Part shown: positions 1 to 64,000 of the stretch, one piece after another
Layout: each line of letters opens with the position of its first letter
Numbering within the stretch: the stretch's first letter is position 1
NCBI GenBank assembly: GCA_937923515.1
Contig: CALDUF010000026.1
Location: 1 to 64,000, forward strand
Reading direction: 5' to 3'
DNA from: an uncultured Flavobacteriaceae bacterium
Lineage (GTDB): Bacteria; Bacteroidota; Bacteroidia; Flavobacteriales; Flavobacteriaceae
DNA length: 64,000 nucleotides
Made by a program: the position numbers and the translations under genes
The notes under the pieces: model-generated
Seen by the model: only the letters and a program-made list of their open reading frames with translations
What the model was told of the DNA's origin: nothing
Databases searched by the model: none

Positions 1-1171
1 GAAACTAGCTATTGTTACCGCATATCCACCAAGTAAAGTTACGTTAAATGAGTACGCATATCATTTAGCAAAAAGTTTTAGACAACATGAAAAAGTAACT
101 GAATTAATTTTATTGACAGATGTTACTCCAGAAGGAAAAGATATTAATTTTACAGAAAATGGTTGTAAAATAACTGTAAAAGAGTGCTGGAAGTTTAACA
201 GCTATACTAATATTATAAACGTTACCAAAGCAATTAACAAATTGCAGCCAAATGCAATACTGTTTAACTTACAGTTTATGAAATTTGGTGATAAAAAAAT
301 TGCTGCGGCTTTAGGGCTAATGCTTCCTTTTGTATGTAAGCTTAAAAAGATACCAAATATTGTACTGTTGCATAATATTTTAGAAGAAGTAGATTTAGGT
401 AGTGCTGGTTTTACATCTAACAAGTTACTTACCAAATTGTATGGTTTTATTGGAACAACTTTAACTAAATTGATTTTAAAAGCGGATGTTGTAGCAGTAA
501 CGATGCAAAAGTACGTAGTTATTTTAGAAAATAAATATAAGGTGGATAATGTAAAATTGATTCCTCATGGTACGTTTGAAATTCCTGAAGAACCTAATTA
601 CGTTACGCCATCTAACCCTATGCAAATAATGACTTTTGGCAAGTTTGGCACTTACAAAAAGGTTGAAGCAATGATTGAAGCTGTTGAAAAAGTGCGACAA
701 TCCACCCATTTAAATTTAGAGGTTGTTATTGCAGGTACAGATAACCCCAATGTACCTGGATATTTAGCACAAGTAAAGGACGCTTATAAACATGTGCCTC
801 AAATTCGTTTTACTGGCTATGTGGAAGAAGCAGAAGTACCCGTTTTATTTAACGAAAGCACAGTAGTTGTGTTTCCTTATACGTCTACTACAGGTAGCTC
901 TGGCGTATTGCACCAAGCAGGTAGTTATGGTAAGGCGGTAATAATGCCAGATTTAGGCGATTTAGCTTTATTAGTTAAAGACGAAGGTTATCAAGGTGAG
1001 TTTTTTGATCCAAAATCTGTAGATAGTTTAGCTAAAGCAATAGAAAGTATTGTTACAGACAATGCATATAAAGTAAAATTAGGACAAATTAATTATAAAG
1101 CAGCAACGGCACACCCCATGTCTGATATTGTTGAAATGTATCTTAATACCTTTAAAACCGTTGGAGCTTAG
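1..1171 (+). CDS. GT4-type glycosyltransferase, copy A (start codon cut by window edge)
   Basis: A cytoplasmic sugar transferase of the GT4 (GT-B fold) type, probably acting in assembly of an exported polysaccharide. The frame is open to base 1. Comparison with the paralogue at 3027-4244 shows that base 1 is the G of the ATG, so only two bases are missing. The nucleotide-sugar half contains HGTFE, then MTFGKFGTYKKVE, IAGTDNPN and a GSSGVLHQAGSYGKAV loop where GT4 enzymes bind the donor. The first Glu of the usual E-x7-E pair is not evident. The protein is very similar to copy B along its whole length. The STAS gene follows after 140 bp. Donor and acceptor are unknown. Confidence 0.85.
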   Translation, partial: KLAIVTAYPPSKVTLNEYAYHLAKSFRQHEKVTELILLTDVTPEGKDINFTENGCKITVKECWKFNSYTNIINVTKAINKLQPNAILFNLQFMKFGDKKIAAALGLMLPFVCKLKKIPNIVLLHNILEEVDLGSAGFTSNKLLTKLYGFIGTTLTKLILKADVVAVTMQKYVVILENKYKVDNVKLIPHGTFEIPEEPNYVTPSNPMQIMTFGKFGTYKKVEAMIEAVEKVRQSTHLNLEVVIAGTDNPNVPGYLAQVKDAYKHVPQIRFTGYVEEAEVPVLFNESTVVVFPYTSTTGSSGVLHQAGSYGKAVIMPDLGDLALLVKDEGYQGEFFDPKSVDSLAKAIESIVTDNAYKVKLGQINYKAATAHPMSDIVEMYLNTFKTVGA

Positions 1172-1255
1172 TCTCTACATTCTTAACATTCATCTACAGT
1201 AAAATACAGCTGAACGAAATTCAAGAGGCGCTCATTGTATTTTCTTAGACATTTA
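1169..1255 (+). promoter_or_regulatory. Direct-repeat promoter module upstream of the STAS gene
   Basis: A weak repeat (TAGTCTCTA, 1169-1177, overlapping the stop codon of the preceding gene) lies 21 bp before a good repeat (TCATCTACA, 1190-1198). A poor -7 box (GACATTTA, 1248-1255) starts 58 bp after the start of the second repeat. The same geometry occurs at 2905-2991 and 10102-10188. Paired direct repeats one 21-bp step apart are typical of LytTR-type regulators; that the site binds one is inferred. This is the weakest of the three copies. Confidence 0.5.
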
Positions 1256-1311
1256 CTCAAAAATTAAGCATTACCTTAAAACATATATTAACCTACTTAA
1301 ACTTAAAACTT

Positions 1312-1590
1312 ATGGCACTTAAAATTACACAAAACAAAGAAACCTTTTCAGTATTCGGAATTATTAATGCGATTACAGCTTCAAACTTTAAAAAGCACAT
1401 TAGCGTTGCTATGAAGGATGTTAAAGAATTAGTTATTGATATAGAACATGTAACAGAAATTGATACTAGCGGTATGAAAGCAATGCGATCTTTATATGCA
1501 GATTGTATGGCAATGCATAAAAGAATTTACATAGTTGGCACAGGGTGTAAGGAAGTGTATGACGATTTGTATGTAAGTAATGTAGCCTAA
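1312..1590 (+). CDS. STAS-domain protein (anti-sigma-factor-antagonist-like)
   Basis: A single STAS domain of 92 residues, the usual size of SpoIIAA-like switch proteins. The signature EIDTSGMKAM places the phosphorylatable serine at about residue 53, within D-T-S-G. Such proteins switch partners on Ser phosphorylation. No partner kinase or phosphatase is seen in the window. It sits between the two glycosyltransferase copies and 66 bp before the flippase gene, which suggests a signalling role in polysaccharide production. It has its own repeat-containing promoter region upstream. Confidence 0.8.
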   Translation: MALKITQNKETFSVFGIINAITASNFKKHISVAMKDVKELVIDIEHVTEIDTSGMKAMRSLYADCMAMHKRIYIVGTGCKEVYDDLYVSNVA

Positions 1591-1656
1591 TTGCATCATC
1601 CTAAATTTATAGTATAAAGGATTTTATAATAGTAAATAATACAGGTGTTTTAAGAA

Positions 1657-2907
1657 ATGATTATGACTGCTAAAGCCTTACTAAAAAAAATTACACCAGA
1701 ACAGCTATTCATGTTAAGTGTTTTAGCTGTTAATGGCGGTAATTATTTGTATAATCTTATTTTAGGAAGATTATTAGGTCCAGCTGAATTTGCCGATGCA
1801 GCAGTACTTATTACGTTTTTATTAGTATTATCATTTGCAGCTATGACGTTTCAGTTAGTAACTGCAAAATTCTCGGTACTTTTTGAGCATCACATCTTTA
1901 AAAGCTTTATAGCAAAAGTGTATAAAAATGCATTTTTAGTTGGGATTTTAATGGGATTACTCATTGTTATTTTTGCTTCAGAATTACAAACCGTTTTTAA
2001 TACATCGTCTTCAAATATGTTTATTGTATTTGGTTTTGGTGTGCCTTTATATTTTTTAATGAGTGTAAACAGAGGTGTTTTTCAAGGCAAAAAAGCATTT
2101 AAACAGTTATCGATTACGTACCAATCTGAAATGTTAAGCCGATTAATTATCACTTTAGGATTGATTTTAATTTTTAATATCCAATCCTCGGTAGTTATTG
2201 CTATTGGTATTTTGGCATCGTTTGTATTTGGCCTATTTCCTTTTAAAACGGAACACGTATCATTTAAAAAAACGCTGGCACTTCCAAAAGTTGAAGCAAA
2301 ACGTATTAAGCACTTTTTTATAATCACTGCGTTTTATGAACTAACACAAATCATCATCAATAACAGTGATATTCTGTTAGTAAAGCATTATTTTGAATCG
2401 TATGACGCAGGATTATACGCCTCTTTAGCCTTAATAGGGCGTATTGTATATTTTATAGCGTGGATGTTTGTAATGTTATTATTGCCAACCGTGGTGCAGT
2501 TAAAAAAGGATGGTAAAGAAACAGCACCTATACTTTTTAAATACATTGGGTATATTGCTGCACTATCTATCACAATTATTTTGGTGTGCTTAAGTTTTCC
2601 AGAGCTTATTATCAATATGTTATTTGGTAAAAGCTACATAGCTATGGCGCCTTTATTGTGGCAGTATGCAATTGCTACTTCTATGTTCGCGATATCAAAT
2701 ATTTTCGCCTACTATTACCTGTCTTTAGATAAATATGTGCCAGTTGTTATTTCTGGTGTATTTGGTATGTTACAAGTGGCTCTTGTTATCTTTTTTCACG
2801 ATAGTTTAGCCCAAGTAGTACACGTGCAAATTGTTGCTATGGTGCTGCTTTTAGTAATTCAAGTTGCGTTTTTTAAGCTGGATGCTATGTCTGCAAAAAA
2901 AACTTAA
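1657..2907 (+). CDS. Wzx-like polysaccharide flippase (MOP superfamily)
   Basis: A polytopic inner-membrane protein of 416 residues with about twelve hydrophobic segments and no soluble domain. This is the size and pattern of oligosaccharide/lipid-linked sugar flippases. The N-terminus (NGGNYLYNLILGRLLGPAEF) is the characteristic first helix and loop of this family. It probably moves lipid-linked sugar units across the inner membrane for the polysaccharide made by the neighbouring glycosyltransferases. Translation probably starts at the ATG at 1657; a second ATG lies two codons downstream. The second glycosyltransferase copy follows after 119 bp. Confidence 0.82.
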   Translation: MIMTAKALLKKITPEQLFMLSVLAVNGGNYLYNLILGRLLGPAEFADAAVLITFLLVLSFAAMTFQLVTAKFSVLFEHHIFKSFIAKVYKNAFLVGILMGLLIVIFASELQTVFNTSSSNMFIVFGFGVPLYFLMSVNRGVFQGKKAFKQLSITYQSEMLSRLIITLGLILIFNIQSSVVIAIGILASFVFGLFPFKTEHVSFKKTLALPKVEAKRIKHFFIITAFYELTQIIINNSDILLVKHYFESYDAGLYASLALIGRIVYFIAWMFVMLLLPTVVQLKKDGKETAPILFKYIGYIAALSITIILVCLSFPELIINMLFGKSYIAMAPLLWQYAIATSMFAISNIFAYYYLSLDKYVPVVISGVFGMLQVALVIFFHDSLAQVVHVQIVAMVLLLVIQVAFFKLDAMSAKKT

Positions 2908-2991
2908 TCTAAAGTAATTTACCGCTCGTCTACAGTAAAATTACAACCGCCGAAGAATACCGTTTTTACATTTAAAAAACGTGCACATTTG
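2905..2991 (+). promoter_or_regulatory. Direct-repeat promoter module upstream of GT4 copy B
   Basis: TAATCTAAA (2905-2913, starting at the stop codon of the flippase gene) and TCGTCTACA (2926-2934) are 21 bp apart. The -7-like box CACATTTG (2984-2991) starts 58 bp after the start of the second repeat. A TTTTT run lies 21 bp before the -7 start and no TTTG -33 box is present, as expected of an activator-dependent promoter. Same architecture as 1169-1255 and 10102-10188. Confidence 0.6.
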
Positions 2992-3026
2992 TAGTGTAAA
3001 TCACAAGACATTAAAAAACATAAATT

Positions 3027-4244
3027 ATGAAATTAGCCATAGTCACAGCATATCCACCTAGCAAGGTAACATTAAATGAGTATGCTTATCATTTAGTAAA
3101 ACACTTTAGACAAAACGATGACATTACAGAATTGGTTTTGTTAACCGATAAAACTGAAGGTGATAAAAACATTAATTTCACAGAAAGTGGATGTAAAATC
3201 ACAGTAAAAGAATGCTGGACATTTAATAGCTATTTAAACCTAGTACATGTAACGAAAGCTATCAGTAAAGTAAAACCAGATGCGGTATTATTCAATTTAC
3301 AATTTATGAAGTTTGGCGATAAAAAGATTGCCGCAGCACTAGGCTTAATGTTACCATTGGTATGTAAATTAAAAAAGATACCAAACATAGTTTTACTTCA
3401 TAATATACTAGAAGAAGTAGATTTAGGAAGTGCTGGGTTTACAAGTAATAAACTGATGCAAAAACTATATGGATATATTGGTAGTAGTTTAACGCGATTG
3501 ATTTTACAAGCTGATACTGTTGCCGTAACCATGCAAAAATATGTGGATATTTTAGCTAAAAAGTACGATGCTACAAATGTAAAATTAATACCCCATGGTA
3601 CGTTTGAAATTTTAGAAGAACCCAATTACGAAACACCTGTAGCACCTTTTAAAATAATGACTTTCGGGAAATTTGGAACCTATAAAAAAGTAGAAGGGAT
3701 GATTGAAGCTGTGGAAATGCTAAGAGACGTATCTGATTTAAATATGGAAATAGTAATTGCAGGAACCGATAACCCAAATACTCCTGGATATTTAGAAAGT
3801 GTGCAACGTAAATATAGCCATGTTACAGGCATAACATTTACAGGGTATGTTGCAGAAAATGATGTGCCAAAACTATTTAAGGACAGTGCTGTTGTGGTAT
3901 TTCCATACACATCAACCACAGGAAGCTCTGGAGTGTTACACCAAGCAGGAAGTTACGGTAAAGCAGTAGTGATGCCAGATTTGGGCGATTTAGCGTTGCT
4001 GGTTCAAGATGAAGGTTATAGAGGTGAATTTTTTGATGCTGAAAGCCCTAGTAGTTTAGCTATCGCTTTACAGAAAATTTTAGAAGATAATGCGTACCGT
4101 GTGGTATTGGAAAAAGCAAATTATAAAGCAGCAACTGCGTATCCAATGTCTAGAATTGCAGAGATGTACATCAATAGCTTTCAAACGATAATTGATAAAA
4201 AATCTTCAGTTAAAATGATGCAATCTCAAGAGGTTATACTTTAG
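3027..4244 (+). CDS. GT4-type glycosyltransferase, copy B
   Basis: A 405-residue GT-B glycosyltransferase, the intact paralogue of copy A at the window start. The N-terminus MKLAIVTAYPPSKVTLNEYA is the first beta-alpha unit of the acceptor half. HGTFE, MTFGKFGTYKKVE, IAGTDNPN and the GSSGVLHQAGSYGKAV donor loop are shared with copy A. Copy B has an extra C-terminal tail of about 15 residues. It has its own promoter module at 2905-2991. Its 3' end overlaps the convergent GH5-like gene by 11 bp. Retention of two close copies suggests either two similar transfer steps or a recent duplication. Confidence 0.87.
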   Translation: MKLAIVTAYPPSKVTLNEYAYHLVKHFRQNDDITELVLLTDKTEGDKNINFTESGCKITVKECWTFNSYLNLVHVTKAISKVKPDAVLFNLQFMKFGDKKIAAALGLMLPLVCKLKKIPNIVLLHNILEEVDLGSAGFTSNKLMQKLYGYIGSSLTRLILQADTVAVTMQKYVDILAKKYDATNVKLIPHGTFEILEEPNYETPVAPFKIMTFGKFGTYKKVEGMIEAVEMLRDVSDLNMEIVIAGTDNPNTPGYLESVQRKYSHVTGITFTGYVAENDVPKLFKDSAVVVFPYTSTTGSSGVLHQAGSYGKAVVMPDLGDLALLVQDEGYRGEFFDAESPSSLAIALQKILEDNAYRVVLEKANYKAATAYPMSRIAEMYINSFQTIIDKKSSVKMMQSQEVIL

Positions 4245-5748
4245 AAATATACTTAAAAGCAGGCTTAGTCTCTCCGTTTTGGTTAATAAAACCAAAATGC
4301 TCTTGAGTCTGTTTTCTCCAAGGAAGTCGTCCAACGACTTCCTTTGGTATTTTAGTAAAGTCGTAAAGTGTCCAAGACATGTACGGAATGTTATACAATT
4401 TAAACAGTGTTTGTGCCTGCTTGTAATACGCTGCTTGATCGTCTTCAGAATTTCCAAACGGATGCCACAACCCTCTGTTTGATGACATTCCAAACTCGGT
4501 AATGGCAATAGTAGTATCTGGTAATTCTGCTTTAAGTGTTTTGTAAGTTGTATCTAAATCGCCTAAATCTTCGTAGTAATGAAAGCTTACAAAATCCAGC
4601 GTATCCTGCAACAATGTAGCACTTGCTGCGTTAGACCATCCAATAGTTACAGGGTGTACTTTATCGACCGATTTTACAGTGGCTATCATTGCTGTTAACC
4701 AAGCTGTTACCAAGGTTTTTCCACGAGATTCAAAATCTAAATTAGGTTCGTTTTTAATATCCCAAGCCACTAAGGCATTATGATGTTGTAATGCTGAAAC
4801 AATACTTAGTGCATGATGCTGATTAAGCGACCAATTAATCACACTATAATCGCCATAAAAATCAAATAGTGTTACCATAACTTTTAGTTGATGTGCTTCT
4901 GCTAAATCTAGTACAATTTTAAGCTTTTCTAATTTTTTAGGATTAATGTTAGCGTTTCCAAAATCGGCATAAGGCACAAAAATTCTAATGGTATTTAAGC
5001 CTGCGTTTTTTATAATATTAAAATCTTTAGTGATACTACTAGTGTCAAAATTTTCGCCATACATATCCCACGGTGTATCTTGCGGATAATAATTAATGCC
5101 TTTAATATCTAATACATGCTGTGATGCCTTTATATTCTGGTAGTTATAAGGTTTAGTGTGTTGTTTTATAATATGCCTAATGCGCCAAAACCCATCTTCT
5201 AAAAGCATGATAATTTTGTAGCTAGATTGTTCTGTAGTTTCTAAAACTAAAGTGTTATTGTGGTACACACGTTTATATGCTACAACATCACTGTCTGTAA
5301 GTACTGCTAGTTGGCCATCTTCACTAAAAAAGTCTAAATTTAAATTGTGTTCAAGCGTAGTGCCGTCAACATAAATACTGTTTGTTTTATTGTTCGAAAT
5401 AATATCAAAAATCGATTGTCGCGCATTTTCAGTGTAATAATCGTCAATACCTTTGGTGGTATTGGTTTTATAGGCTACGTGTTTTACATACCACGCATCT
5501 AAATAATCGGTTTCAATAGCGGTTAGCGTTTGTAAATCTATAGTGCGCCCTTCGTTGCGTAAAGGTGCCCACTCAATTTTAGGAAGATATTGTTCTATTT
5601 TTTTTATTTCAGTATGAAGCATATTACTTCTATCTGCACCTGTGTTGAGGTATGAAAATACACTGCTAATACCCAAAATTAGTACTGCAATAATGGCGAT
5701 GTAAGATAGTACTAAAGCGCTTCGTAAAATATTTATATTAATACCCAT
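4234..5748 (-). CDS. Membrane-anchored GH5-like glycoside hydrolase with NTF2-like domain
   Basis: 504 residues. One N-terminal membrane helix (about 10-32) anchors it facing the periplasm. Residues about 75-200 look like an NTF2-like fold (a WRIRHI-type final strand). The C-terminal half (about 215-500) is a TIM barrel of the GH5/clan GH-A type: DIKNEP with acid/base E334, HYYED at about 390-394, and ITEFG with nucleophile E418. It is probably an endo-acting trimming or editing enzyme for the polysaccharide, comparable in role to the hydrolases found with cellulose synthesis operons. It is the last gene of a three-gene operon; its ATG shares one base with the stop of the gene before (TAATG). 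Confidence 0.8.
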   Translation of the reverse strand: MGININILRSALVLSYIAIIAVLILGISSVFSYLNTGADRSNMLHTEIKKIEQYLPKIEWAPLRNEGRTIDLQTLTAIETDYLDAWYVKHVAYKTNTTKGIDDYYTENARQSIFDIISNNKTNSIYVDGTTLEHNLNLDFFSEDGQLAVLTDSDVVAYKRVYHNNTLVLETTEQSSYKIIMLLEDGFWRIRHIIKQHTKPYNYQNIKASQHVLDIKGINYYPQDTPWDMYGENFDTSSITKDFNIIKNAGLNTIRIFVPYADFGNANINPKKLEKLKIVLDLAEAHQLKVMVTLFDFYGDYSVINWSLNQHHALSIVSALQHHNALVAWDIKNEPNLDFESRGKTLVTAWLTAMIATVKSVDKVHPVTIGWSNAASATLLQDTLDFVSFHYYEDLGDLDTTYKTLKAELPDTTIAITEFGMSSNRGLWHPFGNSEDDQAAYYKQAQTLFKLYNIPYMSWTLYDFTKIPKEVVGRLPWRKQTQEHFGFINQNGETKPAFKYISKV

Positions 5749-6953
5749 TATAGCGTGATGTTTTTAACAGATTTACTAATGCCCGCAGCAGTTACTGTTA
5801 TAGTATAATTACCCTTTGGAAATTGGTTGGGTTTTAATGTAAAGTGCACATACCCTTCAGCACTTGTTTTTTGTAGTATTTCTCTAATTTTAGTAGTGTT
5901 ATTATAAATTTCAAGTGTTACTTGTAATCCATCAGGAATCATTTGTTGCATAAAACTTTTTAAAGGGCCTACTGTGATGTCACTATACTTATTAGCAAAT
6001 ACAATATCAAAGTCTGAAATTACTGCGCTGTAATCTATAGCAATGTTGTTGCTACTAGCCATACCTTCAATAAATGCTTGGACTGACCAACTATCAGCAT
6101 GGTCTGGATGGATTATTCTTGCCGTAGCAACTCCATTTAAAGTTGTTCCTGATGTTTTTAAAATAGAGGTGTTTGCTGTGGTGATAAAAAATGCTACGTA
6201 AGTGCCATCGCTTACTATATTTTGAAATTCGTCTGTGATTACTGAAGTTTCAAAAGTGGTAATTTGATTGCCATCTGCATACTTATGATACTGTTTATAA
6301 TTGATAGTGAAATTAGTAGGTGTAGATGGCATGACGTCTATACTAAACTCTTTAGAGTTGAAGCCTAAACACGATGTGCTTAATGCGATGCGACCTGTTT
6401 TTTTTGGTGAAAATATGTTTTTGTAACTAATGCTATTTTTTATGGTGACTGTATCTACCTGTTGCTTATTTAGAAATTGGTGCTTTATAGCTAGTTTGGT
6501 GTTTTCAGCTAACGGATTATCATAAGCATCAGTTGGGATAGTAACAAGCATACTAAAATCTTTACCGCCAGCAACAATACTTGGCGGCCCCAAATAGCTT
6601 TGAATACTGCTAACCTTTTGTTGTGGCATAATGTTGAATTCACCCTGTAATTGTTTAGAGGTTGCTAACAAACGCCAATGCACAACTCCAGATTTGTCAG
6701 CTATTATTTTAGGAATTGTGTACCTTAATACGGTTTTGGTTTTTGTTGGTGTAACTACTGTAGATCCAAAGCTGTTACTAACATAAAGCAAAGGTGCTTT
6801 ATTAGTGGTTGTTGTAAATTCTATAATTATTGTGCTACCTGCAACATATTGGGTAGTTGTAGTTATAAGAGTGAAATTATCTGCAGGGAGACTTGGCGCT
6901 ATCGTGTGTAGCATTACTATAAAACTAATAATATGTATATTTAATAAATTCAT
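5748..6953 (-). CDS. Secreted protein with Ig-like beta-sandwich domains
   Basis: 401 residues with an N-terminal signal segment. The rest is beta-rich, with repeated patterns such as IPTDAYDNPL and VITDEFQNIVSDGTYVAF. These resemble the invasin/big-type Ig-like folds in which a 'D..gNp' turn and 'dGt.v.f' strand recur. No catalytic motif is visible. Being between the large membrane protein and the hydrolase, with one-base TAATG overlaps on both sides, it is probably a periplasmic structural or carbohydrate-contacting partner of them. The specific function is unknown. Confidence 0.65.
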   Translation of the reverse strand: MNLLNIHIISFIVMLHTIAPSLPADNFTLITTTTQYVAGSTIIIEFTTTTNKAPLLYVSNSFGSTVVTPTKTKTVLRYTIPKIIADKSGVVHWRLLATSKQLQGEFNIMPQQKVSSIQSYLGPPSIVAGGKDFSMLVTIPTDAYDNPLAENTKLAIKHQFLNKQQVDTVTIKNSISYKNIFSPKKTGRIALSTSCLGFNSKEFSIDVMPSTPTNFTINYKQYHKYADGNQITTFETSVITDEFQNIVSDGTYVAFFITTANTSILKTSGTTLNGVATARIIHPDHADSWSVQAFIEGMASSNNIAIDYSAVISDFDIVFANKYSDITVGPLKSFMQQMIPDGLQVTLEIYNNTTKIREILQKTSAEGYVHFTLKPNQFPKGNYTITVTAAGISKSVKNITL

Positions 6954-9900
6954 TAATTAGGGTTGCCTAAATAAGCATTGGTTTCAATTTTAATAAAACT
7001 GTAATACGGATGTTCTATAGCTTGTAATTGCGATGCCGTTTGGTTTTTAATTCTGTTGGGTAATATTTTATTAGCAATTGCTTTGTTTGGTAATCCGTTT
7101 ACGTAGCAGTTTTTCATATCATCATTTATAATTAAAGCTTTTTGTGTATCAAATGTATAAGTAAATTGCTGCTTGCGTTCTTGCCTAATACCTTCTTCTA
7201 TAAATGTATGTTCTACCCATAATAGGGTTTTGTTTGCATCATAATAACTAATAAGTAATTGCGGTATGGTAATTTCTTTAATACCGCCGTTAAATAATGT
7301 GCCAGAAATAGCATTTTTCGATAGGTTTAAATCACTTAAAACAGTTTGTTTATACAAATCAGACCCCGATACATTGCCTGCAACCTGCAAATTAAAATTG
7401 GTGGGTTGTTCTTCAAACTCAACAGGCGTAAATTCATCTGGATTAAAAGTTTTAGGAATAGAATCTTGAGTTTTAGACCAAGCAATACCTTCAAAATTAA
7501 TTCTAAATGCGCTTACTTCCTTAGGCATTAATTTGTGTTTTACTTGATGTTTTGCATTGTATGTTGCAAGTGCTTTATTAGCATCGTTATACAACGTGCC
7601 TTTTAACACCACGTCTGCAGGAACATTGTCAATATTTTGAATTTCTCCAATTAAGGCGTAGCTTTTGTTGTGTTTTACAAGTTTAGCTTGTAGAATTTCT
7701 AAAACGGGCTGTTTTAAAATATCTTCATGGTGGGTTTGTTCTGTAGTTATACGACGTCTACCTTGGTTAAAATAGTCGGTTGTATTATTGCTATAAAATT
7801 GATCTGGTGGTAAATCTAAATCCACAGCATCAGGTTCAATAAACCATTTACCATCTATTTTAACTAATGCTTTGTAAAATGTTTTCTCTATGTTTTCTAG
7901 AGATGTAATCCATTTTGTGGTTACAACAGCAGAGGCCAATGTATCAGTTTGTGATGTTATTTGAGTATCAATAGCGTCTAATTTCGCATAAGAACTTAAA
8001 AGGCCATCAGTAACTGAAATTTCTAACATGTACTGCGCAATAGTTAAATCGCTTTTAGGATTTATAAGGCTATGTGCTTTTTCAAATCGTTTAAAATCTA
8101 GGGCGTCGTAGTAGGCAAGCAGTGCATTTTCTGGCGTATGGTGGCTGTTGTTTTTTAAATAGAAGTGGTACATGCCAAATCCAATAATAATTGCTAAAAT
8201 TACAGACCATATGTGCGTTAGTTTTAAAACACCGCTAGAAAACTTTTTGTAGTTTATTTTGAAGTTTAAATACTCTGGTATATGCTTTGTTTTTGTTTTT
8301 AGTGCGCGTTTAAATAGCATGTGAATATTTAAAAAAAACGCAATAAGTACTGTTAAAAATGGCATAACACCCCAAAGTATTTTTTGCCATCTACTTACAT
8401 CATCTTTTGGTAGAATAGACGATAATGGAGGTACATTTAATTTTTCCCAAACCTGTATACCATTTTCTAATTGTCGTAGGCGTTGCCATCCGCAGAAATA
8501 CAAAATAGGATCATAAAATTTATCGTTTGAAAAAATATACTTAAAGTTATACTTTTCTGGAGTTGTTAAAAACTGTTGTAAGGAGCCAATACCTTCAACA
8601 CCTTTAAATTTTGAATTTTCTAAGCGTTCAATAGGGCGTGTAGTAAGTTCTGGTAAACGTCTTGCTGAATGGTAATTACCATCAACACTCATTGCCTTAG
8701 TTTGTGCAGATAACCATGCCATTTGGTCTCCAAACCCCAAGGTCATATAGCGCCATTGGTCATGTTGGTCTTGGTTTAAAAAATTCACAATGGGTAACAT
8801 CTTTATTTTTTGGGGTTGTGCAGGTCTAAAATACCCAAGACTCATGGTAAAGATGGTCATAAAAATGAATAAACCAGCAAGTATGCCTCCAATAATTCGA
8901 TGATAGATAGCACCAAATTTTTGTTGAATAAGAGTTTTTAAATCACCTTCAGAAAAACGGTATGCAAATTCTCCAAAAAGCGGAATAGACATTATTGAAG
9001 CCCAAAGTGTAAACCTATCTAAGGTTAAAATATTAAAAGCAGTTTCGCCTAAAAACAATCTAGGAATTGGCGTAGTACCACCTGTTCCTAAAACGGTGAG
9101 TATGCTTATAGAAAACCCAAAAAAGAGGTAACGCTTGCTGTAGTAGCGGTAAAAAATATACGGCAGTAAAATTAGTAAAATACCCCACGGAATGAGAAAA
9201 AACACCAACCCTGATGATGTAATTTCTAAAAAATTATCGCGAGACCCATGCGGTATGGGTACCTGGGTAATAGGGTTGTTTTTAGAATTAATCCAGTAAG
9301 GTAAAATACAACCAACAATAATAACTAAGGATAATAACCCAAAACTTATGATGCGTTTAAACAGTTTAAAAAAACTATTTAAAAACACCTTAAAAGTAAC
9401 GGCTTTCATGTTGCCAACTTTATCTTTTGAGGTGTCCATGATTACCATGCCAATTAATGGAAATATAAAAAATATCATTCCAAAAATAGGTGTAACATGA
9501 TGCGAGGTAACCGTAACAGCAATTAAAGATAAACACGTACATAAATACCGTAGTTTTCCCGTTTTAAGCCACAAGTAAATTTCTGGTAATGCATGCATTA
9601 ATATAGAAATACCAATAATACTAGGTAACTGCCCAAACACATGCAAGGTTTCAACAAAAGATGATGATAACACTGCTAGAATTGCGGCATAACCCGCTAC
9701 TGTTCTATTGCCTGTAATAAGCAACGAAAACCGATATGCTCCCGTAATAAACAGCATAATACTTAGCAATGCCACTGTAAATAAGCCAAATTTTAAACCG
9801 CCTATATAAGACAGTGCTGCTATAGATTGATGTACTAGTGGTGGGTAACTCATTACCGTAAAGCCTGTGTACCATTTGTAGTTCCAAGGCTCAAACCAGC

Positions 9901-10042
9901 TACCAGCATAATGTTCTGCAAAAAATAAATGTATTAACGCATCATAGGTACTTTCTAAAGTAAAGAAAATAGATGTGCCATGAAACGCAATGCCAATTAG
10001 CAATGCAATAATTAAATGTTTATTTGTCGCTTTAGGACTCAA
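6953..10042 (-). CDS. Large GT-C-like membrane protein (PTPS-related family) with periplasmic C-terminal domains
   Basis: 1029 residues. Residues 1 to about 640 contain many membrane helices. The first large loop (STYDALIHLFFAEHYAGSWF, then YKWYTGFTVMSYPPL) is typical of the '6-pyruvoyl-tetrahydropterin synthase-related' membrane family, which looks like lipid-linked GT-C glycosyltransferases. After a helix at about 620 comes an NTF2-like domain (about 650-760), then beta-rich segments. The start is a TTG at 10042: a TAA stop codon lies immediately upstream in frame and no ATG follows nearby, so TTG is the only sensible start. It is the first gene of the operon and lies divergent from the REC-GT2 gene. 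It is a candidate polymerising or transferring enzyme at the inner membrane. Confidence 0.7.
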   Translation of the reverse strand: MSPKATNKHLIIALLIGIAFHGTSIFFTLESTYDALIHLFFAEHYAGSWFEPWNYKWYTGFTVMSYPPLVHQSIAALSYIGGLKFGLFTVALLSIMLFITGAYRFSLLITGNRTVAGYAAILAVLSSSFVETLHVFGQLPSIIGISILMHALPEIYLWLKTGKLRYLCTCLSLIAVTVTSHHVTPIFGMIFFIFPLIGMVIMDTSKDKVGNMKAVTFKVFLNSFFKLFKRIISFGLLSLVIIVGCILPYWINSKNNPITQVPIPHGSRDNFLEITSSGLVFFLIPWGILLILLPYIFYRYYSKRYLFFGFSISILTVLGTGGTTPIPRLFLGETAFNILTLDRFTLWASIMSIPLFGEFAYRFSEGDLKTLIQQKFGAIYHRIIGGILAGLFIFMTIFTMSLGYFRPAQPQKIKMLPIVNFLNQDQHDQWRYMTLGFGDQMAWLSAQTKAMSVDGNYHSARRLPELTTRPIERLENSKFKGVEGIGSLQQFLTTPEKYNFKYIFSNDKFYDPILYFCGWQRLRQLENGIQVWEKLNVPPLSSILPKDDVSRWQKILWGVMPFLTVLIAFFLNIHMLFKRALKTKTKHIPEYLNFKINYKKFSSGVLKLTHIWSVILAIIIGFGMYHFYLKNNSHHTPENALLAYYDALDFKRFEKAHSLINPKSDLTIAQYMLEISVTDGLLSSYAKLDAIDTQITSQTDTLASAVVTTKWITSLENIEKTFYKALVKIDGKWFIEPDAVDLDLPPDQFYSNNTTDYFNQGRRRITTEQTHHEDILKQPVLEILQAKLVKHNKSYALIGEIQNIDNVPADVVLKGTLYNDANKALATYNAKHQVKHKLMPKEVSAFRINFEGIAWSKTQDSIPKTFNPDEFTPVEFEEQPTNFNLQVAGNVSGSDLYKQTVLSDLNLSKNAISGTLFNGGIKEITIPQLLISYYDANKTLLWVEHTFIEEGIRQERKQQFTYTFDTQKALIINDDMKNCYVNGLPNKAIANKILPNRIKNQTASQLQAIEHPYYSFIKIETNAYLGNPN

Positions 10043-10101
10043 TTAGTTGTTGTTTTCAATATTGTAAAAATATAGAATGCCTTTGGTTGCTTCAATATTA
10101 A

Positions 10102-10188
10102 TCGTCTACAGCAAATTACCATTCGTCTACACAAAACATCGTATCAAGCTAAAATAAACTTTTTCTTACGGCAATCATAATACTTTTG
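10102..10188 (+). promoter_or_regulatory. Direct-repeat promoter module in the divergent exopolysaccharide intergenic region
   Basis: Two identical 9-mers, TCGTCTACA at 10102-10110 and 10123-10131, are exactly 21 bp apart. The perfect -7 box TACTTTTG (10181-10188) starts 58 bp after the second repeat's start. No TTTG -33 box is seen; TTTTT lies 21 bp before the -7 box, as at 2905-2991. The 21-bp step puts both repeats on one DNA face, as for LytTR-family dimers. The pair lies between divergent genes, so it could also influence the minus-strand operon, whose likely -7 box (TATATTTT) is at 10074-10067. Confidence 0.7.
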
Positions 10189-10218
10189 TCTTATAAATAA
10201 TCACAAAAACTATTTATC

Positions 10219-11409
10219 ATGAAAATTTTAGCCATAGATGACCAACAATTAGTATTGCTGCCACTACAAAAACGATTAGTTGCATTAGGTTATGACGTTA
10301 TTGTAGAGACAGATGCTAATGACGGTATTTCAAAATACAACAGTTTTACCCCAGATTTAGTTATCGTAGACATTAATATGCCAATTGTTTCGGGTTTAGA
10401 TATTGTAAAATATATTAGAAATTCTAAAAACGCAAATACGCCTATTATGGTATTGTCTGGCAATACGCAAGACGATATAATTACTACTGGTTTTGATTTA
10501 GGTATTAATGATTATATGAAAAAGCCATTAAGCCTAAATGAAATTTGTGCCAGAGTAAAGCGTTTGATTGGCGCTCCAGAAACAAAAGCAATTAGTATAT
10601 CAAAAAACATAATGATACAGCAACGCTGTGTTGGGGCGGTTATTCCTTGTTATAATGAAGAAGATAGATTGTTAAGTAACGAATTCCTTCAATTTATTGA
10701 TAAAAATACAGGTTACCATTTATGTTTTGTTAATGATGGTAGTAAAGATAGAACTCTAGAAGTTTTAAAAACATTACAAAAGGGGCGTGAAGATTTTATA
10801 ACGGTTTATGATTGTGAAAAAAATGGAGGTAAAGCCGAGGCGGTACGTTTAGGTATGTTGCATTTGGCTAAAAAACAAGACTTAGATTATATAGGTTTTT
10901 TAGATGCTGATTTATCAACAGATTTAGCAGATTTTGACGACTTAGTAAACACCATAGAAACCTCTAATTTTAAAATAGTAAGTGGTTCTCGTATGGCAAG
11001 AATGGGGGCAAATATTACCAAAGAGTCTGCCCGAAAAATAATTAGTTTAACCATTAACTTTATTATAAGAACCATTTTAAAAATGGATTTTAAAGACACC
11101 CAATGTGGAGCTAAAATTTTTCGTAAAGAGGTTATAAATATCGCTTTTAAAGAAAAATTTGTAACACAGTGGATTTTTGATGTTGAAATATTTAAAAGAA
11201 TGGCACAACATTATGGTTTAAAGCAAGCAAAAGCTATGCTTTGTGAGCAACCTTTAAAGCGATGGATACATGCTGATGGCTCTAAATTGTCTATGAAAGA
11301 TTCGGTAAAAATAGTTGGTCAATTAGCTCAAATTGCTTGGGTGTATAAACAGAAAAAAACAAATACGGAAAAAGCGGTTGCAGTAAATGAAATAGAGGTA
11401 GTTATTTAA
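10219..11409 (+). CDS. Response-regulator receiver fused to a GT2 (DPM1-like) glycosyltransferase
   Basis: 396 residues. Residues 1-118 form a complete CheY-like receiver: acidic pair D7/D8, phospho-acceptor D51 in VIVDINMP, S80 and K102 in MKKP. Residues about 135-380 are a GT2 transferase: VIPCYNEE, VNDGSKDRT, ENGGKAEAV-like loop (CEKNGGKAEAV) and the metal-binding L-D-A-D-L (D229/D231), then QCGAKIF and QWIFDVEIF as in dolichol-phosphate mannosyltransferase-like enzymes. No C-terminal membrane helices are visible. All key residues of both domains are intact, so phosphorylation may directly gate sugar transfer. This is inferred; no cognate histidine kinase lies in the window. Confidence 0.88.
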   Translation: MKILAIDDQQLVLLPLQKRLVALGYDVIVETDANDGISKYNSFTPDLVIVDINMPIVSGLDIVKYIRNSKNANTPIMVLSGNTQDDIITTGFDLGINDYMKKPLSLNEICARVKRLIGAPETKAISISKNIMIQQRCVGAVIPCYNEEDRLLSNEFLQFIDKNTGYHLCFVNDGSKDRTLEVLKTLQKGREDFITVYDCEKNGGKAEAVRLGMLHLAKKQDLDYIGFLDADLSTDLADFDDLVNTIETSNFKIVSGSRMARMGANITKESARKIISLTINFIIRTILKMDFKDTQCGAKIFRKEVINIAFKEKFVTQWIFDVEIFKRMAQHYGLKQAKAMLCEQPLKRWIHADGSKLSMKDSVKIVGQLAQIAWVYKQKKTNTEKAVAVNEIEVVI

Positions 11410-11414
11410 TTTAA

Positions 11415-11918
11415 TTGAGAATGAGAATTGGAGTTATTATAGTGTTTCATAACAGTGAGAAGCATATTGATGTAGATTTTTTTGTAAACTATTTAGATAA
11501 AGCTAAAAACTTAGAATTCTGCTTAGTGAACAATGCAAGTAAAGATAATACCTATAAAGTACTAAAGGAGATAAAGATATATGCCACAACTTCGGTTGCT
11601 TTGGTAGATATAAAAAAATTTAAATCTGATATTTCTGCCGTAAGATCGGGTGCTAGATTTATGTTTAATCAATTCGATTTAGACCATATAGGTTTTATAA
11701 GTACTAATTTAATAAATATTAAAAAATACAGCATCAATAGTTTAATATATGCCATGAGTAAGCATCAAGATGCTATTTTAAAGTATGATAAAAATGAAAT
11801 AGAAAAAAAGCATATAAGGCAAACCTTATTTCAAAAAGTGTTTTCTATAATAGAGTATTTAGAAATAATAAAATATGGTGCAAATCCTAATAACTTAATA
11901 CCTGAACTAAAACGATAA
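11415..11918 (+). CDS. Short degenerate GT2-like protein
   Basis: 167 residues starting at the ATG 11421 or 11415 (MRMRIG). It aligns by eye to the GT2 half of the preceding gene: VIIVFHNSE against VIPCYNEE, VNNASKDNT against VNDGSKDRT, DLDHIGFISTN against DLDYIGFLDAD. The catalytic DAD has become STN and the C-terminal acceptor half is missing. It is therefore probably catalytically dead, either a partner or regulator of the fusion enzyme or a decaying duplicate. It lies five bases after the stop of the fusion gene and must be cotranscribed with it. Confidence 0.6.
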   Translation: MRMRIGVIIVFHNSEKHIDVDFFVNYLDKAKNLEFCLVNNASKDNTYKVLKEIKIYATTSVALVDIKKFKSDISAVRSGARFMFNQFDLDHIGFISTNLINIKKYSINSLIYAMSKHQDAILKYDKNEIEKKHIRQTLFQKVFSIIEYLEIIKYGANPNNLIPELKR

Positions 11919-12065
11919 CACAAAAAATTTTAATAATCATTTTAAAACTTGATGATTATTAGTAGTGAAGTAAAGAAACAATGTGATTGATTGTAGCATG
12001 ATTAAACTAAGATTAGTAAAATCACATCTAATTACGTTTAATTTGTTTATGTTTTTGTGATAAAA

Positions 12066-12094
12066 AGCTGGTACAAAATAGTACTGGCTTTTTT
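12066..12094 (+). terminator. Rho-independent terminator of the REC-GT2 operon
   Basis: Nine-bp stem AGCTGGTAC (12066-12074) with GTACTGGCT (12081-12089), containing two G-U pairs, loop AAAATA, then a T run to 12094. It lies about 150 bp after the last gene of the plus-strand transcript. Confidence 0.75.
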
Positions 12095-12276
12095 AATGTA
12101 GTTATAGAGTACGCTTTGTAACATACGAGCGCCACCCAATAATTGCCATTTGGAATTTGTTTGCCTTAGTTAAATCTAATTTTCTTTTGGAATAACTAGG
12201 AAGCAACGTTTTATTTAACCGCGCTAAAAATTTAAAAAACTGCTTTTTCACATGTAACGTATTTATAACAAAAATA

Positions 12277-12313
12277 GTAAAACTTATTCTAGACTAAGTT
12301 TTACATTTTTTTT
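12277..12313 (+). terminator. Orphan intrinsic terminator
   Basis: Perfect 10-bp inverted repeat GTAAAACTTA (12277-12286) and TAAGTTTTAC (12295-12304), loop of eight, followed by A and eight Ts. No gene precedes it after the terminator at 12066-12094, so it may end a small RNA starting in the 180 bp between them. The stem is AT-rich. Confidence 0.5.
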
Positions 12314-12755
12314 AGACTAAATACTTGATATAATTACGATAATTAAATCAACTAAAAATTTTGCAAGAGTTATCATGTGTTTTGGTTTTAAGGTTAATAT
12401 TATTGCTGAGTTTTCAATATATATATTAGCCAATGTGCTTACCAAATGTTTTTATAGAATTCGATGAATTTGAATATTGATTTGTAAGTAAAAAAATCAA
12501 AATGATTTCGATATTTACGTGACTTTCTTGTATGAAGTAATAAAATGAAACGTTAAAGCTTTAAATTGTTTCATTACGTAATAATTGTAGGTGTTTTTTG
12601 AATTGATTTTTAAAAACCAAGGCGCATTTTATTCTAAAACTTTAGTATTTGGAATATTTTATCTTTTTAAACTTTTAATATTATCCGTATTTCAAAAAAA
12701 GTTTCCAATACCAAGACGCAATCACTATTCTAACCTAATTACGTGTCTAAAACAT
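12314..12755. other. Gene-free stretch with short dyads
   Basis: No convincing coding frame. Visible structure: an inverted repeat AATGAAAC (12544-12551) with GTTTCATT (12568-12575) enclosing the palindrome TTAAAGCTTTAA, and an imperfect direct repeat ACCAAGRCGCA followed by ATTCTAA at 12616 and 12710. A TAGACTAA direct repeat (12290 and 12313) lies at its left border. Nothing identifies a function. Confidence 0.4.
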
Positions 12756-12865
12756 GTATTTCATCGATAATATGCATTATATCGACGATATTTGTTAAAA
12801 ATATATGCATTTCATCGATTTATTATGTTTTTTATCGTCGTATTTCAATTCGGTTTCTATATTTG
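12756..12865 (+). promoter_or_regulatory. Array of GYATTTYATCGAT-like repeats and TATATTTG -7 box
   Basis: Four related sites have ATCG at 12763, 12781, 12814 and 12834; the best are GTATTTCATCGAT (12756) and GCATTTCATCGAT (12807). The last two are 20 bp apart and lie 44 and 24 bp before a perfect -7 box TATATTTG (12858-12865). There is no TTTG -33 box; the last repeat occupies that position. The same spacing occurs in front of the gene at 55203. This looks like an activator-dependent promoter for a short transcript. Confidence 0.6.
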
Positions 12866-12871
12866 AAGTGT

Positions 12872-13011
12872 ACTAAATAACATACTTTTTAGTTCAATGG
12901 ATTAATTAATTAATATTTGCATTATGATGTTGATGTGGAGACCCCAAATCTAGCACATAATATAAAAAGCAAATTAAGAAAGAACCGAGTTTGAGGGAAC
13001 TCGGTTTTTTT
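12872..13011 (+). ncRNA. Candidate small RNA of about 140 nt
   Basis: Bounded by the promoter at 12756-12865 and a strong terminator at 12983-13011, with no conserved open frame between. The longest start-stop frame is nine codons (ATGATGTTG... at about 12924). A small hairpin GTGgAGA/TCTagCAC can form at about 12935-12956. It does not match any RNA family I recognise. The start is estimated from the -7 box. Confidence 0.45.
12983..13011 (+). terminator. Strong intrinsic terminator
   Basis: Nine-bp stem AACCGAGTT (12983-12991) with AACTCGGTT (12998-13006), loop TGAGGG, seven Ts. The T run is on the plus strand, so it terminates a plus-strand transcript (the candidate small RNA) although the nearest gene, the AlkB-like dioxygenase gene, is on the minus strand. 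It overlaps the last codons of that gene. Confidence 0.8.
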
Positions 13012-13603
13012 ATGGAATAATGCGAAATGTTAAGTTAATTCTAGGTGCTATTACTCGTTTTGTTTTAGGAATTTGATGTAACCAGTTTTCTTGCGTGGCA
13101 CCTTGCATTAAAAGTAAACTGCCGTGATTTAGAATTATTTTTTCTTTTAAAGACGCATCGTTTTTGTGTTTTAGATGGAACGGACGCTCTTCTCCAAAGG
13201 TAACCGACGCAATTATCGGGTGCTTACCCAACACCTTTTCATCATCCGCATGCCAACCATTACTATCTTTACCATCTCTATAAAAATTCGCTAGGCAACT
13301 CGTAAATTTTATATTTAAAGCTGTTTCAATAGCTGTTTTTATAATTTGCATATGGCCTTCAAAAGGTTTAGGATGCATTGTTATATTACTGTAAGAATAT
13401 GGTGTGGTATTGTTTGCGAAAAATGCGGTTAATCTGGGTTGATCATAAATTTTTCCAAATACTTTTATTTTGTCTTGCTGCCAAGGTATTTCGTTATGTA
13501 AAGCCTTTAAGTATTTGTCGGCTTCAGCGTTATTAAAAAAATTAGGGTAGTAAATAACATCAGCATCTTTTAAGTTTAAATCTTTAGCATTTATTAAGCG
13601 CAT
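13010..13603 (-). CDS. AlkB-type alpha-ketoglutarate-dependent DNA dealkylase
   Basis: A 197-residue Fe(II)/2-oxoglutarate dioxygenase that oxidatively removes methyl groups from N1-methyladenine and N3-methylcytosine. The iron ligands H118, D120 (WHADDE) and H176 (WLHQIPK) are present, as is the 2-oxoglutarate-binding R188-x5-R194 in RINLTFR and N106-F-Y108 in NFYRDG. The short length and missing N-terminal extension resemble the ALKBH2/ALKBH3-like bacterial group. It is a single-gene unit; its 3' end runs into the terminator from the opposite strand. The start is the ATG at 13603. Confidence 0.9.
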   Translation of the reverse strand: MRLINAKDLNLKDADVIYYPNFFNNAEADKYLKALHNEIPWQQDKIKVFGKIYDQPRLTAFFANNTTPYSYSNITMHPKPFEGHMQIIKTAIETALNIKFTSCLANFYRDGKDSNGWHADDEKVLGKHPIIASVTFGEERPFHLKHKNDASLKEKIILNHGSLLLMQGATQENWLHQIPKTKRVIAPRINLTFRIIP

Positions 13604-13641
13604 AGTTTTTATTTTCTAAATTAGCATAAATCGTTTTTTTA

Positions 13642-14307
13642 ATGAAGTATTGTTTTGCTTTTTTATGTTTTTTTATTTCTTACTTTGGGTTTTCTCAACT
13701 CCCAAAAACATTTGTTTATGCTAAAAATATAATCCCCGATTTACATGTAGAATTGCGTTATTACAGCCAAAATAATTTTGTTGGCGATACTATTGATGGG
13801 TATAACAACAACTGCTTAATTTTAACTAAAGCTACAGTAGATGCTTTGCAAAAAGTACAAACAGCGCTAAATAAAAACAACTATGCGCTTAAAATATATG
13901 ATGGCTATCGTCCGCAACGCGCTGTAAACCATTTTATACAATGGGCTAAACATTTAAATGATACCATAAATAAATCTCGATTCTACCCAGATGTTAAAAA
14001 AGCAAATTTATTTAAAGAAGAATACATCGCATCACGATCTGGACATTCTAAGGGCAGTACGGTAGATTTAACCATAATAGATTTAACCACTAAAGCGGAA
14101 ATAGATATGGGTAGTATCTACGACTTTTTTGGAGTACAATCTTGGGTTAATTATGATGGTATTTCTGAAACACAAAAACAGAATAGACGCTTGCTACAAC
14201 AAATAATGCTAAAGCATGGTTTTAGAAACTATGCTAAAGAATGGTGGCATTTTACGTTGCGTGATGAACCGTACCCAAATACTTATTTTGATTTTCCTAT
14301 TGAATAA
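13642..14307 (+). CDS. Secreted D-Ala-D-Ala dipeptidase (VanX/DdpX-like, M15 family)
   Basis: 221 residues with a cleavable signal peptide (about 1-18, ending FGFSQ). Zinc ligands of the M15D family are present: H135 and D142 in SGHSKGSTVDLT, H203 and catalytic E200 in EWWHF. The transition-state Arg is R90 in YDGYRP. The enzyme cleaves D-Ala-D-Ala in the periplasm, most likely for recycling peptidoglycan-derived dipeptide. There is no sign of a van resistance cluster. It lies 38 bp from, and divergent to, the AlkB-like gene. Confidence 0.88.
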   Translation: MKYCFAFLCFFISYFGFSQLPKTFVYAKNIIPDLHVELRYYSQNNFVGDTIDGYNNNCLILTKATVDALQKVQTALNKNNYALKIYDGYRPQRAVNHFIQWAKHLNDTINKSRFYPDVKKANLFKEEYIASRSGHSKGSTVDLTIIDLTTKAEIDMGSIYDFFGVQSWVNYDGISETQKQNRRLLQQIMLKHGFRNYAKEWWHFTLRDEPYPNTYFDFPIE

Positions 14308-14345
14308 ATAGTCTTACACTTTTTTAGGTAGTCACAAGCAATACA

Positions 14346-15524
14346 TTACTCATCTATTCTATTCTCATCAAAGGCAGAGGGTAATAGTTTTGGAATAAAC
14401 TTTACCACAATAGGCAGCAATAATGCGCCGCCAGGTAGTAAAAAAATGGCTAAACTAGGGATGGACTTAAAAATATCTAAAAGCTGTTCTTGTACTTTTT
14501 GTTGCTCTTCTGTATTTAAATCTCTAATTGTAGATTGTGTTAATAATACCATTAATTCTTTACTATCCTTCAGCTCTTGGTATAAACGTTTGCTGTTTCT
14601 ATTTACAAGTTTACTTACAATTGCAGTAGAGTTGTTATAAAAATTATGTACTGCGTTTTTTGAGTTGAATAGTGCAATGCTATCTTTGTTTTCAGAATAA
14701 AAATTGTTTATAGCGCGAACAGATGTGTTAATTGTAGCAATATTTAAATTTAAATCTTTGCCTAGTTTTTCTAAGAATAATTCCTCGTCGGCATCAATCA
14801 TTTGGTCGCTCCAAGTCGCCATACATGCTAAATCTAGCATATAAAATTTTTCTTCGAGAGACGAAATGTAGGTGATGGCTGTTTTATAATCCAAATCTTT
14901 GTTTTTGTGGTATCTAAGCGAAGACCCAAAGAGCTCAATTAAACGCTCGTCATAATCATTTTTTATGGTTTTAGAGCGAAGCAAATCTAAACAGACAGTT
15001 ACTATGGCTGCTTCAAGGTTTTTAATGTAAGATATGGATAGCTTTCCTTGAGTTAAAAATTTTTTATAAGCCAATACATCAAGGTATAAGAGTGCATTAA
15101 CCAAAAAGTAGTTAAAGTTTTTAGTAAATACGTTATCATCAATTTGTATGCGCTTATGTATAATATTCTCTAGTTGCTCCTGTGGTGTGCTAGTATTTAG
15201 AATTGATGACAAAAATGTTGTGTTATTGGCATTAATTTCAGAATAAAAAGCAACAACGCTATTTGTAAATGTAGAATTGGTGTTAGCGTTTTTGTGGGTG
15301 TAAAACAAAGCCAAACAAAGATTTATTTTACAAACTTCGCTTTCAGAAAGTTTAAACCTCTTGGGTTGTATTACCTGTGCTGCAACATTGCGATTGCTAC
15401 CATAAATAAAACCACAATCACGAAGTGTTCGGTAAAATAGGTCTTCGCTGTAATCTAAAAAAAGCGTGTTTAAAGCGATTTCGCTTTCAAGTTTTTTTAT
15501 CCAGCCAGTTGCAGATGGGTTCAT
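14346..15524 (-). CDS. LETM1-related (biofilm-associated type) protein
   Basis: 392 residues, mainly helical, without signal peptide. The C-terminus (about 350-385) carries IPSLAIFLLPGGALLLPIVV followed by KFIPKLLPSAF, the hallmark of the LETM1-like domain, here a hydrophobic hairpin likely to sit in the membrane. The N-terminal 300 residues match nothing I can name except the flavobacterial family called 'LETM1-related biofilm-associated'. A TerB-like helical region (ATWSDQMIDADEELFLEKLG) is plausible. It is monocistronic and its role is unknown. Confidence 0.65.
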   Translation of the reverse strand: MNPSATGWIKKLESEIALNTLFLDYSEDLFYRTLRDCGFIYGSNRNVAAQVIQPKRFKLSESEVCKINLCLALFYTHKNANTNSTFTNSVVAFYSEINANNTTFLSSILNTSTPQEQLENIIHKRIQIDDNVFTKNFNYFLVNALLYLDVLAYKKFLTQGKLSISYIKNLEAAIVTVCLDLLRSKTIKNDYDERLIELFGSSLRYHKNKDLDYKTAITYISSLEEKFYMLDLACMATWSDQMIDADEELFLEKLGKDLNLNIATINTSVRAINNFYSENKDSIALFNSKNAVHNFYNNSTAIVSKLVNRNSKRLYQELKDSKELMVLLTQSTIRDLNTEEQQKVQEQLLDIFKSIPSLAIFLLPGGALLLPIVVKFIPKLLPSAFDENRIDE

Positions 15525-15671
15525 AGTATTGGTTAAAGAGTTATAAAAATAAGCTTTTACTATAAAATAGCCGTGAATTTTGTTTTAACATATTTTTAAC
15601 AAAACCACTAAAACCTTTTTTTCGTAAGTATCACTGAGAGTCAAAATTAATAAAAACAAAATCTCAAAAAC

Positions 15672-16322
15672 ATGAAAAATTTAAAAACAATTTTAGGCGT
15701 TGGCGTATTAGCAGTTGCTGGTTTCTTCGCAATTGCAGCAGATCACATTGATGCACCTGCCGTAAGTGGTGGCACAAGTGACATTACTGATTTTTACGCC
15801 TTTGAAGGTGAAGACACTGATAATATAGTGTTTGTAGCAAATTTACAAGGGTTAATTAGTCCTGCAAACACAGCTAGTGCAGCTTTTGACGAAGGTGTAT
15901 TAGTAGAAATTAACATTGACACTACAGGCGACAATGTTGAAGATTTGGTTATTCAAGCCATACCAAGAGATGGTAGAATGTACTTTTTTGGACCAACAGC
16001 ACCTTCTCAAACAGGTTTAGCTAGTGTTATTGAAACATCTGCAAGTGTAAGTGGTATAGTTGATATAAGCCAGTACGGTCAAACTCCAGTTATTGAAACA
16101 AGTGGTGGCATGAGTTTTTTCGCTGGTCCAAGAGACGATCCATTCTTTATGGATTTTGCGCGTTATTCAGAAATTATAGCAGGTAATGCACCAGGTTTTA
16201 ACGATCCAGGAGCAGATACGTTTGCTGGAACCAACGTAATGTCTATTGTAGTAGAATTACCAAAATCTATGGTAGGTGGTTCAGGAACTATAAACACTTG
16301 GGTAGAAACCAAAACAAAATAA
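15672..16322 (+). CDS. DUF4331 protein, N-terminal part (exported)
   Basis: 216 residues with an N-terminal signal segment, then ADHIDAPAVSGGTSDITDFYAF, the diagnostic opening of DUF4331 (substrate unknown, extracytoplasmic). DUF4331 proteins are usually longer; the remaining part is encoded by the next gene 27 bp downstream. The two products probably act together or as duplicated half-domains. Cotranscribed with the next two genes. Confidence 0.78.
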   Translation: MKNLKTILGVGVLAVAGFFAIAADHIDAPAVSGGTSDITDFYAFEGEDTDNIVFVANLQGLISPANTASAAFDEGVLVEINIDTTGDNVEDLVIQAIPRDGRMYFFGPTAPSQTGLASVIETSASVSGIVDISQYGQTPVIETSGGMSFFAGPRDDPFFMDFARYSEIIAGNAPGFNDPGADTFAGTNVMSIVVELPKSMVGGSGTINTWVETKTK

Positions 16323-16349
16323 TAAGTAACCTTAATTAATATTGAAATT

Positions 16350-16901
16350 ATGAAAACTTTAAAAATATATACACTAGCAGTACTATTTTCGTTTTTAGCA
16401 TTTAATTGCTCAAACGATGACGACGCTACACCAGAACCTGCGGGTCCTGATTTTTCGGGAACTTTTACGCAAGAAGATCAAATGGGGCGACCAGCAGTTA
16501 ACACTGTATTTGTGTCTTCTACAAGTAAAGACATGTTTAACACTACTATACCTTCAGAACAAAATGCAGCATTTCAAGGTATGTTCGAATCTAATTTATT
16601 AGCCTTAAGTCCAGCTTATGCTGATGGTGGTAGAAATGCACTTATGTTAGATGCACCTACATTTACAGGACTTTTAGCTACAGATGTTTTAAATGTATCT
16701 TTAGATGGTACAACTACATTTTTTGATGGTACTAACGTACTTACTGGTCGTGCTTTAGCCGATGATGTAATTACTGTAGAATTATTGTTAATTTTTGGTG
16801 GAGAAGACTTTACTGAAAACCCAACGCTATCAGATGATAATGTTAGTGCTAATGATAAAACCTTTTTGGACTCTTTCCCTTACTTAGCTTCACCTTGGTA
16901 G
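16350..16901 (+). CDS. DUF4331-like lipoprotein, C-terminal-type half
   Basis: 183 residues. Lipobox FLAFNC, followed by SNDDD, an acidic stretch like the surface-export signal of Bacteroidota lipoproteins. GRPAVNTVFV and the DMFNTTIPSEQ region match the second half of DUF4331 proteins, complementing the preceding gene. No frameshift joins the two: each has its own export signal, so this is a genuine split. A strong hairpin follows at 16911-16938. Confidence 0.7.
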   Translation: MKTLKIYTLAVLFSFLAFNCSNDDDATPEPAGPDFSGTFTQEDQMGRPAVNTVFVSSTSKDMFNTTIPSEQNAAFQGMFESNLLALSPAYADGGRNALMLDAPTFTGLLATDVLNVSLDGTTTFFDGTNVLTGRALADDVITVELLLIFGGEDFTENPTLSDDNVSANDKTFLDSFPYLASPW

Positions 16902-16910
16902 AATTAAATT

Positions 16911-16938
16911 CTGGGTATACTTTTTTTAGTATACCCAG
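16911..16938 (+). terminator. Perfect hairpin between DUF4331 lipoprotein and TPR genes
   Basis: Eleven-bp perfect stem CTGGGTATACT (16911-16921) with AGTATACCCAG (16928-16938) and a T6 loop. Only a weak T-rich tail (TTAATTTTA) follows, so it may act as a partial terminator or an RNA-stabilising 3' structure that lowers expression of the TPR gene. Confidence 0.55.
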
Positions 16939-16975
16939 TTAATTTTAGGTACTTCAAACATAAAAAAGCATTACA

Positions 16976-18274
16976 ATGAAAACGTTAAACCTCATAATAT
17001 TCACCCTTATTTTATGTGCTTATGGGTGTAAAAACGATACTAATATTCCTAATGTAGTGTCTAATGTTCAAGATTACGACGCGTATCTACAATCAGATAA
17101 AAATCTTGCTTTAACCACAATACTGCAGGATTATAATTTCTGGGAAGAAAAACTCAAAAAAGCACCTAATCAATATCCATATCTAGCAAAAGCAGCAGGA
17201 GCTCAGTCACTACTATTTAGTAAAACTGGCAATATTGAGCATTTAATAAATGCTGAACAACAGTTAATTAAAGCTAATGAAGCCACTAATTATAACAGTG
17301 CTGGCTATTTAAGAGCTTTATCAAGAAATTATATTTCGCAACACAAATTTAAAGAAGCCCTAGCATTATTAGAAAAAGCCGAAGTTAATGGCGATAAGTT
17401 AAATGCTACCCAAAAAATGTTATTTGATGTGCATTTAGAATTGGGAAATATAAAAGAGGCAAAGTCTTATTTATCTAAAATCGAAAATTTTGATGATTTT
17501 GATTTTTTAATTAGAATTTCTAAATGGAGTGATCATGAAGGCAATTTAGATAATGCAATTCTGTATTTAGAAAAAGCGACTGAAAAAGTTGAAGCTACAA
17601 AAAACAAAGGCTTAATGCAGTGGGCATATACAAACCTTGCGGATTATTATGGACATGCAGGACGCATACAAAAATCTTATAATCATTATCTGAAAGCATT
17701 AGCATTAGATCCTAATGATGCATATGCAAAAAAAGGCATAGCGTGGATAGTGTATTCACATGAAAAAAATGCTGATGAAGCAATACGTATACTAAATAGC
17801 ACTATGAACGCTTACAATGCGCCAGATTATCATTTATTAAAAGCTGAAATAGCTGAATATAAAGGTGATAACGCTTTAAAACAAGCCGAAATAAAGGCAT
17901 ATAAAAATGCAGTTCAAAATCCACTATACGGTGATATGTACAATAAATACAATGCGATACTTTTTGCCGAAGACAAAGCAACCACAGCACAAGCATTAAA
18001 AATTGCAAATATTGAAATTAGCAATAGGCCAACAGCACAATCATACGATTTATTAGCGTGGACATATTATAACCACGGTAATGTTAAAGGCGCTTTAGAG
18101 GTTGTTGAAGCACACGTAGCTGGAAAAACATTTGAGCCAGAAGCATTGTACCACATGGCCGAAATTTATAAAGCAAATGGAAATATAGAATTTGCTAAAA
18201 ATATTAAAAGTGAACTGTTAGAAAGTAGTTTTGAATTAGGACCACTACTAACCCAAAATATTAAGAATATGTAA
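16976..18274 (+). CDS. TPR-repeat lipoprotein
   Basis: 432 residues. Lipobox LCAYGC at about residues 13-18, so a lipoprotein of the periplasm or outer membrane. At least six TPR-like helix pairs run from about residue 60 to the end (for example LMQWAYTNLADYYGHAGRIQ and YNHYLKALALDPNDAYAKKG). TPR solenoids bind protein partners; the partner here is presumably a DUF4331 product. It is the last gene of the 15672-18274 group, 74 bp after the preceding gene and behind the hairpin at 16911-16938. Confidence 0.8.
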   Translation: MKTLNLIIFTLILCAYGCKNDTNIPNVVSNVQDYDAYLQSDKNLALTTILQDYNFWEEKLKKAPNQYPYLAKAAGAQSLLFSKTGNIEHLINAEQQLIKANEATNYNSAGYLRALSRNYISQHKFKEALALLEKAEVNGDKLNATQKMLFDVHLELGNIKEAKSYLSKIENFDDFDFLIRISKWSDHEGNLDNAILYLEKATEKVEATKNKGLMQWAYTNLADYYGHAGRIQKSYNHYLKALALDPNDAYAKKGIAWIVYSHEKNADEAIRILNSTMNAYNAPDYHLLKAEIAEYKGDNALKQAEIKAYKNAVQNPLYGDMYNKYNAILFAEDKATTAQALKIANIEISNRPTAQSYDLLAWTYYNHGNVKGALEVVEAHVAGKTFEPEALYHMAEIYKANGNIEFAKNIKSELLESSFELGPLLTQNIKNM

Positions 18275-18370
18275 CGCTCTTTTAGAAACGCTACTATTTT
18301 GAGGGGATTAGTCGCGATTTGTTGAAACCTCCAATGTTTTTATTGGTTTTTAGGTTTTTTTGTTTGATAG

Positions 18371-18411
18371 AAAGCTCCCGGTTGCAGTAATGTAACTGGG
18401 AGCTTTTATTT
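18371..18411 (+). terminator. Intrinsic terminator of the DUF4331/TPR operon
   Basis: Thirteen-bp stem AAAGCTCCCGGTT (18371-18383) with AACTGGGAGCTTT (18394-18406), one G-U pair, ten-base loop, T-rich tail. It lies about 100 bp after the TPR gene on the plus strand. Confidence 0.8.
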
Positions 18412-18693
18412 TTTATTATTACTATTTGTAGTATTTAAAACTATAATATTTACACACAAGTTACAGTGTTATAGTCTTATAAGTAGTAAGAGATTGTGCC
18501 TATGCGGGCATTATATAAACTTAAGTTGATGCTTTATATTAATCGCAAAATCTGTTTTAAATAAATAAGTCGCTTTATATAGTTGCAGCAACTGTAGCGT
18601 TGTTAGTAAATACTATTTTAAATACTGTAAACGTAGTTATAGAAGTATTTCTATCTATTCAAACTTAAAAATTCTGGAAGCGTTACTAAAATA
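18412..18693. other. Convergent intergenic remainder
   Basis: Together with 18275-18370 this makes a 419-bp gap between converging genes. No coding frame or further terminator is convincing; only a short dyad AGTTGC-A-GCAACT near 18579 is visible. Confidence 0.4.
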
Positions 18694-19497
18694 TTAACTA
18701 GTTACCACACCTAATGTATAGAGCTGCTCCATAGTTGGAGTTGCGCTACCGCCTTTGGGTTCTAAAGTGATACCGAAAGCTTCGCTTGTATTGGTGTTCT
18801 GTATTTCAAATATTTTATTGCTATCTGTAGCAAAATCATCAATAGTTCCTAAACTTGTTGGCGTAAGCGGATTAAGTGTTAGAGACCATACTTGATACAC
18901 CTTGCCTTTTGGAGGTTCTGGTAAGCCTTCAGCATCTAAGAAAATACGTTCGGTAGCTTTATCCCAGTATACTTTGGCATACGTATCTGTAAAACTACCT
19001 TGACCCGCAAGCGGAATTTTATAAATAGAATCGTCTCGTAAAACCGAAATCAAAGTATTAGCTTCAGTTAAACTATTTTTAGATGTTTCAATTTGAGTTT
19101 CTAATAACGATTGATGCGTTTTAGTTATACGCATGTCGTTTTCAAGCTTTTTATTTTGGTTTAAAGTCCAAAATAACCCTACGGCCAATAATATTGAAGC
19201 TGCCCAACCAGTGTAAGTAATCCAGTTATACTTGGGTTTGTTTATAGAAACTACTTTAGTTTTAGTGTTTTCGTTAAGTTTTAGCTCTTGCTTTACAATG
19301 TCTAAGATATGAGTATTTGTACGTTGTGATGTAGCTGCGGTTAATTTTACAACAGCAGCTTCAATCTCTAAAACTTCTTGCAAAACTTCAGGGTGCTTTT
19401 GCATTAGCTCGTATACTTCTTCATTTTCTTTTTCAGAAAGTACACCAGCCACATAAAGCTCTAAAATCCCCGATGTTATATACGCATTAATGTCCAT
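18694..19497 (-). CDS. Anti-sigma factor (RskA/anti-sigma-K type)
   Basis: 267 residues. The N-terminal cytoplasmic helices (about 1-75; ITSGILELYVAGVLSEKENE) form the sigma-binding anti-sigma domain. One membrane helix at about 90-112 (YTGWAASILLAVGLFWTL) is followed by a coiled segment and a periplasmic RskA-like beta domain (PKGKVYQVWSL, EAFGITLEPKGGS). No zinc-binding HxxxCxxC is seen, as usual in the RskA group. It sits six bp downstream of the sigma gene and is expected to hold that sigma factor at the membrane until an envelope signal releases it. Confidence 0.88.
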   Translation of the reverse strand: MDINAYITSGILELYVAGVLSEKENEEVYELMQKHPEVLQEVLEIEAAVVKLTAATSQRTNTHILDIVKQELKLNENTKTKVVSINKPKYNWITYTGWAASILLAVGLFWTLNQNKKLENDMRITKTHQSLLETQIETSKNSLTEANTLISVLRDDSIYKIPLAGQGSFTDTYAKVYWDKATERIFLDAEGLPEPPKGKVYQVWSLTLNPLTPTSLGTIDDFATDSNKIFEIQNTNTSEAFGITLEPKGGSATPTMEQLYTLGVVTS

Positions 19498-19503
19498 AAT
19501 AAT

Positions 19504-20034
19504 TTAGTTTAAAACTAAACCTCTCAATATTTTAATACAATTTCTATTTCTAGTTTTAATAGTACCAATAGGTATATTTAAAGTTTCAGATGCTTCACTT
19601 TGAGTGTAACCTTTAAAGTAAAGCAAATCTATAACTATTTTGCATTTTTCGTCTAATTTATCCACAAATGCTTTAATTCCTATCGCATTGGTTTTATCAT
19701 CAAGACTTTCAGAGGTCTGTATAATATCTACGAAAAAATCAGCATTAAGGTTTTGTTTTACTTTCTTAAAAGATTTAGATCGGGTTTTATCAATGGCTGC
19801 GTTTCGTGCAATATTTAAAATCCATGTAAAAAAACGTCCCTTTTGTTTAGAGTAGCTTTCAGATTTTTGCCATACTTTAACAAACACATCTTGCATTACT
19901 TCCTCCGCTACGTTGTGATCTCTTACAATATTATAAATTACACCATGCATGCTATCGCTATACATCGCATATAATTTTTCAAAAGCCTTTACGTCTTTAT
20001 TTTGAAATTTTTTAACCAATTCTTCCATTTCCAT
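19504..20034 (-). CDS. ECF RNA polymerase sigma factor (SigK-like)
   Basis: 176 residues, the usual size for ECF factors. Region 2 is seen as LYAMYSDSMHGVIYNIVRDH then AEEVMQDVFVKVW and GRFFTWILNIARNAAID; region 4 as IDLLYFKGYTQSEASETLNI followed by PIGTIKTRNRNCIKIL. It is cotranscribed with the membrane anti-sigma factor. Adjacency suggests it may control the DUF4331/TPR group, but I could not find a clearly shared promoter in front of both. Confidence 0.92.
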   Translation of the reverse strand: MEMEELVKKFQNKDVKAFEKLYAMYSDSMHGVIYNIVRDHNVAEEVMQDVFVKVWQKSESYSKQKGRFFTWILNIARNAAIDKTRSKSFKKVKQNLNADFFVDIIQTSESLDDKTNAIGIKAFVDKLDEKCKIVIDLLYFKGYTQSEASETLNIPIGTIKTRNRNCIKILRGLVLN

Positions 20035-20128
20035 ATATGCAATTACTATTTCTGAAAAATACTAAATAAAATTGTATGGTCTGTTATAATGTGCTGTTGT
20101 TTATCAATTAAATTATTAACGTTAACAA

Positions 20129-20368
20129 TTATGGCTCATAAATTTGTCCACGATGTGGTTTTAAAGCATCGCGTATAGGTTTCATTTGGTGTTCTACTAC
20201 TACCATAAACGCTACTGTGTGCATATCGTTTATAACTTCTACGCCAGTAATATTTAATTCTAGTTTTTTAATTTTTATGTATTCTTTTAAATGGATTTCG
20301 TGGTGTGCTGCAATTTTTGTGGCATCCGGCCCTCGAAAATCCCAGATTAATTTTAGTTTTCGCATCAA
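20129..20368 (-). CDS. Conserved small flavobacterial protein
   Basis: 79 residues, no signal peptide or membrane segment. WDFRGPDATKIAAHHEIHLKE and the final MKPIRDALKPHRGQIYEP look like a small soluble ferredoxin-like alpha/beta fold with several His residues. I recognise the type as a conserved short protein in Flavobacteriaceae but know no function. It is divergent from the chaperone operon. Confidence 0.65.
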   Translation of the reverse strand: MMRKLKLIWDFRGPDATKIAAHHEIHLKEYIKIKKLELNITGVEVINDMHTVAFMVVVEHQMKPIRDALKPHRGQIYEP

Positions 20369-20447
20369 GCAGTATTTGCATGTAAAGATCTAAAAATAGG
20401 CTATTTTATTCAAAATAAAACACCTTTATTTGCGTTTGTAGACACAA

Positions 20448-20478
20448 CTTGTTTTAAAGCCATATATTAGTATTTTTG
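20448..20478 (+). promoter_or_regulatory. Promoter of the parvulin operon
   Basis: CTTG (20448-20451), 19-base spacer, TATTTTTG (20471-20478): a near-perfect Bacteroidota sigma-ABfr promoter, 27 bp before the ATG of the first PPIase gene. Confidence 0.6.
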
Positions 20479-20504
20479 TATCCGTTGAAAATTAATATGT
20501 TATT

Positions 20505-22454
20505 ATGAAATTGAAGTTTTTTACCAAAGCATTCTTGTTGTTTTTTTCTGTTTTTGCCATGGCACAAACATCAAAAAAAGAAGTTTTATTTACTGTTGAT
20601 GATGCCCCAGTTTACGTTTCTGAGTTTTTAAGAGTGTACAATAAAAACCTAAATTTGGTACAAGATGAATCTCAAAAAGATGTTGAAGAATACTTAAAGT
20701 TATTTACCAACTATAAATTAAAATTAAAGGAAGCCAAGGCAAAGGGTTTACATGAAAAACCAGCATATAAAAGAGAATTAGAGAGTTACAAAAAGCAATT
20801 GGCTAAAAACTACATGACCGATGCTAAGGTTAACGATGCTTTGGTTGAAGAGGCCTATAATAACATTACCAACGAGGTTAAAGCTACCCATATTTTAGTG
20901 CGAATTGCAGAAGGTGCAAACCCGCAGGATACTTTGGCAGCGTATAATAAAATTAAAAGTTTAAGAGAACGCGCTACAAAGGAAGGTTTTGAAGCGGTTA
21001 GAAAAGAAGTACACAATGGTAAAACCTTATTTGGAGAAGAGTTAGGTTGGTTCTCTGGATTTAGAATGGTGTATGCTTTTGAAAAAGTAGCCTTTAATAC
21101 AGCTGTAGGCGATATATCTCAACCGTTTAGAACCCGTTTTGGATATCATATAGTAAATGTTTTAGATAAAAGAAAAGCTAGAGGTGAGCGTACAGTAAAG
21201 CATATTATGATATTGGAAAAGGCAGGAGACACTTCATCAAATGCAGAAGCACGAATAAAAGATATCTACAAAAAAATACAACAAGGTGAAGCATTCGAAG
21301 ATTTAGCAAAAGAGTTTTCAGATGATAAAAATTCTGCCTCTAGTGGCGGACTGTTAAAACCTTTTTCTAGCGGACAATTAAGTGTCCCAAAATTTGAAGA
21401 AACTGCTTTTGCTTTAGAGACGGAAGGTGATATTTCTTCTCCAATAAAAACAAACTTTGGTTGGCACGTTATAAAATTAGAAGCTAAAAACCCAATAGGT
21501 ACTTTTGAAGAGTTAAAACCAGAATTAGAGAATAAGGTAAAGCGCGATTCCCGTTCGCAATTAATTGAAGAAGCTTTAATTGCTAAACTTAAAGATAAAT
21601 ACGGTGTCGCTAATAAAACACCAGATTTAAGCTATTTTACTTCTATTTTGAATGCTGATTTTTTCGCCCGTAAATGGAAGCTTCCTGAAGGATTTAATAA
21701 GGACGAAACATTTTTAAAAATTGGAAATAAAATACTAACTAATGCCGATTTTGGTGATTTTTTAGTAGCACAACAAAAGCGAAACAGAGGCACTCAAAGT
21801 TTTGATAAAATTGTTGCTGACAGTTATACCTCATTTTTAAATGCTAACTTAAAACAATATCACGAAGAAAATTTAGAGCTTGAAAATGAAGATTATGCTA
21901 ATATTTTAAGCGAATATAGAGATGGATTATTGCTGTTTGATTTAATGGAAAGCACTATTTGGGAATCTGCAAAAACCGACACAGTAGAGGTTAAAGCATT
22001 TTATGAAAACCATAAAGAAAACTACTTTTTACCTAAACGTATTGATGCAGAAGTAGCCTCTTCAACCAATAAAAAAGTAATTAAAAAAGTAGCAAAACTT
22101 ATGAGTGAGGATATGACTGCTAATGCTATAAAAAAACTGGTGAATACTAATGGTGCTATTAATGTAATTTTCACTAAAGATACCATGAATAGTAAGCACC
22201 AAGCTTTACCAAAAGCTTTCGAGTTTAAAAAAGGAGTATCAAAAGTATATAAACACAACAATGGATTTATTGTAGCTAAAGTTAATGAGGTATTGCCAAA
22301 ACAATTAAAGGATTATGATGAGGTAAAAGGGCTTGTAATAAGCGATTACCAAACCCAGAAAGAAAATTTATGGCTAGAAACGCTCAGAGAAAAATATAAA
22401 GTTGTGGTTAACACCGCTGTTCTAAAAAAGGTTAAAGCTAAAATTAAAGGTTAA
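20505..22454 (+). CDS. Periplasmic peptidyl-prolyl isomerase with two parvulin domains
   Basis: 649 residues, signal peptide about 1-20 (ending AMAQ). Two PpiC rotamase domains follow: one from ATHILVRIAEG to RFGYHIVNVLDKR (about 127-220) and one from VKHIMILEKAG to NFGWHVIKLEAK (about 228-335). The C-terminal third is a helical SurA/PpiD-like chaperone region. It likely assists folding of outer-membrane and secreted proteins. It is first in an operon with two more SurA-like genes (2-bp gap) and MoxR. Confidence 0.88.
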   Translation: MKLKFFTKAFLLFFSVFAMAQTSKKEVLFTVDDAPVYVSEFLRVYNKNLNLVQDESQKDVEEYLKLFTNYKLKLKEAKAKGLHEKPAYKRELESYKKQLAKNYMTDAKVNDALVEEAYNNITNEVKATHILVRIAEGANPQDTLAAYNKIKSLRERATKEGFEAVRKEVHNGKTLFGEELGWFSGFRMVYAFEKVAFNTAVGDISQPFRTRFGYHIVNVLDKRKARGERTVKHIMILEKAGDTSSNAEARIKDIYKKIQQGEAFEDLAKEFSDDKNSASSGGLLKPFSSGQLSVPKFEETAFALETEGDISSPIKTNFGWHVIKLEAKNPIGTFEELKPELENKVKRDSRSQLIEEALIAKLKDKYGVANKTPDLSYFTSILNADFFARKWKLPEGFNKDETFLKIGNKILTNADFGDFLVAQQKRNRGTQSFDKIVADSYTSFLNANLKQYHEENLELENEDYANILSEYRDGLLLFDLMESTIWESAKTDTVEVKAFYENHKENYFLPKRIDAEVASSTNKKVIKKVAKLMSEDMTANAIKKLVNTNGAINVIFTKDTMNSKHQALPKAFEFKKGVSKVYKHNNGFIVAKVNEVLPKQLKDYDEVKGLVISDYQTQKENLWLETLREKYKVVVNTAVLKKVKAKIKG

Positions 22455-22456
22455 TT

Positions 22457-23314
22457 GTGCAAATAAAATCCCTCTTAATACTTGGTTTATTAGCAGTTGT
22501 AATTACTGCCTGTGATGTTTTCAAAAAAAACGACACACGTAATGCTATTGCTCGTGTAAATAACAAATACCTTTATATAGATGATTTGGCAGGTATTGTT
22601 TCAGAAGGTGTTACTGGGCAAGACAGTGCATTAATAGTGCAAAACTTTATAAATGAGTGGGCCACAGAGCAACTACTGGTAGATGGTGCGCAAATAAATT
22701 TAAGCGAAACAAAACAACAAAACTTCAATAAATTAGTTGAACAGTATAAGAGCGATTTATTTAGTAAAGCCTATTTAGAAGCTTTAGTAAAAAAGAATTT
22801 AGATACTGTAGTAAGTACAGACGAAGCTAGAATGTACTATGAAGCTAATAAAGATGTGTTCAAATTAAATGAAGAGCTTTTAAAATTCAGATACATTCAT
22901 GTAGATGAAAATATTATTGATTTCAATACGATAAAAAAACGTTTAAAACAGTTTGAAGAAGAAGATAAAGCAGCTTTAGATTCAATTGCGATTCAATTTA
23001 AATCGTACTCCTTAAACGATTCCATTTGGGTTAAAATGAGTCAGGTAATATCCAAAATACCAGGAGTGAATTCTGAAAATAAAAGCCAACTGTTAAAAAA
23101 ATCTAATTTTGTGCAACTCAAAGATTCATTAGGAGTATATTTGATGCAAGTTAATGAGGTATTGTTGCGCAATGATACTGCACCGTTAGAATATGTAAAG
23201 CCAACAATCAACCAAATTGTAATCAATAAACGCAAGTTAGAGCTCATTAAAAAATTAGAAAAAGATATTACAAAAGATGCTATTAAAAACAAGGAATTTG
23301 AAATCTACAATTAG
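22457..23314 (+). CDS. SurA-N-like lipoprotein without a rotamase domain
   Basis: 285 residues starting at a GTG (22457), only two bases after the previous stop. Lipobox VITAC at residues 15-19. The helical chaperone part of SurA-like proteins is present (IVQNFINEWATEQLLVDGA, MYYEANKDVFKLNEELLKFR), but the parvulin core with its conserved GH-type strand is not recognisable. It probably acts as a tethered holdase beside its catalytic neighbours. Confidence 0.72.
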   Translation: MQIKSLLILGLLAVVITACDVFKKNDTRNAIARVNNKYLYIDDLAGIVSEGVTGQDSALIVQNFINEWATEQLLVDGAQINLSETKQQNFNKLVEQYKSDLFSKAYLEALVKKNLDTVVSTDEARMYYEANKDVFKLNEELLKFRYIHVDENIIDFNTIKKRLKQFEEEDKAALDSIAIQFKSYSLNDSIWVKMSQVISKIPGVNSENKSQLLKKSNFVQLKDSLGVYLMQVNEVLLRNDTAPLEYVKPTINQIVINKRKLELIKKLEKDITKDAIKNKEFEIYN

Positions 23315-24734
23315 TAAAAAATTACTATTCCTATTTCTATTTTCGGTTGTGTGTGTTACACAAGCGCAAGAAATTATAGAAGATACTCCAAAAGAAACTG
23401 AAACAGATGCCAACAAAGCGGTGGATACTACCGAAGCATTTAAACCCATTAAGGTTGATGGTGTGGCAGGTGTTGTTGGAGATTATATTGTTTTGAATTC
23501 TGATATTGATAAGGAGTTCTTGCAATTACAAGCCTCTGGTGTTGACACTAAAGAAATTACACGTTGCCAGCTTTTTGGTAAGTTGCTTGAAAATAAGTTG
23601 TATGCACACCATGCCATTCAAGACAGTATTTTGGTATCAGATGCCGAGGTAAGAAATAATGTAGACTATCAAATGCAGCAATTTCTTAGTCAGGTAAATG
23701 GTGATTTAGATCGTTTATTAAGCATTTATAATAAGGAAGATGAAGAAAGCCTTAGAGAAGAAATGTTTAAAACAAATAAGGATATGATGCTATCGCAACG
23801 TATGCAAGCTAGCGTTATTAGAGATATTGAAATTACACCAGAAGAAGTACGACAGTTTTTTAATAAAATTCCTAAAGAAGAAAGGCCAAGTTTTGGAACA
23901 GAATTAAAAGTGGCGCAAATAGTAGTTGAACCAAAAGTTTCAGAAAAAGAAAAAACACGCATACTAAATCAGTTAAAACAATTTAAAGCTGATGTAGAAG
24001 AGAACGGTGCTAGTTTTAGATCTAAAGTTATTTTATATGGGCAAGATCCAGGCATCAAACAATCAGGTTACAAGTACACATTAAATAGAAAAAAGCCAAG
24101 AATGGTAAAGGAGTTTAGAGAAGCTGCATTTTCATTACAAGAAGGTGAAGTTTCAGAACCTTTTCAAACAGATTTCGGGTTTCATATTGTGTATTGCGAA
24201 AAGATAAGAGGGCAAGAGTATGATGTAAGTCATGTGCTTTTAATTCCAGAAGTATCAGATGCTTCAGTAATTGAAGCTAAAGAAAAACTGGAAAGCATAA
24301 GGCAAAAAATAGTAGATGGCGACATCACATTTAAAGACGCAGCCAAAGAAATAAGTGACGACGAGGTAACTAAGTTTGATGGTGGCCAATTAATAAACCC
24401 TGAAACGCAAGATTATAATTTTGAATTAACGCGAATGGATCCAGAACTGTATTCTCAAATTCAAGATTTAAAAGATGGTGAGATAAGTCAAGTAGTTGCA
24501 GAAACGGATAGATCTAATAAATTAAAATTTAAAATATTAACAGTATCCGATAGAGTAGAAGATCACGATGCAGATTATGCAAGCGATTTTCTTAAAATAA
24601 AAGAGCTAGCCTTAAATGAAAAGAAAATTAAAGCAATCGAAAATTGGCAAGCTAAAAAAATAGATGATACGTATATTAAAATTACTGGAGGTATGAGAGA
24701 TTGCGAATTTTCTAGTAATTGGTTAAAAAAATAG
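23277..24734 (+). CDS. SurA-like periplasmic chaperone/peptidyl-prolyl isomerase
   Basis: 485 residues from the ATG at 23277, overlapping the previous gene by 38 bp. A TTG at 23298 would start directly before the signal peptide (KSTISKKLLFLFLFSVVCV) and may be the true start (478 residues). The SurA N-terminal helical domain (about 60-190) is followed by two parvulin domains, ELKVAQIVVEPKV to DFGFHIVYCEK and YDVSHVLLIPEV onward. A role in outer-membrane protein delivery is likely. Confidence 0.87.
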   Translation: MLLKTRNLKSTISKKLLFLFLFSVVCVTQAQEIIEDTPKETETDANKAVDTTEAFKPIKVDGVAGVVGDYIVLNSDIDKEFLQLQASGVDTKEITRCQLFGKLLENKLYAHHAIQDSILVSDAEVRNNVDYQMQQFLSQVNGDLDRLLSIYNKEDEESLREEMFKTNKDMMLSQRMQASVIRDIEITPEEVRQFFNKIPKEERPSFGTELKVAQIVVEPKVSEKEKTRILNQLKQFKADVEENGASFRSKVILYGQDPGIKQSGYKYTLNRKKPRMVKEFREAAFSLQEGEVSEPFQTDFGFHIVYCEKIRGQEYDVSHVLLIPEVSDASVIEAKEKLESIRQKIVDGDITFKDAAKEISDDEVTKFDGGQLINPETQDYNFELTRMDPELYSQIQDLKDGEISQVVAETDRSNKLKFKILTVSDRVEDHDADYASDFLKIKELALNEKKIKAIENWQAKKIDDTYIKITGGMRDCEFSSNWLKK

Positions 24735-24740
24735 TAGCTT

Positions 24741-25694
24741 ATGTCTGATGTTGCTGCCGTAAAACAGTTTGTAGAAAAATATAAAGATTTAAAACAAGAA
24801 ATAGCCAAAGTTATAGTTGGTCAAGACGATGTTGTAAATCAAATTTTAATATCCGTTTTTTCAGGTGGACACGCATTATTAATTGGTGTGCCAGGTTTGG
24901 CAAAAACCTTAATGGTAAATACAATTTCTCAAGCTTTAGGTTTAAATTTTAAGCGCATACAATTCACTCCAGATTTAATGCCTAGTGATATTTTAGGTAG
25001 TGAAATTTTAGATGAAGATCGCCAGTTTAAATTTATAAAAGGTCCCATATTTTCTAATATTGTGTTGGCTGATGAGATTAATAGAACACCACCTAAAACG
25101 CAAGCTGCACTTTTAGAAGCAATGCAAGAACGTGCTGTTACCGTAGCAGGACACCATTATAAGCTAGATTTACCTTATTTTGTATTAGCCACACAAAACC
25201 CAATTGAGCAAGAAGGGACGTATCCGTTACCAGAAGCTCAATTAGATCGATTTATGTTTGCCATTAACTTAGAATACCCTTCGTTTGCAGAAGAAGTGCA
25301 AGTAGTTAAAGCAACAACTAATGACGAAAAAGTAAACGTTAATGCGCTTTTTACTTCAAAAGAAATTTTAGAATACCAACACGTTATAAGACGCATACCT
25401 GTTGCTGATAATGTTATTGAATACGCTGTATCTATGGTAGGTAAAACCAGACCAAATAGTGATGCTGCGCCAGATATTGTAAAGCAATATATAGATTGGG
25501 GTGCAGGCCCTAGAGCATCACAAAACTTAATTTTAGCTGCAAAAACGCATGCTGTTATAAATGGTAAGTTTTCTCCAGACAACGAAGATGTTCAGGCAGT
25601 AGCCACAAGTGTGTTAAGACACCGTATTATTAAAAACTATAAAGCTGAAGCTGAAGGTGTTTCAGAAAAACAGATTATAAAGAGTCTGTTTTAG
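24741..25694 (+). CDS. MoxR-family AAA+ ATPase
   Basis: 317 residues. Walker A GVPGLAKT at about 49-56, Walker B IVLADEIN at about 107-114, then LEAMQERAVTVAG and the sensor ATQNPIEQEGTYPLPEAQLD, all diagnostic for MoxR. MoxR ATPases remodel or activate partner proteins, often with von Willebrand A-domain proteins. Here the gene ends the chaperone operon (6-bp gap) and no vWA partner follows, since the next gene is convergent. Confidence 0.93.
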   Translation: MSDVAAVKQFVEKYKDLKQEIAKVIVGQDDVVNQILISVFSGGHALLIGVPGLAKTLMVNTISQALGLNFKRIQFTPDLMPSDILGSEILDEDRQFKFIKGPIFSNIVLADEINRTPPKTQAALLEAMQERAVTVAGHHYKLDLPYFVLATQNPIEQEGTYPLPEAQLDRFMFAINLEYPSFAEEVQVVKATTNDEKVNVNALFTSKEILEYQHVIRRIPVADNVIEYAVSMVGKTRPNSDAAPDIVKQYIDWGAGPRASQNLILAAKTHAVINGKFSPDNEDVQAVATSVLRHRIIKNYKAEAEGVSEKQIIKSLF

Positions 25695-25733
25695 TAGATA
25701 AGAATACTTTGGTATAGAAATTCTTAAAATATA

Positions 25734-27413
25734 TTATTCTTTTACTTTTAAAGATTTAAACCCATCCTTTATTTCGTTAGTTCTTAGTTGTGGTACATAA
25801 CGATAATATGTCTTAATATACGCAACTTGTTGTTTGTTAACGCAGGGTAAATTGCCATTTCCTGTACCCCAAAAAAATACATTTGCACCTGGTGAATTAT
25901 AACTAAAACCATGTGTTGTTTCTTTTGAAAAAGAAGTTGAGGTTTTTGTGTTTCCCTCTGGAATAACACTGTTTTTAATCTTAAAATTGCTTAAAGACAT
26001 GGCAAAATCGTTAGAGGTAAAGGTGTTTAAATTTATAGGAATAAAAACAGGAATAGCGCTTAATGCGAGTGAGACATAAATTAGAATTACACCAAATTTT
26101 CGCGATTTAAATACACTAACAAATAGGAGAAGTGAAAGTATTACAATAAAAATAAAAAAGAAACGGTATTGGGGAGAATTCAACCAAACTATTACAAACT
26201 GCAAAATAGCTAATAGGTAAATAATAAGTAGTGGTTGTTTGTTTTTGCTTTTAAAAATTAAAAGCGGAAATACTATTAATAATAACAAAAACAGTTTGTT
26301 AAATAATCCGTGAAGTTTTGGAATCTGCAACCAATATTTAAACGTTTCAATAAAGCTAAAATGCGACACATTACTATTGTTCATACCAGACTGGTAAGTG
26401 CCTGTTTGGTATAGCTTTATTAATTCTGAAGGTAATTTCCAATCTACCGACAAAACATCAAAACTTGATGTTGGATAAAGCAAATAGCCAGAAATAACGG
26501 CGTTCTTCAATAAAAATAAACCTAGCACCAAAACGCTAAGCATAATATATTGCCCAATATGTACTTTTAATATTTTAAAATTTTTGATGAAGAGTAAAAA
26601 AATCAAAAAGGCAAATACAACCATAGTAACTTTTACAAAACACAAAAAGAGCACAATACTAAAAAGAATATTAAATGTTGAAGCCGAAAGATGCGAATGG
26701 TGCAAGAGGTATTTGTAAATTACATAAGGTGCCAATAAAAAAATGATTAAATCTGGTGAAGGCGCATTTACAAATTGCATAAAAAACAGACTGAAGCTAA
26801 GTACTAGTCCTAAAAAGTAATCTTGTGAATTTGTAGCCCTACTTATTTTCTCAACAAATAAAAATCCCATCACTACAAATACAAACCCATTAATATCATT
26901 TAAAATGTTAGAAATAAAAGGAAAATTAAACCCAGCTTGAAGTGCATGCCATGAAGAATTTTGCCCCAAAAACAAATGTAAATTTGCGAGTCCTTTTACG
27001 TAACCAAAGGTGTTAATCCACTTTATGGTTTGTATGTAATACGACTCATTATCAATTAAATACGGTTTAGTGGCGCTTTGTGCTAACACTACTAAAAAAA
27101 GTAACGCGTATAAAAGTTTATAGTGAATTTTAAATGCTTTAAACGCATGTAATAGCGCATTTAAATACTGTACAATTTCTTTTTTATAAATAACAGCCAG
27201 TATACAATTCAATATTAAAATAATACTGTAAAATTCAATATGTATTCTAATAAAAAAAGCAGCTATACAGGTAATGAGTGTGTAAAGAAAAAGCCCTAAA
27301 ATTAGATGTATTGCTAAATGGCAGGTTTTAATCTTAAAAAACCGTTTAAAAACAAAACCTAAATTAAGGCAAGTTAACGCAATATATATCCAGCTTAAAG
27401 CTATTAAAAGCAT
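25734..27413 (-). CDS. Multi-pass membrane protein, LIC_10190/GT-C-like family
   Basis: 559 residues with about 12-14 membrane helices and a short periplasmic C-terminus. The first long loop holds DNESYYIQTIKWINTFGYVK and GLANLHLFLGQNSSWHALQ, the conserved signature of a bacterial membrane family labelled LIC_10190. An acidic residue in the first loop is the pattern of GT-C glycosyltransferases using lipid-linked sugars. The C-terminal hydrophilic piece (FWGTGNGNLPCVNKQQVAYI) is periplasmic. It is monocistronic, convergent with moxR. The substrate is unknown. Confidence 0.65.
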   Translation of the reverse strand: MLLIALSWIYIALTCLNLGFVFKRFFKIKTCHLAIHLILGLFLYTLITCIAAFFIRIHIEFYSIILILNCILAVIYKKEIVQYLNALLHAFKAFKIHYKLLYALLFLVVLAQSATKPYLIDNESYYIQTIKWINTFGYVKGLANLHLFLGQNSSWHALQAGFNFPFISNILNDINGFVFVVMGFLFVEKISRATNSQDYFLGLVLSFSLFFMQFVNAPSPDLIIFLLAPYVIYKYLLHHSHLSASTFNILFSIVLFLCFVKVTMVVFAFLIFLLFIKNFKILKVHIGQYIMLSVLVLGLFLLKNAVISGYLLYPTSSFDVLSVDWKLPSELIKLYQTGTYQSGMNNSNVSHFSFIETFKYWLQIPKLHGLFNKLFLLLLIVFPLLIFKSKNKQPLLIIYLLAILQFVIVWLNSPQYRFFFIFIVILSLLLFVSVFKSRKFGVILIYVSLALSAIPVFIPINLNTFTSNDFAMSLSNFKIKNSVIPEGNTKTSTSFSKETTHGFSYNSPGANVFFWGTGNGNLPCVNKQQVAYIKTYYRYVPQLRTNEIKDGFKSLKVKE

Positions 27414-27541
27414 GTAGTTATTTAGGTTTGTTTCAAAGGTATTGATAAATAATAAATCTTAAATTATTAATTCGTTAGAAATAAGGCCATATATCTAAAT
27501 AAAATAAAATCATTTGTTCTATAAATGCAACAATAATAATT

Positions 27542-27599
27542 AGGTATAAATACCTGATTTTAAAGTGGCGTTTATTTTTAAATCTTTGCATTAATTTTG
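27542..27599 (+). promoter_or_regulatory. Aconitase promoter region with palindrome
   Basis: A -7 box TAATTTTG (27592-27599) lies 51 bp before the aconitase ATG. A perfect short palindrome, AGGTAT-AA-ATACCT (27542-27555), sits about 37 bp before the -7 box and may be an operator. No good -33 TTTG is present at the standard distance. Confidence 0.4.
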
Positions 27600-27649
27600 T
27601 AATTTGCAAGACTGTAAAAAAACACTAAATAAACCTTAAAAAATTTTAT

Positions 27650-29917
27650 ATGGCATTTGACATTGACATGATAAAAGGAGTGTACTCCAAAATGGCTGAG
27701 AACGTTGATAAAGCGCGCGAAGTTGTTGGAAAGCCACTTACGCTTTCTGAAAAAATATTATATAATCATTTGTGGGATGGTAATCCAACCAAGGCTTTTG
27801 CACGAGGTAAAGATTATGTTGATTTTGCTCCAGATAGAATTGCATGTCAAGATGCTACAGCACAAATGGCACTATTGCAGTTTATGCAAGCAGGCAAAAC
27901 TAAAGTTGCTGTGCCAACTACGGTGCATTGCGACCACTTAATTCAAGCTAAAGAAGGTGCTGCAACCGATTTAAAACACGCTAACAATGTAAGTAGCGAG
28001 GTATTTAATTTTTTAGAGTCAGTATCAAATAAATACGGTATTGGGTTTTGGAAACCTGGTGCAGGTATTATCCATCAGGTAGTTTTAGAAAACTATGCCT
28101 TTCCTGGAGGTATGATGATAGGTACCGATTCTCACACTGTAAATGCAGGCGGTTTAGGTATGGTTGCTATTGGTGTAGGTGGTGCAGATGCTGTTGATGT
28201 TATGGCAGGTATGGCTTGGGAATTAAAATTTCCAAAATTAATAGGCGTGAAGTTAACAGGTAAATTATCTGGTTGGACAGCGCCAAAAGATGTAATTTTA
28301 AAAGTAGCCGAAATTCTAACTGTAAAAGGCGGAACGGGTGCTATTGTAGAATATTTTGGTCCTGGTGCAACAGCAATGTCTTGTACAGGAAAAGGAACAA
28401 TTTGTAATATGGGTGCTGAAATTGGGGCAACCACATCTACATTTGGGTATGATGATTCTATGGAGCGTTATTTACGTGCTACCGATAGAGAAGATGTAGC
28501 TGAAGCTGCAAACCAAGTAAAAGCGCACTTAACTGCAGATCCTGAAGTATACCAAAATCCAGAGCAGTATTTTGATCAAGTTATTGAAATTAACTTATCA
28601 GAATTAGGGCCATTATTAAACGGACCGTTTACGCCAGATCTATCTACTGAAGTAGGCACAGATATGACCAATAAGGCAAAAGCTAATGATTGGCCAATAA
28701 AAGTAGAATGGGGTTTAATAGGGTCTTGTACCAACTCCTCTTACGAAGATTTATCGAGAGCGTCATCAATTGCGCAACAAGCCTTAGATAAAGGTTTAAA
28801 AATGAAAGCTGAATTAGGAATTAATCCAGGTTCAGAACAAGTACGTTTTACTGCAGAACGCGATGGTATTTTAGGTATTTTTGAAAACTTAGATGCTAAA
28901 ATTTTCACCAATGCTTGCGGACCATGTATTGGGCAATGGGCTCGTTATTCAGATCCTAAAAACGCACCAAAAAATAGTATTGTACACTCGTTTAATAGAA
29001 ACTTTGCAAAACGTGCCGATGGTAATCCAAACACGCACGCCTTTGTAGCATCACCAGAGTTAACTGCAGCAATTGCTATTGCAGGGCGTTTAGATTTTAA
29101 TCCGTTAAAGGATACCTTAATTAACGAAAACGGCGAAGAAGTTAAATTCGATGAACCAACAGGCTGGGAATTACCACCAAAAGGTTTCGCTGTAGACGAT
29201 AATGGTTACTTAGCACCAGAAGCAGACGGAAGTCATGTAAACGTAGTAGTAAATGACGATTCAGAGCGTTTACAACTTTTAACACCATTTACGCCGTTAG
29301 GAGAAACTATTACAGGCGCTAAACTATTAATAAAAGCCTTTGGTAAATGTACTACCGATCATATCTCTATGGCTGGCCCATGGTTACGTTATAGAGGGCA
29401 TTTAGATAATATTGCAAACAATACATTAATTGGAGCAGTAAATGCATTCAACAAAAAAACCAACTTCGTTAAAAACCAATTAACAGGAGATTATGGTGGC
29501 GTACCAGATGTACAACGCGCTTATAAAAAAGAAGGTATTAAAACTGTTGTAGTGGGCGATCATAATTATGGTGAAGGCTCATCAAGAGAGCATGCAGCAA
29601 TGCAACCACGCCATTTAGGAGTGGCCGCTGTAATTGTAAAGTCGTTTGCTCGTATCCACGAAACAAACCTTAAAAAACAAGGGATGTTAGGCTTAACTTT
29701 TGCTAACGAGGCAGATTACGATTTAATTCAAGAAGACGATACTTTTAACTTCACAGATTTAAACGAATTTGCACCAGATAAACAATTAACGCTAGAAGTG
29801 GTACATGCTGATGGTAGTAAAGATGTTATAAAGCTAAACCACACGTATAACGATGCACAAATTGCATGGTATAACGAAGGTTCTGCACTTAATTTAATTA
29901 AGAAGCAAAACGCTTAA
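27650..29917 (+). CDS. Aconitate hydratase (mitochondrial-type)
   Basis: 755 residues, the length of mitochondrial-type aconitase rather than the ~890-residue AcnA. It interconverts citrate and isocitrate in the TCA cycle with a [4Fe-4S] cluster. Cluster cysteines are seen in [11 protein letters not shown] and in [10 protein letters not shown]. Active-site segments include [25 protein letters not shown] and the swivel-domain [20 protein letters not shown]. It is followed by a good terminator at 29937-29968. Confidence 0.96.
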
Positions 29918-29936
29918 ATTTAAAACATATATATTG

Positions 29937-29968
29937 AAAAAATCCAGTCTGTAAAGGCTGGATTTTTT
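29937..29968 (+). terminator. Intrinsic terminator of the aconitase gene
   Basis: Stem AAAAAATCCAG (29937-29947) with CTGGATTTTTT (29958-29968); the stem can extend inward by T-G and C-G pairs. It lies 20 bp after the stop codon. Confidence 0.85.
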
Positions 29969-30100
29969 AGTTTAAGATAATGTTACGTCCTTAACGCAGA
30001 TACGTTTGCTGATAGCGTACTAGATTATACGTTGTTTTATTTTTTAGGGAGGTGCATTAAACGGTTTAGTGTGAGATTTAGTTGTATAATTAAGCATTAA

Positions 30101-30187
30101 TGTTAGCAAGTAAATTACAGATAGAAAGTCCGCAAGCACTTTCGTGAGAAAGCCATTACTAGCAATGGACGATACGCAGTGTTAGCC
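30101..30187. repeat. Hairpin pair bracketed by TGTTAGC direct repeats
   Basis: TGTTAGC occurs at 30101-30107 and 30180-30186. Between them are two adjacent small hairpins, CTTTC-gtga-GAAAG (30139-30152) and CCATT-actagc-AATGG (30153-30168). The right repeat overlaps the toxin stop codon. Could be a mobile-cassette boundary or a 3' RNA structure of the toxin mRNA. Confidence 0.3.
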
Positions 30188-30607
30188 ACTGGCTTCTTTT
30201 CCTTTAAGATAAGACTCGGGTGTTAAAATAGCTAATTCGCTGTGTTTAAAATCTTTTATATTTCGAGTAATAATCACCTTGATATTACCGTGTTCCACTG
30301 CTGAAAAGTTCTGTAATGCATCCTCGAAATCTTTAAAGTTTGAATTTAGTGAGTTCAGCACCACATTTTTTTTCATTTCTGTTACGTCAATTATATTCAG
30401 AAGTTGATTTAATTTATCAATAACAACTTCGTGTTTAGCAACCTTTCTCAACAAATAATAGGTGTTTGCTATTATCACAGGTGTTGTAAATCCTTCAATT
30501 TTTTTTTCTTTGCATAGATGTAATACTTTGGCGATATGGTTTGAAAAAGGAACTCTATCAAAGAAGAAATCTAGTAAAACGTCTGTATTAAAAAGTACTC
30601 TGTCCAT
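30182..30607 (-). CDS. PIN-domain toxin (VapC-like) with altered active-site motif
   Basis: 141 residues of the PIN_3-like RNase toxin family. Conserved TTPVIIANTYYLLRK, FEDALQ (D96) and ITRNIKDF (D119) are present. The first catalytic aspartate, normally in an N-terminal D-T-N, is replaced: the sequence reads N7-T-D9. Activity may be reduced or the displaced Asp may serve. The gene starts within the stop of the antitoxin gene (TAATG), the usual coupled order of a type II toxin-antitoxin operon. Confidence 0.85.
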   Translation of the reverse strand: MDRVLFNTDVLLDFFFDRVPFSNHIAKVLHLCKEKKIEGFTTPVIIANTYYLLRKVAKHEVVIDKLNQLLNIIDVTEMKKNVVLNSLNSNFKDFEDALQNFSAVEHGNIKVIITRNIKDFKHSELAILTPESYLKGKEASG

Positions 30608-30855
30608 TACAAATACTTTTTTTCTAATCGTTTTCCAAGTTCCTTTTTGTAGTCAGAGTTTTTAGGCAATTTAAATGCTCCTTTTAGAGATTCTATCATT
30701 GGGTCTAATTCGTTTTCAGTATTTGAATCCTTATTTGTGAGATGTTTTAAATAATTTTCGATGATATCAGACAAACTACGATTTTTACTCTTGGCGTATT
30801 TCTTAGCGCTTTCTATTATATCACGCTCAATCGTTAAAGTTAATTTTGTGTTCAT
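30607..30855 (-). CDS. Antitoxin of the PIN toxin (DUF6364-like)
   Basis: 82 residues. The N-terminus MNTKLTLTIERDIIESAKKY, then KSKNRSLSDIIENYL, is a ribbon-helix-helix-like DNA-binding domain of the DUF6364 type; the charged C-terminus (about 50-82) should wrap the toxin. It is expected to repress its own promoter upstream of 30855. Ends with a one-base overlap with the toxin gene. Confidence 0.83.
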   Translation of the reverse strand: MNTKLTLTIERDIIESAKKYAKSKNRSLSDIIENYLKHLTNKDSNTENELDPMIESLKGAFKLPKNSDYKKELGKRLEKKYL

Positions 30856-30975
30856 TCATTTTCTATTTAACATCAAAGATGAGAAATAAAACCATAATAC
30901 GTGATTTTTTAATTATTTTACACGTGTATTTGTGCTTATGGTTAATGAGTTCACTGATATGCGCCGATGTGTAAT

Positions 30976-30994
30976 ACTTCGATAAACTCAGCAC
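30976..30994. repeat. Possible Bacteroidota dispersed intergenic element
   Basis: ACTTCGATAAACTCAGCAC resembles a short intergenic sequence (CTTCGA-AAGCTCAG-type) that I recall in many Bacteroidota genomes. Only one copy is present here, so repeat status cannot be shown from this window. Confidence 0.25.
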
Positions 30995-31116
30995 AAATAG
31001 ATTATATGTGCAGTTATACGAATTTAGCCGAAGTTTTCTACGAAGTCAAGTTTTAAAAGCATAAACGCAACACCTATATTTACATAAATTACAACATTTT
31101 AAAAACATCAAAATTG

Positions 31117-31124
31117 TATTTTTG
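31117..31124 (+). promoter_or_regulatory. -7 box of the mazG promoter
   Basis: TATTTTTG, a perfect TAnnTTTG, 16 bp before the ATG at 31140. It includes the TTG at 31122 that would otherwise be an alternative start, which argues for the ATG. Confidence 0.5.
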
Positions 31125-31139
31125 AAAAAACTTCACAGC

Positions 31140-31913
31140 ATGAATTCTAGAGAAAAGCAGTTAAAGGCGTTTGATAGGTTGTTAACCATTATGGATGAGC
31201 TACGCGCCCAATGCCCGTGGGACAAAAAGCAAACCATGGAAACCTTGCGACATCTTACCATTGAGGAAACTTACGAATTGGGAGACGCTATTTTAGACAA
31301 CAATTTAGAAGAGGTTAAAAAAGAGTTGGGCGACGTACTGCTGCATATTGTATTTTACTCTAAAATAGGAAGCGAAACCCAAGACTTTGATATTGCCGAT
31401 GTTTGCAACAGTATTTGCGAAAAACTTATTAATAGACACCCACATATTTATGGAGATGTAACTGTTGAAAATGAAGCTGATGTAAAGCGTAATTGGGAAA
31501 ACCTAAAGCTTAAAGAAGGTAAAACTAGTGTGCTTGAAGGTGTGCCTAAAAGCCTGCCTGCTTTGGTTAAAGCCAACAGAATTCAAGAAAAAGTTGCAGG
31601 TGTAGGTTTTGATTGGGAACACCCAGAACAAGTTTGGGAAAAAGTACAAGAAGAACTTAATGAACTTAATGATGAGATTAAAACAGGAACACCTGATAGG
31701 ATAGAAAGCGAATTTGGAGACGTTTTATTCTCTATGATAAACTATGCAAGGTTTTTAAATATTAATCCAGAAAACGCTCTAGAACGTACCAATAAAAAAT
31801 TCACCAAACGCTTTAAATACCTTGAGGAACGTGCAAAAGCCTTAAATAAACCATTGGCAGATATGACACTTGCTGAAATGGATGTGTTTTGGGAAGCAGC
31901 TAAAAAACTGTAG
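31140..31913 (+). CDS. mazG: MazG nucleoside triphosphate pyrophosphohydrolase
   Basis: 257 residues from the ATG at 31140. A longer frame from TTG 31122 would begin inside the -7 promoter box, so the ATG is preferred. Two tandem MazG domains: the first has CPWDKKQTMETLRHLTIEE and ELGDVLLHIVFYS, the second VQEELNELNDEI and EFGDVLFSMINYARF, with the E-x-x-E and E-x-x-D magnesium motifs. It removes non-canonical or excess NTPs and may modulate the stringent response. The thioredoxin-like gene follows after 11 bp. Confidence 0.93.
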   Translation: MNSREKQLKAFDRLLTIMDELRAQCPWDKKQTMETLRHLTIEETYELGDAILDNNLEEVKKELGDVLLHIVFYSKIGSETQDFDIADVCNSICEKLINRHPHIYGDVTVENEADVKRNWENLKLKEGKTSVLEGVPKSLPALVKANRIQEKVAGVGFDWEHPEQVWEKVQEELNELNDEIKTGTPDRIESEFGDVLFSMINYARFLNINPENALERTNKKFTKRFKYLEERAKALNKPLADMTLAEMDVFWEAAKKL

Positions 31914-31924
31914 CAACGGCAATT

Positions 31925-32485
31925 ATGAAATTTAAAAAAGCACATTTTAAAAACCTTATATTTTTAGCAATGGCGGCATTGTTAATAATACCGCAAACAC
32001 GTTTACCTATACAAGTATTTATCAATAAAGGGTTAGCCTTATTTGCACCAGCAACTATAGATGTTGAGGCCCAAAAAAAGTTAAATGCTATGGATTGGGT
32101 GTTACTAAGCAATACAGGAGAAACTCTAAATTTTAAAGCTACTAGAGGTAAAGTGGTTTTTGTAAACTTTTGGGCAACATGGTGCCCACCATGTATCGCA
32201 GAGTTACCAAGTATGCAGAAACTTTACGATGATTATAAGGATACTATTGAATTTGTTTTTATTTCGGATGAGCAACAAAACGCTGTAAACCAATTTTTAA
32301 CTAAAAATGGGTACACCATAAAAGTATATGCACCAACTACGCCTTACCCTGAAGTTTTTAATATCAGTAGTATTCCACGTACGTTTTTAATTGATACAAA
32401 TGGTAATGTGGTTATAGATAAAACTGGGGCTGCCAATTGGAATAGTGCTACAGTTAGAGAAACTATTGATGGTTTGCTTAAGTAA
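31925..32485 (+). CDS. TlpA-like membrane-anchored thioredoxin
   Basis: 186 residues. An uncleaved N-terminal helix (about 8-25) anchors it; the thioredoxin fold follows with FVNFWATWCPPCIAELPSMQ (C87/C90) and the cis-Pro loop SSIPRTFLID. It reduces or oxidises protein disulfides on the outer face of the inner membrane, perhaps for cytochrome c maturation. Probably cotranscribed with mazG. Confidence 0.88.
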   Translation: MKFKKAHFKNLIFLAMAALLIIPQTRLPIQVFINKGLALFAPATIDVEAQKKLNAMDWVLLSNTGETLNFKATRGKVVFVNFWATWCPPCIAELPSMQKLYDDYKDTIEFVFISDEQQNAVNQFLTKNGYTIKVYAPTTPYPEVFNISSIPRTFLIDTNGNVVIDKTGAANWNSATVRETIDGLLK

Positions 32486-32547
32486 AAACGATAGGTTTAA
32501 ACTAAGTTTGCTGTTAAACACTATAGATTGAATAGCAGTAAACGTGT

Positions 32548-33687
32548 TTATAAAGTCTTAAAAAATGCCTTTATAAAACGCCATGAAAAAAGTGAGAACA
32601 TAATTTTTAGTTCTTCAAAAAAAGTGGATTCTTCATCTAAAAATCGAAACATCGTATCGCTACTATTTTTAGCATAAAACTGCTCGAATAGCCATTCGCC
32701 TTTATCATTTTCATCTTGTAATACTTTTAAAAACACCTTGTCATAAAACTTATATTTCTTTTGAAATAACCCAGTTGATGGTATTTTACGCCGTTTGATA
32801 TTAGTAATAATTTTTGCAACCTTTTTCTCGGTATGTTTAAACGAATAGCCTGTTGAGGGTTTTACCCAACCGCCGCCAGTACCAATTTTAGTAAGGTTTT
32901 GAGAATTAAACGCATCAAAAGCAAAGGTAGTCATTGGTATATTACCTTGTTCAGATTCTAAAATTTGGTAATCGCCGATATTTAAATACGCCTTAATATA
33001 TTTTTTAATAAACGCATCATATACCGATGTTTCAACAATAGTTTCAGTAAAGTATGTAAACTCAACTAAAGCTTCATGTTTTGAAAATGGTAATACGTAT
33101 GTAAATGTAGTTTGCGCACCATCTTTTAAGCGGTAATCCATCATGGTGACAGTGTTATCGTTAAAAGCTTCAGTTTTAGTTTTTATCACAATACCTTTAA
33201 AATGCTGATTGATATTTATGCTTTTAGTATCAGAATAAAATTCGGAAGGAATTCTACTATCAAAAATATGAGTACAGGTGTAATTATTTTTAGAAGTGGT
33301 GACGCTAGGTTTATCTGTATTAATAGTTTCAACGCTGTCTATAATAAAATAGAAATTGCTGTGTTTTTTTAATTCTGATTTGGCATAATTATAAAAGTCA
33401 ATTGCTTTTACAGATTTGTAAGTATAAGGTGAAAGCTTAAGCTCTATTGTTTTTTTTGTAGTGATTACATTTGCTTTTTCCCAAGAAGCATAGGGCAAAT
33501 TTTTCCACAGTGAAGGATTTTTTTCCCAAAAGCTCCAAGTTTTATCGTTTGTGTTTTTTGAAGAAGAATCAATTAAGGCAATGTGTTTGTCTTTAAAAAA
33601 CGCATCGGCTGCCATTTTAAGTGCCAGCTGTAATCCTGCTAAACCATTTCCAATAATGATATAGTCGAAATGGAAACGCTCTGCCAT
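32548..33687 (-). CDS. crtY: Lycopene beta-cyclase
   Basis: 379 residues. The N-terminal FAD/NAD-binding motif DYIIIGNGLAGLQLALKM and TWSFWEK are typical of CrtY/CrtL-type cyclases. It closes both ends of lycopene to give beta-carotene. It is the last gene of the carotenoid operon, six bp after crtZ. Confidence 0.9.
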   Translation of the reverse strand: MAERFHFDYIIIGNGLAGLQLALKMAADAFFKDKHIALIDSSSKNTNDKTWSFWEKNPSLWKNLPYASWEKANVITTKKTIELKLSPYTYKSVKAIDFYNYAKSELKKHSNFYFIIDSVETINTDKPSVTTSKNNYTCTHIFDSRIPSEFYSDTKSININQHFKGIVIKTKTEAFNDNTVTMMDYRLKDGAQTTFTYVLPFSKHEALVEFTYFTETIVETSVYDAFIKKYIKAYLNIGDYQILESEQGNIPMTTFAFDAFNSQNLTKIGTGGGWVKPSTGYSFKHTEKKVAKIITNIKRRKIPSTGLFQKKYKFYDKVFLKVLQDENDKGEWLFEQFYAKNSSDTMFRFLDEESTFFEELKIMFSLFSWRFIKAFFKTL

Positions 33688-33693
33688 TCTGTA

Positions 33694-34146
33694 TTATTTC
33701 TTTTTGAAGTATTTAAAAGGTACTACTAGCATACCAAAGCATTCGCCGTCGCCTTTTCCTAAATGTTTATGGTGAATTTTATGCGCTCTTCGCACACCAT
33801 GAGCATACCAATTGTTGGCGTTTCTAAACAGTTTAAATCGCTGATGAATAAAAATATCGTGCACAAAAAAGTAAGATACACCGTAAGCGAAAATGCCTAA
33901 ACCTATAGGTAAACCTTGCCAAAAACTGGTGTTTTTCCATAGTAGAAAGAAACCAATACTTACTACAGCGTAAAAAATAAAAAACGCATCATTACGCTCA
34001 AACCAACTATCATGATCTTTATGGTGGTGGTCTTTATGTAAGCTCCATAAAAACCCGTGCATCACATATTTATGGGTAAACCATGCCATAAATTCCATAA
34101 AAAAGTAGGTGCCTAAAAATACAAGTATCCAGTAAAACGTTTGCAT
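33694..34146 (-). CDS. crtZ: Beta-carotene hydroxylase
   Basis: 150 residues, an integral-membrane di-iron enzyme. Histidine clusters HKYVMHG, HKDHHHKDHD, HDIFIHQR and HGVRRAHKIHHK supply the iron ligands. It hydroxylates beta-carotene to zeaxanthin. No ketolase (CrtW) lies in the cluster, so zeaxanthin is the predicted end product. Nine bp after crtB. Confidence 0.94.
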   Translation of the reverse strand: MQTFYWILVFLGTYFFMEFMAWFTHKYVMHGFLWSLHKDHHHKDHDSWFERNDAFFIFYAVVSIGFFLLWKNTSFWQGLPIGLGIFAYGVSYFFVHDIFIHQRFKLFRNANNWYAHGVRRAHKIHHKHLGKGDGECFGMLVVPFKYFKKK

Positions 34147-34155
34147 CTTAAATAA

Positions 34156-34995
34156 TTACATTAAATTTAATTGATATTTTACATAACTGCGCATAAGTAG
34201 CTCAATCTTTTTGGGATTTGATACTCTAATACGCGTGTCTTTAATTTGTAGTGCTGGTGTTTTTTTGAGTTTCTTTAAAAGCTGGCTATAATAGCGATAC
34301 GCCATAAAAACACCAAATTTAGCTTCCATTGGTAATTTTTGAATACCAATTAAGCCTTTTTCAAAATCGTTTTCTATATCGTCAATAATTTGTTGCTTAG
34401 AATGTTCGTCTAAATTATCCAAATCTATATTAGGAAAGTAGCTTCTGTTTAACTCATTAAAATCTGCTTTTAAATCTCTCAAAAAGTTTACCTTTTGAAA
34501 TGCAGAACCTAAAGACATTGCGCTGTTTTTAAGTTCGTTATACTTTTCTTCGTCGCCTTTTACAAACACTTTTAAACACATAAGCCCAACCACATCTGCG
34601 GAGCCATAAATATAAGCTTTGTATTCCTCATCTGATAAATAATCATTTTTAGATAAATCTAATCGCATACTTTTCATAAACGCATCCACCATACTTTTAT
34701 CAATATTATATTCATGATAAGTATGTTGAAAAGCATTTAAAATAGGGTTTAAACTTATTTTGTCTTGTAATGCGTTTTCCAAATCTTGTGTAAAACGTTC
34801 AAATAATTCTTCTTTATTGAAGTCGTGAAACGAATCAACAATTTCATCTGCAAATCTTACAAATCCATAGATATTATAAATGTGCATTCGTATAGAGTTA
34901 GATAACATTTTTGTGGCTAACGAAAACGATGTGCTGTAACTTTTTGTTACTACCTTACTACAACTGTAGGAAACGGAATCGAATAATGCTTTCAT
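34156..34995 (-). CDS. crtB: Phytoene synthase
   Basis: 279 residues of the squalene/phytoene synthase family. The two aspartate-rich motifs are FVRFADEIVDSFH and VNFLRDLKADFNE. It condenses two geranylgeranyl diphosphates to phytoene. Two bp after crtI. No crtE (GGPP synthase) gene is present in the window. Confidence 0.94.
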   Translation of the reverse strand: MKALFDSVSYSCSKVVTKSYSTSFSLATKMLSNSIRMHIYNIYGFVRFADEIVDSFHDFNKEELFERFTQDLENALQDKISLNPILNAFQHTYHEYNIDKSMVDAFMKSMRLDLSKNDYLSDEEYKAYIYGSADVVGLMCLKVFVKGDEEKYNELKNSAMSLGSAFQKVNFLRDLKADFNELNRSYFPNIDLDNLDEHSKQQIIDDIENDFEKGLIGIQKLPMEAKFGVFMAYRYYSQLLKKLKKTPALQIKDTRIRVSNPKKIELLMRSYVKYQLNLM

Positions 34996-34997
34996 TT

Positions 34998-36461
34998 TTA
35001 CTTATTATGATATTTGTTGATGAGTTGCGCTACTAGTTTTCCTGATATTAACGATGGTGGCACTCCAGGTCCAGGAACGGTAAGTTGTCCAGTAAAATAT
35101 AAATTATTCACTTTTTTACTTTTTAACTTAGGTCTCAAAAAGGCAGTTTGGGAAAGGGTGTTAGCCATTCCATACGCATTACCCTTATAAGAATTATACT
35201 CTTTTATAAAATCCTTTACGCAGAAGGATTCTTTAAATATAATATTATTTATAACATCTTGCCCAGTTAATTTCTCAAAACGCGATAAAATAATATCAAA
35301 ATACTGCGCCCTGAGTGCTTCGGTATCTTCAATTCCTGGTGCTATTGGAATTAGGAAAAAACCTGTTTCACAGTCTTTTGGTGCCATTGAAGCATCTGTA
35401 ACCGAAGGGAAATTAGCGTAAAATAAAGGGTCTTTTGGCCATTTAGGATTATCGTAAATTTCTTCGGCGTGCGTTTCAAAATTAGTATCAAAAAACAAAT
35501 TGTGATGTTCTACGTTTTTTATTTTTTTATCGAACCCTACATAAAACAATAGGGAAGAGGGTGCAAATGTTTTTTTAGACCAGTAAGATTCTGAGTATTG
35601 CCTGTAATTTTTATCTAATAAAGTTTCTGAATGGTGATAATCTGCTCCGCTTAAAACAATATCAAATGATTTTTTATCACCATTTATCATTATGGACGTA
35701 GCATTTTTGCCTTCAACCACTATTTTTTCAACAGGACTGTTGGTATGTATTACAACGCCCAAACGTTCTGCTAAAGTTTTCATAGCTTTTATCACTTCGT
35801 ACATGCCACCTTTGGGGTGCCAAGTGCCTAAGCCAAAATCAGCATAATTCATAAAACTATAAAACGATGGTGTATTGCTAGGTTTTGCGCCAAGAAATAG
35901 TACCGGAAATTCTAAAGTTGATATTAGCTTTGGGTTTTTAAATTTTTTTCGAACATCGCCACTTATGGTTTTAAAAAATTGGTCTACTCTAGTAGCAGTC
36001 TCAGGAGTAACTAGCTCAAAAGGCGAAATACCAGGTTTTAGTACCACTTTATTTATAGCAATATCATAATTAGTGGCAGCCTTGTCTATAAATTGTCTTA
36101 AAGGTTTAGAGCTACCAGGTTCTATGCGCTCAAATTCGGCACAAATTTTATCCATGGTATCACCAATTGTGATGACTTCGTCTTTAAAAAAAATCTTGTA
36201 AGCTGGACTTAGTTTATCGAGTTCGTAAAAGTCTGAAGTTGAAGTACCAAAATCATTAAAGAATTTCTCAAAAATATCGGGCATCCAATACCAACTTGGA
36301 CCAATATCAAAAGTAAAACCTTCTTTTTTTAATTGTCTGGCGCGACCACCAACGGTATCGTTTTTTTCAAAGATTGAAACACTAAAACCCTGCTGTTTTA
36401 AATAGCAACTGGCAGACAGTGCTGAGAATCCTGAACCTATTATGGCTATTGTTTTTTTCAT
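34998..36461 (-). CDS. crtI: Phytoene desaturase
   Basis: 487 residues. N-terminal FAD motif IAIIGSGFSALSASCYLKQQ and FDIGPSWYWMP; C-terminal signature LYFTGQLTVPGPGVPPSLIS of bacterial-type CrtI. It desaturates phytoene to lycopene. It is the first crt structural gene. A 9-bp perfect inverted repeat (36461-36492) ends at its start codon, so control by the upstream MerR regulator is likely. Confidence 0.95.
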   Translation of the reverse strand: MKKTIAIIGSGFSALSASCYLKQQGFSVSIFEKNDTVGGRARQLKKEGFTFDIGPSWYWMPDIFEKFFNDFGTSTSDFYELDKLSPAYKIFFKDEVITIGDTMDKICAEFERIEPGSSKPLRQFIDKAATNYDIAINKVVLKPGISPFELVTPETATRVDQFFKTISGDVRKKFKNPKLISTLEFPVLFLGAKPSNTPSFYSFMNYADFGLGTWHPKGGMYEVIKAMKTLAERLGVVIHTNSPVEKIVVEGKNATSIMINGDKKSFDIVLSGADYHHSETLLDKNYRQYSESYWSKKTFAPSSLLFYVGFDKKIKNVEHHNLFFDTNFETHAEEIYDNPKWPKDPLFYANFPSVTDASMAPKDCETGFFLIPIAPGIEDTEALRAQYFDIILSRFEKLTGQDVINNIIFKESFCVKDFIKEYNSYKGNAYGMANTLSQTAFLRPKLKSKKVNNLYFTGQLTVPGPGVPPSLISGKLVAQLINKYHNK

Positions 36462-36492
36462 TGTTTAACAAATATAAATAAAAGTTAAACAA
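36461..36492 (-). promoter_or_regulatory. Candidate CarH-type operator/promoter of crtI
   Basis: Perfect inverted repeat: TTGTTTAAC (36461-36469) and GTTAAACAA (36484-36492), spacer 14. A perfect -7 box on the minus strand, TATATTTG (36476-36469), lies within the spacer. The repeat recurs with the same spacing at the start of the MerR gene (37400-37431). If this -7 box is used, the mRNA is almost leaderless. Confidence 0.65.
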
Positions 36493-36504
36493 AAAAGAAA
36501 CTAA

Positions 36505-37407
36505 TTATAAATCTTTAACTAAATTTTCAATAGAGGTGTATGTTTTCACTCTTTTAGGTAGTTGAACAGTTTCCTCTAAGCCTATTAATTTAGGACCTAG
36601 TAAGAGTAAATCTGTCTTATCATTATTCAATAACAAATCATCAAAGTCATTTATGTAGTTTGGTATTTCGCTTAGTTCTGGATTAACAGTGAAGTACGAA
36701 ATAAACGTAATTTCATCAAAGAATTCTAGAACACTTACCAAGCTAGACATAGGCACGCTTTCGCCTAAGAAAATAGTGTGGTAGCCTTTGCTTCTTAATT
36801 GATAATTTATGAATAACAAACCTATATCGTGTATCTCGTTATCGGGAAGAAAAAGTATAAATGTTCTTGAAACAGGTTTAGGTTCTAATATTTGTAAACG
36901 CTCTATATTAAGCAGTATTTTTTGCTTCATATGAGACGTTAAAAAATGCTCGTGTGCGGGTGTAATTGTATCAGTTTGCCACAGCAAACCTATTTCGTTT
37001 AAAAGCGGTAAAAATACATCATAGAAAATATCGTTAAATGATTTGTTTTCTATTAGATTTTTATAGGTATTGTAAAATAATACTTGGTCGAAATTAAGCA
37101 TTGATAGCTTAAACGCGTTAATGGCGTGGTCCTCAACTTTAGCTCTCGATGCTATTTCTCTAACTTTAATAGGGATTTCACCTTCGGCTAAATCAGCTAT
37201 CTTTGATATTTTATAGCCATTATTGTTTAAAAAAGATATATTTAGCAACTTTTGGAGACTTGCTAAGCTGTAACTTCTAATGTTTGTATCGCTTCTATTA
37301 GGACTAAGTAAATTGTAGCGCTTCTCCCATATCCTAATGGTATGAGCCTTGATACCAGTAAGATTTTCTAAGTCCTTTATGCTAAAATTAACTTGTATAT
37401 TGTTCAT
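36505..37407 (-). CDS. CarH-like MerR regulator with B12-binding domain (predicted photoreceptor)
   Basis: 300 residues from ATG 37407; a TTG at 37431 is less likely because it overlaps the promoter. MerR winged helix: FSIKDLENLTGIKAHTIRIW then EKRYNLL. The B12 part has W143-x9-E153-H154 (WQTDTITPAHEH), the motif that shields adenosylcobalamin in light-sensing CarH, and E191-I-H193-D-I-G196, supplying the lower axial histidine. CarH tetramers repress carotenoid genes in the dark and fall apart in light. Adjacency to crtIBZY and the shared operator support that role; direct photosensing is inferred. Confidence 0.85.
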   Translation of the reverse strand: MNNIQVNFSIKDLENLTGIKAHTIRIWEKRYNLLSPNRSDTNIRSYSLASLQKLLNISFLNNNGYKISKIADLAEGEIPIKVREIASRAKVEDHAINAFKLSMLNFDQVLFYNTYKNLIENKSFNDIFYDVFLPLLNEIGLLWQTDTITPAHEHFLTSHMKQKILLNIERLQILEPKPVSRTFILFLPDNEIHDIGLLFINYQLRSKGYHTIFLGESVPMSSLVSVLEFFDEITFISYFTVNPELSEIPNYINDFDDLLLNNDKTDLLLLGPKLIGLEETVQLPKRVKTYTSIENLVKDL

Positions 37408-37436
37408 CAAAAATAGATTTTCGTTAAACAAAATTA
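37400..37436 (-). promoter_or_regulatory. Candidate operator and -7 box of the MerR/CarH-like gene
   Basis: TTGTTCATC (37400-37408) and GTTAAACAA (37423-37431) with spacer 14; the left half matches the crtI half-site at 7 of 9 bases, the right half at 9 of 9. The minus-strand -7 box TAATTTTG (37436-37429) overlaps it. It covers the start codon (37407-37405), suggesting autorepression. Confidence 0.6.
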
Positions 37437-37587
37437 CGAATTACTTAGCAATAAACATAGTTTGAAACCAAAATATTTAAAAAATTCACTATTTATTGTA
37501 TTATTAATTTTAATTTTTGCTCAAAGCATTAGTTGTTGTTTGTTATTAAAATACAGTAACTAATGCATCTTAAGGATACTAATAAGC

Positions 37588-37618
37588 TTTGTTAAGGCGT
37601 TACAATTGTCTATTTTTG
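37588..37618 (+). promoter_or_regulatory. Consensus promoter of the octaheme cytochrome gene
   Basis: TTTG (37588-37591), 19-base spacer, TATTTTTG (37611-37618): exact match to the Bacteroidota consensus. It contains the TTG codon at 37589 that would otherwise be a start, fixing the gene start at the ATG 37664. Confidence 0.75.
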
Positions 37619-37663
37619 ATTATTCTATTTGTATCACTACAAAACAGTTACAATACCCCATTT

Positions 37664-39904
37664 ATGCGTTTTATATATATAATTTTTTGTTTTTTTCTAA
37701 TAATTTCATGTGAAAAATCAAAATCTCAGTATGTTGATATTCAGAATGATAATTCTGAAGTATTTACTTCTACAGCAAAAATACCAGATAATCACTTTTT
37801 AGGCGATGATACTTGCAAATCTTGTCATGATGCACAATTTAAAGATTGGAAAGGTTCTCATCACGACAAGGCAATGGAAGTAGCAAATGCAGTTACAGTT
37901 TTAGGAGATTTTGATAATACCACTTTTAAGAGTCAGGGCATTACTTCAAAATTTTATAAAAAAGATGGTGTATTTTATGTTAATACTGAGGGTAGAGATG
38001 GGCAGTATCATGATTATAAAATTGAGTACACCTTTGGCGTAGAGCCATTACAGCAGTACATTGTAAAGTTCCCTGATGGGCATTACCAATGTTTGCGAAC
38101 TGCTTGGGATACTAAAAAAAATAAGTGGTTTGATTTATATCCAGATTTTAAAGTGGTACATTCAGAGTGGTTGCATTGGTCTCGTGGCGGTTTAAATTGG
38201 AATACCATGTGCGCCGATTGCCATTCTACAAACGTTAGAAAAAACTATGATGTTGCAACCCATAGTTATGATACGAAATACGCACTTATAAATGTAAGCT
38301 GCGAAGCATGCCATGGCCCAGGAAAAGCCCATGTTGCAGCTGTAAATGATTTAGGAGAAAATTATAAGCCTAATGGCGATTTAAAAATGACAGCAGGTAC
38401 AGCTCCTAAAGCATTGGTAGACCAGTGTGCAAGATGCCATTCTCGAAGAGAGCAATATTCTGAATTTTATAATTTTGAAGGTACTTTCTTAGATCATTAT
38501 TTCCCACAGTTAATTACAAATACAATTTATCATCCAGATGGTCAAATACTAGACGAGGTGTATGTTCATGGTTCTTTTCTGCAAAGTAAAATGTATCAAA
38601 ACAACGTAACCTGTACAAACTGCCATAACCCACATTCTTTAAAGTTGCGGTTTGAAGGTAATATGCTTTGTGCGCAATGCCATGACACCAAGGTTTACGA
38701 CACACCTAAGCATCATTTTCATGAGGTAGATACAGATGGTGCACAGTGTATTAATTGCCACATGACAGGGAAATTTTATATGGGCAATGATTATAGAAGA
38801 GATCATAGTTTTAGAATACCTAGACCAGATTTAAGCCTTACCTACGGCACCCCAAACGCTTGTACACAATGCCATACAGATAAAGACGATGCTTGGGCTT
38901 GGGAACATTATAAAAAGCGCCATGGTACACCAAAAGCCAAACATTTTTCTGAATTATTAGCACCCGCCTTAACTGGCGATCCGCATGGTTTTGAGACGTT
39001 ATTAGAACTCTCAAAAGATACCATTTATCCCGAAATTGCTAGAGCATCAGCTGTTTCGGCAATGCGTAATTATATTGACGAAACTGCTATAAATACCCTG
39101 ATTTCGTTTTTAAATGATGAATCACCCTTAGTACGTGGAGCTACTGTAGATGTTTTAAATGAAGTGAATTCTGCAAATGTGTCATCTTATATTTTACCAT
39201 TGCTAAAAGACACCAAACGCAGCGTGAGGGTTAAAGCCTTTATGGCCATTGCAGCTTTAGATGTGTCGCAAATACCAGAAGCTTACATAGAGGTTTACAA
39301 AAAAGTAGAAAAAGAATTTAACACGCATTTAGAGTCTACTTCTGATTTTGCTGGCGGTAGAGCTAAAAAAGCTTTATACTATGCCAAAAAGGGCGATACC
39401 CAAAATGCAATTGTATGGTATGAAAAGGCGATTGCAATTGATAGCTTAAATAATATGATGCGCATGAATTTGGCAAATTTGTATTATAGAAATAAACAAT
39501 ATAACGAAGCAGAAACTGCATTTCAACTCATTATAAAGCAAGAGCCAGAGTTTGCACAAACCTATTACTCTTATGCGTTATTATTAGCAGAATTAAATAA
39601 AACAAAAGCTGCCATTACGCAAATGGAACAGGCAATACGCTACACGCCAAATAATGCAAGATTTTATTATAATTTAAGTTTGCTATACGATAAGAATGGC
39701 GATTTAAACAAAGCAGAAACAACCGCAGCAAAAGGGTTAGGTAAAGCACCAAATGATGAAAGTTTACTTTACGTTTTGGCTTATATTTATCAAAAGCAAG
39801 GTAATGTAAATAAAGCGGTTAATATAGCAGCCCAATTAGTGGCATTGTATCCTAATAATCAGCAATACAAAAACTTTTATAATCAGTTACTTCAGTTACA
39901 ATAA
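37664..39904 (+). CDS. Octaheme c-type cytochrome lipoprotein with HEAT and TPR repeats
   Basis: 746 residues from ATG 37664. Lipobox FLIISC at about residue 16. Eight CxxCH heme motifs are present: CKSCH, CADCH, CEACH, CARCH, CTNCH, CAQCH, CINCH and CTQCH, arranged like cytochrome c554-related multiheme proteins. A HEAT-like region (PLVRGATVDVLNEVNSANVS) and about four C-terminal TPRs (AIVWYEKAIAIDSLNNMMRM) follow. Likely an extracytoplasmic electron-transfer protein with a docking tail; the redox partner is unknown. Confidence 0.88.
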   Translation: MRFIYIIFCFFLIISCEKSKSQYVDIQNDNSEVFTSTAKIPDNHFLGDDTCKSCHDAQFKDWKGSHHDKAMEVANAVTVLGDFDNTTFKSQGITSKFYKKDGVFYVNTEGRDGQYHDYKIEYTFGVEPLQQYIVKFPDGHYQCLRTAWDTKKNKWFDLYPDFKVVHSEWLHWSRGGLNWNTMCADCHSTNVRKNYDVATHSYDTKYALINVSCEACHGPGKAHVAAVNDLGENYKPNGDLKMTAGTAPKALVDQCARCHSRREQYSEFYNFEGTFLDHYFPQLITNTIYHPDGQILDEVYVHGSFLQSKMYQNNVTCTNCHNPHSLKLRFEGNMLCAQCHDTKVYDTPKHHFHEVDTDGAQCINCHMTGKFYMGNDYRRDHSFRIPRPDLSLTYGTPNACTQCHTDKDDAWAWEHYKKRHGTPKAKHFSELLAPALTGDPHGFETLLELSKDTIYPEIARASAVSAMRNYIDETAINTLISFLNDESPLVRGATVDVLNEVNSANVSSYILPLLKDTKRSVRVKAFMAIAALDVSQIPEAYIEVYKKVEKEFNTHLESTSDFAGGRAKKALYYAKKGDTQNAIVWYEKAIAIDSLNNMMRMNLANLYYRNKQYNEAETAFQLIIKQEPEFAQTYYSYALLLAELNKTKAAITQMEQAIRYTPNNARFYYNLSLLYDKNGDLNKAETTAAKGLGKAPNDESLLYVLAYIYQKQGNVNKAVNIAAQLVALYPNNQQYKNFYNQLLQLQ

Positions 39905-39942
39905 TAAGGTGCTTGCAGTATGGTTGTGCGAGAAAGTAATTG

Positions 39943-40027
39943 TGCACACGAGAAGATTCGAACTTCCACATCCTAAACGGATACTGGCCCCTCAAGCCAG
40001 CGCGTCTACCAATTCCGCCACGTGTGC
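39943..40027 (-). tRNA. tRNA-Leu (anticodon GAG)
   Basis: Class II tRNA of 85 nt. Acceptor GCACACG pairs with CGTGTGC, discriminator A. Anticodon stem CTGGC/GCCAG encloses loop TTGAGGG (anticodon GAG). A long variable arm (ATCC/GGAT) and T-loop TTCGAAT are present. CCA is not encoded. Confidence 0.95.
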
Positions 40028-40050
40028 TTTTATTTGAAGTGTACTAAAAT

Positions 40051-40084
40051 AAAAAAAGTTAAGCAATAACGCTTAACTTTTTTT
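40051..40084 (-). terminator. Bidirectional-looking terminator between the tRNA genes
   Basis: Stem GTTAAGC (40058-40064) with GCTTAAC (40071-40077), loop AATAAC, A7 on the left and T7 on the right, so U-runs exist on both strands. On the minus strand it directly follows tRNA-Lys. Confidence 0.75.
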
Positions 40085-40085
40085 G

Positions 40086-40158
40086 TGACCGGGCTGGGGC
40101 TCGAACCCAGGACCCTCTCCTTAAAAGGGAGATGCTCTACCAACTGAGCTACCCGGTC
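40086..40158 (-). tRNA. tRNA-Lys (anticodon TTT)
   Basis: 73 nt. Acceptor GACCGGG/CCCGGTC, D-arm GCTCAGTTGGTAGAGC, anticodon stem TCTCC/GGAGA with loop CTTTTAA (anticodon TTT), T-loop GTTCGAGCC region, discriminator A. CCA is not encoded. Confidence 0.97.
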
Positions 40159-40297
40159 TAAAAATAAACACTAACTTGCCGTTAGCGGGTGCAAATATAT
40201 AATGTTTAATTAATAAAACAATACTTTTTTTATATAAATTTTTGTTTTTTTGCAGCACAAATTTGTATGTTTTTAATAATCAATTACAAGCAATAAT

Positions 40298-40819
40298 ATG
40301 ATCATAGTTTTACTTGGGTATATGGGTTCTGGAAAATCTTCTGTTGGAAGAATTTTAGCTAAAAAATTAAACTATAATTTAATAGATTTAGACGATTATA
40401 TTGAAGAAAAGGAAAAATTAACCGTTAAGGAAATATTTAAAACCAAGGGTGAAATTTACTTTAGAAAAAAGGAAACAGAATATCTTAAAGAATTACTATT
40501 GCTTAAACAAAATACTGTTTTAGCCCTTGGCGGTGGTACTCCATGTTTTGCTGGTAATATGGAAGCTATTATTGCATCAGATAACGCTATTTCTATTTAC
40601 CTCAATGGCTCATTGCCATTTCTTTCTAAAAAGTTATTTAAAAAGAAAGCGAAGCGTCCATTAATTGCTCATATCGAAACAGAAGCTTTAATGACAGAAT
40701 TTATAGGTAAACACTTGTTTGAGCGTTCCTTTTTTTATAATAAGGCCGAAATAAAAATTGTAACAGACAATAAAGCTAAAGATGACATTGCAGAGGAAAT
40801 AGTAGCAAAACTATTCTAA
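40298..40819 (+). CDS. aroK: Shikimate kinase
   Basis: 173 residues. P-loop GYMGSGKS (7-14), shikimate-binding DLDDYIE (about 30-36), Arg in IYFRKKE and the lid/substrate motif LGGGTPC. It phosphorylates shikimate in the chorismate pathway. Its end overlaps the convergent phosphoribosyltransferase gene by nine bp. Confidence 0.95.
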   Translation: MIIVLLGYMGSGKSSVGRILAKKLNYNLIDLDDYIEEKEKLTVKEIFKTKGEIYFRKKETEYLKELLLLKQNTVLALGGGTPCFAGNMEAIIASDNAISIYLNGSLPFLSKKLFKKKAKRPLIAHIETEALMTEFIGKHLFERSFFYNKAEIKIVTDNKAKDDIAEEIVAKLF

Positions 40820-41317
40820 CACAACCTCATGTGTTTTACCTTCAAAATTTACCTGCACATGCTCTTGTAAGGATGTAGATAACGAAATGCCTTTAAAATC
40901 GGCTTTTACAGGATATTTTTTGTGATTTCTATTTACCAAAACAGCGGTTTTAAATTGCTTTAATGGCACATTTAAAAAATGTTTTACACCATATATTAAA
41001 GTCGTACCAGAGTTTAAAACGTCGTCTACCAATATAATAGATTTATTTGTGTAAGCTTCGGGTTGTAATGATGTTGAAATTTCAGAAAGTGGATTTTTTT
41101 TATCAATTGTAACTTTACAGAGAATAGGGGTAATTTGTGAGATACTTTCAAGCGTAGTTTTTAACTTTTTAGCAAAAATAAAACCATTAGTACCAATACC
41201 CGCAATAATTACTTCGGTTTCGTCTACATTGCTTTCATAAATTTGAAACGCAATACGTTTTATTTTATGTTGAATTTCTTTATGATTTAATATAACGTTA
41301 CCCTTTAATTCCATCAA
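40811..41317 (-). CDS. Phosphoribosyltransferase-domain protein
   Basis: 168 residues, type I PRTase fold. The PRPP-binding motif reads SIILVDDVLNSGTTLIYGVK; the upstream flexible loop and DFKGISLSTSLQEHV C-terminus resemble PyrR/Hpt-like enzymes of flavobacteria. A nucleobase salvage role is likely but the base is not identified. The S4-domain gene lies 28 bp upstream on the same strand. Confidence 0.82.
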   Translation of the reverse strand: MMELKGNVILNHKEIQHKIKRIAFQIYESNVDETEVIIAGIGTNGFIFAKKLKTTLESISQITPILCKVTIDKKNPLSEISTSLQPEAYTNKSIILVDDVLNSGTTLIYGVKHFLNVPLKQFKTAVLVNRNHKKYPVKADFKGISLSTSLQEHVQVNFEGKTHEVVLE

Positions 41318-41345
41318 GCTATAATTAATAATTTAAAGTTTAAAA

Positions 41346-41717
41346 TTAATCATTTTCGGTATTAAAATCATCAATATCTCTTCTATCTTTTTTTGTAGGA
41401 CGCCCTGTGCCTTTTTTTCTATAGTAATCTTTAGAATATTTAAGTAACTCTTGAGCTTCAAACTCCGTTTTAGGTGTTACATCCGTTCTGTAAATATCAA
41501 CAAGTTTTGCCGAAACTCTACTGGGAGGAATATCGTTAACCGTAAGTTTATAGTTAATTTGATTTTTACGTAATTCAATCGTGTCAGTAGGGTAAATTTC
41601 ACGACTAGGTTTCACCGTATCACCATTAACTTTTATCTGTCCTTTTTTGCAAGCAGTTGTGGCTAAAGTTCTTGTTTTGTAGTACCTCACACACCATAAA
41701 TATTTATCTATTCGCAT
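41346..41717 (-). CDS. S4-domain RNA-binding protein (HslR/Hsp15-like)
   Basis: 123 residues. N-terminal S4 domain MRIDKYLWCVRYYKTRTLAT then CKKGQIKVNG with GDTVKPSREI; basic C-terminal tail (YRKKGTGRPTKKDRRDID). HslR-like proteins bind stalled 50S subunits carrying nascent chains. Cotranscribed with the phosphoribosyltransferase gene. Confidence 0.87.
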   Translation of the reverse strand: MRIDKYLWCVRYYKTRTLATTACKKGQIKVNGDTVKPSREIYPTDTIELRKNQINYKLTVNDIPPSRVSAKLVDIYRTDVTPKTEFEAQELLKYSKDYYRKKGTGRPTKKDRRDIDDFNTEND

Positions 41718-41799
41718 ACGTTTATTCTAAAAACTTACGTTAATGTTCTTGCACAACATTGTATTAAAATTGTATCTTGTGCCTCAAAAATAAGCAATA

Positions 41800-42765
41800 A
41801 TGAGTTTAAGAAAAATAGGTTTTTTTATATTATGTGGAACATTAGGGTTTTTATCGTGTAATGACGATGATGATATTCCAGAATTCACAACAATTCCTGT
41901 TAGAGATCGTGTTGTACAACAAAATGATGACGATTTAGCTATTAGAATGTATTTAGAAAGCCATTACTATAATAAAAGCGCTTTTGTAGATAACACAAAT
42001 CCAAAAATTAGTGACTTGGTTATTACTGAAGTTACTGATGCCGATAATATTTCACCTGAGGCAGATTCCTTATTAATAAACGCCGCTGAACCTACCGAGG
42101 TTACGTTTGCAGGTACTTTATATACATATTATGTTTTACAGTTAAACAGTGGTGGCGGAAGCGAAAGCCCTAACTTTACAGATAATGTGAGAGTGACTTA
42201 CGAAGGGAGTCTTTTAGATGGTTCTGTATTTGAAAGTGTTGTGAATCCTGTAAATTTAGATTTAACAGGGAGTACTCCAGGAACAGGAACTATAGAAGGT
42301 TGGCGTAAAATATTCCCGTTGTTTAACGCAGCAGAAGAAGTTATAGTTAATAGCGATGGTACTGTAACATTTAATAATCATGGTGCCGGTGTAATGTATA
42401 TACCTTCTGGTTTAGCTTATTTTAATAATCCACCAAGTATTGATATTCCAATATATGCGCCATTAATTTTTGAATTTGAATTATTGCAGACTTTTGTTAA
42501 CGATCATGATGGTGATGGTGTACCTTCTTTTTTAGAAAAGATTGTAACTACAGGAGAATTTGCTGATCAATTTTTAGTGTTTGAAGATGAAAATGAATTA
42601 GATGATGATACCGATGGTGATGGTACTCCTGATTATGTAGATACAGATGATGATGGTGATGGCGTGCTAACTATTGATGAAGACGAAAATAATGATGGCG
42701 ACCCAACCAATGATGATACCAACGGTAATGGTATACCTAACTATTTAGATCCAGAGGATAAATAA
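41800..42765 (+). CDS. FKBP-type peptidyl-prolyl isomerase lipoprotein with calcium-binding tail
   Basis: 321 residues. Lipobox GFLSC followed by NDDDD, resembling the surface-export signal of Bacteroidota lipoproteins. The FKBP domain (about 120-235) shows NVRVTYEGSLLDGSVFES and VMYIPSGLAYFNNP. The C-terminus (about 238-321) has thrombospondin-type-3-like aspartate repeats (DHDGDGVPS, DTDGDGTPDYVD, DTNGNGIPNYLD), expected to bind calcium. A good terminator follows. Confidence 0.88.
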   Translation: MSLRKIGFFILCGTLGFLSCNDDDDIPEFTTIPVRDRVVQQNDDDLAIRMYLESHYYNKSAFVDNTNPKISDLVITEVTDADNISPEADSLLINAAEPTEVTFAGTLYTYYVLQLNSGGGSESPNFTDNVRVTYEGSLLDGSVFESVVNPVNLDLTGSTPGTGTIEGWRKIFPLFNAAEEVIVNSDGTVTFNNHGAGVMYIPSGLAYFNNPPSIDIPIYAPLIFEFELLQTFVNDHDGDGVPSFLEKIVTTGEFADQFLVFEDENELDDDTDGDGTPDYVDTDDDGDGVLTIDEDENNDGDPTNDDTNGNGIPNYLDPEDK

Positions 42766-42793
42766 CATTTAAACAAAGTATTAAAACAAAAAA

Positions 42794-42817
42794 ACTCACC
42801 AAAAGGTGAGTTTTTTT
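42794..42817 (+). terminator. Intrinsic terminator of the FKBP gene
   Basis: Stem ACTCACC (42794-42800) with GGTGAGT (42805-42811), AAAA loop, T7 tail; flanking A and T runs extend the stem. On the minus strand it lies just past the end of the outer-membrane protein gene and may serve both. Confidence 0.85.
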
Positions 42818-42838
42818 GTTTTATATAAAGTAATAGAT

Positions 42839-43474
42839 TTAGAGTAATAATGATAAACTCAAAATTAATTGATCGGGTCTCGTATCTATTCTACTTTCAA
42901 CGCTACCAATATTAGTGTTTATAAATGTAGCTTCGTTATCACTAAAACCTCTTTCGTATCTTAAATCTATACCTAATTTTTTAAAGTTTAAACCTATACC
43001 AAAATTTAAACCTACCGAAAAATCGTCTTCAACATTATTAATGGAGATGTTTTCAAATTCAGAATCTAAAATGTATTGAAATGAAGGGCCGCCAAATACG
43101 CTAATTGGCCCTATTACTTTAATTCCAAGTAAAACGGGTGCGTCTAGTTTTGTTAGTTGAAAACTGTCGTCTCTATAATCACTTTTAGTTCTGGTATATA
43201 CAAGTTCTGGTCTTAAATAGATGTCTTTTCCTATTTTTCCAAAAATACCAACGTGGTAACCAATATTTCTTTCAGGATTTTCAGCGTTAGAACCAATAGA
43301 TTCAAAGTAATCACCATTGCCATTATAGTTTAAACCACCTTTTAAACCAAAACCAGTTTGTGTTTGTGCAAAACTTGATGCCGATAGTAGCACTAAAGCA
43401 GCTAGAAGAAAGGCGAACTTTAATTTAGAAAACCGTGCTTTAAGTGTGTCTTGTAATTCATTTGTGTGTTTCAT
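42839..43474 (-). CDS. Outer-membrane beta-barrel protein (porin-like family)
   Basis: 211 residues, signal peptide ending SSFAQ. The rest alternates as membrane beta-strands, starting TGFGLKGGLNYNG and ending in LILSLSLLL. This is the small eight-stranded OmpX/PorT-like type common in Bacteroidota. The predicted signal peptide is long (about 36 residues); an internal start may exist. Function unknown. Confidence 0.82.
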   Translation of the reverse strand: MKHTNELQDTLKARFSKLKFAFLLAALVLLSASSFAQTQTGFGLKGGLNYNGNGDYFESIGSNAENPERNIGYHVGIFGKIGKDIYLRPELVYTRTKSDYRDDSFQLTKLDAPVLLGIKVIGPISVFGGPSFQYILDSEFENISINNVEDDFSVGLNFGIGLNFKKLGIDLRYERGFSDNEATFINTNIGSVESRIDTRPDQLILSLSLLL

Positions 43475-43551
43475 AATTATTCGTTTTAAGATTTGATGTC
43501 AACTATATTATCAAAAACGTTGCCAAACGTTAAATATTTTAACAAACATTA

Positions 43552-43596
43552 AAATAAAAAAAATGGCTCTACAAAATTATATTGTAAAACCATTTT
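43552..43596 (-). terminator. Terminator of the transketolase operon
   Basis: On the minus strand: AAAATGG (43596-43590) pairs with CCATTTT (43566-43560), extended by an inner TTACAA-type helix, followed by a T-rich tail (43559-43552). It lies 34 bp after the stop codon. Confidence 0.6.
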
Positions 43597-43629
43597 ATGT
43601 TTGCTTGCTAGAAATAAATGTTATCTCTA

Positions 43630-44583
43630 TTACTTTCTTGCAATTACTTTTTTAGATTTCTCAACTATAGAAGCACTATTTAAACCATATTTCTCCATAA
43701 GTTGTGCTGGTGTACCAGATTCTCCAAAGGTATCGTTTGTACCAACAAATTCTTGCGGTGCAGGTTGTGTGGTTGCCAAAACTCTAGCAACACTTTCGCC
43801 TAAACCACCTAAAATATTGTGCTCTTCAGCAGTTACAACACAGCCTGTTTTAGCTACAGATTTTAAAATAGCAGCATCATCAAGCGGTTTTATAGTATGA
43901 ATGTTTATTACTTCGGCAGAAATACCTTGTGCGTGTAAAACTTTAGAAGCTTCAAGCGCTTCCCAAACCAAATGGCCAGTTGCTACGATGGTTACATCTG
44001 TACCTTCTGTAAATGTAATGGCTTTACCAATTTCAAATTTTTGATCAGCAGGTGTGAAAATAGGAACCGAAGGTCTACCAAAACGCAAATATACAGGGCC
44101 ATCATAGTCTGCAATAGCTATAGTAGCCGCTTTAGTTTGGTTATAATCACAAGGGTTAATTACCGTCATACCTGGTAACATCTTCATCATACCTATATCT
44201 TCAAGAATTTGGTGTGTTGCACCATCTTCACCTAAAGTTAAACCAGCATGCGATGCACAAATTTTTACATTCTTACCAGAGTAGGCAATAGATTGACGAA
44301 TTTGATCGTAAACACGCCCTGTAGAAAAGTTGGCAAACGTTCCTGTAAAAGGTATTTTACCGCCAATAGTTAAACCAGCAGCTATACCCATCATATTAGC
44401 TTCTGCAATACCAATTTGAAAAAAGCGCTCTGGGTTTTCTTTAATAAAGTCATTCATTTTTAACGAACCTATTAAATCAGCACAAAGTGCAACCACATTA
44501 GGGTTAGTTCTTCCAAGTTCAGTTAAACCAGCACCAAAACCACTTCTTGTATCTTTCTTTTCTGTATATGTATATGTTTTCAT
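43630..44583 (-). CDS. Transketolase, C-terminal subunit
   Basis: 317 residues comprising the pyrimidine-binding and C-terminal domains: [20 protein letters not shown], the Glu of [14 protein letters not shown], then [12 protein letters not shown] and [11 protein letters not shown]. With the N-terminal subunit it makes a two-chain transketolase of the pentose phosphate pathway, as in many Bacteroidota and archaea. 18 bp after the partner gene. Confidence 0.92.
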
Positions 44584-44601
44584 TTCTTTTTAAGTAAGTG
44601 A

Positions 44602-45447
44602 TTAATAATCTCCTAAAGTTTCAGGGTTTTGTTCTAATCCAATAGCTAATTGCTCATCATTTGGCGCTTTACCATGCCATGCGTGTGTGTGCATCATAAA
44701 ATCTACACCATTACCCATTATAGTTTTTAATAAAACACACACTGGTTTTCCTTTTCCAGTTTCTGCTTTAGCTTTAGCCATACCGTCTAAAATAGCTTCT
44801 AGGTTATTACCTTCTTCAATTTCTAAAACAGTCCATCCAAAAGCTTCAAACTTGCCCTTTATGCTTCCCATAGGTAAAACATCATCAGTAGCACCATCAA
44901 TTTGCTGACCATTTAAATCTATAGTTGCAATTAGGTTATCCACTTTTTTTCCGGCAGCATACATAATAGCTTCCCAGTTTTGGCCTTCTTGTAATTCGCC
45001 ATCACCATGTAATGTGTATACTAACTTGTCGTCGTTATTTAATTTTTTTGCTTGAGCAGCGCCTAGAGCAACCGACATGCCTTGACCTAAAGATCCTGAT
45101 GCAATACGTATACCAGGAAGTCCTTCATGAGTTGTTGGGTGTCCTTGAAGACGCGAATTAATTAATCTAAACGTATTTAATTCCTCAACAGGAAAATATC
45201 CAGCTCTTGCTAATACACTATAACATACAGGAGAAATATGTCCGTTAGATAAAAAGAATAAATCTTCTCCAATTCCATCCATTTCGAATGTATCTTTTCT
45301 ATCCATTATCTCGTTGTAAAGTGCAACGAAAAATTCTGTACAACCTAAGGAACCTCCTGGGTGCCCAGAATTTACCTTGTGAACTTGTCTTAAGATATCT
45401 CTTCTTACTTGCGTACAAATATCTTCTAAGTGTTTAATGTTTGGCAT
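44602..45447 (-). CDS. Transketolase, N-terminal subunit
   Basis: 281 residues holding the thiamine diphosphate/Mg2+ domain: GHPGGSLGCTEFFVALY, HGDGELQEGQNWEA with NLIATIDLNGQQIDG (GDG-N motif). It forms the active site with the C-terminal subunit encoded next. First gene of the pair. Confidence 0.93.
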   Translation of the reverse strand: MPNIKHLEDICTQVRRDILRQVHKVNSGHPGGSLGCTEFFVALYNEIMDRKDTFEMDGIGEDLFFLSNGHISPVCYSVLARAGYFPVEELNTFRLINSRLQGHPTTHEGLPGIRIASGSLGQGMSVALGAAQAKKLNNDDKLVYTLHGDGELQEGQNWEAIMYAAGKKVDNLIATIDLNGQQIDGATDDVLPMGSIKGKFEAFGWTVLEIEEGNNLEAILDGMAKAKAETGKGKPVCVLLKTIMGNGVDFMMHTHAWHGKAPNDEQLAIGLEQNPETLGDY

Positions 45448-45583
45448 GTTAAGTGATTATTTTTTGCGCCACAAAAATAGGCGATTAAGATAGTTTTACA
45501 AACTAAATAAACGCCTATTTTAAATAAATTTACTAAAGGTTTAAGTAGATATAATAAGTCTGTTTTTTTTGATTTAAAATATG

Positions 45584-45591
45584 TAGGTTTG
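45584..45591 (+). promoter_or_regulatory. -7 box before tgt
   Basis: TAGGTTTG, a perfect TAnnTTTG, 20 bp before the ATG of tgt. No clear -33 box. Confidence 0.35.
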
Positions 45592-45610
45592 CTTTCTGGT
45601 TTATTGATAT

Positions 45611-46741
45611 ATGAAATTTGAATTAAAAACAAAAGATGCCCAAAGTAAGGCGCGTGCGGGTAAAATAACTACAGATCATGGTGTTATTGAAACCCCAATT
45701 TTTATGCCTGTGGGCACTGTTGCTTCTGTAAAAGGCGTACACCAACGCGAACTTAAAAATGATATAAACCCAGATATTATTCTTGGAAACACTTATCATT
45801 TATACTTGCGTCCGCAAACTTCAATTATAGAAAAAGCTGGAGGATTGCATAAATTTATGAACTGGGATAGAAATATCTTAACAGATTCTGGCGGGTATCA
45901 AGTGTATTCACTTTCGGCAAACAGAAAGATTAAAGAGGAAGGTGTAAAATTTAAATCGCATATAGATGGTAGTTACCATACATTTACGCCCGAAAATGTA
46001 ATGGAAATTCAGCGCAGTATAGGTGCTGATATTATAATGGCTTTTGATGAATGCACACCATATCCTTGCGATTATAACTATGCCAAACGCTCTATGCACA
46101 TGACGCATCGTTGGCTAGATAGATGTATTAATCATTTAGAAAAAACACCATTAAAGTACGATTATAATCAAGCATTTTTTCCGATAGTACAAGGCAGTAC
46201 TTATAAAGATTTACGTGTGCAATCTGCAGAATACATTGCTAATGCTGATGCTGTGGGTAATGCTATAGGTGGCTTATCGGTAGGTGAACCCGCTGAAGAA
46301 ATGTATGCCATGACTGAAGTGGTTTGTAACGTATTGCCAGAAGAAAAACCAAGATATTTAATGGGTGTTGGCACACCAATCAATATTTTAGAAAATATTG
46401 CGTTAGGTATTGATATGTTTGATTGTGTAATGCCAACACGAAATGCTAGAAACGGTATGTTGTTTACAGCCCATGGTTCTATAAATATTAAAAATAAAAA
46501 GTGGGAAGACGATTTTTCTGCAATTGACGATATGGCAATTACCTTTGTAGATACAGAGTATAGTAAGGCTTATTTACGCCATTTGTTTACGGTAAATGAG
46601 TTGTTAGGAAAACAAATTGCTACCATACACAACTTAGGGTTTTACTTATGGTTGGTTCGCGAAGCAAGAAAGCATATTTTAGCAGGAGATTTTACCAAAT
46701 GGAAAAATAAAATGGTAAAACAAATGGATAAGAGGTTATAA
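45611..46741 (+). CDS. tgt: tRNA-guanine transglycosylase, zinc-site cysteines absent
   Basis: 376 residues. It exchanges G34 for a queuosine precursor in tRNAs with GUN anticodons. Catalytic D92 in DSGGYQVYSL and nucleophile D271 in FDCVMPTRNARNG are intact. The C-x-C-x2-C zinc cluster expected around residues 309-314 reads A-I-T-F-V-D, so the three Cys ligands are missing while the His (H340) and the following YLRHLF are kept. I believe this is a Bacteroidota lineage trait rather than a defect. The LptF/G permease gene follows after 12 bp. Confidence 0.92.
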   Translation: MKFELKTKDAQSKARAGKITTDHGVIETPIFMPVGTVASVKGVHQRELKNDINPDIILGNTYHLYLRPQTSIIEKAGGLHKFMNWDRNILTDSGGYQVYSLSANRKIKEEGVKFKSHIDGSYHTFTPENVMEIQRSIGADIIMAFDECTPYPCDYNYAKRSMHMTHRWLDRCINHLEKTPLKYDYNQAFFPIVQGSTYKDLRVQSAEYIANADAVGNAIGGLSVGEPAEEMYAMTEVVCNVLPEEKPRYLMGVGTPINILENIALGIDMFDCVMPTRNARNGMLFTAHGSINIKNKKWEDDFSAIDDMAITFVDTEYSKAYLRHLFTVNELLGKQIATIHNLGFYLWLVREARKHILAGDFTKWKNKMVKQMDKRL

Positions 46742-46753
46742 CAATAGTAACGA

Positions 46754-47830
46754 GTGAAGATATTAGATTGGTACATATTAAAGCGGTATTTATTCACATT
46801 CTTGATGATGTTGTTACTGTTTATTCCTATTGGAATTACAGTAAATTTAGCTGAAAAAATTGGTAAAATTTTAGATAACGATGTGCCTTTTAATGAGGTA
46901 GCTTTATTTTATTTAGATTTTACAATTTACTTTGCCAACCTACTGTTTCCTTTATTTTTATTCTTATCCGTAATTTGGTTTACATCTAAACTTGCTAATA
47001 ATACAGAGATTGTTGCATTTTTAAGTTCTGGTGTCTCGTTTTCAAGATTTTTAAGACCTTATATATACGGTGCTATAATTATAGCGCTTTTTGCATTGGT
47101 TTTAGGAATGTTTTTAGCGCCAGAAGCTAGTAAGGGATTTAATGAATTCGATTATAAGTACTTTAAAAGAGGTAAAAGTGCCGTTGATAATAAAAATGTA
47201 TACCGACAAATTAATGATAACGATTTTATTTACGTAAGTAGTTACGATTCTAAAAATAAACTAGGTCAAAACTTTACTTTAGAGCATTTAGAAAACAATA
47301 AATTGGTATATAAAATCAACGCCAGAAGTATCCGCTATATAGAAAAAGATACCACATACAGATTGATAGATTACGTAAAACGTAAAATAGGGCCTGTTGG
47401 TGATACGCTAGACATAGTTCGTAAAAAGGATACATTATTTTCTTTTGATGCTGAAGATTTAACACCTGTAATTTACATTGCTGAAACCTTATCGTATCCA
47501 GAATTAGTTAAATTTATTAAGAAAGAGGAGGTGAGAGGCTCATCAAATATTGGGCGCTACAAACTAGTATTGTACCGAAAATGGAGCTTACCAGTTTCCA
47601 TATTCATATTAACTATTATCGCTGTAGCAGTGTCCTCAATAAAACGACGCGGTGGTATGGGCGTAAATCTAGCACTTGGTATTTGTATCGCTATGGTATT
47701 TGTATTTTTTGATAAAATATTTGGCGTAATGGCGCAACAATCTAACTTTCCGCCAGTAATTGCAGTGTGGTTTCCTAATTTCATTTTTGGTATTTTAGCT
47801 GTATATCTATTATACAAAGCCAAACGCTAG
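46754..47830 (+). CDS. LptF/LptG family permease
   Basis: 358 residues with the family pattern: N-terminal helices (ILDWYILKRYLFTFLMMLLL), a periplasmic jellyroll-like middle (about 120-255) and three C-terminal helices (RKWSLPVSIFILTIIAVAV). It forms the inner-membrane part of the LPS export bridge. The start is a GTG at 46754. Cotranscribed with tgt, a common arrangement in flavobacteria. Confidence 0.9.
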   Translation: MKILDWYILKRYLFTFLMMLLLFIPIGITVNLAEKIGKILDNDVPFNEVALFYLDFTIYFANLLFPLFLFLSVIWFTSKLANNTEIVAFLSSGVSFSRFLRPYIYGAIIIALFALVLGMFLAPEASKGFNEFDYKYFKRGKSAVDNKNVYRQINDNDFIYVSSYDSKNKLGQNFTLEHLENNKLVYKINARSIRYIEKDTTYRLIDYVKRKIGPVGDTLDIVRKKDTLFSFDAEDLTPVIYIAETLSYPELVKFIKKEEVRGSSNIGRYKLVLYRKWSLPVSIFILTIIAVAVSSIKRRGGMGVNLALGICIAMVFVFFDKIFGVMAQQSNFPPVIAVWFPNFIFGILAVYLLYKAKR

Positions 47831-47967
47831 CGTTTAATATTTCATTTTAATACAATATATAGAAATGCACTTGGTATGTGGTGTCCTAAAAAGGTAAATA
47901 TGTAGATAATAGTTACACCTAAATTTATGCTTTTATTACAAGTAATATAAAAAAAAGCAAATTATTA

Positions 47968-48882
47968 ATGAGCGGACTATTTAATATAAAGCCAAAGCTT
48001 AAAAATTACCTTCATTTACATCTTCTAGTTTTTATAGCTGGCTTTACAGCCATTTTAGGTAAAGAAATTTCTATTTCTGCTATTCCATTAGTTTGGTTTC
48101 GTATGTCTATGGCTGCGATTTTAATGTTGCTATTTATCTTGCTTAAAGGCGTTAATTTAAAAATTGATGGAAAATCTATCCTAAAACTAGCTACCGCAGG
48201 AGTTATTATCGCCTTGCACTGGATTACTTTTTTTGCAGCTATTGATGCTGCCAATGTTTCCATAGCGCTAGCCATGTTTTCAACAGGTGCTTTTTTCGCT
48301 TCTATTATAGAACCTATTTTTTACAAACGAAAAGTAATAGGTTACGAAATTATATTTGGCATACTCGTAATTATTGGTGTATGTATAATTACCCAAGGCG
48401 AATTACGGTATATACTGGGCATAGTATTGGGTATTTCTTCAGCATTTTTTTCATCACTATTTGCAGTATTAAATGGCGTATTTTTAAAAAAACACTCTGC
48501 TATAGTTATTTCGTTCTACGAATTTTTAAGTGGCGTTCTATTTATTTCATTATTTATTATGTGTTTTGAAGGCGGATTTTCGTTAGAATTTTTAAATATA
48601 ACAACCAGAGATTTTTGGCTTTTATTTATTTTGGCATCAATATGTACTGCCTATGCGTTTATAGCTTCAGTTCATGTTATGAAGCTTATTAGCCCTTATA
48701 CTGTGGTGTTAACCTACAATTTAGAACCTGTTTACGGTATTGTACTAGCTATGATACTGTATCCAGAGAGTGAAAAAATGAGTACATATTTTTATTATGG
48801 TGCCTCAATAATTATAGCTACAGTGGTTTTAAATGGTGTTTTAAAAAACCGACATGCATTTAAAAGGAAACAATTACAATGA
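47968..48882 (+). CDS. EamA/DMT-family transporter
   Basis: 304 residues with ten predicted membrane helices in two five-helix EamA repeats: GKEISISAIPLVWFRMSMAA in the first and CTAYAFIASVHVMKLISPYT with NLEPVYGIVLAMILYPE in the second. A metabolite exporter; substrate not predictable. Confidence 0.88.
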   Translation: MSGLFNIKPKLKNYLHLHLLVFIAGFTAILGKEISISAIPLVWFRMSMAAILMLLFILLKGVNLKIDGKSILKLATAGVIIALHWITFFAAIDAANVSIALAMFSTGAFFASIIEPIFYKRKVIGYEIIFGILVIIGVCIITQGELRYILGIVLGISSAFFSSLFAVLNGVFLKKHSAIVISFYEFLSGVLFISLFIMCFEGGFSLEFLNITTRDFWLLFILASICTAYAFIASVHVMKLISPYTVVLTYNLEPVYGIVLAMILYPESEKMSTYFYYGASIIIATVVLNGVLKNRHAFKRKQLQ

Positions 48883-48911
48883 TTTCTAAAATCGAAACAA
48901 AATAATTTCAT

Positions 48912-48919
48912 TAGTTTTG
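48912..48919 (+). promoter_or_regulatory. -7 box before accA
   Basis: TAGTTTTG matches TAnnTTTG, 31 bp before the accA ATG. No TTTG at the standard -33 distance. Confidence 0.35.
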
Positions 48920-48950
48920 TATGCTAACAAAAAAACCGAATTAAATTCTT

Positions 48951-49904
48951 ATGGAATATTTAGAATTTGAATTACCTATTAAGGAACTTGAAGAACAACT
49001 TCAAAAATGTAGAGTGATTGGTGAAGAAAGTGAAGTTGATGTTACAGAAACCTGCGGACAAATTGAAGAGAAATTAAAAAGCACAACTACAGATATATAC
49101 AAAAACCTGTCGCCCTGGCAGCGTGTACAGTTATCTAGACATCCTAACAGACCCTATACTTTAGATTATATTAAGGCTATTTGTGGCGATTCTTTCTTAG
49201 AATTACATGGAGATAGAAGCTTTAAAGACGATAAAGCAATGATTGGTGGTTTGGGTAAAATAGGCAACCAAAGCTATATGTTTATTGGTCAGCAAAAGGG
49301 ATATAACACCAAAACACGCCAGTACAGAAACTTTGGTATGGCAAATCCTGAAGGCTATAGAAAAGCATTGCGTTTAATGAAATCTGCCGAAAAGTTTGGT
49401 ATTCCTGTAGTGACGTTGTTAGATACGCCTGGTGCTTATCCAGGTTTAGAAGCTGAGGAACGCGGACAAGGAGAAGCCATTGCTAGAAACATTTTGGAAA
49501 TGACACGCCTAAAAGTGCCAGTAATTACAGTAGTAATTGGTGAAGGTGCATCAGGTGGTGCCTTAGGTATTGGTGTAGGCGATAAAGTATTAATGTTAGA
49601 AAACACGTGGTATTCGGTGATTTCACCAGAATCATGTTCGTCTATTTTATGGCGTAGTTGGGAGCATAAAGAAACCGCTGCCGAGGCATTAAAGTTAACA
49701 GCGACAGATATGAAAAGGTTAAAGTTAATTGATGCTATTATAAAAGAGCCACTTGGAGGTGCGCATAGAGATCGTGAAAAAACGTTTAAAACCGTAGCAA
49801 CCGCAATTGAAAAAAATTATGGTGAATTGAAAAACTTATCACCAAAAGATTTAATTAACCAGCGTATGGAAAAATATGCAAATATGGGTGTGTATAAAGG
49901 CTAA
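48951..49904 (+). CDS. accA: Acetyl-CoA carboxylase carboxyltransferase subunit alpha
   Basis: 317 residues, normal AccA length. [15 protein letters not shown]-terminus, [50 protein letters not shown] and [17 protein letters not shown] identify it. It transfers the carboxyl group to acetyl-CoA in fatty-acid synthesis. A terminator follows directly. Confidence 0.96.
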
Positions 49905-49924
49905 TCCCTTTAAAACCAAAACCT

Positions 49925-49959
49925 AAAAAATCTGAAGTTTATACTTCAGATTTTTTTTT
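49925..49959 (+). terminator. Intrinsic terminator of accA
   Basis: Stem TCTGAAGT (49931-49938) with ACTTCAGA (49943-49950), flanked by an A6 and a T9 run that lengthen the helix. Confidence 0.88.
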
Positions 49960-50071
49960 GGGTTATTCACAACAAAACATAGTTATTAACAGTGCTTTTG
50001 TTAATGAAGCGTGTACAACCAAAACGCTATTTTATGATTTAAAAAGGCATTATTTATGTATTTTCGTGGAT

Positions 50072-51613
50072 ATGAAACAACCTAACCAGTTATCGGGCTA
50101 CAAAGTAGACAAAAGCACACTTATCAATCTTGAAAAGGGAAAAATACCACCTCAAGCACTTGATTTAGAAGAAGTTGTGCTTGGAGCAATGATGATTGAT
50201 AAAAAAGGAGTTGATGAGGTTATTGATATTTTAAGCCCTGATGCATTCTATAAAGAAGCACACCAGCTCATCTTTGAAGCTATTTTTCAGTTGTTTGAAG
50301 GTAGTGAACCTGTAGACTTATTAACCGTTTCAACACAATTAAAGAAAAATGCAAAATTAGAAATGGTTGGTGGCGATTTTTACCTTATTTCGCTCACTCA
50401 AAAAGTATCATCTTCTGCGCATATCGAGTTTCATGCACGTATCATACTTCAAAAATTTATTCAACGTAGTTTAATCAAAATTTCAAACGAAATTATTGAA
50501 GATTCTTATGATGAAACAAAAGATGTTTTTGATTTATTAGACAAAGCAGAATCTAAACTGTATGAAGTAACACAGGGTAATATTAAAAAATCTAGTGAAA
50601 CTGCTCAAGATTTAGTAATTCAAGCTAAAAAGAAAATTGAGGAGATTTCAAACAAAGAAGGGTTAAGTGGTATTCCTACAGGGTTTCATAAGCTAGATAA
50701 ATTAACTTCGGGTTGGCAACCTTCAGATTTAATTATCGTGGCAGCAAGACCAGGTATGGGTAAAACGGCCTTAACGCTATCTATGGCGCGAAATATTGCT
50801 GTAGACCAAAATGTACCAGTAGCTTTTTTCTCGTTAGAGATGGCATCGGTGCAATTAATAACCCGTTTAATATCGAGCGAAACTGGCTTGTCCTCAGAAA
50901 AGTTAAGAACAGGTAAATTAGAAAAGCACGAATGGGAACAGCTTAATGTAAAAGTTAAAGATTTAGAAAAAGCACCGCTTTTTATTGATGATACACCATC
51001 GCTTTCTATTTTTGATTTAAGGGCAAAAGCACGCCGTTTATCTTCACAACATGGCATAAAATTAATAATGATAGATTATTTGCAGTTAATGACGGGTGGT
51101 AGCAGTCATGCAGGTAACCGTGAGCAGGAAATCTCTATGATTTCTAGAAACCTTAAAGCATTGGCTAAAGAGCTGAATGTGCCCGTAATTGCACTGTCTC
51201 AGTTATCGCGTGCTGTAGAAACACGTGGTGGAAGTAAAAGACCTTTATTATCAGATTTACGTGAATCTGGAGCTATAGAGCAAGATGCAGATATTGTAAG
51301 TTTTATTTACAGACCAGAATACTATAAGATTGATGAATGGGATGATGAAGAACGCTCTCCTACAGAAGGACAAGCAGAATTTATAATAGCCAAACATAGA
51401 AATGGTGGTTTAGAAAATATACGTTTGAAGTTTATTGGGCACTTAGGTAAGTTTGATAATTTAGACGATTTTGATTCGCCGTTTGAATTTCATAGTAAAA
51501 TGAATGCTGCAGCAAATGATGATACATTTAAAACAGATAATTTTACCGCAAGTCCAGACCAAGCCTTTGGTAGCTCATTTAATGAGGACGATGATAATGA
51601 TGTGCCTTTTTAA
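50072..51613 (+). CDS. dnaB: Replicative DNA helicase
   Basis: 513 residues from ATG 50072 (MKQPNQLSGYKV). The frame extends upstream to 49958, next to the accA terminator, with low-complexity non-family sequence, so the inner ATG is preferred. N-terminal DnaG-binding domain from PPQALDLEEVVLGAMM; RecA-like domain with Walker A ARPGMGKTAL, Walker B IKLIMIDYLQLM and arginine finger region HRNGGLENI. Acidic C-terminus EDDDNDVPF. No intein. Confidence 0.95.
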   Translation: MKQPNQLSGYKVDKSTLINLEKGKIPPQALDLEEVVLGAMMIDKKGVDEVIDILSPDAFYKEAHQLIFEAIFQLFEGSEPVDLLTVSTQLKKNAKLEMVGGDFYLISLTQKVSSSAHIEFHARIILQKFIQRSLIKISNEIIEDSYDETKDVFDLLDKAESKLYEVTQGNIKKSSETAQDLVIQAKKKIEEISNKEGLSGIPTGFHKLDKLTSGWQPSDLIIVAARPGMGKTALTLSMARNIAVDQNVPVAFFSLEMASVQLITRLISSETGLSSEKLRTGKLEKHEWEQLNVKVKDLEKAPLFIDDTPSLSIFDLRAKARRLSSQHGIKLIMIDYLQLMTGGSSHAGNREQEISMISRNLKALAKELNVPVIALSQLSRAVETRGGSKRPLLSDLRESGAIEQDADIVSFIYRPEYYKIDEWDDEERSPTEGQAEFIIAKHRNGGLENIRLKFIGHLGKFDNLDDFDSPFEFHSKMNAAANDDTFKTDNFTASPDQAFGSSFNEDDDNDVPF

Positions 51614-51659
51614 CATTTGATTAATTAATTAGCCTGATTTTTTCTTTATCTTTCACACA

Positions 51660-52919
51660 ATGAAAAAGGCTCTAATACTTCTAGTTTTATTATTACTTAG
51701 TGTAAATACCTATGCGTCCTATGTTCTTATTCCAATGGATGCAGATGGCCAGAAGAATCATTTAAAAGCTTATGGCATCACGTTTTGGACTTTAGATAAG
51801 CAGTTAAAAGTAAAGTGGTTGCTTAATTATAGAGGCGGTTCTTTTTTATTGCCTGACACTGAGGCAATTCAGCAAGAATGTCAAATACGAGGTGTATCTT
51901 TTGAAGTGATTTCTAATGCAAAAGCAGAACGTATTCTTGAAGATATTGCAAGTCCAAGTCAAAATATGGAAGCTGTAGTTTTAGAAAAAGCACCTAAAAT
52001 TGCTGTTTACACGCCAAAGGGTAAATTGCCATGGGATGATGCTGTAACTATGGTTTTAAAGTATGCCGAAATTCCATATGAAACCGTATACGATGAAGAA
52101 GTATTAAATGATGGCCTTTTATTGTTTGATTGGTTGCATTTACACCATGAAGATTTTACAGGACAATACGGTAAGTTTTATGCCAATTATCGCGCTTCGT
52201 CATGGTATATCGAGGAAAAAAAGGAAGCAGAAGCTTTAGCTTTAAAATTAGGCTACGGAAAAGTATCTGAAGCTAAACTTGATGTTGCTTTAAAAATACG
52301 CAATTACGTTTTGGGTGGTGGTTTTATGTTTGCCATGTGTAGTGCTACAGATAGTTTTGATATTGCGCTAGCAGCCGAAGGTATAGATATTTGCGAACCT
52401 ATGTTTGATGGCGACGGTAGTGACCCCGCGTACCAAAGCAAAATAGATTTTAATAGAACATTTGCATTCACTAATTTTTTATTAGAGCGAAGTCCAAAAA
52501 TTTATGAATTTTCGTCTATAGATACCACACGTAAACGTGCAATTTCTAGAACCGCAGATTATTTTTCTTTAATGGAGTTTTCTGCAAAATGGGATCCTAT
52601 TCCAACTATGTTATGTCAAAATCACACAGCTTTGGTGAAAGGTTTTATGGGACAAACAACTGCATTTGCTAGAGATGAAGTAAAATCTAATGTTTTGGTT
52701 TTAGGTGAAAATAAAACCAATGGCGAAGCAAAATATATTCATGGTATTAAAGGAAAAGGGTTTTTTACGTTTTACGGCGGTCATGATCCTGAAGATTATC
52801 AACACAAAGTAGGAGACCCAAAAACAGAATTAGATTTACATCCTACATCACCAGGATATCGCTTAATATTAAATAATGTATTGTTTCCTGCTGCTAAGAA
52901 GAAAAAGCAAAAAACTTAA
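51660..52919 (+). CDS. Secreted protein of the family labelled 'asparagine synthetase B' in Bacteroidota
   Basis: 419 residues, signal peptide about 1-19 (ending NTYAS). YVLIPMDADGQKNHLKAYGI and the LLDWLHLHHEDFTGQYGKFY-like region belong to a conserved Bacteroidota family commonly annotated as asparagine synthetase B. I see neither the N-terminal Cys of a class II amidotransferase nor an ATP-pyrophosphatase SGGxDS motif. The Cys in GGGFMFAMCSATDSFD and the YGGHDPEDY segment suggest instead a class I glutaminase-like fold outside the cytoplasm. Function unknown. Confidence 0.65.
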   Translation: MKKALILLVLLLLSVNTYASYVLIPMDADGQKNHLKAYGITFWTLDKQLKVKWLLNYRGGSFLLPDTEAIQQECQIRGVSFEVISNAKAERILEDIASPSQNMEAVVLEKAPKIAVYTPKGKLPWDDAVTMVLKYAEIPYETVYDEEVLNDGLLLFDWLHLHHEDFTGQYGKFYANYRASSWYIEEKKEAEALALKLGYGKVSEAKLDVALKIRNYVLGGGFMFAMCSATDSFDIALAAEGIDICEPMFDGDGSDPAYQSKIDFNRTFAFTNFLLERSPKIYEFSSIDTTRKRAISRTADYFSLMEFSAKWDPIPTMLCQNHTALVKGFMGQTTAFARDEVKSNVLVLGENKTNGEAKYIHGIKGKGFFTFYGGHDPEDYQHKVGDPKTELDLHPTSPGYRLILNNVLFPAAKKKKQKT

Positions 52920-53380
52920 AGATCTTGCGTAATTATCTTTCGCTTAAAGGTATAAACAAAACCATCGTTACCTGTTCCTTCAGATGTAATGTTTTGGTTT
53001 ACAATTAAGTCATCTTCAGTTGGTGTTAGTAAACCTCCAAACTCATTACCATCAACAAGCAAAATGGATTGTGTATCATAAACAGGAATTGAAACAGAGT
53101 AGCTACCCGTATCTAAGCCATCCTCTGCATCAGTATCTGTATTGTTATTATCTATAATTAGTGTACCACTTCCAGCGGCGTCAATATTAAAAATCCAAAC
53201 TACAGTATCCATTTCAAAATCTAAATCTACACCTTGAAACCCACCAGACACGTTAACCAAATGCCATTGAAAAATTTGAACCACTCTGGCTTCATCCATC
53301 TCTAAGCCATCATTGTTGTCAACACTACAAGAAAACGTTAAAAACGTTATAGCAAGCACTATATAAAACTTAAGTTTCAT
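52916..53380 (-). CDS. Hypothetical lipoprotein
   Basis: 154 residues, lipobox LTFSC at about residues 14-18, followed by SVDNND. The body is beta-rich with an acidic centre (NNNTDTDAEDGLD) and ends in a calycin/lipocalin-like FVYTFKRKI strand. No known motif. Its stop overlaps the convergent gene by four bp. Confidence 0.6.
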   Translation of the reverse strand: MKLKFYIVLAITFLTFSCSVDNNDGLEMDEARVVQIFQWHLVNVSGGFQGVDLDFEMDTVVWIFNIDAAGSGTLIIDNNNTDTDAEDGLDTGSYSVSIPVYDTQSILLVDGNEFGGLLTPTEDDLIVNQNITSEGTGNDGFVYTFKRKIITQDL

Positions 53381-53459
53381 TACAGAAAAGAATAATTGTT
53401 TTAGTAATTAGATGGTAAAAATAAGCAAAGGTTGCGTAAATAGTATAAAAACTTGCGTG

Positions 53460-54275
53460 TTATGACAATAATTTTTCCTTCTCTAATACCACTTTTTCTA
53501 GTATTTTTTCTACACCATAGTCATTATTGCTCTCTGTTTCAAAACGTGCAGTAGCTTTTACCAAAGGGTGTGCGTTTGCCATAGCATAACTATGATAGGC
53601 ATTTTCTAGCATTTCTAAATCGTTGTTATAATCACCAAATGCCATAGTTTCTGCTGGCGTTATATCATACGTTTTTTGAATGTGTTTTATGGCTTCACCT
53701 TTATTAGCTTCAATCTCAGAAATATCTACCCAATGTGTTGCAGAGAGTTTTACCTTAAATTTAGTTTCTAGTTGTTTAATATGCGGATATATAAATTTTT
53801 CTGAGCTATCTTCGTGATACAAGGCTATTTTATACACCTCTTCAGTAATAGCTTTTGGGTCTTCAATCACCTCATAATTATTATAAAACTCAGAGAGTAA
53901 GTTTAATAACGGTTTAGAGTTGCTCATCACATACGCCTTGTGCCTTGTGCAAAAAACAGGATGTGCATTATCAATATTTTCTACAATAGTTATAATGTGT
54001 TGCAGATGTTTAGGTGTAATAGGGTTAGAAATAAACACCGTATCATTTTTTAGTGCTAAACCTCCATTTTCTGCAACAACTATAATATCATCTTTAATCG
54101 CTTCTAGTTTCTCTATCATACCATAATAGGGGCGTCCACTAGCAGCCACAAAAATAATATTGTGATGCATTAATTTTTTAAAAAGATTGAAAAATAACGG
54201 ACTTATATTATGCTGAGAATTTAGCAAAGTACCGTCCATATCTGTAACAATTAATTTTACTTTAGATAATTCCAT
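53460..54275 (-). CDS. HAD-superfamily phosphatase, Cof type
   Basis: 271 residues from ATG 54275 (a TTG at 54296 is less likely). Motif I IVTDMDGTLLNS, motif II VAASGRPY, motif III Lys near EANKGEAIKHI and motif IV FGDYNNDLEML place it in the Cof/IIB group, which dephosphorylates sugar phosphates, FMN or similar small molecules. Monocistronic. Confidence 0.9.
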   Translation of the reverse strand: MELSKVKLIVTDMDGTLLNSQHNISPLFFNLFKKLMHHNIIFVAASGRPYYGMIEKLEAIKDDIIVVAENGGLALKNDTVFISNPITPKHLQHIITIVENIDNAHPVFCTRHKAYVMSNSKPLLNLLSEFYNNYEVIEDPKAITEEVYKIALYHEDSSEKFIYPHIKQLETKFKVKLSATHWVDISEIEANKGEAIKHIQKTYDITPAETMAFGDYNNDLEMLENAYHSYAMANAHPLVKATARFETESNNDYGVEKILEKVVLEKEKLLS

Positions 54276-54478
54276 AAGCTGTAAATATAGGCACAAAATT
54301 GTACTGTATTTATAATGTTAGATGAAATTTATATTAAATTATTATCAAATATAGATAACACTATCAGTATTTGAGTAAACCTACAAATTGTAATTTTTTA
54401 TTTAAATAAAACCGATAAAATGATTGTTTTTTACGTTAAATTACATAAATTAGCATTTTAAACCTCAAAATCTAATCC

Positions 54479-54925
54479 ATGAAAACAAAATTAATCTTTC
54501 TTAGTTTTTGCTTTATGTTACTCTCTGGGATGTGTTTAGCTCAAAAACGGAAACAGCCCAAAAGCATCATTAGTGATGGTGTTTCTATTAAGAAATATCA
54601 TAGTAAAGATGAATTGGATAGAATGGCAAAAGGCGAGTTGTTAGTACTTTATGTTGAAAGAATAGAAAGTTTGGTAAAGTTGTTACCCTATATTGCTTTT
54701 GCTACAAAACCAGGCGTTACAATGTCTACTTTAGGCATTCCAAACGATAGTGATAACAGAAAATCTTTAGACAACCAATTTGATGCTACAGATGAATTTT
54801 TAGAAAAAACTTCGGAATTTCAAGACCGCATACTACCTTATTCAGATACAAATAATTTAGTATCTGCAATTATATTTTACGAAGAAACACTAAAATCTCT
54901 TCATGAATTTAGTGAGTTTCATTAA
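54479..54925 (+). CDS. Hypothetical secreted protein
   Basis: 148 residues with a signal peptide ending MCLAQ. The mature part is mainly helical (ELLVLYVERIESLVKLLPYI; YEETLKSLHEF). No family recognised. It is followed by a strong terminator and stands alone. Confidence 0.6.
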   Translation: MKTKLIFLSFCFMLLSGMCLAQKRKQPKSIISDGVSIKKYHSKDELDRMAKGELLVLYVERIESLVKLLPYIAFATKPGVTMSTLGIPNDSDNRKSLDNQFDATDEFLEKTSEFQDRILPYSDTNNLVSAIIFYEETLKSLHEFSEFH

Positions 54926-54952
54926 TTTGCTATAACAAAAAAATCTACTTTT

Positions 54953-54989
54953 AAAACACTCAACACTATTGTTGAGTGTTTTATTTTTT
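54953..54989 (+). terminator. Strong intrinsic terminator
   Basis: Thirteen-bp perfect stem AAAACACTCAACA (54953-54965) with TGTTGAGTGTTTT (54970-54982), four-base loop, T-rich tail. Confidence 0.88.
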
Positions 54990-55067
54990 AATGTGTTTTC
55001 TTCTTAAAATTATTAATTTTAATAATGTTGATTATTCTTTCTTTTTAAAATTTAAACACGTATTTAT

Positions 55068-55168
55068 GTATTTTATCGATTTAACACTATAAAATATTTA
55101 GAAATATTATCATTTTATCGAAATAATTGGTATTTCATAGATAAATCTATTATTTTTGATTATATTGA
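55068..55168 (+). promoter_or_regulatory. Repeat array and promoter of the 55203 gene, like that at 12.8 kb
   Basis: GTATTTTATCGAT (55068), CATTTTATCG (55111-55120) and TATTTCATAG (55131-55140) match the array at 12756-12837. The last two lie 20 bp apart and at the same distances (44 and 24 bp) from TATATTGA (55161-55168), a one-mismatch -7 box, as in the 12.8-kb copy. A better -7 match, TATTTTTG, is at 55151-55158, so the active box is uncertain. Confidence 0.55.
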
Positions 55169-55202
55169 ATATGTAGTATTATTTCTATTAGAAAATAACA
55201 AC

Positions 55203-56525
55203 ATGATGAAAAACTTTACGCAACTATTATTAACGTTTTTAATTACCTTGAGTTGTATTGCGCAACAAGAAAAAGGTATTGTTGGCGGTGTAAATTGGTT
55301 AAATAATTGGACTGAATTTAAAACCAATGCTATTGATTATGGGGAGCCAACTCAAATATTAGCAGGTAACATTAATGAAGATACAACCTTAAGCAAAGGA
55401 GAAGTGTACTTGTTGTTAGGTAGCGTTTTTGTAACACCCGAGGTTACATTAACTATAGAACCTGGTGCAGTAATACTCGGAGATTACAAGACAAATGGGT
55501 CTCTAACAATAGCAAGAGGAGCACATATTTTAGCAAAAGGTAAAGCAACTGATCCTGTTATCTTTACTTCAAATAGAAGCGTTAAAAAACCAGGAGATTG
55601 GGGTGGTGTTATAATTCTTGGTGATGCTCCAATAAATAGATATGGCTCTGGCTCAGTAGCTTCATACCATCCAAAATTAAAGCCAGCCGATTATTCAAAT
55701 ACAAATTACGGAGGTACTGATGCCGAAAGTTTTTCAGGAGAATTACGATATGTTCGTATTGAATATGCTGGTAAACGCGTATCTCAAGACACGTATTTTA
55801 ATGGCTTATTATTAGCTAGTGTAGGAGCTAGCACAATTTTAGAGCATGTTATGGTGAGTAATAGTGGAGAAGATGGCTTTGAGATTTGGGGCGGAAACAT
55901 CTCTTTAAATAACTTAGTATCGTATCGCTGTAAAGGCACCGATTTTAAATTTAATTACGGTACAACCGCTGTTATATTTAATTCACTTGCTGTGAGATCG
56001 CCGTATGCCTCAAATGGTAGTGGCGATAAATGTCTTGAAGCTTTATCATATAATAATAAAGAAGAAATAGATTTTGCAAAAAATAAAACTACCGTAGAAG
56101 CCAATAATTTAACGTTTTTAAATATAAGTGACGACTTAGAGTCTGCTATAAAAATGAACCTTGTACATGAAGCCATTTTTATTGGTGAAAATACTACGTT
56201 AAACATGTCTAAAAGTGTGGTGTCTGGCTTTAATCCTGCAGTTTTATTAGATGAATCTATGCATGTGAATCAAGAAAGCTTAGATAAAATTAGCTTCACC
56301 GAAATGTATTTTAATAACTGTAACGGTAACATTTTTGTTGAAAATAATTCGAATAACGACGATTTAGAAAATTACTATGGTAATCGTGCTTTTTACAATG
56401 TGTATTCGAAAAGTAATAATGAAGAAACGTTTATAGCTTCTGAAAATTTTAAGAGACCAGATTTCAGATTGAGAATAAATAAAATTATTGCATCAAATAT
56501 TGATAGAGATGCATTAGATGATTAA
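55203..56525 (+). CDS. Secreted beta-helix-like protein
   Basis: 440 residues, signal peptide ending SCIAQ (the SCI could also be read as a weak lipobox). GAVILGDYKTNGSLTIARGA, KPGDWGGVIILGDAPIN, ELRYVRIEYAG and VSNSGEDGFEIWGG are the coils of a parallel beta-helix family widespread in Bacteroidota surface proteins. No T9SS C-terminal sorting domain is seen. Controlled by the repeat array at 55068-55168. Ligand unknown. Confidence 0.7.
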   Translation: MMKNFTQLLLTFLITLSCIAQQEKGIVGGVNWLNNWTEFKTNAIDYGEPTQILAGNINEDTTLSKGEVYLLLGSVFVTPEVTLTIEPGAVILGDYKTNGSLTIARGAHILAKGKATDPVIFTSNRSVKKPGDWGGVIILGDAPINRYGSGSVASYHPKLKPADYSNTNYGGTDAESFSGELRYVRIEYAGKRVSQDTYFNGLLLASVGASTILEHVMVSNSGEDGFEIWGGNISLNNLVSYRCKGTDFKFNYGTTAVIFNSLAVRSPYASNGSGDKCLEALSYNNKEEIDFAKNKTTVEANNLTFLNISDDLESAIKMNLVHEAIFIGENTTLNMSKSVVSGFNPAVLLDESMHVNQESLDKISFTEMYFNNCNGNIFVENNSNNDDLENYYGNRAFYNVYSKSNNEETFIASENFKRPDFRLRINKIIASNIDRDALDD

Positions 56526-56611
56526 TAATAAAAAACGCTAGGTGTGCTATTTTAGTAGTCCATTAAAAATGGTGATGTATTCCTAGAAGTTTTGTTGTGT
56601 AATAGAGCTGC

Positions 56612-58054
56612 ATGAGGAATTTTACTTGTATTTATATTCTTGTTTTTGCCTTAGCGTTGCTAACATCAACGCTTTCTGCGCAAGTTGTAATTAGCAAACC
56701 TAACTTAGGTTTTACGCAAGCTTGTGCTAGTAATAGCTTTAATAATTATGATGTAACGTTTTCTTTTTCACCTAACGGAAGTTTACAACCCGAAAATACT
56801 TTTATTGTAGAACTATCTGATGAGAGTGGTAGTTTTTCAAATGCTACAGTAGTATTTACATCAAGCGCAGGAACTATCACAACATCTCCTGCAACAATTA
56901 ATTTCTCAATTCCAACGGATACTTCAGGAGAAAATTATAAAGTAAGAATAAAGAGCACAGCACCAGCTGTAACTAGTAGTGCTTCAGATGCTTTTGCTGC
57001 GTATTATAAAGTACAGGATAGCCCATTCACCATTAATAATTTAATTGAAACTGCTGTGTTTTGTTCTGGCGGAAGTTATGTGTTAACTATCGATAATCCT
57101 GGGAGTGCCATGAACGATTCGCCGTTGCAATACCCAAACTTAACGTTTAATTGGTTTAGAGAAACCAGTGCCACAACTTCAGTTTTTGTAGCATCAGGCA
57201 ATAGTTTAGAGGTTAATAGTCCTGGAACATATTTTGTTGAAACCAACTATGGCAGTTGCACATCAAATTCGTTTTCAAATAGGGTTACAGTAAGTGAAGC
57301 AACATCAGGAACATTATCATCTTCTGTTAGTTCTAGCTTAGGTAATCCTTATTGTTCAGTAAACGGCCCTACGGTTTTAAGTGTAATTAACGGTAATAGT
57401 TATCAATGGTATAAGGATGATGTGGAAATTTATGGCGGTACAACCCAAACATACGCCACCAATGAGGCAGGAAATTATAAGGTAACCATAACTTTAGATA
57501 ATTGCGTAGCCACAGCATCTATTGATTTGGTGAATACTGATTTTACCAGCGAAATTGATGTAAACGATACCAATATGTTATCATCTGGAGACACTTTAAT
57601 GGTTAATGTTACCACTACAGCAGTTAACCCAGTATTTGAGTGGTTTAATGATAATGCGTTAATTCCAGGAGCAACAACATCTAGTCTTGAAGTAACCCAA
57701 CAAGGCAATTATAAAGTGATTATACAGCAAACTGAAGGTTGTAATGCGTCTCAAGAATTAACATTTGTAGTAAAAGAGCCATTTCCTGATGTAGCCAGCA
57801 TACCAAATCTTATTACACCAAATGGAGATGGTATTAATGATACTTGGGTTATTCCACAAGCATTTGTAAGTGGCACAAATACGCAGGTTATGTTAATAAA
57901 TACGCAAGGTAAAGTAGTTTTAAATACAACCGATTATCAAAATAATTGGCCAGAAACTGAATTGGATTTTAAAGACGTAACCCCAGTTTATTACTATATC
58001 ATAACAACATCAAATAAAAACACAACAAAAGGATCTATTACGGTTTTAAGATAG
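56612..58054 (+). CDS. T9SS type B substrate with Ig-like domains
   Basis: 480 residues, signal peptide ending TLSAQ. Beta-sandwich repeats (about 25-395) include SYQWYKDDVEIYGGTTQTYA and VFEWFNDNALIPGATTSSLE Ig/PKD-like modules. The C-terminal domain IPNLITPNGDGINDTWVIPQ and onward is the gliding-motility-associated (CHU_C, type B) sorting signal for the type IX secretion system. The next gene starts one bp after its stop and encodes a PorP/SprF protein, the usual export partner of type B substrates. Confidence 0.9.
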   Translation: MRNFTCIYILVFALALLTSTLSAQVVISKPNLGFTQACASNSFNNYDVTFSFSPNGSLQPENTFIVELSDESGSFSNATVVFTSSAGTITTSPATINFSIPTDTSGENYKVRIKSTAPAVTSSASDAFAAYYKVQDSPFTINNLIETAVFCSGGSYVLTIDNPGSAMNDSPLQYPNLTFNWFRETSATTSVFVASGNSLEVNSPGTYFVETNYGSCTSNSFSNRVTVSEATSGTLSSSVSSSLGNPYCSVNGPTVLSVINGNSYQWYKDDVEIYGGTTQTYATNEAGNYKVTITLDNCVATASIDLVNTDFTSEIDVNDTNMLSSGDTLMVNVTTTAVNPVFEWFNDNALIPGATTSSLEVTQQGNYKVIIQQTEGCNASQELTFVVKEPFPDVASIPNLITPNGDGINDTWVIPQAFVSGTNTQVMLINTQGKVVLNTTDYQNNWPETELDFKDVTPVYYYIITTSNKNTTKGSITVLR

Positions 58055-58055
58055 A

Positions 58056-60740
58056 ATGAATAAATATCTATTATATATGTTTCTAATATTATGTACCATT
58101 CAGCAATTCCATTCTCAAGAGGATGTCGGTATTGTTGCTTTGGCACTACCAGTTAGAAACACTTTAAAATTTAATAGATATGCTGTTAACCCAACATTTA
58201 GTTTTGTGAGAGAACAACATAAATATTTAAGTTTTACAAATAAAAAACAGTGGGCACAGTTTAATGATGCTCCAAATACATATTTATTTAGTTATGCTGG
58301 CCGTTTTTCAGAAAATACGGGTGCTGGTATTAGTTTATTTCAGCAAGATTTTGGTGTATTAACAACCTTTGGAGGTATGCTTAATTTTGCCTACAATGCA
58401 AATTTAAGTAGAGAAAGTAATTTAACATTTGGTTTAAATATTGGTGCTTACCAAAGCGGATTGAATCAAGGTAAAGTTATAGTAAATACGCCAGATCCAT
58501 CACTTCAAAATACACCTTCTACATTTTTAATAACCGTAAACCCCGGAATTAATTATGGCACTGGCTTTTTAGATTTTGGTGTAGCCATACAAAATTTAGT
58601 ATCCTACAACATCACCGAATCTCAAATAATTGAAGACAATCCAGAACAAGGGCTGCAAGCGCACTTTATGTATACGGGATATGTTGAAACCAGAGGCTTT
58701 TTTGATGACAGTAAATTTTCAACACTTATTAGAAGTGAATTTAAGCAAGACCAAACAGTCATTTCTGGACTAGCGATGCTAAGTGTGCCTAAAGGTATTT
58801 GGGCGCAAGCGGGTTATAACACGCTATACGGTGCTTCTGCAGGTATTGGTATTAATATTACAAGCACTATTGCTTTTGAATATAATTACGAGCAATCCTT
58901 TAGTAATTTTTCTGAATTTGGAAGTTCTCATGAGGTCACTATAGCATATCGATTTAAAAATAAATACAGATATAATTATGGTGATGAAGATGAAGAACAA
59001 TCTGTTTTTAATACGAATAAAAGACATGCAAAGCCTAATAATTTAACCGATGCAGATAGAGAAAGAATAGCTGAAAGAAGAGCGGTATTAGCCGCAGAAC
59101 GAAAAGCAAAAGCTGAAGTAGAAAAAGCAAAAGTTAAAATTACTGATACTAACGCGCAAAATACTATTGCTCAAAATAAAACTGATGCTACGTTAGAATT
59201 AGAGGAAGAGTTAAAACTTAAGAAAGCACAAGAACAACAATTAAAAGCGGAAAACGAAAGAAAAAGAATTGAAGAAGAGGCGCGTTTAAAACAAGTGGCC
59301 ACTCAGAAAAAAATTGAGGCAGAAAAAGCAAAAGCCGAAGCAGAAGCACAACAAAAGCGTGATGCTGATATAAAAGCTGAAGAAGCACGTAAAATCGCAG
59401 AAACTAAAGCAAAAGCGGAGGCTGAAAAAGTAAAACAGTTAGCGCTTGAGGCACAACAACGTGAAAAAGAAGTCCGTGAAAAAGCTACAGCTGATAAACG
59501 TAGAGTTGAAGAAGAAAACCGTTTAAAATTATTAGAGGAAGCACAAAATAGAAAAGCGCAACAAGAAGCTAAAGCAGAACAATTAAGATTAGAAACAGAA
59601 GCAATTGCTAAAGCGCAAGAAGAAAAACGATTACAGCTGGTAGCGGCGCAAGAAAAAATTGAAGCCAAAGCTAAACAGAAAGCTGAAGCATTAGCGCGTG
59701 CAGAACGTGAAGCAGTATTAAAAGCCAAAGCTGAGAAAGAAAAGGCTCAAGCTAAAATTAAAGCGAAAGTAGAAGAAGAACGATTAAAAGAAAATGAAAT
59801 AGCAAAAAGTAATGCTGAAACGATTACAATTACCGAAGATGTTAGTGTAGAAAACCAACCTGAGGCAAACGATGACGCAGCTGTAGCACTAAAAGAAGTA
59901 TTAAAAGCTTCAAACGAAGCTACTAAAACTCAAAGTGAGTTAATAAAAAGATTAACCAGTAAAATTGTTGGAAAACAAAACGATTTAAATGATTTAAAGG
60001 AGGAAAACGATTTAAGCGAAAAAGGAATTTACCTAGCCCCAAAACCATTTAAAAGTCTATCTGCTGAAAATGCTGAAATAGAATCTTTAAAAGATGAAAT
60101 CGCTAAAATAGAAGAAGCCCAAAATATTAAAGTGGTGGAACTAGAAGCATTGATAATTAAAAGAAAAAGAAAATTCAGGAAAGATACTGAGGGTATCAAT
60201 CAATTTTATTTTGATGCATTAGCGCAAATAAAAACGGAGCAGTTAAACATTAAAAGTACTAAAGAACGATTAGTCTCTAATTTAGTTCAGATAAAAGAAA
60301 AAACTGATTTTGAAAGAAAACGTAGAATTCGTCGTGCTGCTTATGATAGTCAACAGGATAGGTTTAATAAAGATAAAGCAGCTTTAGAACGTATTAAAAA
60401 ATTCACCGAAATAGATAAAGAAGCACTAAAAGAAGAAGATTTTGATTTTGGAGAAGCGCAAACTAAAAATATTCAAATCATAAAAAATGTATTAAATGAA
60501 GCATCGGGATATTACATCGTACTAGCTGTTCATAATAGTGTTGAAAAGCGAGATGAATTCCTTACTAAAGTAGTTGCTTCAGGAGAGCAAAATGTAAACT
60601 TCTTTTTTGATGTAAGTACAAATAAATATTTTATTTACTATGAAAAATATGATACTATAAGTCAAGCAAAAAATGCCTTAGATAAAAAAGGAAACAAACC
60701 CTATAATAGCAAAATGTCACTTGTAAAAATAGATAACTAG
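58056..60740 (+). CDS. PorP/SprF outer-membrane protein fused to coiled-coil and SPOR-like domain
   Basis: 894 residues. After a signal peptide comes a PorP/SprF beta-barrel (about 20-310; NRYAVNPTFSFVREQHKYLS, GIGINITSTIAFEYNYEQSF). Residues about 325-595 are a TolA-like Ala/Glu/Lys-rich helix, followed by further coiled coil (about 610-790). The last 90 residues (GYYIVLAVHNSVEKRDEFL... NKYFIYYEKYDTISQAKNAL) resemble a SPOR-type peptidoglycan-binding domain. SprF-type proteins are needed for export and anchoring of partner adhesins. Here the fused tail could span the periplasm to the cell wall. Confidence 0.85.
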   Translation: MNKYLLYMFLILCTIQQFHSQEDVGIVALALPVRNTLKFNRYAVNPTFSFVREQHKYLSFTNKKQWAQFNDAPNTYLFSYAGRFSENTGAGISLFQQDFGVLTTFGGMLNFAYNANLSRESNLTFGLNIGAYQSGLNQGKVIVNTPDPSLQNTPSTFLITVNPGINYGTGFLDFGVAIQNLVSYNITESQIIEDNPEQGLQAHFMYTGYVETRGFFDDSKFSTLIRSEFKQDQTVISGLAMLSVPKGIWAQAGYNTLYGASAGIGINITSTIAFEYNYEQSFSNFSEFGSSHEVTIAYRFKNKYRYNYGDEDEEQSVFNTNKRHAKPNNLTDADRERIAERRAVLAAERKAKAEVEKAKVKITDTNAQNTIAQNKTDATLELEEELKLKKAQEQQLKAENERKRIEEEARLKQVATQKKIEAEKAKAEAEAQQKRDADIKAEEARKIAETKAKAEAEKVKQLALEAQQREKEVREKATADKRRVEEENRLKLLEEAQNRKAQQEAKAEQLRLETEAIAKAQEEKRLQLVAAQEKIEAKAKQKAEALARAEREAVLKAKAEKEKAQAKIKAKVEEERLKENEIAKSNAETITITEDVSVENQPEANDDAAVALKEVLKASNEATKTQSELIKRLTSKIVGKQNDLNDLKEENDLSEKGIYLAPKPFKSLSAENAEIESLKDEIAKIEEAQNIKVVELEALIIKRKRKFRKDTEGINQFYFDALAQIKTEQLNIKSTKERLVSNLVQIKEKTDFERKRRIRRAAYDSQQDRFNKDKAALERIKKFTEIDKEALKEEDFDFGEAQTKNIQIIKNVLNEASGYYIVLAVHNSVEKRDEFLTKVVASGEQNVNFFFDVSTNKYFIYYEKYDTISQAKNALDKKGNKPYNSKMSLVKIDN

Positions 60741-60777
60741 AAGAAGAAAAAAGATTGCTATTTCTCTCAACCCCAAA

Positions 60778-63700
60778 ATGATTGAAATAGAAAAACAAAC
60801 ACCTATGAGAATGCCTACTTATGTTTATAACTGTATTATCGCATTAGTGCTCTTAATGAGTACGCAGTTATTTGCGCAAAATTTAGTGCCATTTGCTCCA
60901 AGATATGATGAGGCTATTAAAGGAGATATGCTTTTAATAGGTAACAGTAATGTTGGGTTACATATTACCAATCCATATAATGGCAACAATACTAACGATA
61001 GGGTAGATGCAGCTGTTTATGTAGATGTAGATAACGACCCCACAACATTTAATTCCAGTACAGCAAACTTAGATGTACCAAGTGATACAGATTGTTATCA
61101 AATTGTATATGCAGGTTTGTATTGGAGCGCTGTGGTGAACGGCGATGAACCTATATCTAATATAAAATTTAGAACTCCAGGCAACCCATATCAAGACATT
61201 ACAGGAACGGAGATATATTTTCAAAATGCAGCTAATGATCAGAATTCAAACACCTATGTTTATTTTCATGATGTAACAGATGTGTTGACGGCTTTACCAA
61301 ACCCAGAAGGTACTTATGGTGTAGCAAATATATCTTCATTAGTAGGGCCAAAGCCAAATTCTGAAGGATTATCTGCGGGTTGGTCGCTTTTTGTGATTTA
61401 TGAAGACCCTTTATTACCAAGTAAATATATTACGTCTTTTGATGGTTTTACTAAAATAACAGGTGTTGTAAATGAAACGTTTGATGTGTCTGGTTTTGAA
61501 ACTATTCCAGTAGGACCAGTGCGCGCAAAGTTTGCATTTAGTACTATTGAGGGAGACAGACGCTACACAGGAGATTACTTGGAATTAAATGGTAATATTA
61601 TTGACGCTACTGATAATACTGGAACTGTAATACGCCCTGGTAATAACTTTTTTAATAGCACAGTATCTATAATAAACCCCGCTACAAATACACCAGAGTT
61701 GTTTTTTGACAGAACGCCTGCGGGTACAAATACCTTAGGGTTTGATGCCGGTATTATAAATATTCCAAATGCAGGAAACAGTATTATTGGAAATGGCGAT
61801 ACCACTGCACAAATAAGTTTGGGGAGTAATCTAGATCTCTATTATTACTATTTTAGTGCATTTGCAATTGATATTATTGCCCCAAATATTGTATTAACTA
61901 AAGTGGTTGAAGATGAGTTTGGTAATAATATAGAGGGTCAAGAAGTAGATTTAGGTGATGAGTTAAACTATGTTATTGGCTTTGAAAATACAGGTAACGA
62001 TGATGCTACGAACCTAACCATTCGTGATATTTTACCAATAAACGTAGTTTTCAATTATCCTACAGATATTGTATCGCTACCAACAGGTGTAACGGTGCAA
62101 AGTTATGACGCTGCAACTAGAGAAATTGTATTTAGCGTAGATCGTTCAATTGTTGAGGAAAATGATCCTGTTCAATCTATACGTTTTAGAGTAACGGTAG
62201 TATCAGATTGTAGTTTACTTACCGATGCATGTTCAAACATTATAGATAACCAAGCTTTTGCAACGTATCAGGGAACTATAAATCCAGATTTCACAATTTC
62301 AGATGATCCAAGTTTTAACAGTAATACTGGGTGTTTAATTACACCAAGAGCAACAAACTTTTTAGCAGATTTAAATTGTACGTTTAATGAAAATGTAGTG
62401 CTTTGTGGTGATACTACAACATTAACTGCTGGTAACGGTTACGATTCGTACACTTGGTCTACCAATCCAAGTATGACACCAGTTATCGGAACAGGACAAT
62501 CTATTACAGTAACCGCAACGGGTACGTATTATGTGTACAACGCAGCAGTAGCACCATGCCAATCTATAACCCAACAATTTGATGTAACACTGTTTGGAGC
62601 CAATGTTACAAACCCAGTTATTCCTTTTGCTGATGAGGTTGTAGTGTGTACTAATGATGGAAAAGAATTGCCAAATATTTTCTTATGTGGTGCTAACGAT
62701 TCAAGGTTCATCCAAACAAACATTACCGATGCAACTTCTATAATATGGGAAGTTTTAAATACGACTAGTTGTGATGCCGTTTTAAATCAAGATTGTGCAA
62801 ACGAGAGTGATACCTGTACTTGGAATGAAGTTGCAACAGGACCAAATTATACTGCGGATACGGCTGGACAATACAGATTAACGTTGAATTATGATGGTGG
62901 TTGTTTCAATCAGTTTTACTTCAATGTATATGAAAACCTTTTAGTCCCAACGGTAAACTCAAGAGATATTATTTGTACCACATCAGGCGAAATTACAGTT
63001 GGTGGTGTACCAACAGGATACGAGTACAGTATTGATGGCACTAACTATCAAGGCAGTAATACATTTGCAGTTAATACAGCTGGCATCTATTCAGTGTATA
63101 TAAGACAAGTAGGTGTAACACCAAACCCATGTATTTTTACAGTACCTGATGTTCAAATTAGAGAAAGAGATTTTACGGTGCAAACTACGGTAGCACAGCC
63201 CTTGTGTTATGGTGCATTAGGCAATGTAGTTTTAGCAGCTAATGACGCGCGACCACAATATTTCTTTTCAATTTACGATGGTACAACTCTTGTAAATAGC
63301 GTTGGCCCAATAGCAGATGATAATTATACGTTCGAAAATTTAAATACTGGTACATATACTGTAAACGTATCTACCGAAGATGGTTGTACGTTTACCCGCG
63401 ATATTGAAATTATACAACCGCCATTACTAGAGGCAACATCAGCATTAACTAAACCTTTAACGTGCACCAATGGTGAAATAACTGTGTATCCTGTGGGTGG
63501 AACTGCACCCTACTATTATTTTATTAATGGCGCAACAACTTTTCAAAGTACACCAATAATTGATGTGCCAACAGCAGGAACATACACCATTAGAGTTGTA
63601 GATTTTAATAATTGTGAAGCTGAAACTACTATTGATGTAGATGCCATTCCTGCTCCAGATTTTACAGTATCACAAACTAATATTTTGTGTGCCGATGCAC

Positions 63701-64000
63701 CAGATAGCGGTTCAATTACAGTAAATGTTTCTAACCCCAACGGAAACACTTTACGTTATAGTATTAATAATGGTACTACATATCAAAATTCACCAAATTT
63801 CACAAATGTAACCGCAGGAGATTATGCCATTATTGTTGAGTATACTTTAGATGCTGATGTGTGTTATACAGCACCACAACCTATTACAATAACAACAGCT
63901 ACAGCTATTAATGGTATAGTGACACTAACTTCTCCTTATACCTGTACGAGTGATGGTATAATCACTGTTTCAAACGTTACAGGAGGAACAGCGCCTTATC
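60778..64000 (+). CDS. Giant T9SS-type adhesin (DUF11 and SprB-like repeats), truncated by right edge
   Basis: Open from ATG 60778 to the window end, 1074 residues without a stop. Later ATGs at 60805 and 60811 could be the true start; the signal peptide is NCIIALVLLMSTQLFAQ. The N-terminal region (about 40-350) is a beta-rich head with CYQIVYAGLYWSAVV and GWSLFVIYEDPLLPSKYI. A DUF11-like repeat follows (GDELNYVIGFENTGNDDATN then LTIRDILP). From about 520 come repeated Ig/SprB-like modules (TYTVNVSTEDGCTFTRDIEI; GTYTIRVVDFNNCEAET). Likely a cell-surface adhesin exported with the preceding PorP/SprF fusion, 37 bp upstream. The C-terminal sorting domain must lie outside. Confidence 0.88.
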   Translation, partial: MIEIEKQTPMRMPTYVYNCIIALVLLMSTQLFAQNLVPFAPRYDEAIKGDMLLIGNSNVGLHITNPYNGNNTNDRVDAAVYVDVDNDPTTFNSSTANLDVPSDTDCYQIVYAGLYWSAVVNGDEPISNIKFRTPGNPYQDITGTEIYFQNAANDQNSNTYVYFHDVTDVLTALPNPEGTYGVANISSLVGPKPNSEGLSAGWSLFVIYEDPLLPSKYITSFDGFTKITGVVNETFDVSGFETIPVGPVRAKFAFSTIEGDRRYTGDYLELNGNIIDATDNTGTVIRPGNNFFNSTVSIINPATNTPELFFDRTPAGTNTLGFDAGIINIPNAGNSIIGNGDTTAQISLGSNLDLYYYYFSAFAIDIIAPNIVLTKVVEDEFGNNIEGQEVDLGDELNYVIGFENTGNDDATNLTIRDILPINVVFNYPTDIVSLPTGVTVQSYDAATREIVFSVDRSIVEENDPVQSIRFRVTVVSDCSLLTDACSNIIDNQAFATYQGTINPDFTISDDPSFNSNTGCLITPRATNFLADLNCTFNENVVLCGDTTTLTAGNGYDSYTWSTNPSMTPVIGTGQSITVTATGTYYVYNAAVAPCQSITQQFDVTLFGANVTNPVIPFADEVVVCTNDGKELPNIFLCGANDSRFIQTNITDATSIIWEVLNTTSCDAVLNQDCANESDTCTWNEVATGPNYTADTAGQYRLTLNYDGGCFNQFYFNVYENLLVPTVNSRDIICTTSGEITVGGVPTGYEYSIDGTNYQGSNTFAVNTAGIYSVYIRQVGVTPNPCIFTVPDVQIRERDFTVQTTVAQPLCYGALGNVVLAANDARPQYFFSIYDGTTLVNSVGPIADDNYTFENLNTGTYTVNVSTEDGCTFTRDIEIIQPPLLEATSALTKPLTCTNGEITVYPVGGTAPYYYFINGATTFQSTPIIDVPTAGTYTIRVVDFNNCEAETTIDVDAIPAPDFTVSQTNILCADAPDSGSITVNVSNPNGNTLRYSINNGTTYQNSPNFTNVTAGDYAIIVEYTLDADVCYTAPQPITITTATAINGIVTLTSPYTCTSDGIITVSNVTGGTAPY

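Follow-up and report, generated by a model that had tools for sequence, protein, structure and literature searches.

BcsA, PelD, and Alg44 are polysaccharide synthases that are activated by c-di-GMP. In the H-NOX pathways that have been reviewed, the effect of nitric oxide on biofilm polysaccharide is relayed by c-di-GMP or by gene expression (PMC8738867). In Vibrio fischeri, H-NOX/HahK signals through the Hpt of SypF to the syp exopolysaccharide locus (PMC8738867); the outputs there are SypG, a transcription factor, and SypE, a serine kinase/phosphatase that acts on SypA (PMC8738867; PMC4517449). Fusions of a receiver to a glycosyltransferase are listed, in the part of the source drawn on here, among the response regulators with enzymatic outputs, the case in point being that of the Methanobacteriaceae (MTH_548) (PMC5847659). 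Here we describe a fusion of a receiver to a GT2 glycosyltransferase (REC-GT2) that sits inside a conserved exopolysaccharide cluster of Flavobacteriaceae.

REC-GT2 (copy B) is encoded at positions 10219 to 11409 on the forward strand of the window, by which we mean the whole 64,000-nucleotide stretch of DNA that was analyzed. The gene was delimited as a single unbroken ATG open reading frame of 396 amino acids, and its assignment draws on that frame, on Pfam, on alignments, and on a GT2 tree. Residues 3 to 114 (positions 10225 to 10560, forward strand) match the Pfam Response_reg family (PF00072; 1.8e-21, 77 bits against a cutoff of 30), and residues 141 to 306 (10639 to 11136, forward strand) match Glycos_transf_2 (PF00535; 6.1e-21, 75 bits against a cutoff of 23), while the BcsA-like family PF13641 scored 20.0 bits, under its cutoff of 27. 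A check by position found D7-D8, D51, S80, and K102 of the receiver and DGS 173 to 175 and DAD 229 to 231 of the GT2 domain, all of which were unchanged in 14 aligned orthologues and paralogues, including a second paralogue group; the key residues of both domains were likewise unchanged in an alignment of 40 REC-GT2 orthologues. The receiver residues of the window protein also include Y99, and the conserved C-terminal part of the GT2 (W318-FDVEIF, KRWIHADGSKLS) runs on to about residue 376. Pfam, the position check, and the alignments thus bear out the original prediction that a receiver and a complete GT2 lie in one chain with every residue it named intact. Median dN/dS values of about 0.10 for the receiver and about 0.07 for the GT2 point to purifying selection on both domains, tighter on the GT2. 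REC-GT2 has no predicted transmembrane segment (top 19-residue hydropathy, 1.43) and is predicted to be soluble. In an AF2 model (mean pLDDT, 60.6) the receiver forms a block with pLDDT values of 73 to 96, and receiver domains head the list of matches in a fold search; the model is poor past the receiver, so that the interface between the domains could not be read from it.

A search for the same architecture in Bacteroidota found the fusion in dozens of Flavobacteriaceae genera. We confirmed 414 relatives in GTDB genomes by tblastn, and among the best 80 of these 414, 78 loci carried a full reading frame with both sets of motifs, their hosts including Algibacter, Winogradskyella, Lacinutrix, Olleya, Psychroserpens, Formosa, Tenacibaculum, Mesoflavibacter, and Hyunsoonleella. 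REC-GT2 was present in 38 of 151 Flavobacteriaceae genomes, nearly all of which were from different genera. In a sample of 297 genomes across the phylum, ten had a match, one of them outside the family, and REC-GT2 looks nearly confined to Flavobacteriaceae. Copies that are ~78 to 79% identical occur outside the family in L102 (a record named Portibacter lacus) and in G334, through either horizontal transfer or a mislabeled or contaminated record. In the GT2 tree, the fused proteins all fell on one side of a single branch (support, 100/99), for which one fusion event appears to be the simplest reading. The window's genome itself holds a second REC-GT2, 65% identical to the window copy, near the end of contig C21. 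The notion that REC-GT2 arose by chance or through misassembly and means nothing in evolutionary terms, which the original prediction had allowed for as a lone assembly error, is refuted by the 414 relatives, the 78 full fusions, the single clade, and the invariant residues, and we consider its probability to be virtually nil.

Next to REC-GT2 in the window, and divergent from it, lies the gene for a 1029-amino-acid membrane protein (6953 to 10042, reverse strand), followed on the same strand by genes for an Ig-like (invasin/Big_1-like) protein (5748 to 6953; sub-threshold Pfam matches) and a TIM-barrel glycoside-hydrolase-like protein (4234 to 5748; PF02836, 7.8e-07, over the cutoff). On the forward strand are a GT4 glycosyltransferase, GT4b (3027 to 4244; PF13692/PF00534), a polysaccharide flippase of the MOP type (1657 to 2907; PF13440, 6e-14), and a stand-alone STAS protein of 92 amino acids with an IDTSG site (1312 to 1590; PF01740). 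Among the best 80 of the 414 loci, the membrane protein was found in 79, the hydrolase-like and Ig-like proteins in 77 each, GT4 in 74, the flippase in 73, STAS in 62, a degenerate GT2 in 61, and a porin-like TPR protein of the outer membrane in 59; since these loci are at most 21 kb long, the counts at the end of this series are lower bounds. GT4, flippase, and TPR porin suggested a Pel-type cluster, but Pfam and NCBIfam scans found no Pel-specific family, and the resemblance to Pel is only general.

The STAS protein that the original prediction placed in the locus is real (Pfam STAS, 5.8e-09, over the cutoff). Its proposed role as a second posttranslational input is plausible by analogy with SypA and from gene neighborhood only. 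No cognate serine kinase for it was found in the window's genome, which is 88% complete and in which the one PF13581 match over the cutoff belongs to a 609-amino-acid frame far from the locus.

A paralogue of GT4b, GT4a (113 to 1171, forward strand), has a frame that matches its relatives from window base 2 on, and the gene is therefore truncated by the start of the contig. Contig C21 and the start of the window do not overlap in sequence, and the two ends (L007:15261-15973 and window 1 to 1171) carry different GT4 copies that are 81% identical in DNA. We infer that the two contigs are adjacent only from synteny with G002, G007, and L054. Given the different GT4 copies at the two ends, a GT4 repeat is the probable site of the break in the assembly, with at least three GT4 copies here. 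Elsewhere in the window, at 32548 to 37431, an apparent carotenoid cluster was noted by eye (cyclase-, hydroxylase-, synthase-, and desaturase-like genes with a MerR-type regulator), and G012 and G022 have similar genes close to their REC-GT2 clusters.

The original prediction called for the histidine kinases linked to such fusions to be sought, and near the fusion we found an operon of the order CheY/H-NOX/HK/(NosP-like)/HK/Hpt/LytTR in 33 of 38 genera. In the window's genome it lies on contig C21, upstream of the second REC-GT2, and encodes CheY, H-NOX, a PAS kinase, a NosP-like FIST protein, a second kinase, Hpt, and LytTR. The H-NOX gene matches PF07700 (HNOB; 1.1e-39), and the gene after it has HisKA and HATPase_c domains; the FIST domains are clear, and we call the FIST protein NosP-like since the NosP model scored 57 bits against a cutoff of 450. 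A LytTR response regulator directly followed Hpt in nearly every relay operon examined and is likely to be a transcriptional output.

H-NOX was present in 36 of the 38 genera with REC-GT2 and in 25 of the other 113 among the 151 genomes (Fisher P = 5e-16, a value that overstates independence because the REC-GT2 genera share ancestry). The two genes were on the same contig, 9.9 to 27.4 kb apart (median, 18 kb), in 33 of the 38 genera, which, as linkage within one family, do not amount to 33 independent events; two of the remaining genera had no H-NOX match, and in three it was unlinked or on another contig. As a control we used aconitase, a neighbor in the window that is present in 150 of the 151 genomes; it was within 40 kb of REC-GT2 in only 5 of the 38, so general synteny accounts for only part of the H-NOX linkage. 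Gene order varies among genera; in G022 and G029, for example, the relay and the porin are immediate neighbors. In G106, REC-GT2 lies ~4 kb from the relay and the rest of the exopolysaccharide cluster is absent there. Between relay and cluster in G030 (L143:11138-17734) are a PAAR and Het-C protein and then several similar short lipoprotein-like genes, an array that looks like an effector with its immunity genes. A GGDEF domain was found in none of eight REC-GT2 genomes, including the window's own (88% complete; the other genomes closed or near complete), while 8 of 14 control genomes scored, and a diguanylate cyclase target is therefore excluded in those eight.

Eight PDB sequences matched the GT2 part at an E value of ≤0.001, and the best six, with modest E values, were GtrB or ArnC, which are polyprenyl-phosphate transferases; the nearest solved relatives were GtrB (sll0501; E of about 2e-6) and ArnC (about 4e-6). 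GtrB and ArnC are membrane proteins, but hydropathy predicts no membrane anchor like theirs in REC-GT2; anchor-free enzymes of the DPM1 type are known. The 1029-amino-acid membrane protein, whose gene is usually divergently adjacent to that of REC-GT2, gave no match in a profile search of PDB sequences. AF2 modeled it poorly (mean pLDDT, 50); the best Foldseek matches to the model were GT-C oligosaccharyltransferases, and the C-mannosyltransferase DPY19 ranked lower. A relative of the protein weakly matched PTPS_related. It is probably of the GT-C type, a weak assignment made from a low-confidence model.

Enzymes of the GT-C class take lipid-linked donors, and it is donors of this kind that GtrB and ArnC produce. 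The GT-C-like protein was found in 45 of the 151 genomes, 37 with REC-GT2 and eight with an unfused GT2. REC-GT2 was within 15 kb of its gene in 36 of the 37, the exception being G177, where the two are on separate contigs, and the unfused GT2 adjoined it in all eight, so that the gene is adjacent to or within 15 kb of one or the other in 44 of the 45 genera. This constant pairing supports the reading of the GT2 as a synthase of a lipid-linked donor: to judge from sequence comparison, REC-GT2 is probably a polyprenyl-phosphate sugar synthase that feeds the GT-C protein.

The eight genera just mentioned keep the cluster with an unfused, receiver-free GT2 in the same place, which implies that the receiver is an add-on and that a GT2 lacking one is enough for the cluster to work. 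In six of the eight, the relay is in the same neighborhood or genome region, and there the relay must also work without a REC-GT2 output. These genera are the strongest point for caution. The possibility that the unfused GT2 is the fusion minus its receiver was not supported, since in the GT2 tree its branch lies outside the clade of fused proteins.

Directly downstream of REC-GT2 in the window (11415 to 11918, forward strand), and in this position in about 60 of 78 loci, is a gene for a degenerate GT2-like protein of 167 amino acids (dGT2) that resembles the N-terminal half of the GT2 and has lost its catalytic residues: D173 is Asn in 61 of 61 sequences, and DAD is lost. With a median dN/dS of about 0.2, dGT2 is a conserved noncatalytic protein; conserved dGT2 genes occur in the window and in loci L050-L127. 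The GT2 tree places it in a clade of its own on long branches, a position that speaks neither for nor against its being a remnant of the unfused GT2. Genomes that lack REC-GT2 can also have short dGT2-like genes close to the H-NOX operon (L164:5114-5572 and L169:4254-4739). In Algibacter-type loci, a free receiver of 123 amino acids, closely related to that of REC-GT2, is encoded directly upstream of the fusion (at 10001-10372 in L050, L051, L052, L054, L055, L057, and L124).

The relay also stands beside other polysaccharide genes. In G068, G132, G111, and G125 it is followed by an exopolysaccharide operon of the Wzx/Wzy type that encodes a free receiver and, in addition, a fusion of a receiver-like domain to a PF02397 sugar transferase (L146:9272-10459, L166:11481-12668, L167:11079-12308, and L168:8367-9566, each preceded by the free-receiver gene). 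Six of the 151 genomes have this second fusion; H-NOX is present in every one of them and linked in four. The acidic pair, the acceptor Asp, and the Lys are all missing from the receiver-like domain, so that phosphorylation of the domain itself could not drive the protein; the one free receiver that was aligned (L146:8829-9215) is intact. In G135 (L155:4138-5274), a relative of REC-GT2 near the H-NOX relay has an intact receiver on a GT2 that has lost its catalytic motifs, and its neighbors are unrelated to the exopolysaccharide cluster.

The reading that we favor, and whose chances we take to be about even, is that REC-GT2 would be a response regulator with a GT2 enzyme output, belonging to the linked nitric-oxide phosphorelay, with phosphorylation setting its activity. 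H-NOX, with the NosP-like FIST protein where present, would signal to the histidine kinases and they to Hpt, which would pass phosphate to the receiver of REC-GT2; phosphorylation would then alter how active the GT2 is, its oligomeric state, or its contact with the membrane. The cytosolic GT2 would make a polyprenyl-phosphate-linked sugar at the inner membrane face, the GT-C-like protein would use it outside to build or decorate the exopolysaccharide, and the flippase, GT4, and TPR porin of the cluster would make and export the polymer. Nitric oxide would set GT2 activity directly in cells without diguanylate cyclases, and LytTR of the same operon would set transcription. The presence, in four other genera, of a second receiver-like fusion beside the relay counts in favor of this scheme, and the loss of the phosphorylation residues from that domain counts against it. 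In this scheme we infer the phosphotransfer to D51, the sign of the regulation, the polyprenyl-phosphate product, the GT-C partnership, and nitric oxide as the signal. The original prediction was of a phosphorelay output that is itself a sugar transferase, coupling signal reception to polysaccharide synthesis without transcription. Intact domains under purifying selection, an architecture conserved in dozens of genera, and a polysaccharide locus make an enzyme output of a phosphorelay the natural reading; "without transcription" fares less well, as the relay operon also encodes LytTR and eight genera run the cluster with a receiver-free GT2.

The main rival to direct enzyme control takes these last two points as its own. 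The relay might act on the cluster by transcription only, through LytTR, the receiver on the GT2 being the target of an unlinked kinase or a module for phosphorylation-driven dimerization or localization, so that nitric oxide has no direct action on the enzyme. The near-constant place of LytTR directly after Hpt favors this, as do the genera that keep the cluster and its GT2 without a receiver, and shared regulation could by itself hold relay and cluster together. Control by LytTR alone nevertheless leaves unexplained why an intact receiver is under purifying selection on the enzyme and why REC-GT2 of G106 lies beside the relay with the rest of the cluster missing, and we regard it as rather unlikely. 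The receiver might instead be mainly a phosphate sink or relay regulator that competes with LytTR and CheY for Hpt phosphate, with the GT2 sensing lipid carrier or nucleotide sugar and thereby reporting the state of the pathway. Catalytically dead GT2 folds are indeed retained, as dGT2 and, on an intact receiver near the relay without exopolysaccharide genes, as the G135 protein, and several Algibacter loci have closely related free receivers immediately ahead of REC-GT2. In the main family, however, the GT2 motifs are invariant and the GT2 is more constrained than the receiver, which indicates a working enzyme, and we consider this reading of the receiver improbable. We hold more tentatively, as falling somewhat short of an even chance, a wider form of direct enzyme control: that the nitric-oxide relay phosphorylates the glycosyltransferase directly, replacing c-di-GMP control where diguanylate cyclases are absent, and that, next to this relay, receiver-like domains became attached to sugar transferases in two polysaccharide systems that are unrelated to each other. 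Natural comparisons are at hand in the eight genera with the same cluster and a receiver-free GT2 and in the four with the relay beside a different exopolysaccharide operon that carries a receiver-like sugar transferase.

Compared with GtrB (sll0501) and ArnC, the closest solved relatives of its GT2 part, REC-GT2 adds a receiver before the GT2 and has no predicted transmembrane segment. With BcsA, PelD, and Alg44 it would share a posttranslational switch on the polysaccharide synthesis machinery and a TPR porin in the cluster; the switch there is binding of c-di-GMP, whereas that of REC-GT2 would be receiver phosphorylation. Like REC-GT2, the Methanobacteriaceae protein MTH_548 joins receivers (one or two there) to a glycosyltransferase and has a narrow lineage spread, in the part of the source drawn on here (PMC5847659). 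By the same part of that source, the fusion is archaeal and BcsA-like, with PF13641 as its output, whereas in REC-GT2 PF00535 passes and PF13641 is under its cutoff; neither an H-NOX relay nor an exopolysaccharide cluster is mentioned in that part (PMC5847659), whereas both accompany REC-GT2. A search of the open-licence literature turned up no description of this bacterial REC-GT2 fusion, nor of an H-NOX relay linked to it, the archaeal case being the only one found.

What is already known is thus the archaeal fusion of receiver and glycosyltransferase, as far as the portion of PMC5847659 drawn on here goes, and the control of an exopolysaccharide locus by nitric oxide through Hpt (PMC8738867). 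If our reading is right, there would be a third route from nitric oxide to polysaccharide, by way of a response regulator that doubles as a glycosyltransferase, and nitric oxide may control slime production by enzyme switching, not by c-di-GMP, in many marine Flavobacteriaceae. The H-NOX/NosP pathways of Proteobacteria similarly have H-NOX beside a histidine kinase, a FIST/NosP-like protein with a second kinase, and a biofilm-type target (PMC8738867), but they act on c-di-GMP, whereas eight REC-GT2 genomes are without a GGDEF gene. The syp system of V. fischeri is like the one described here in having H-NOX with an adjacent kinase, Hpt, and an exopolysaccharide locus with a single-domain STAS protein (PMC8738867; PMC4517449); the difference is that here one of the glycosyltransferases of the cluster carries a fused receiver, and LytTR is encoded in the relay operon.
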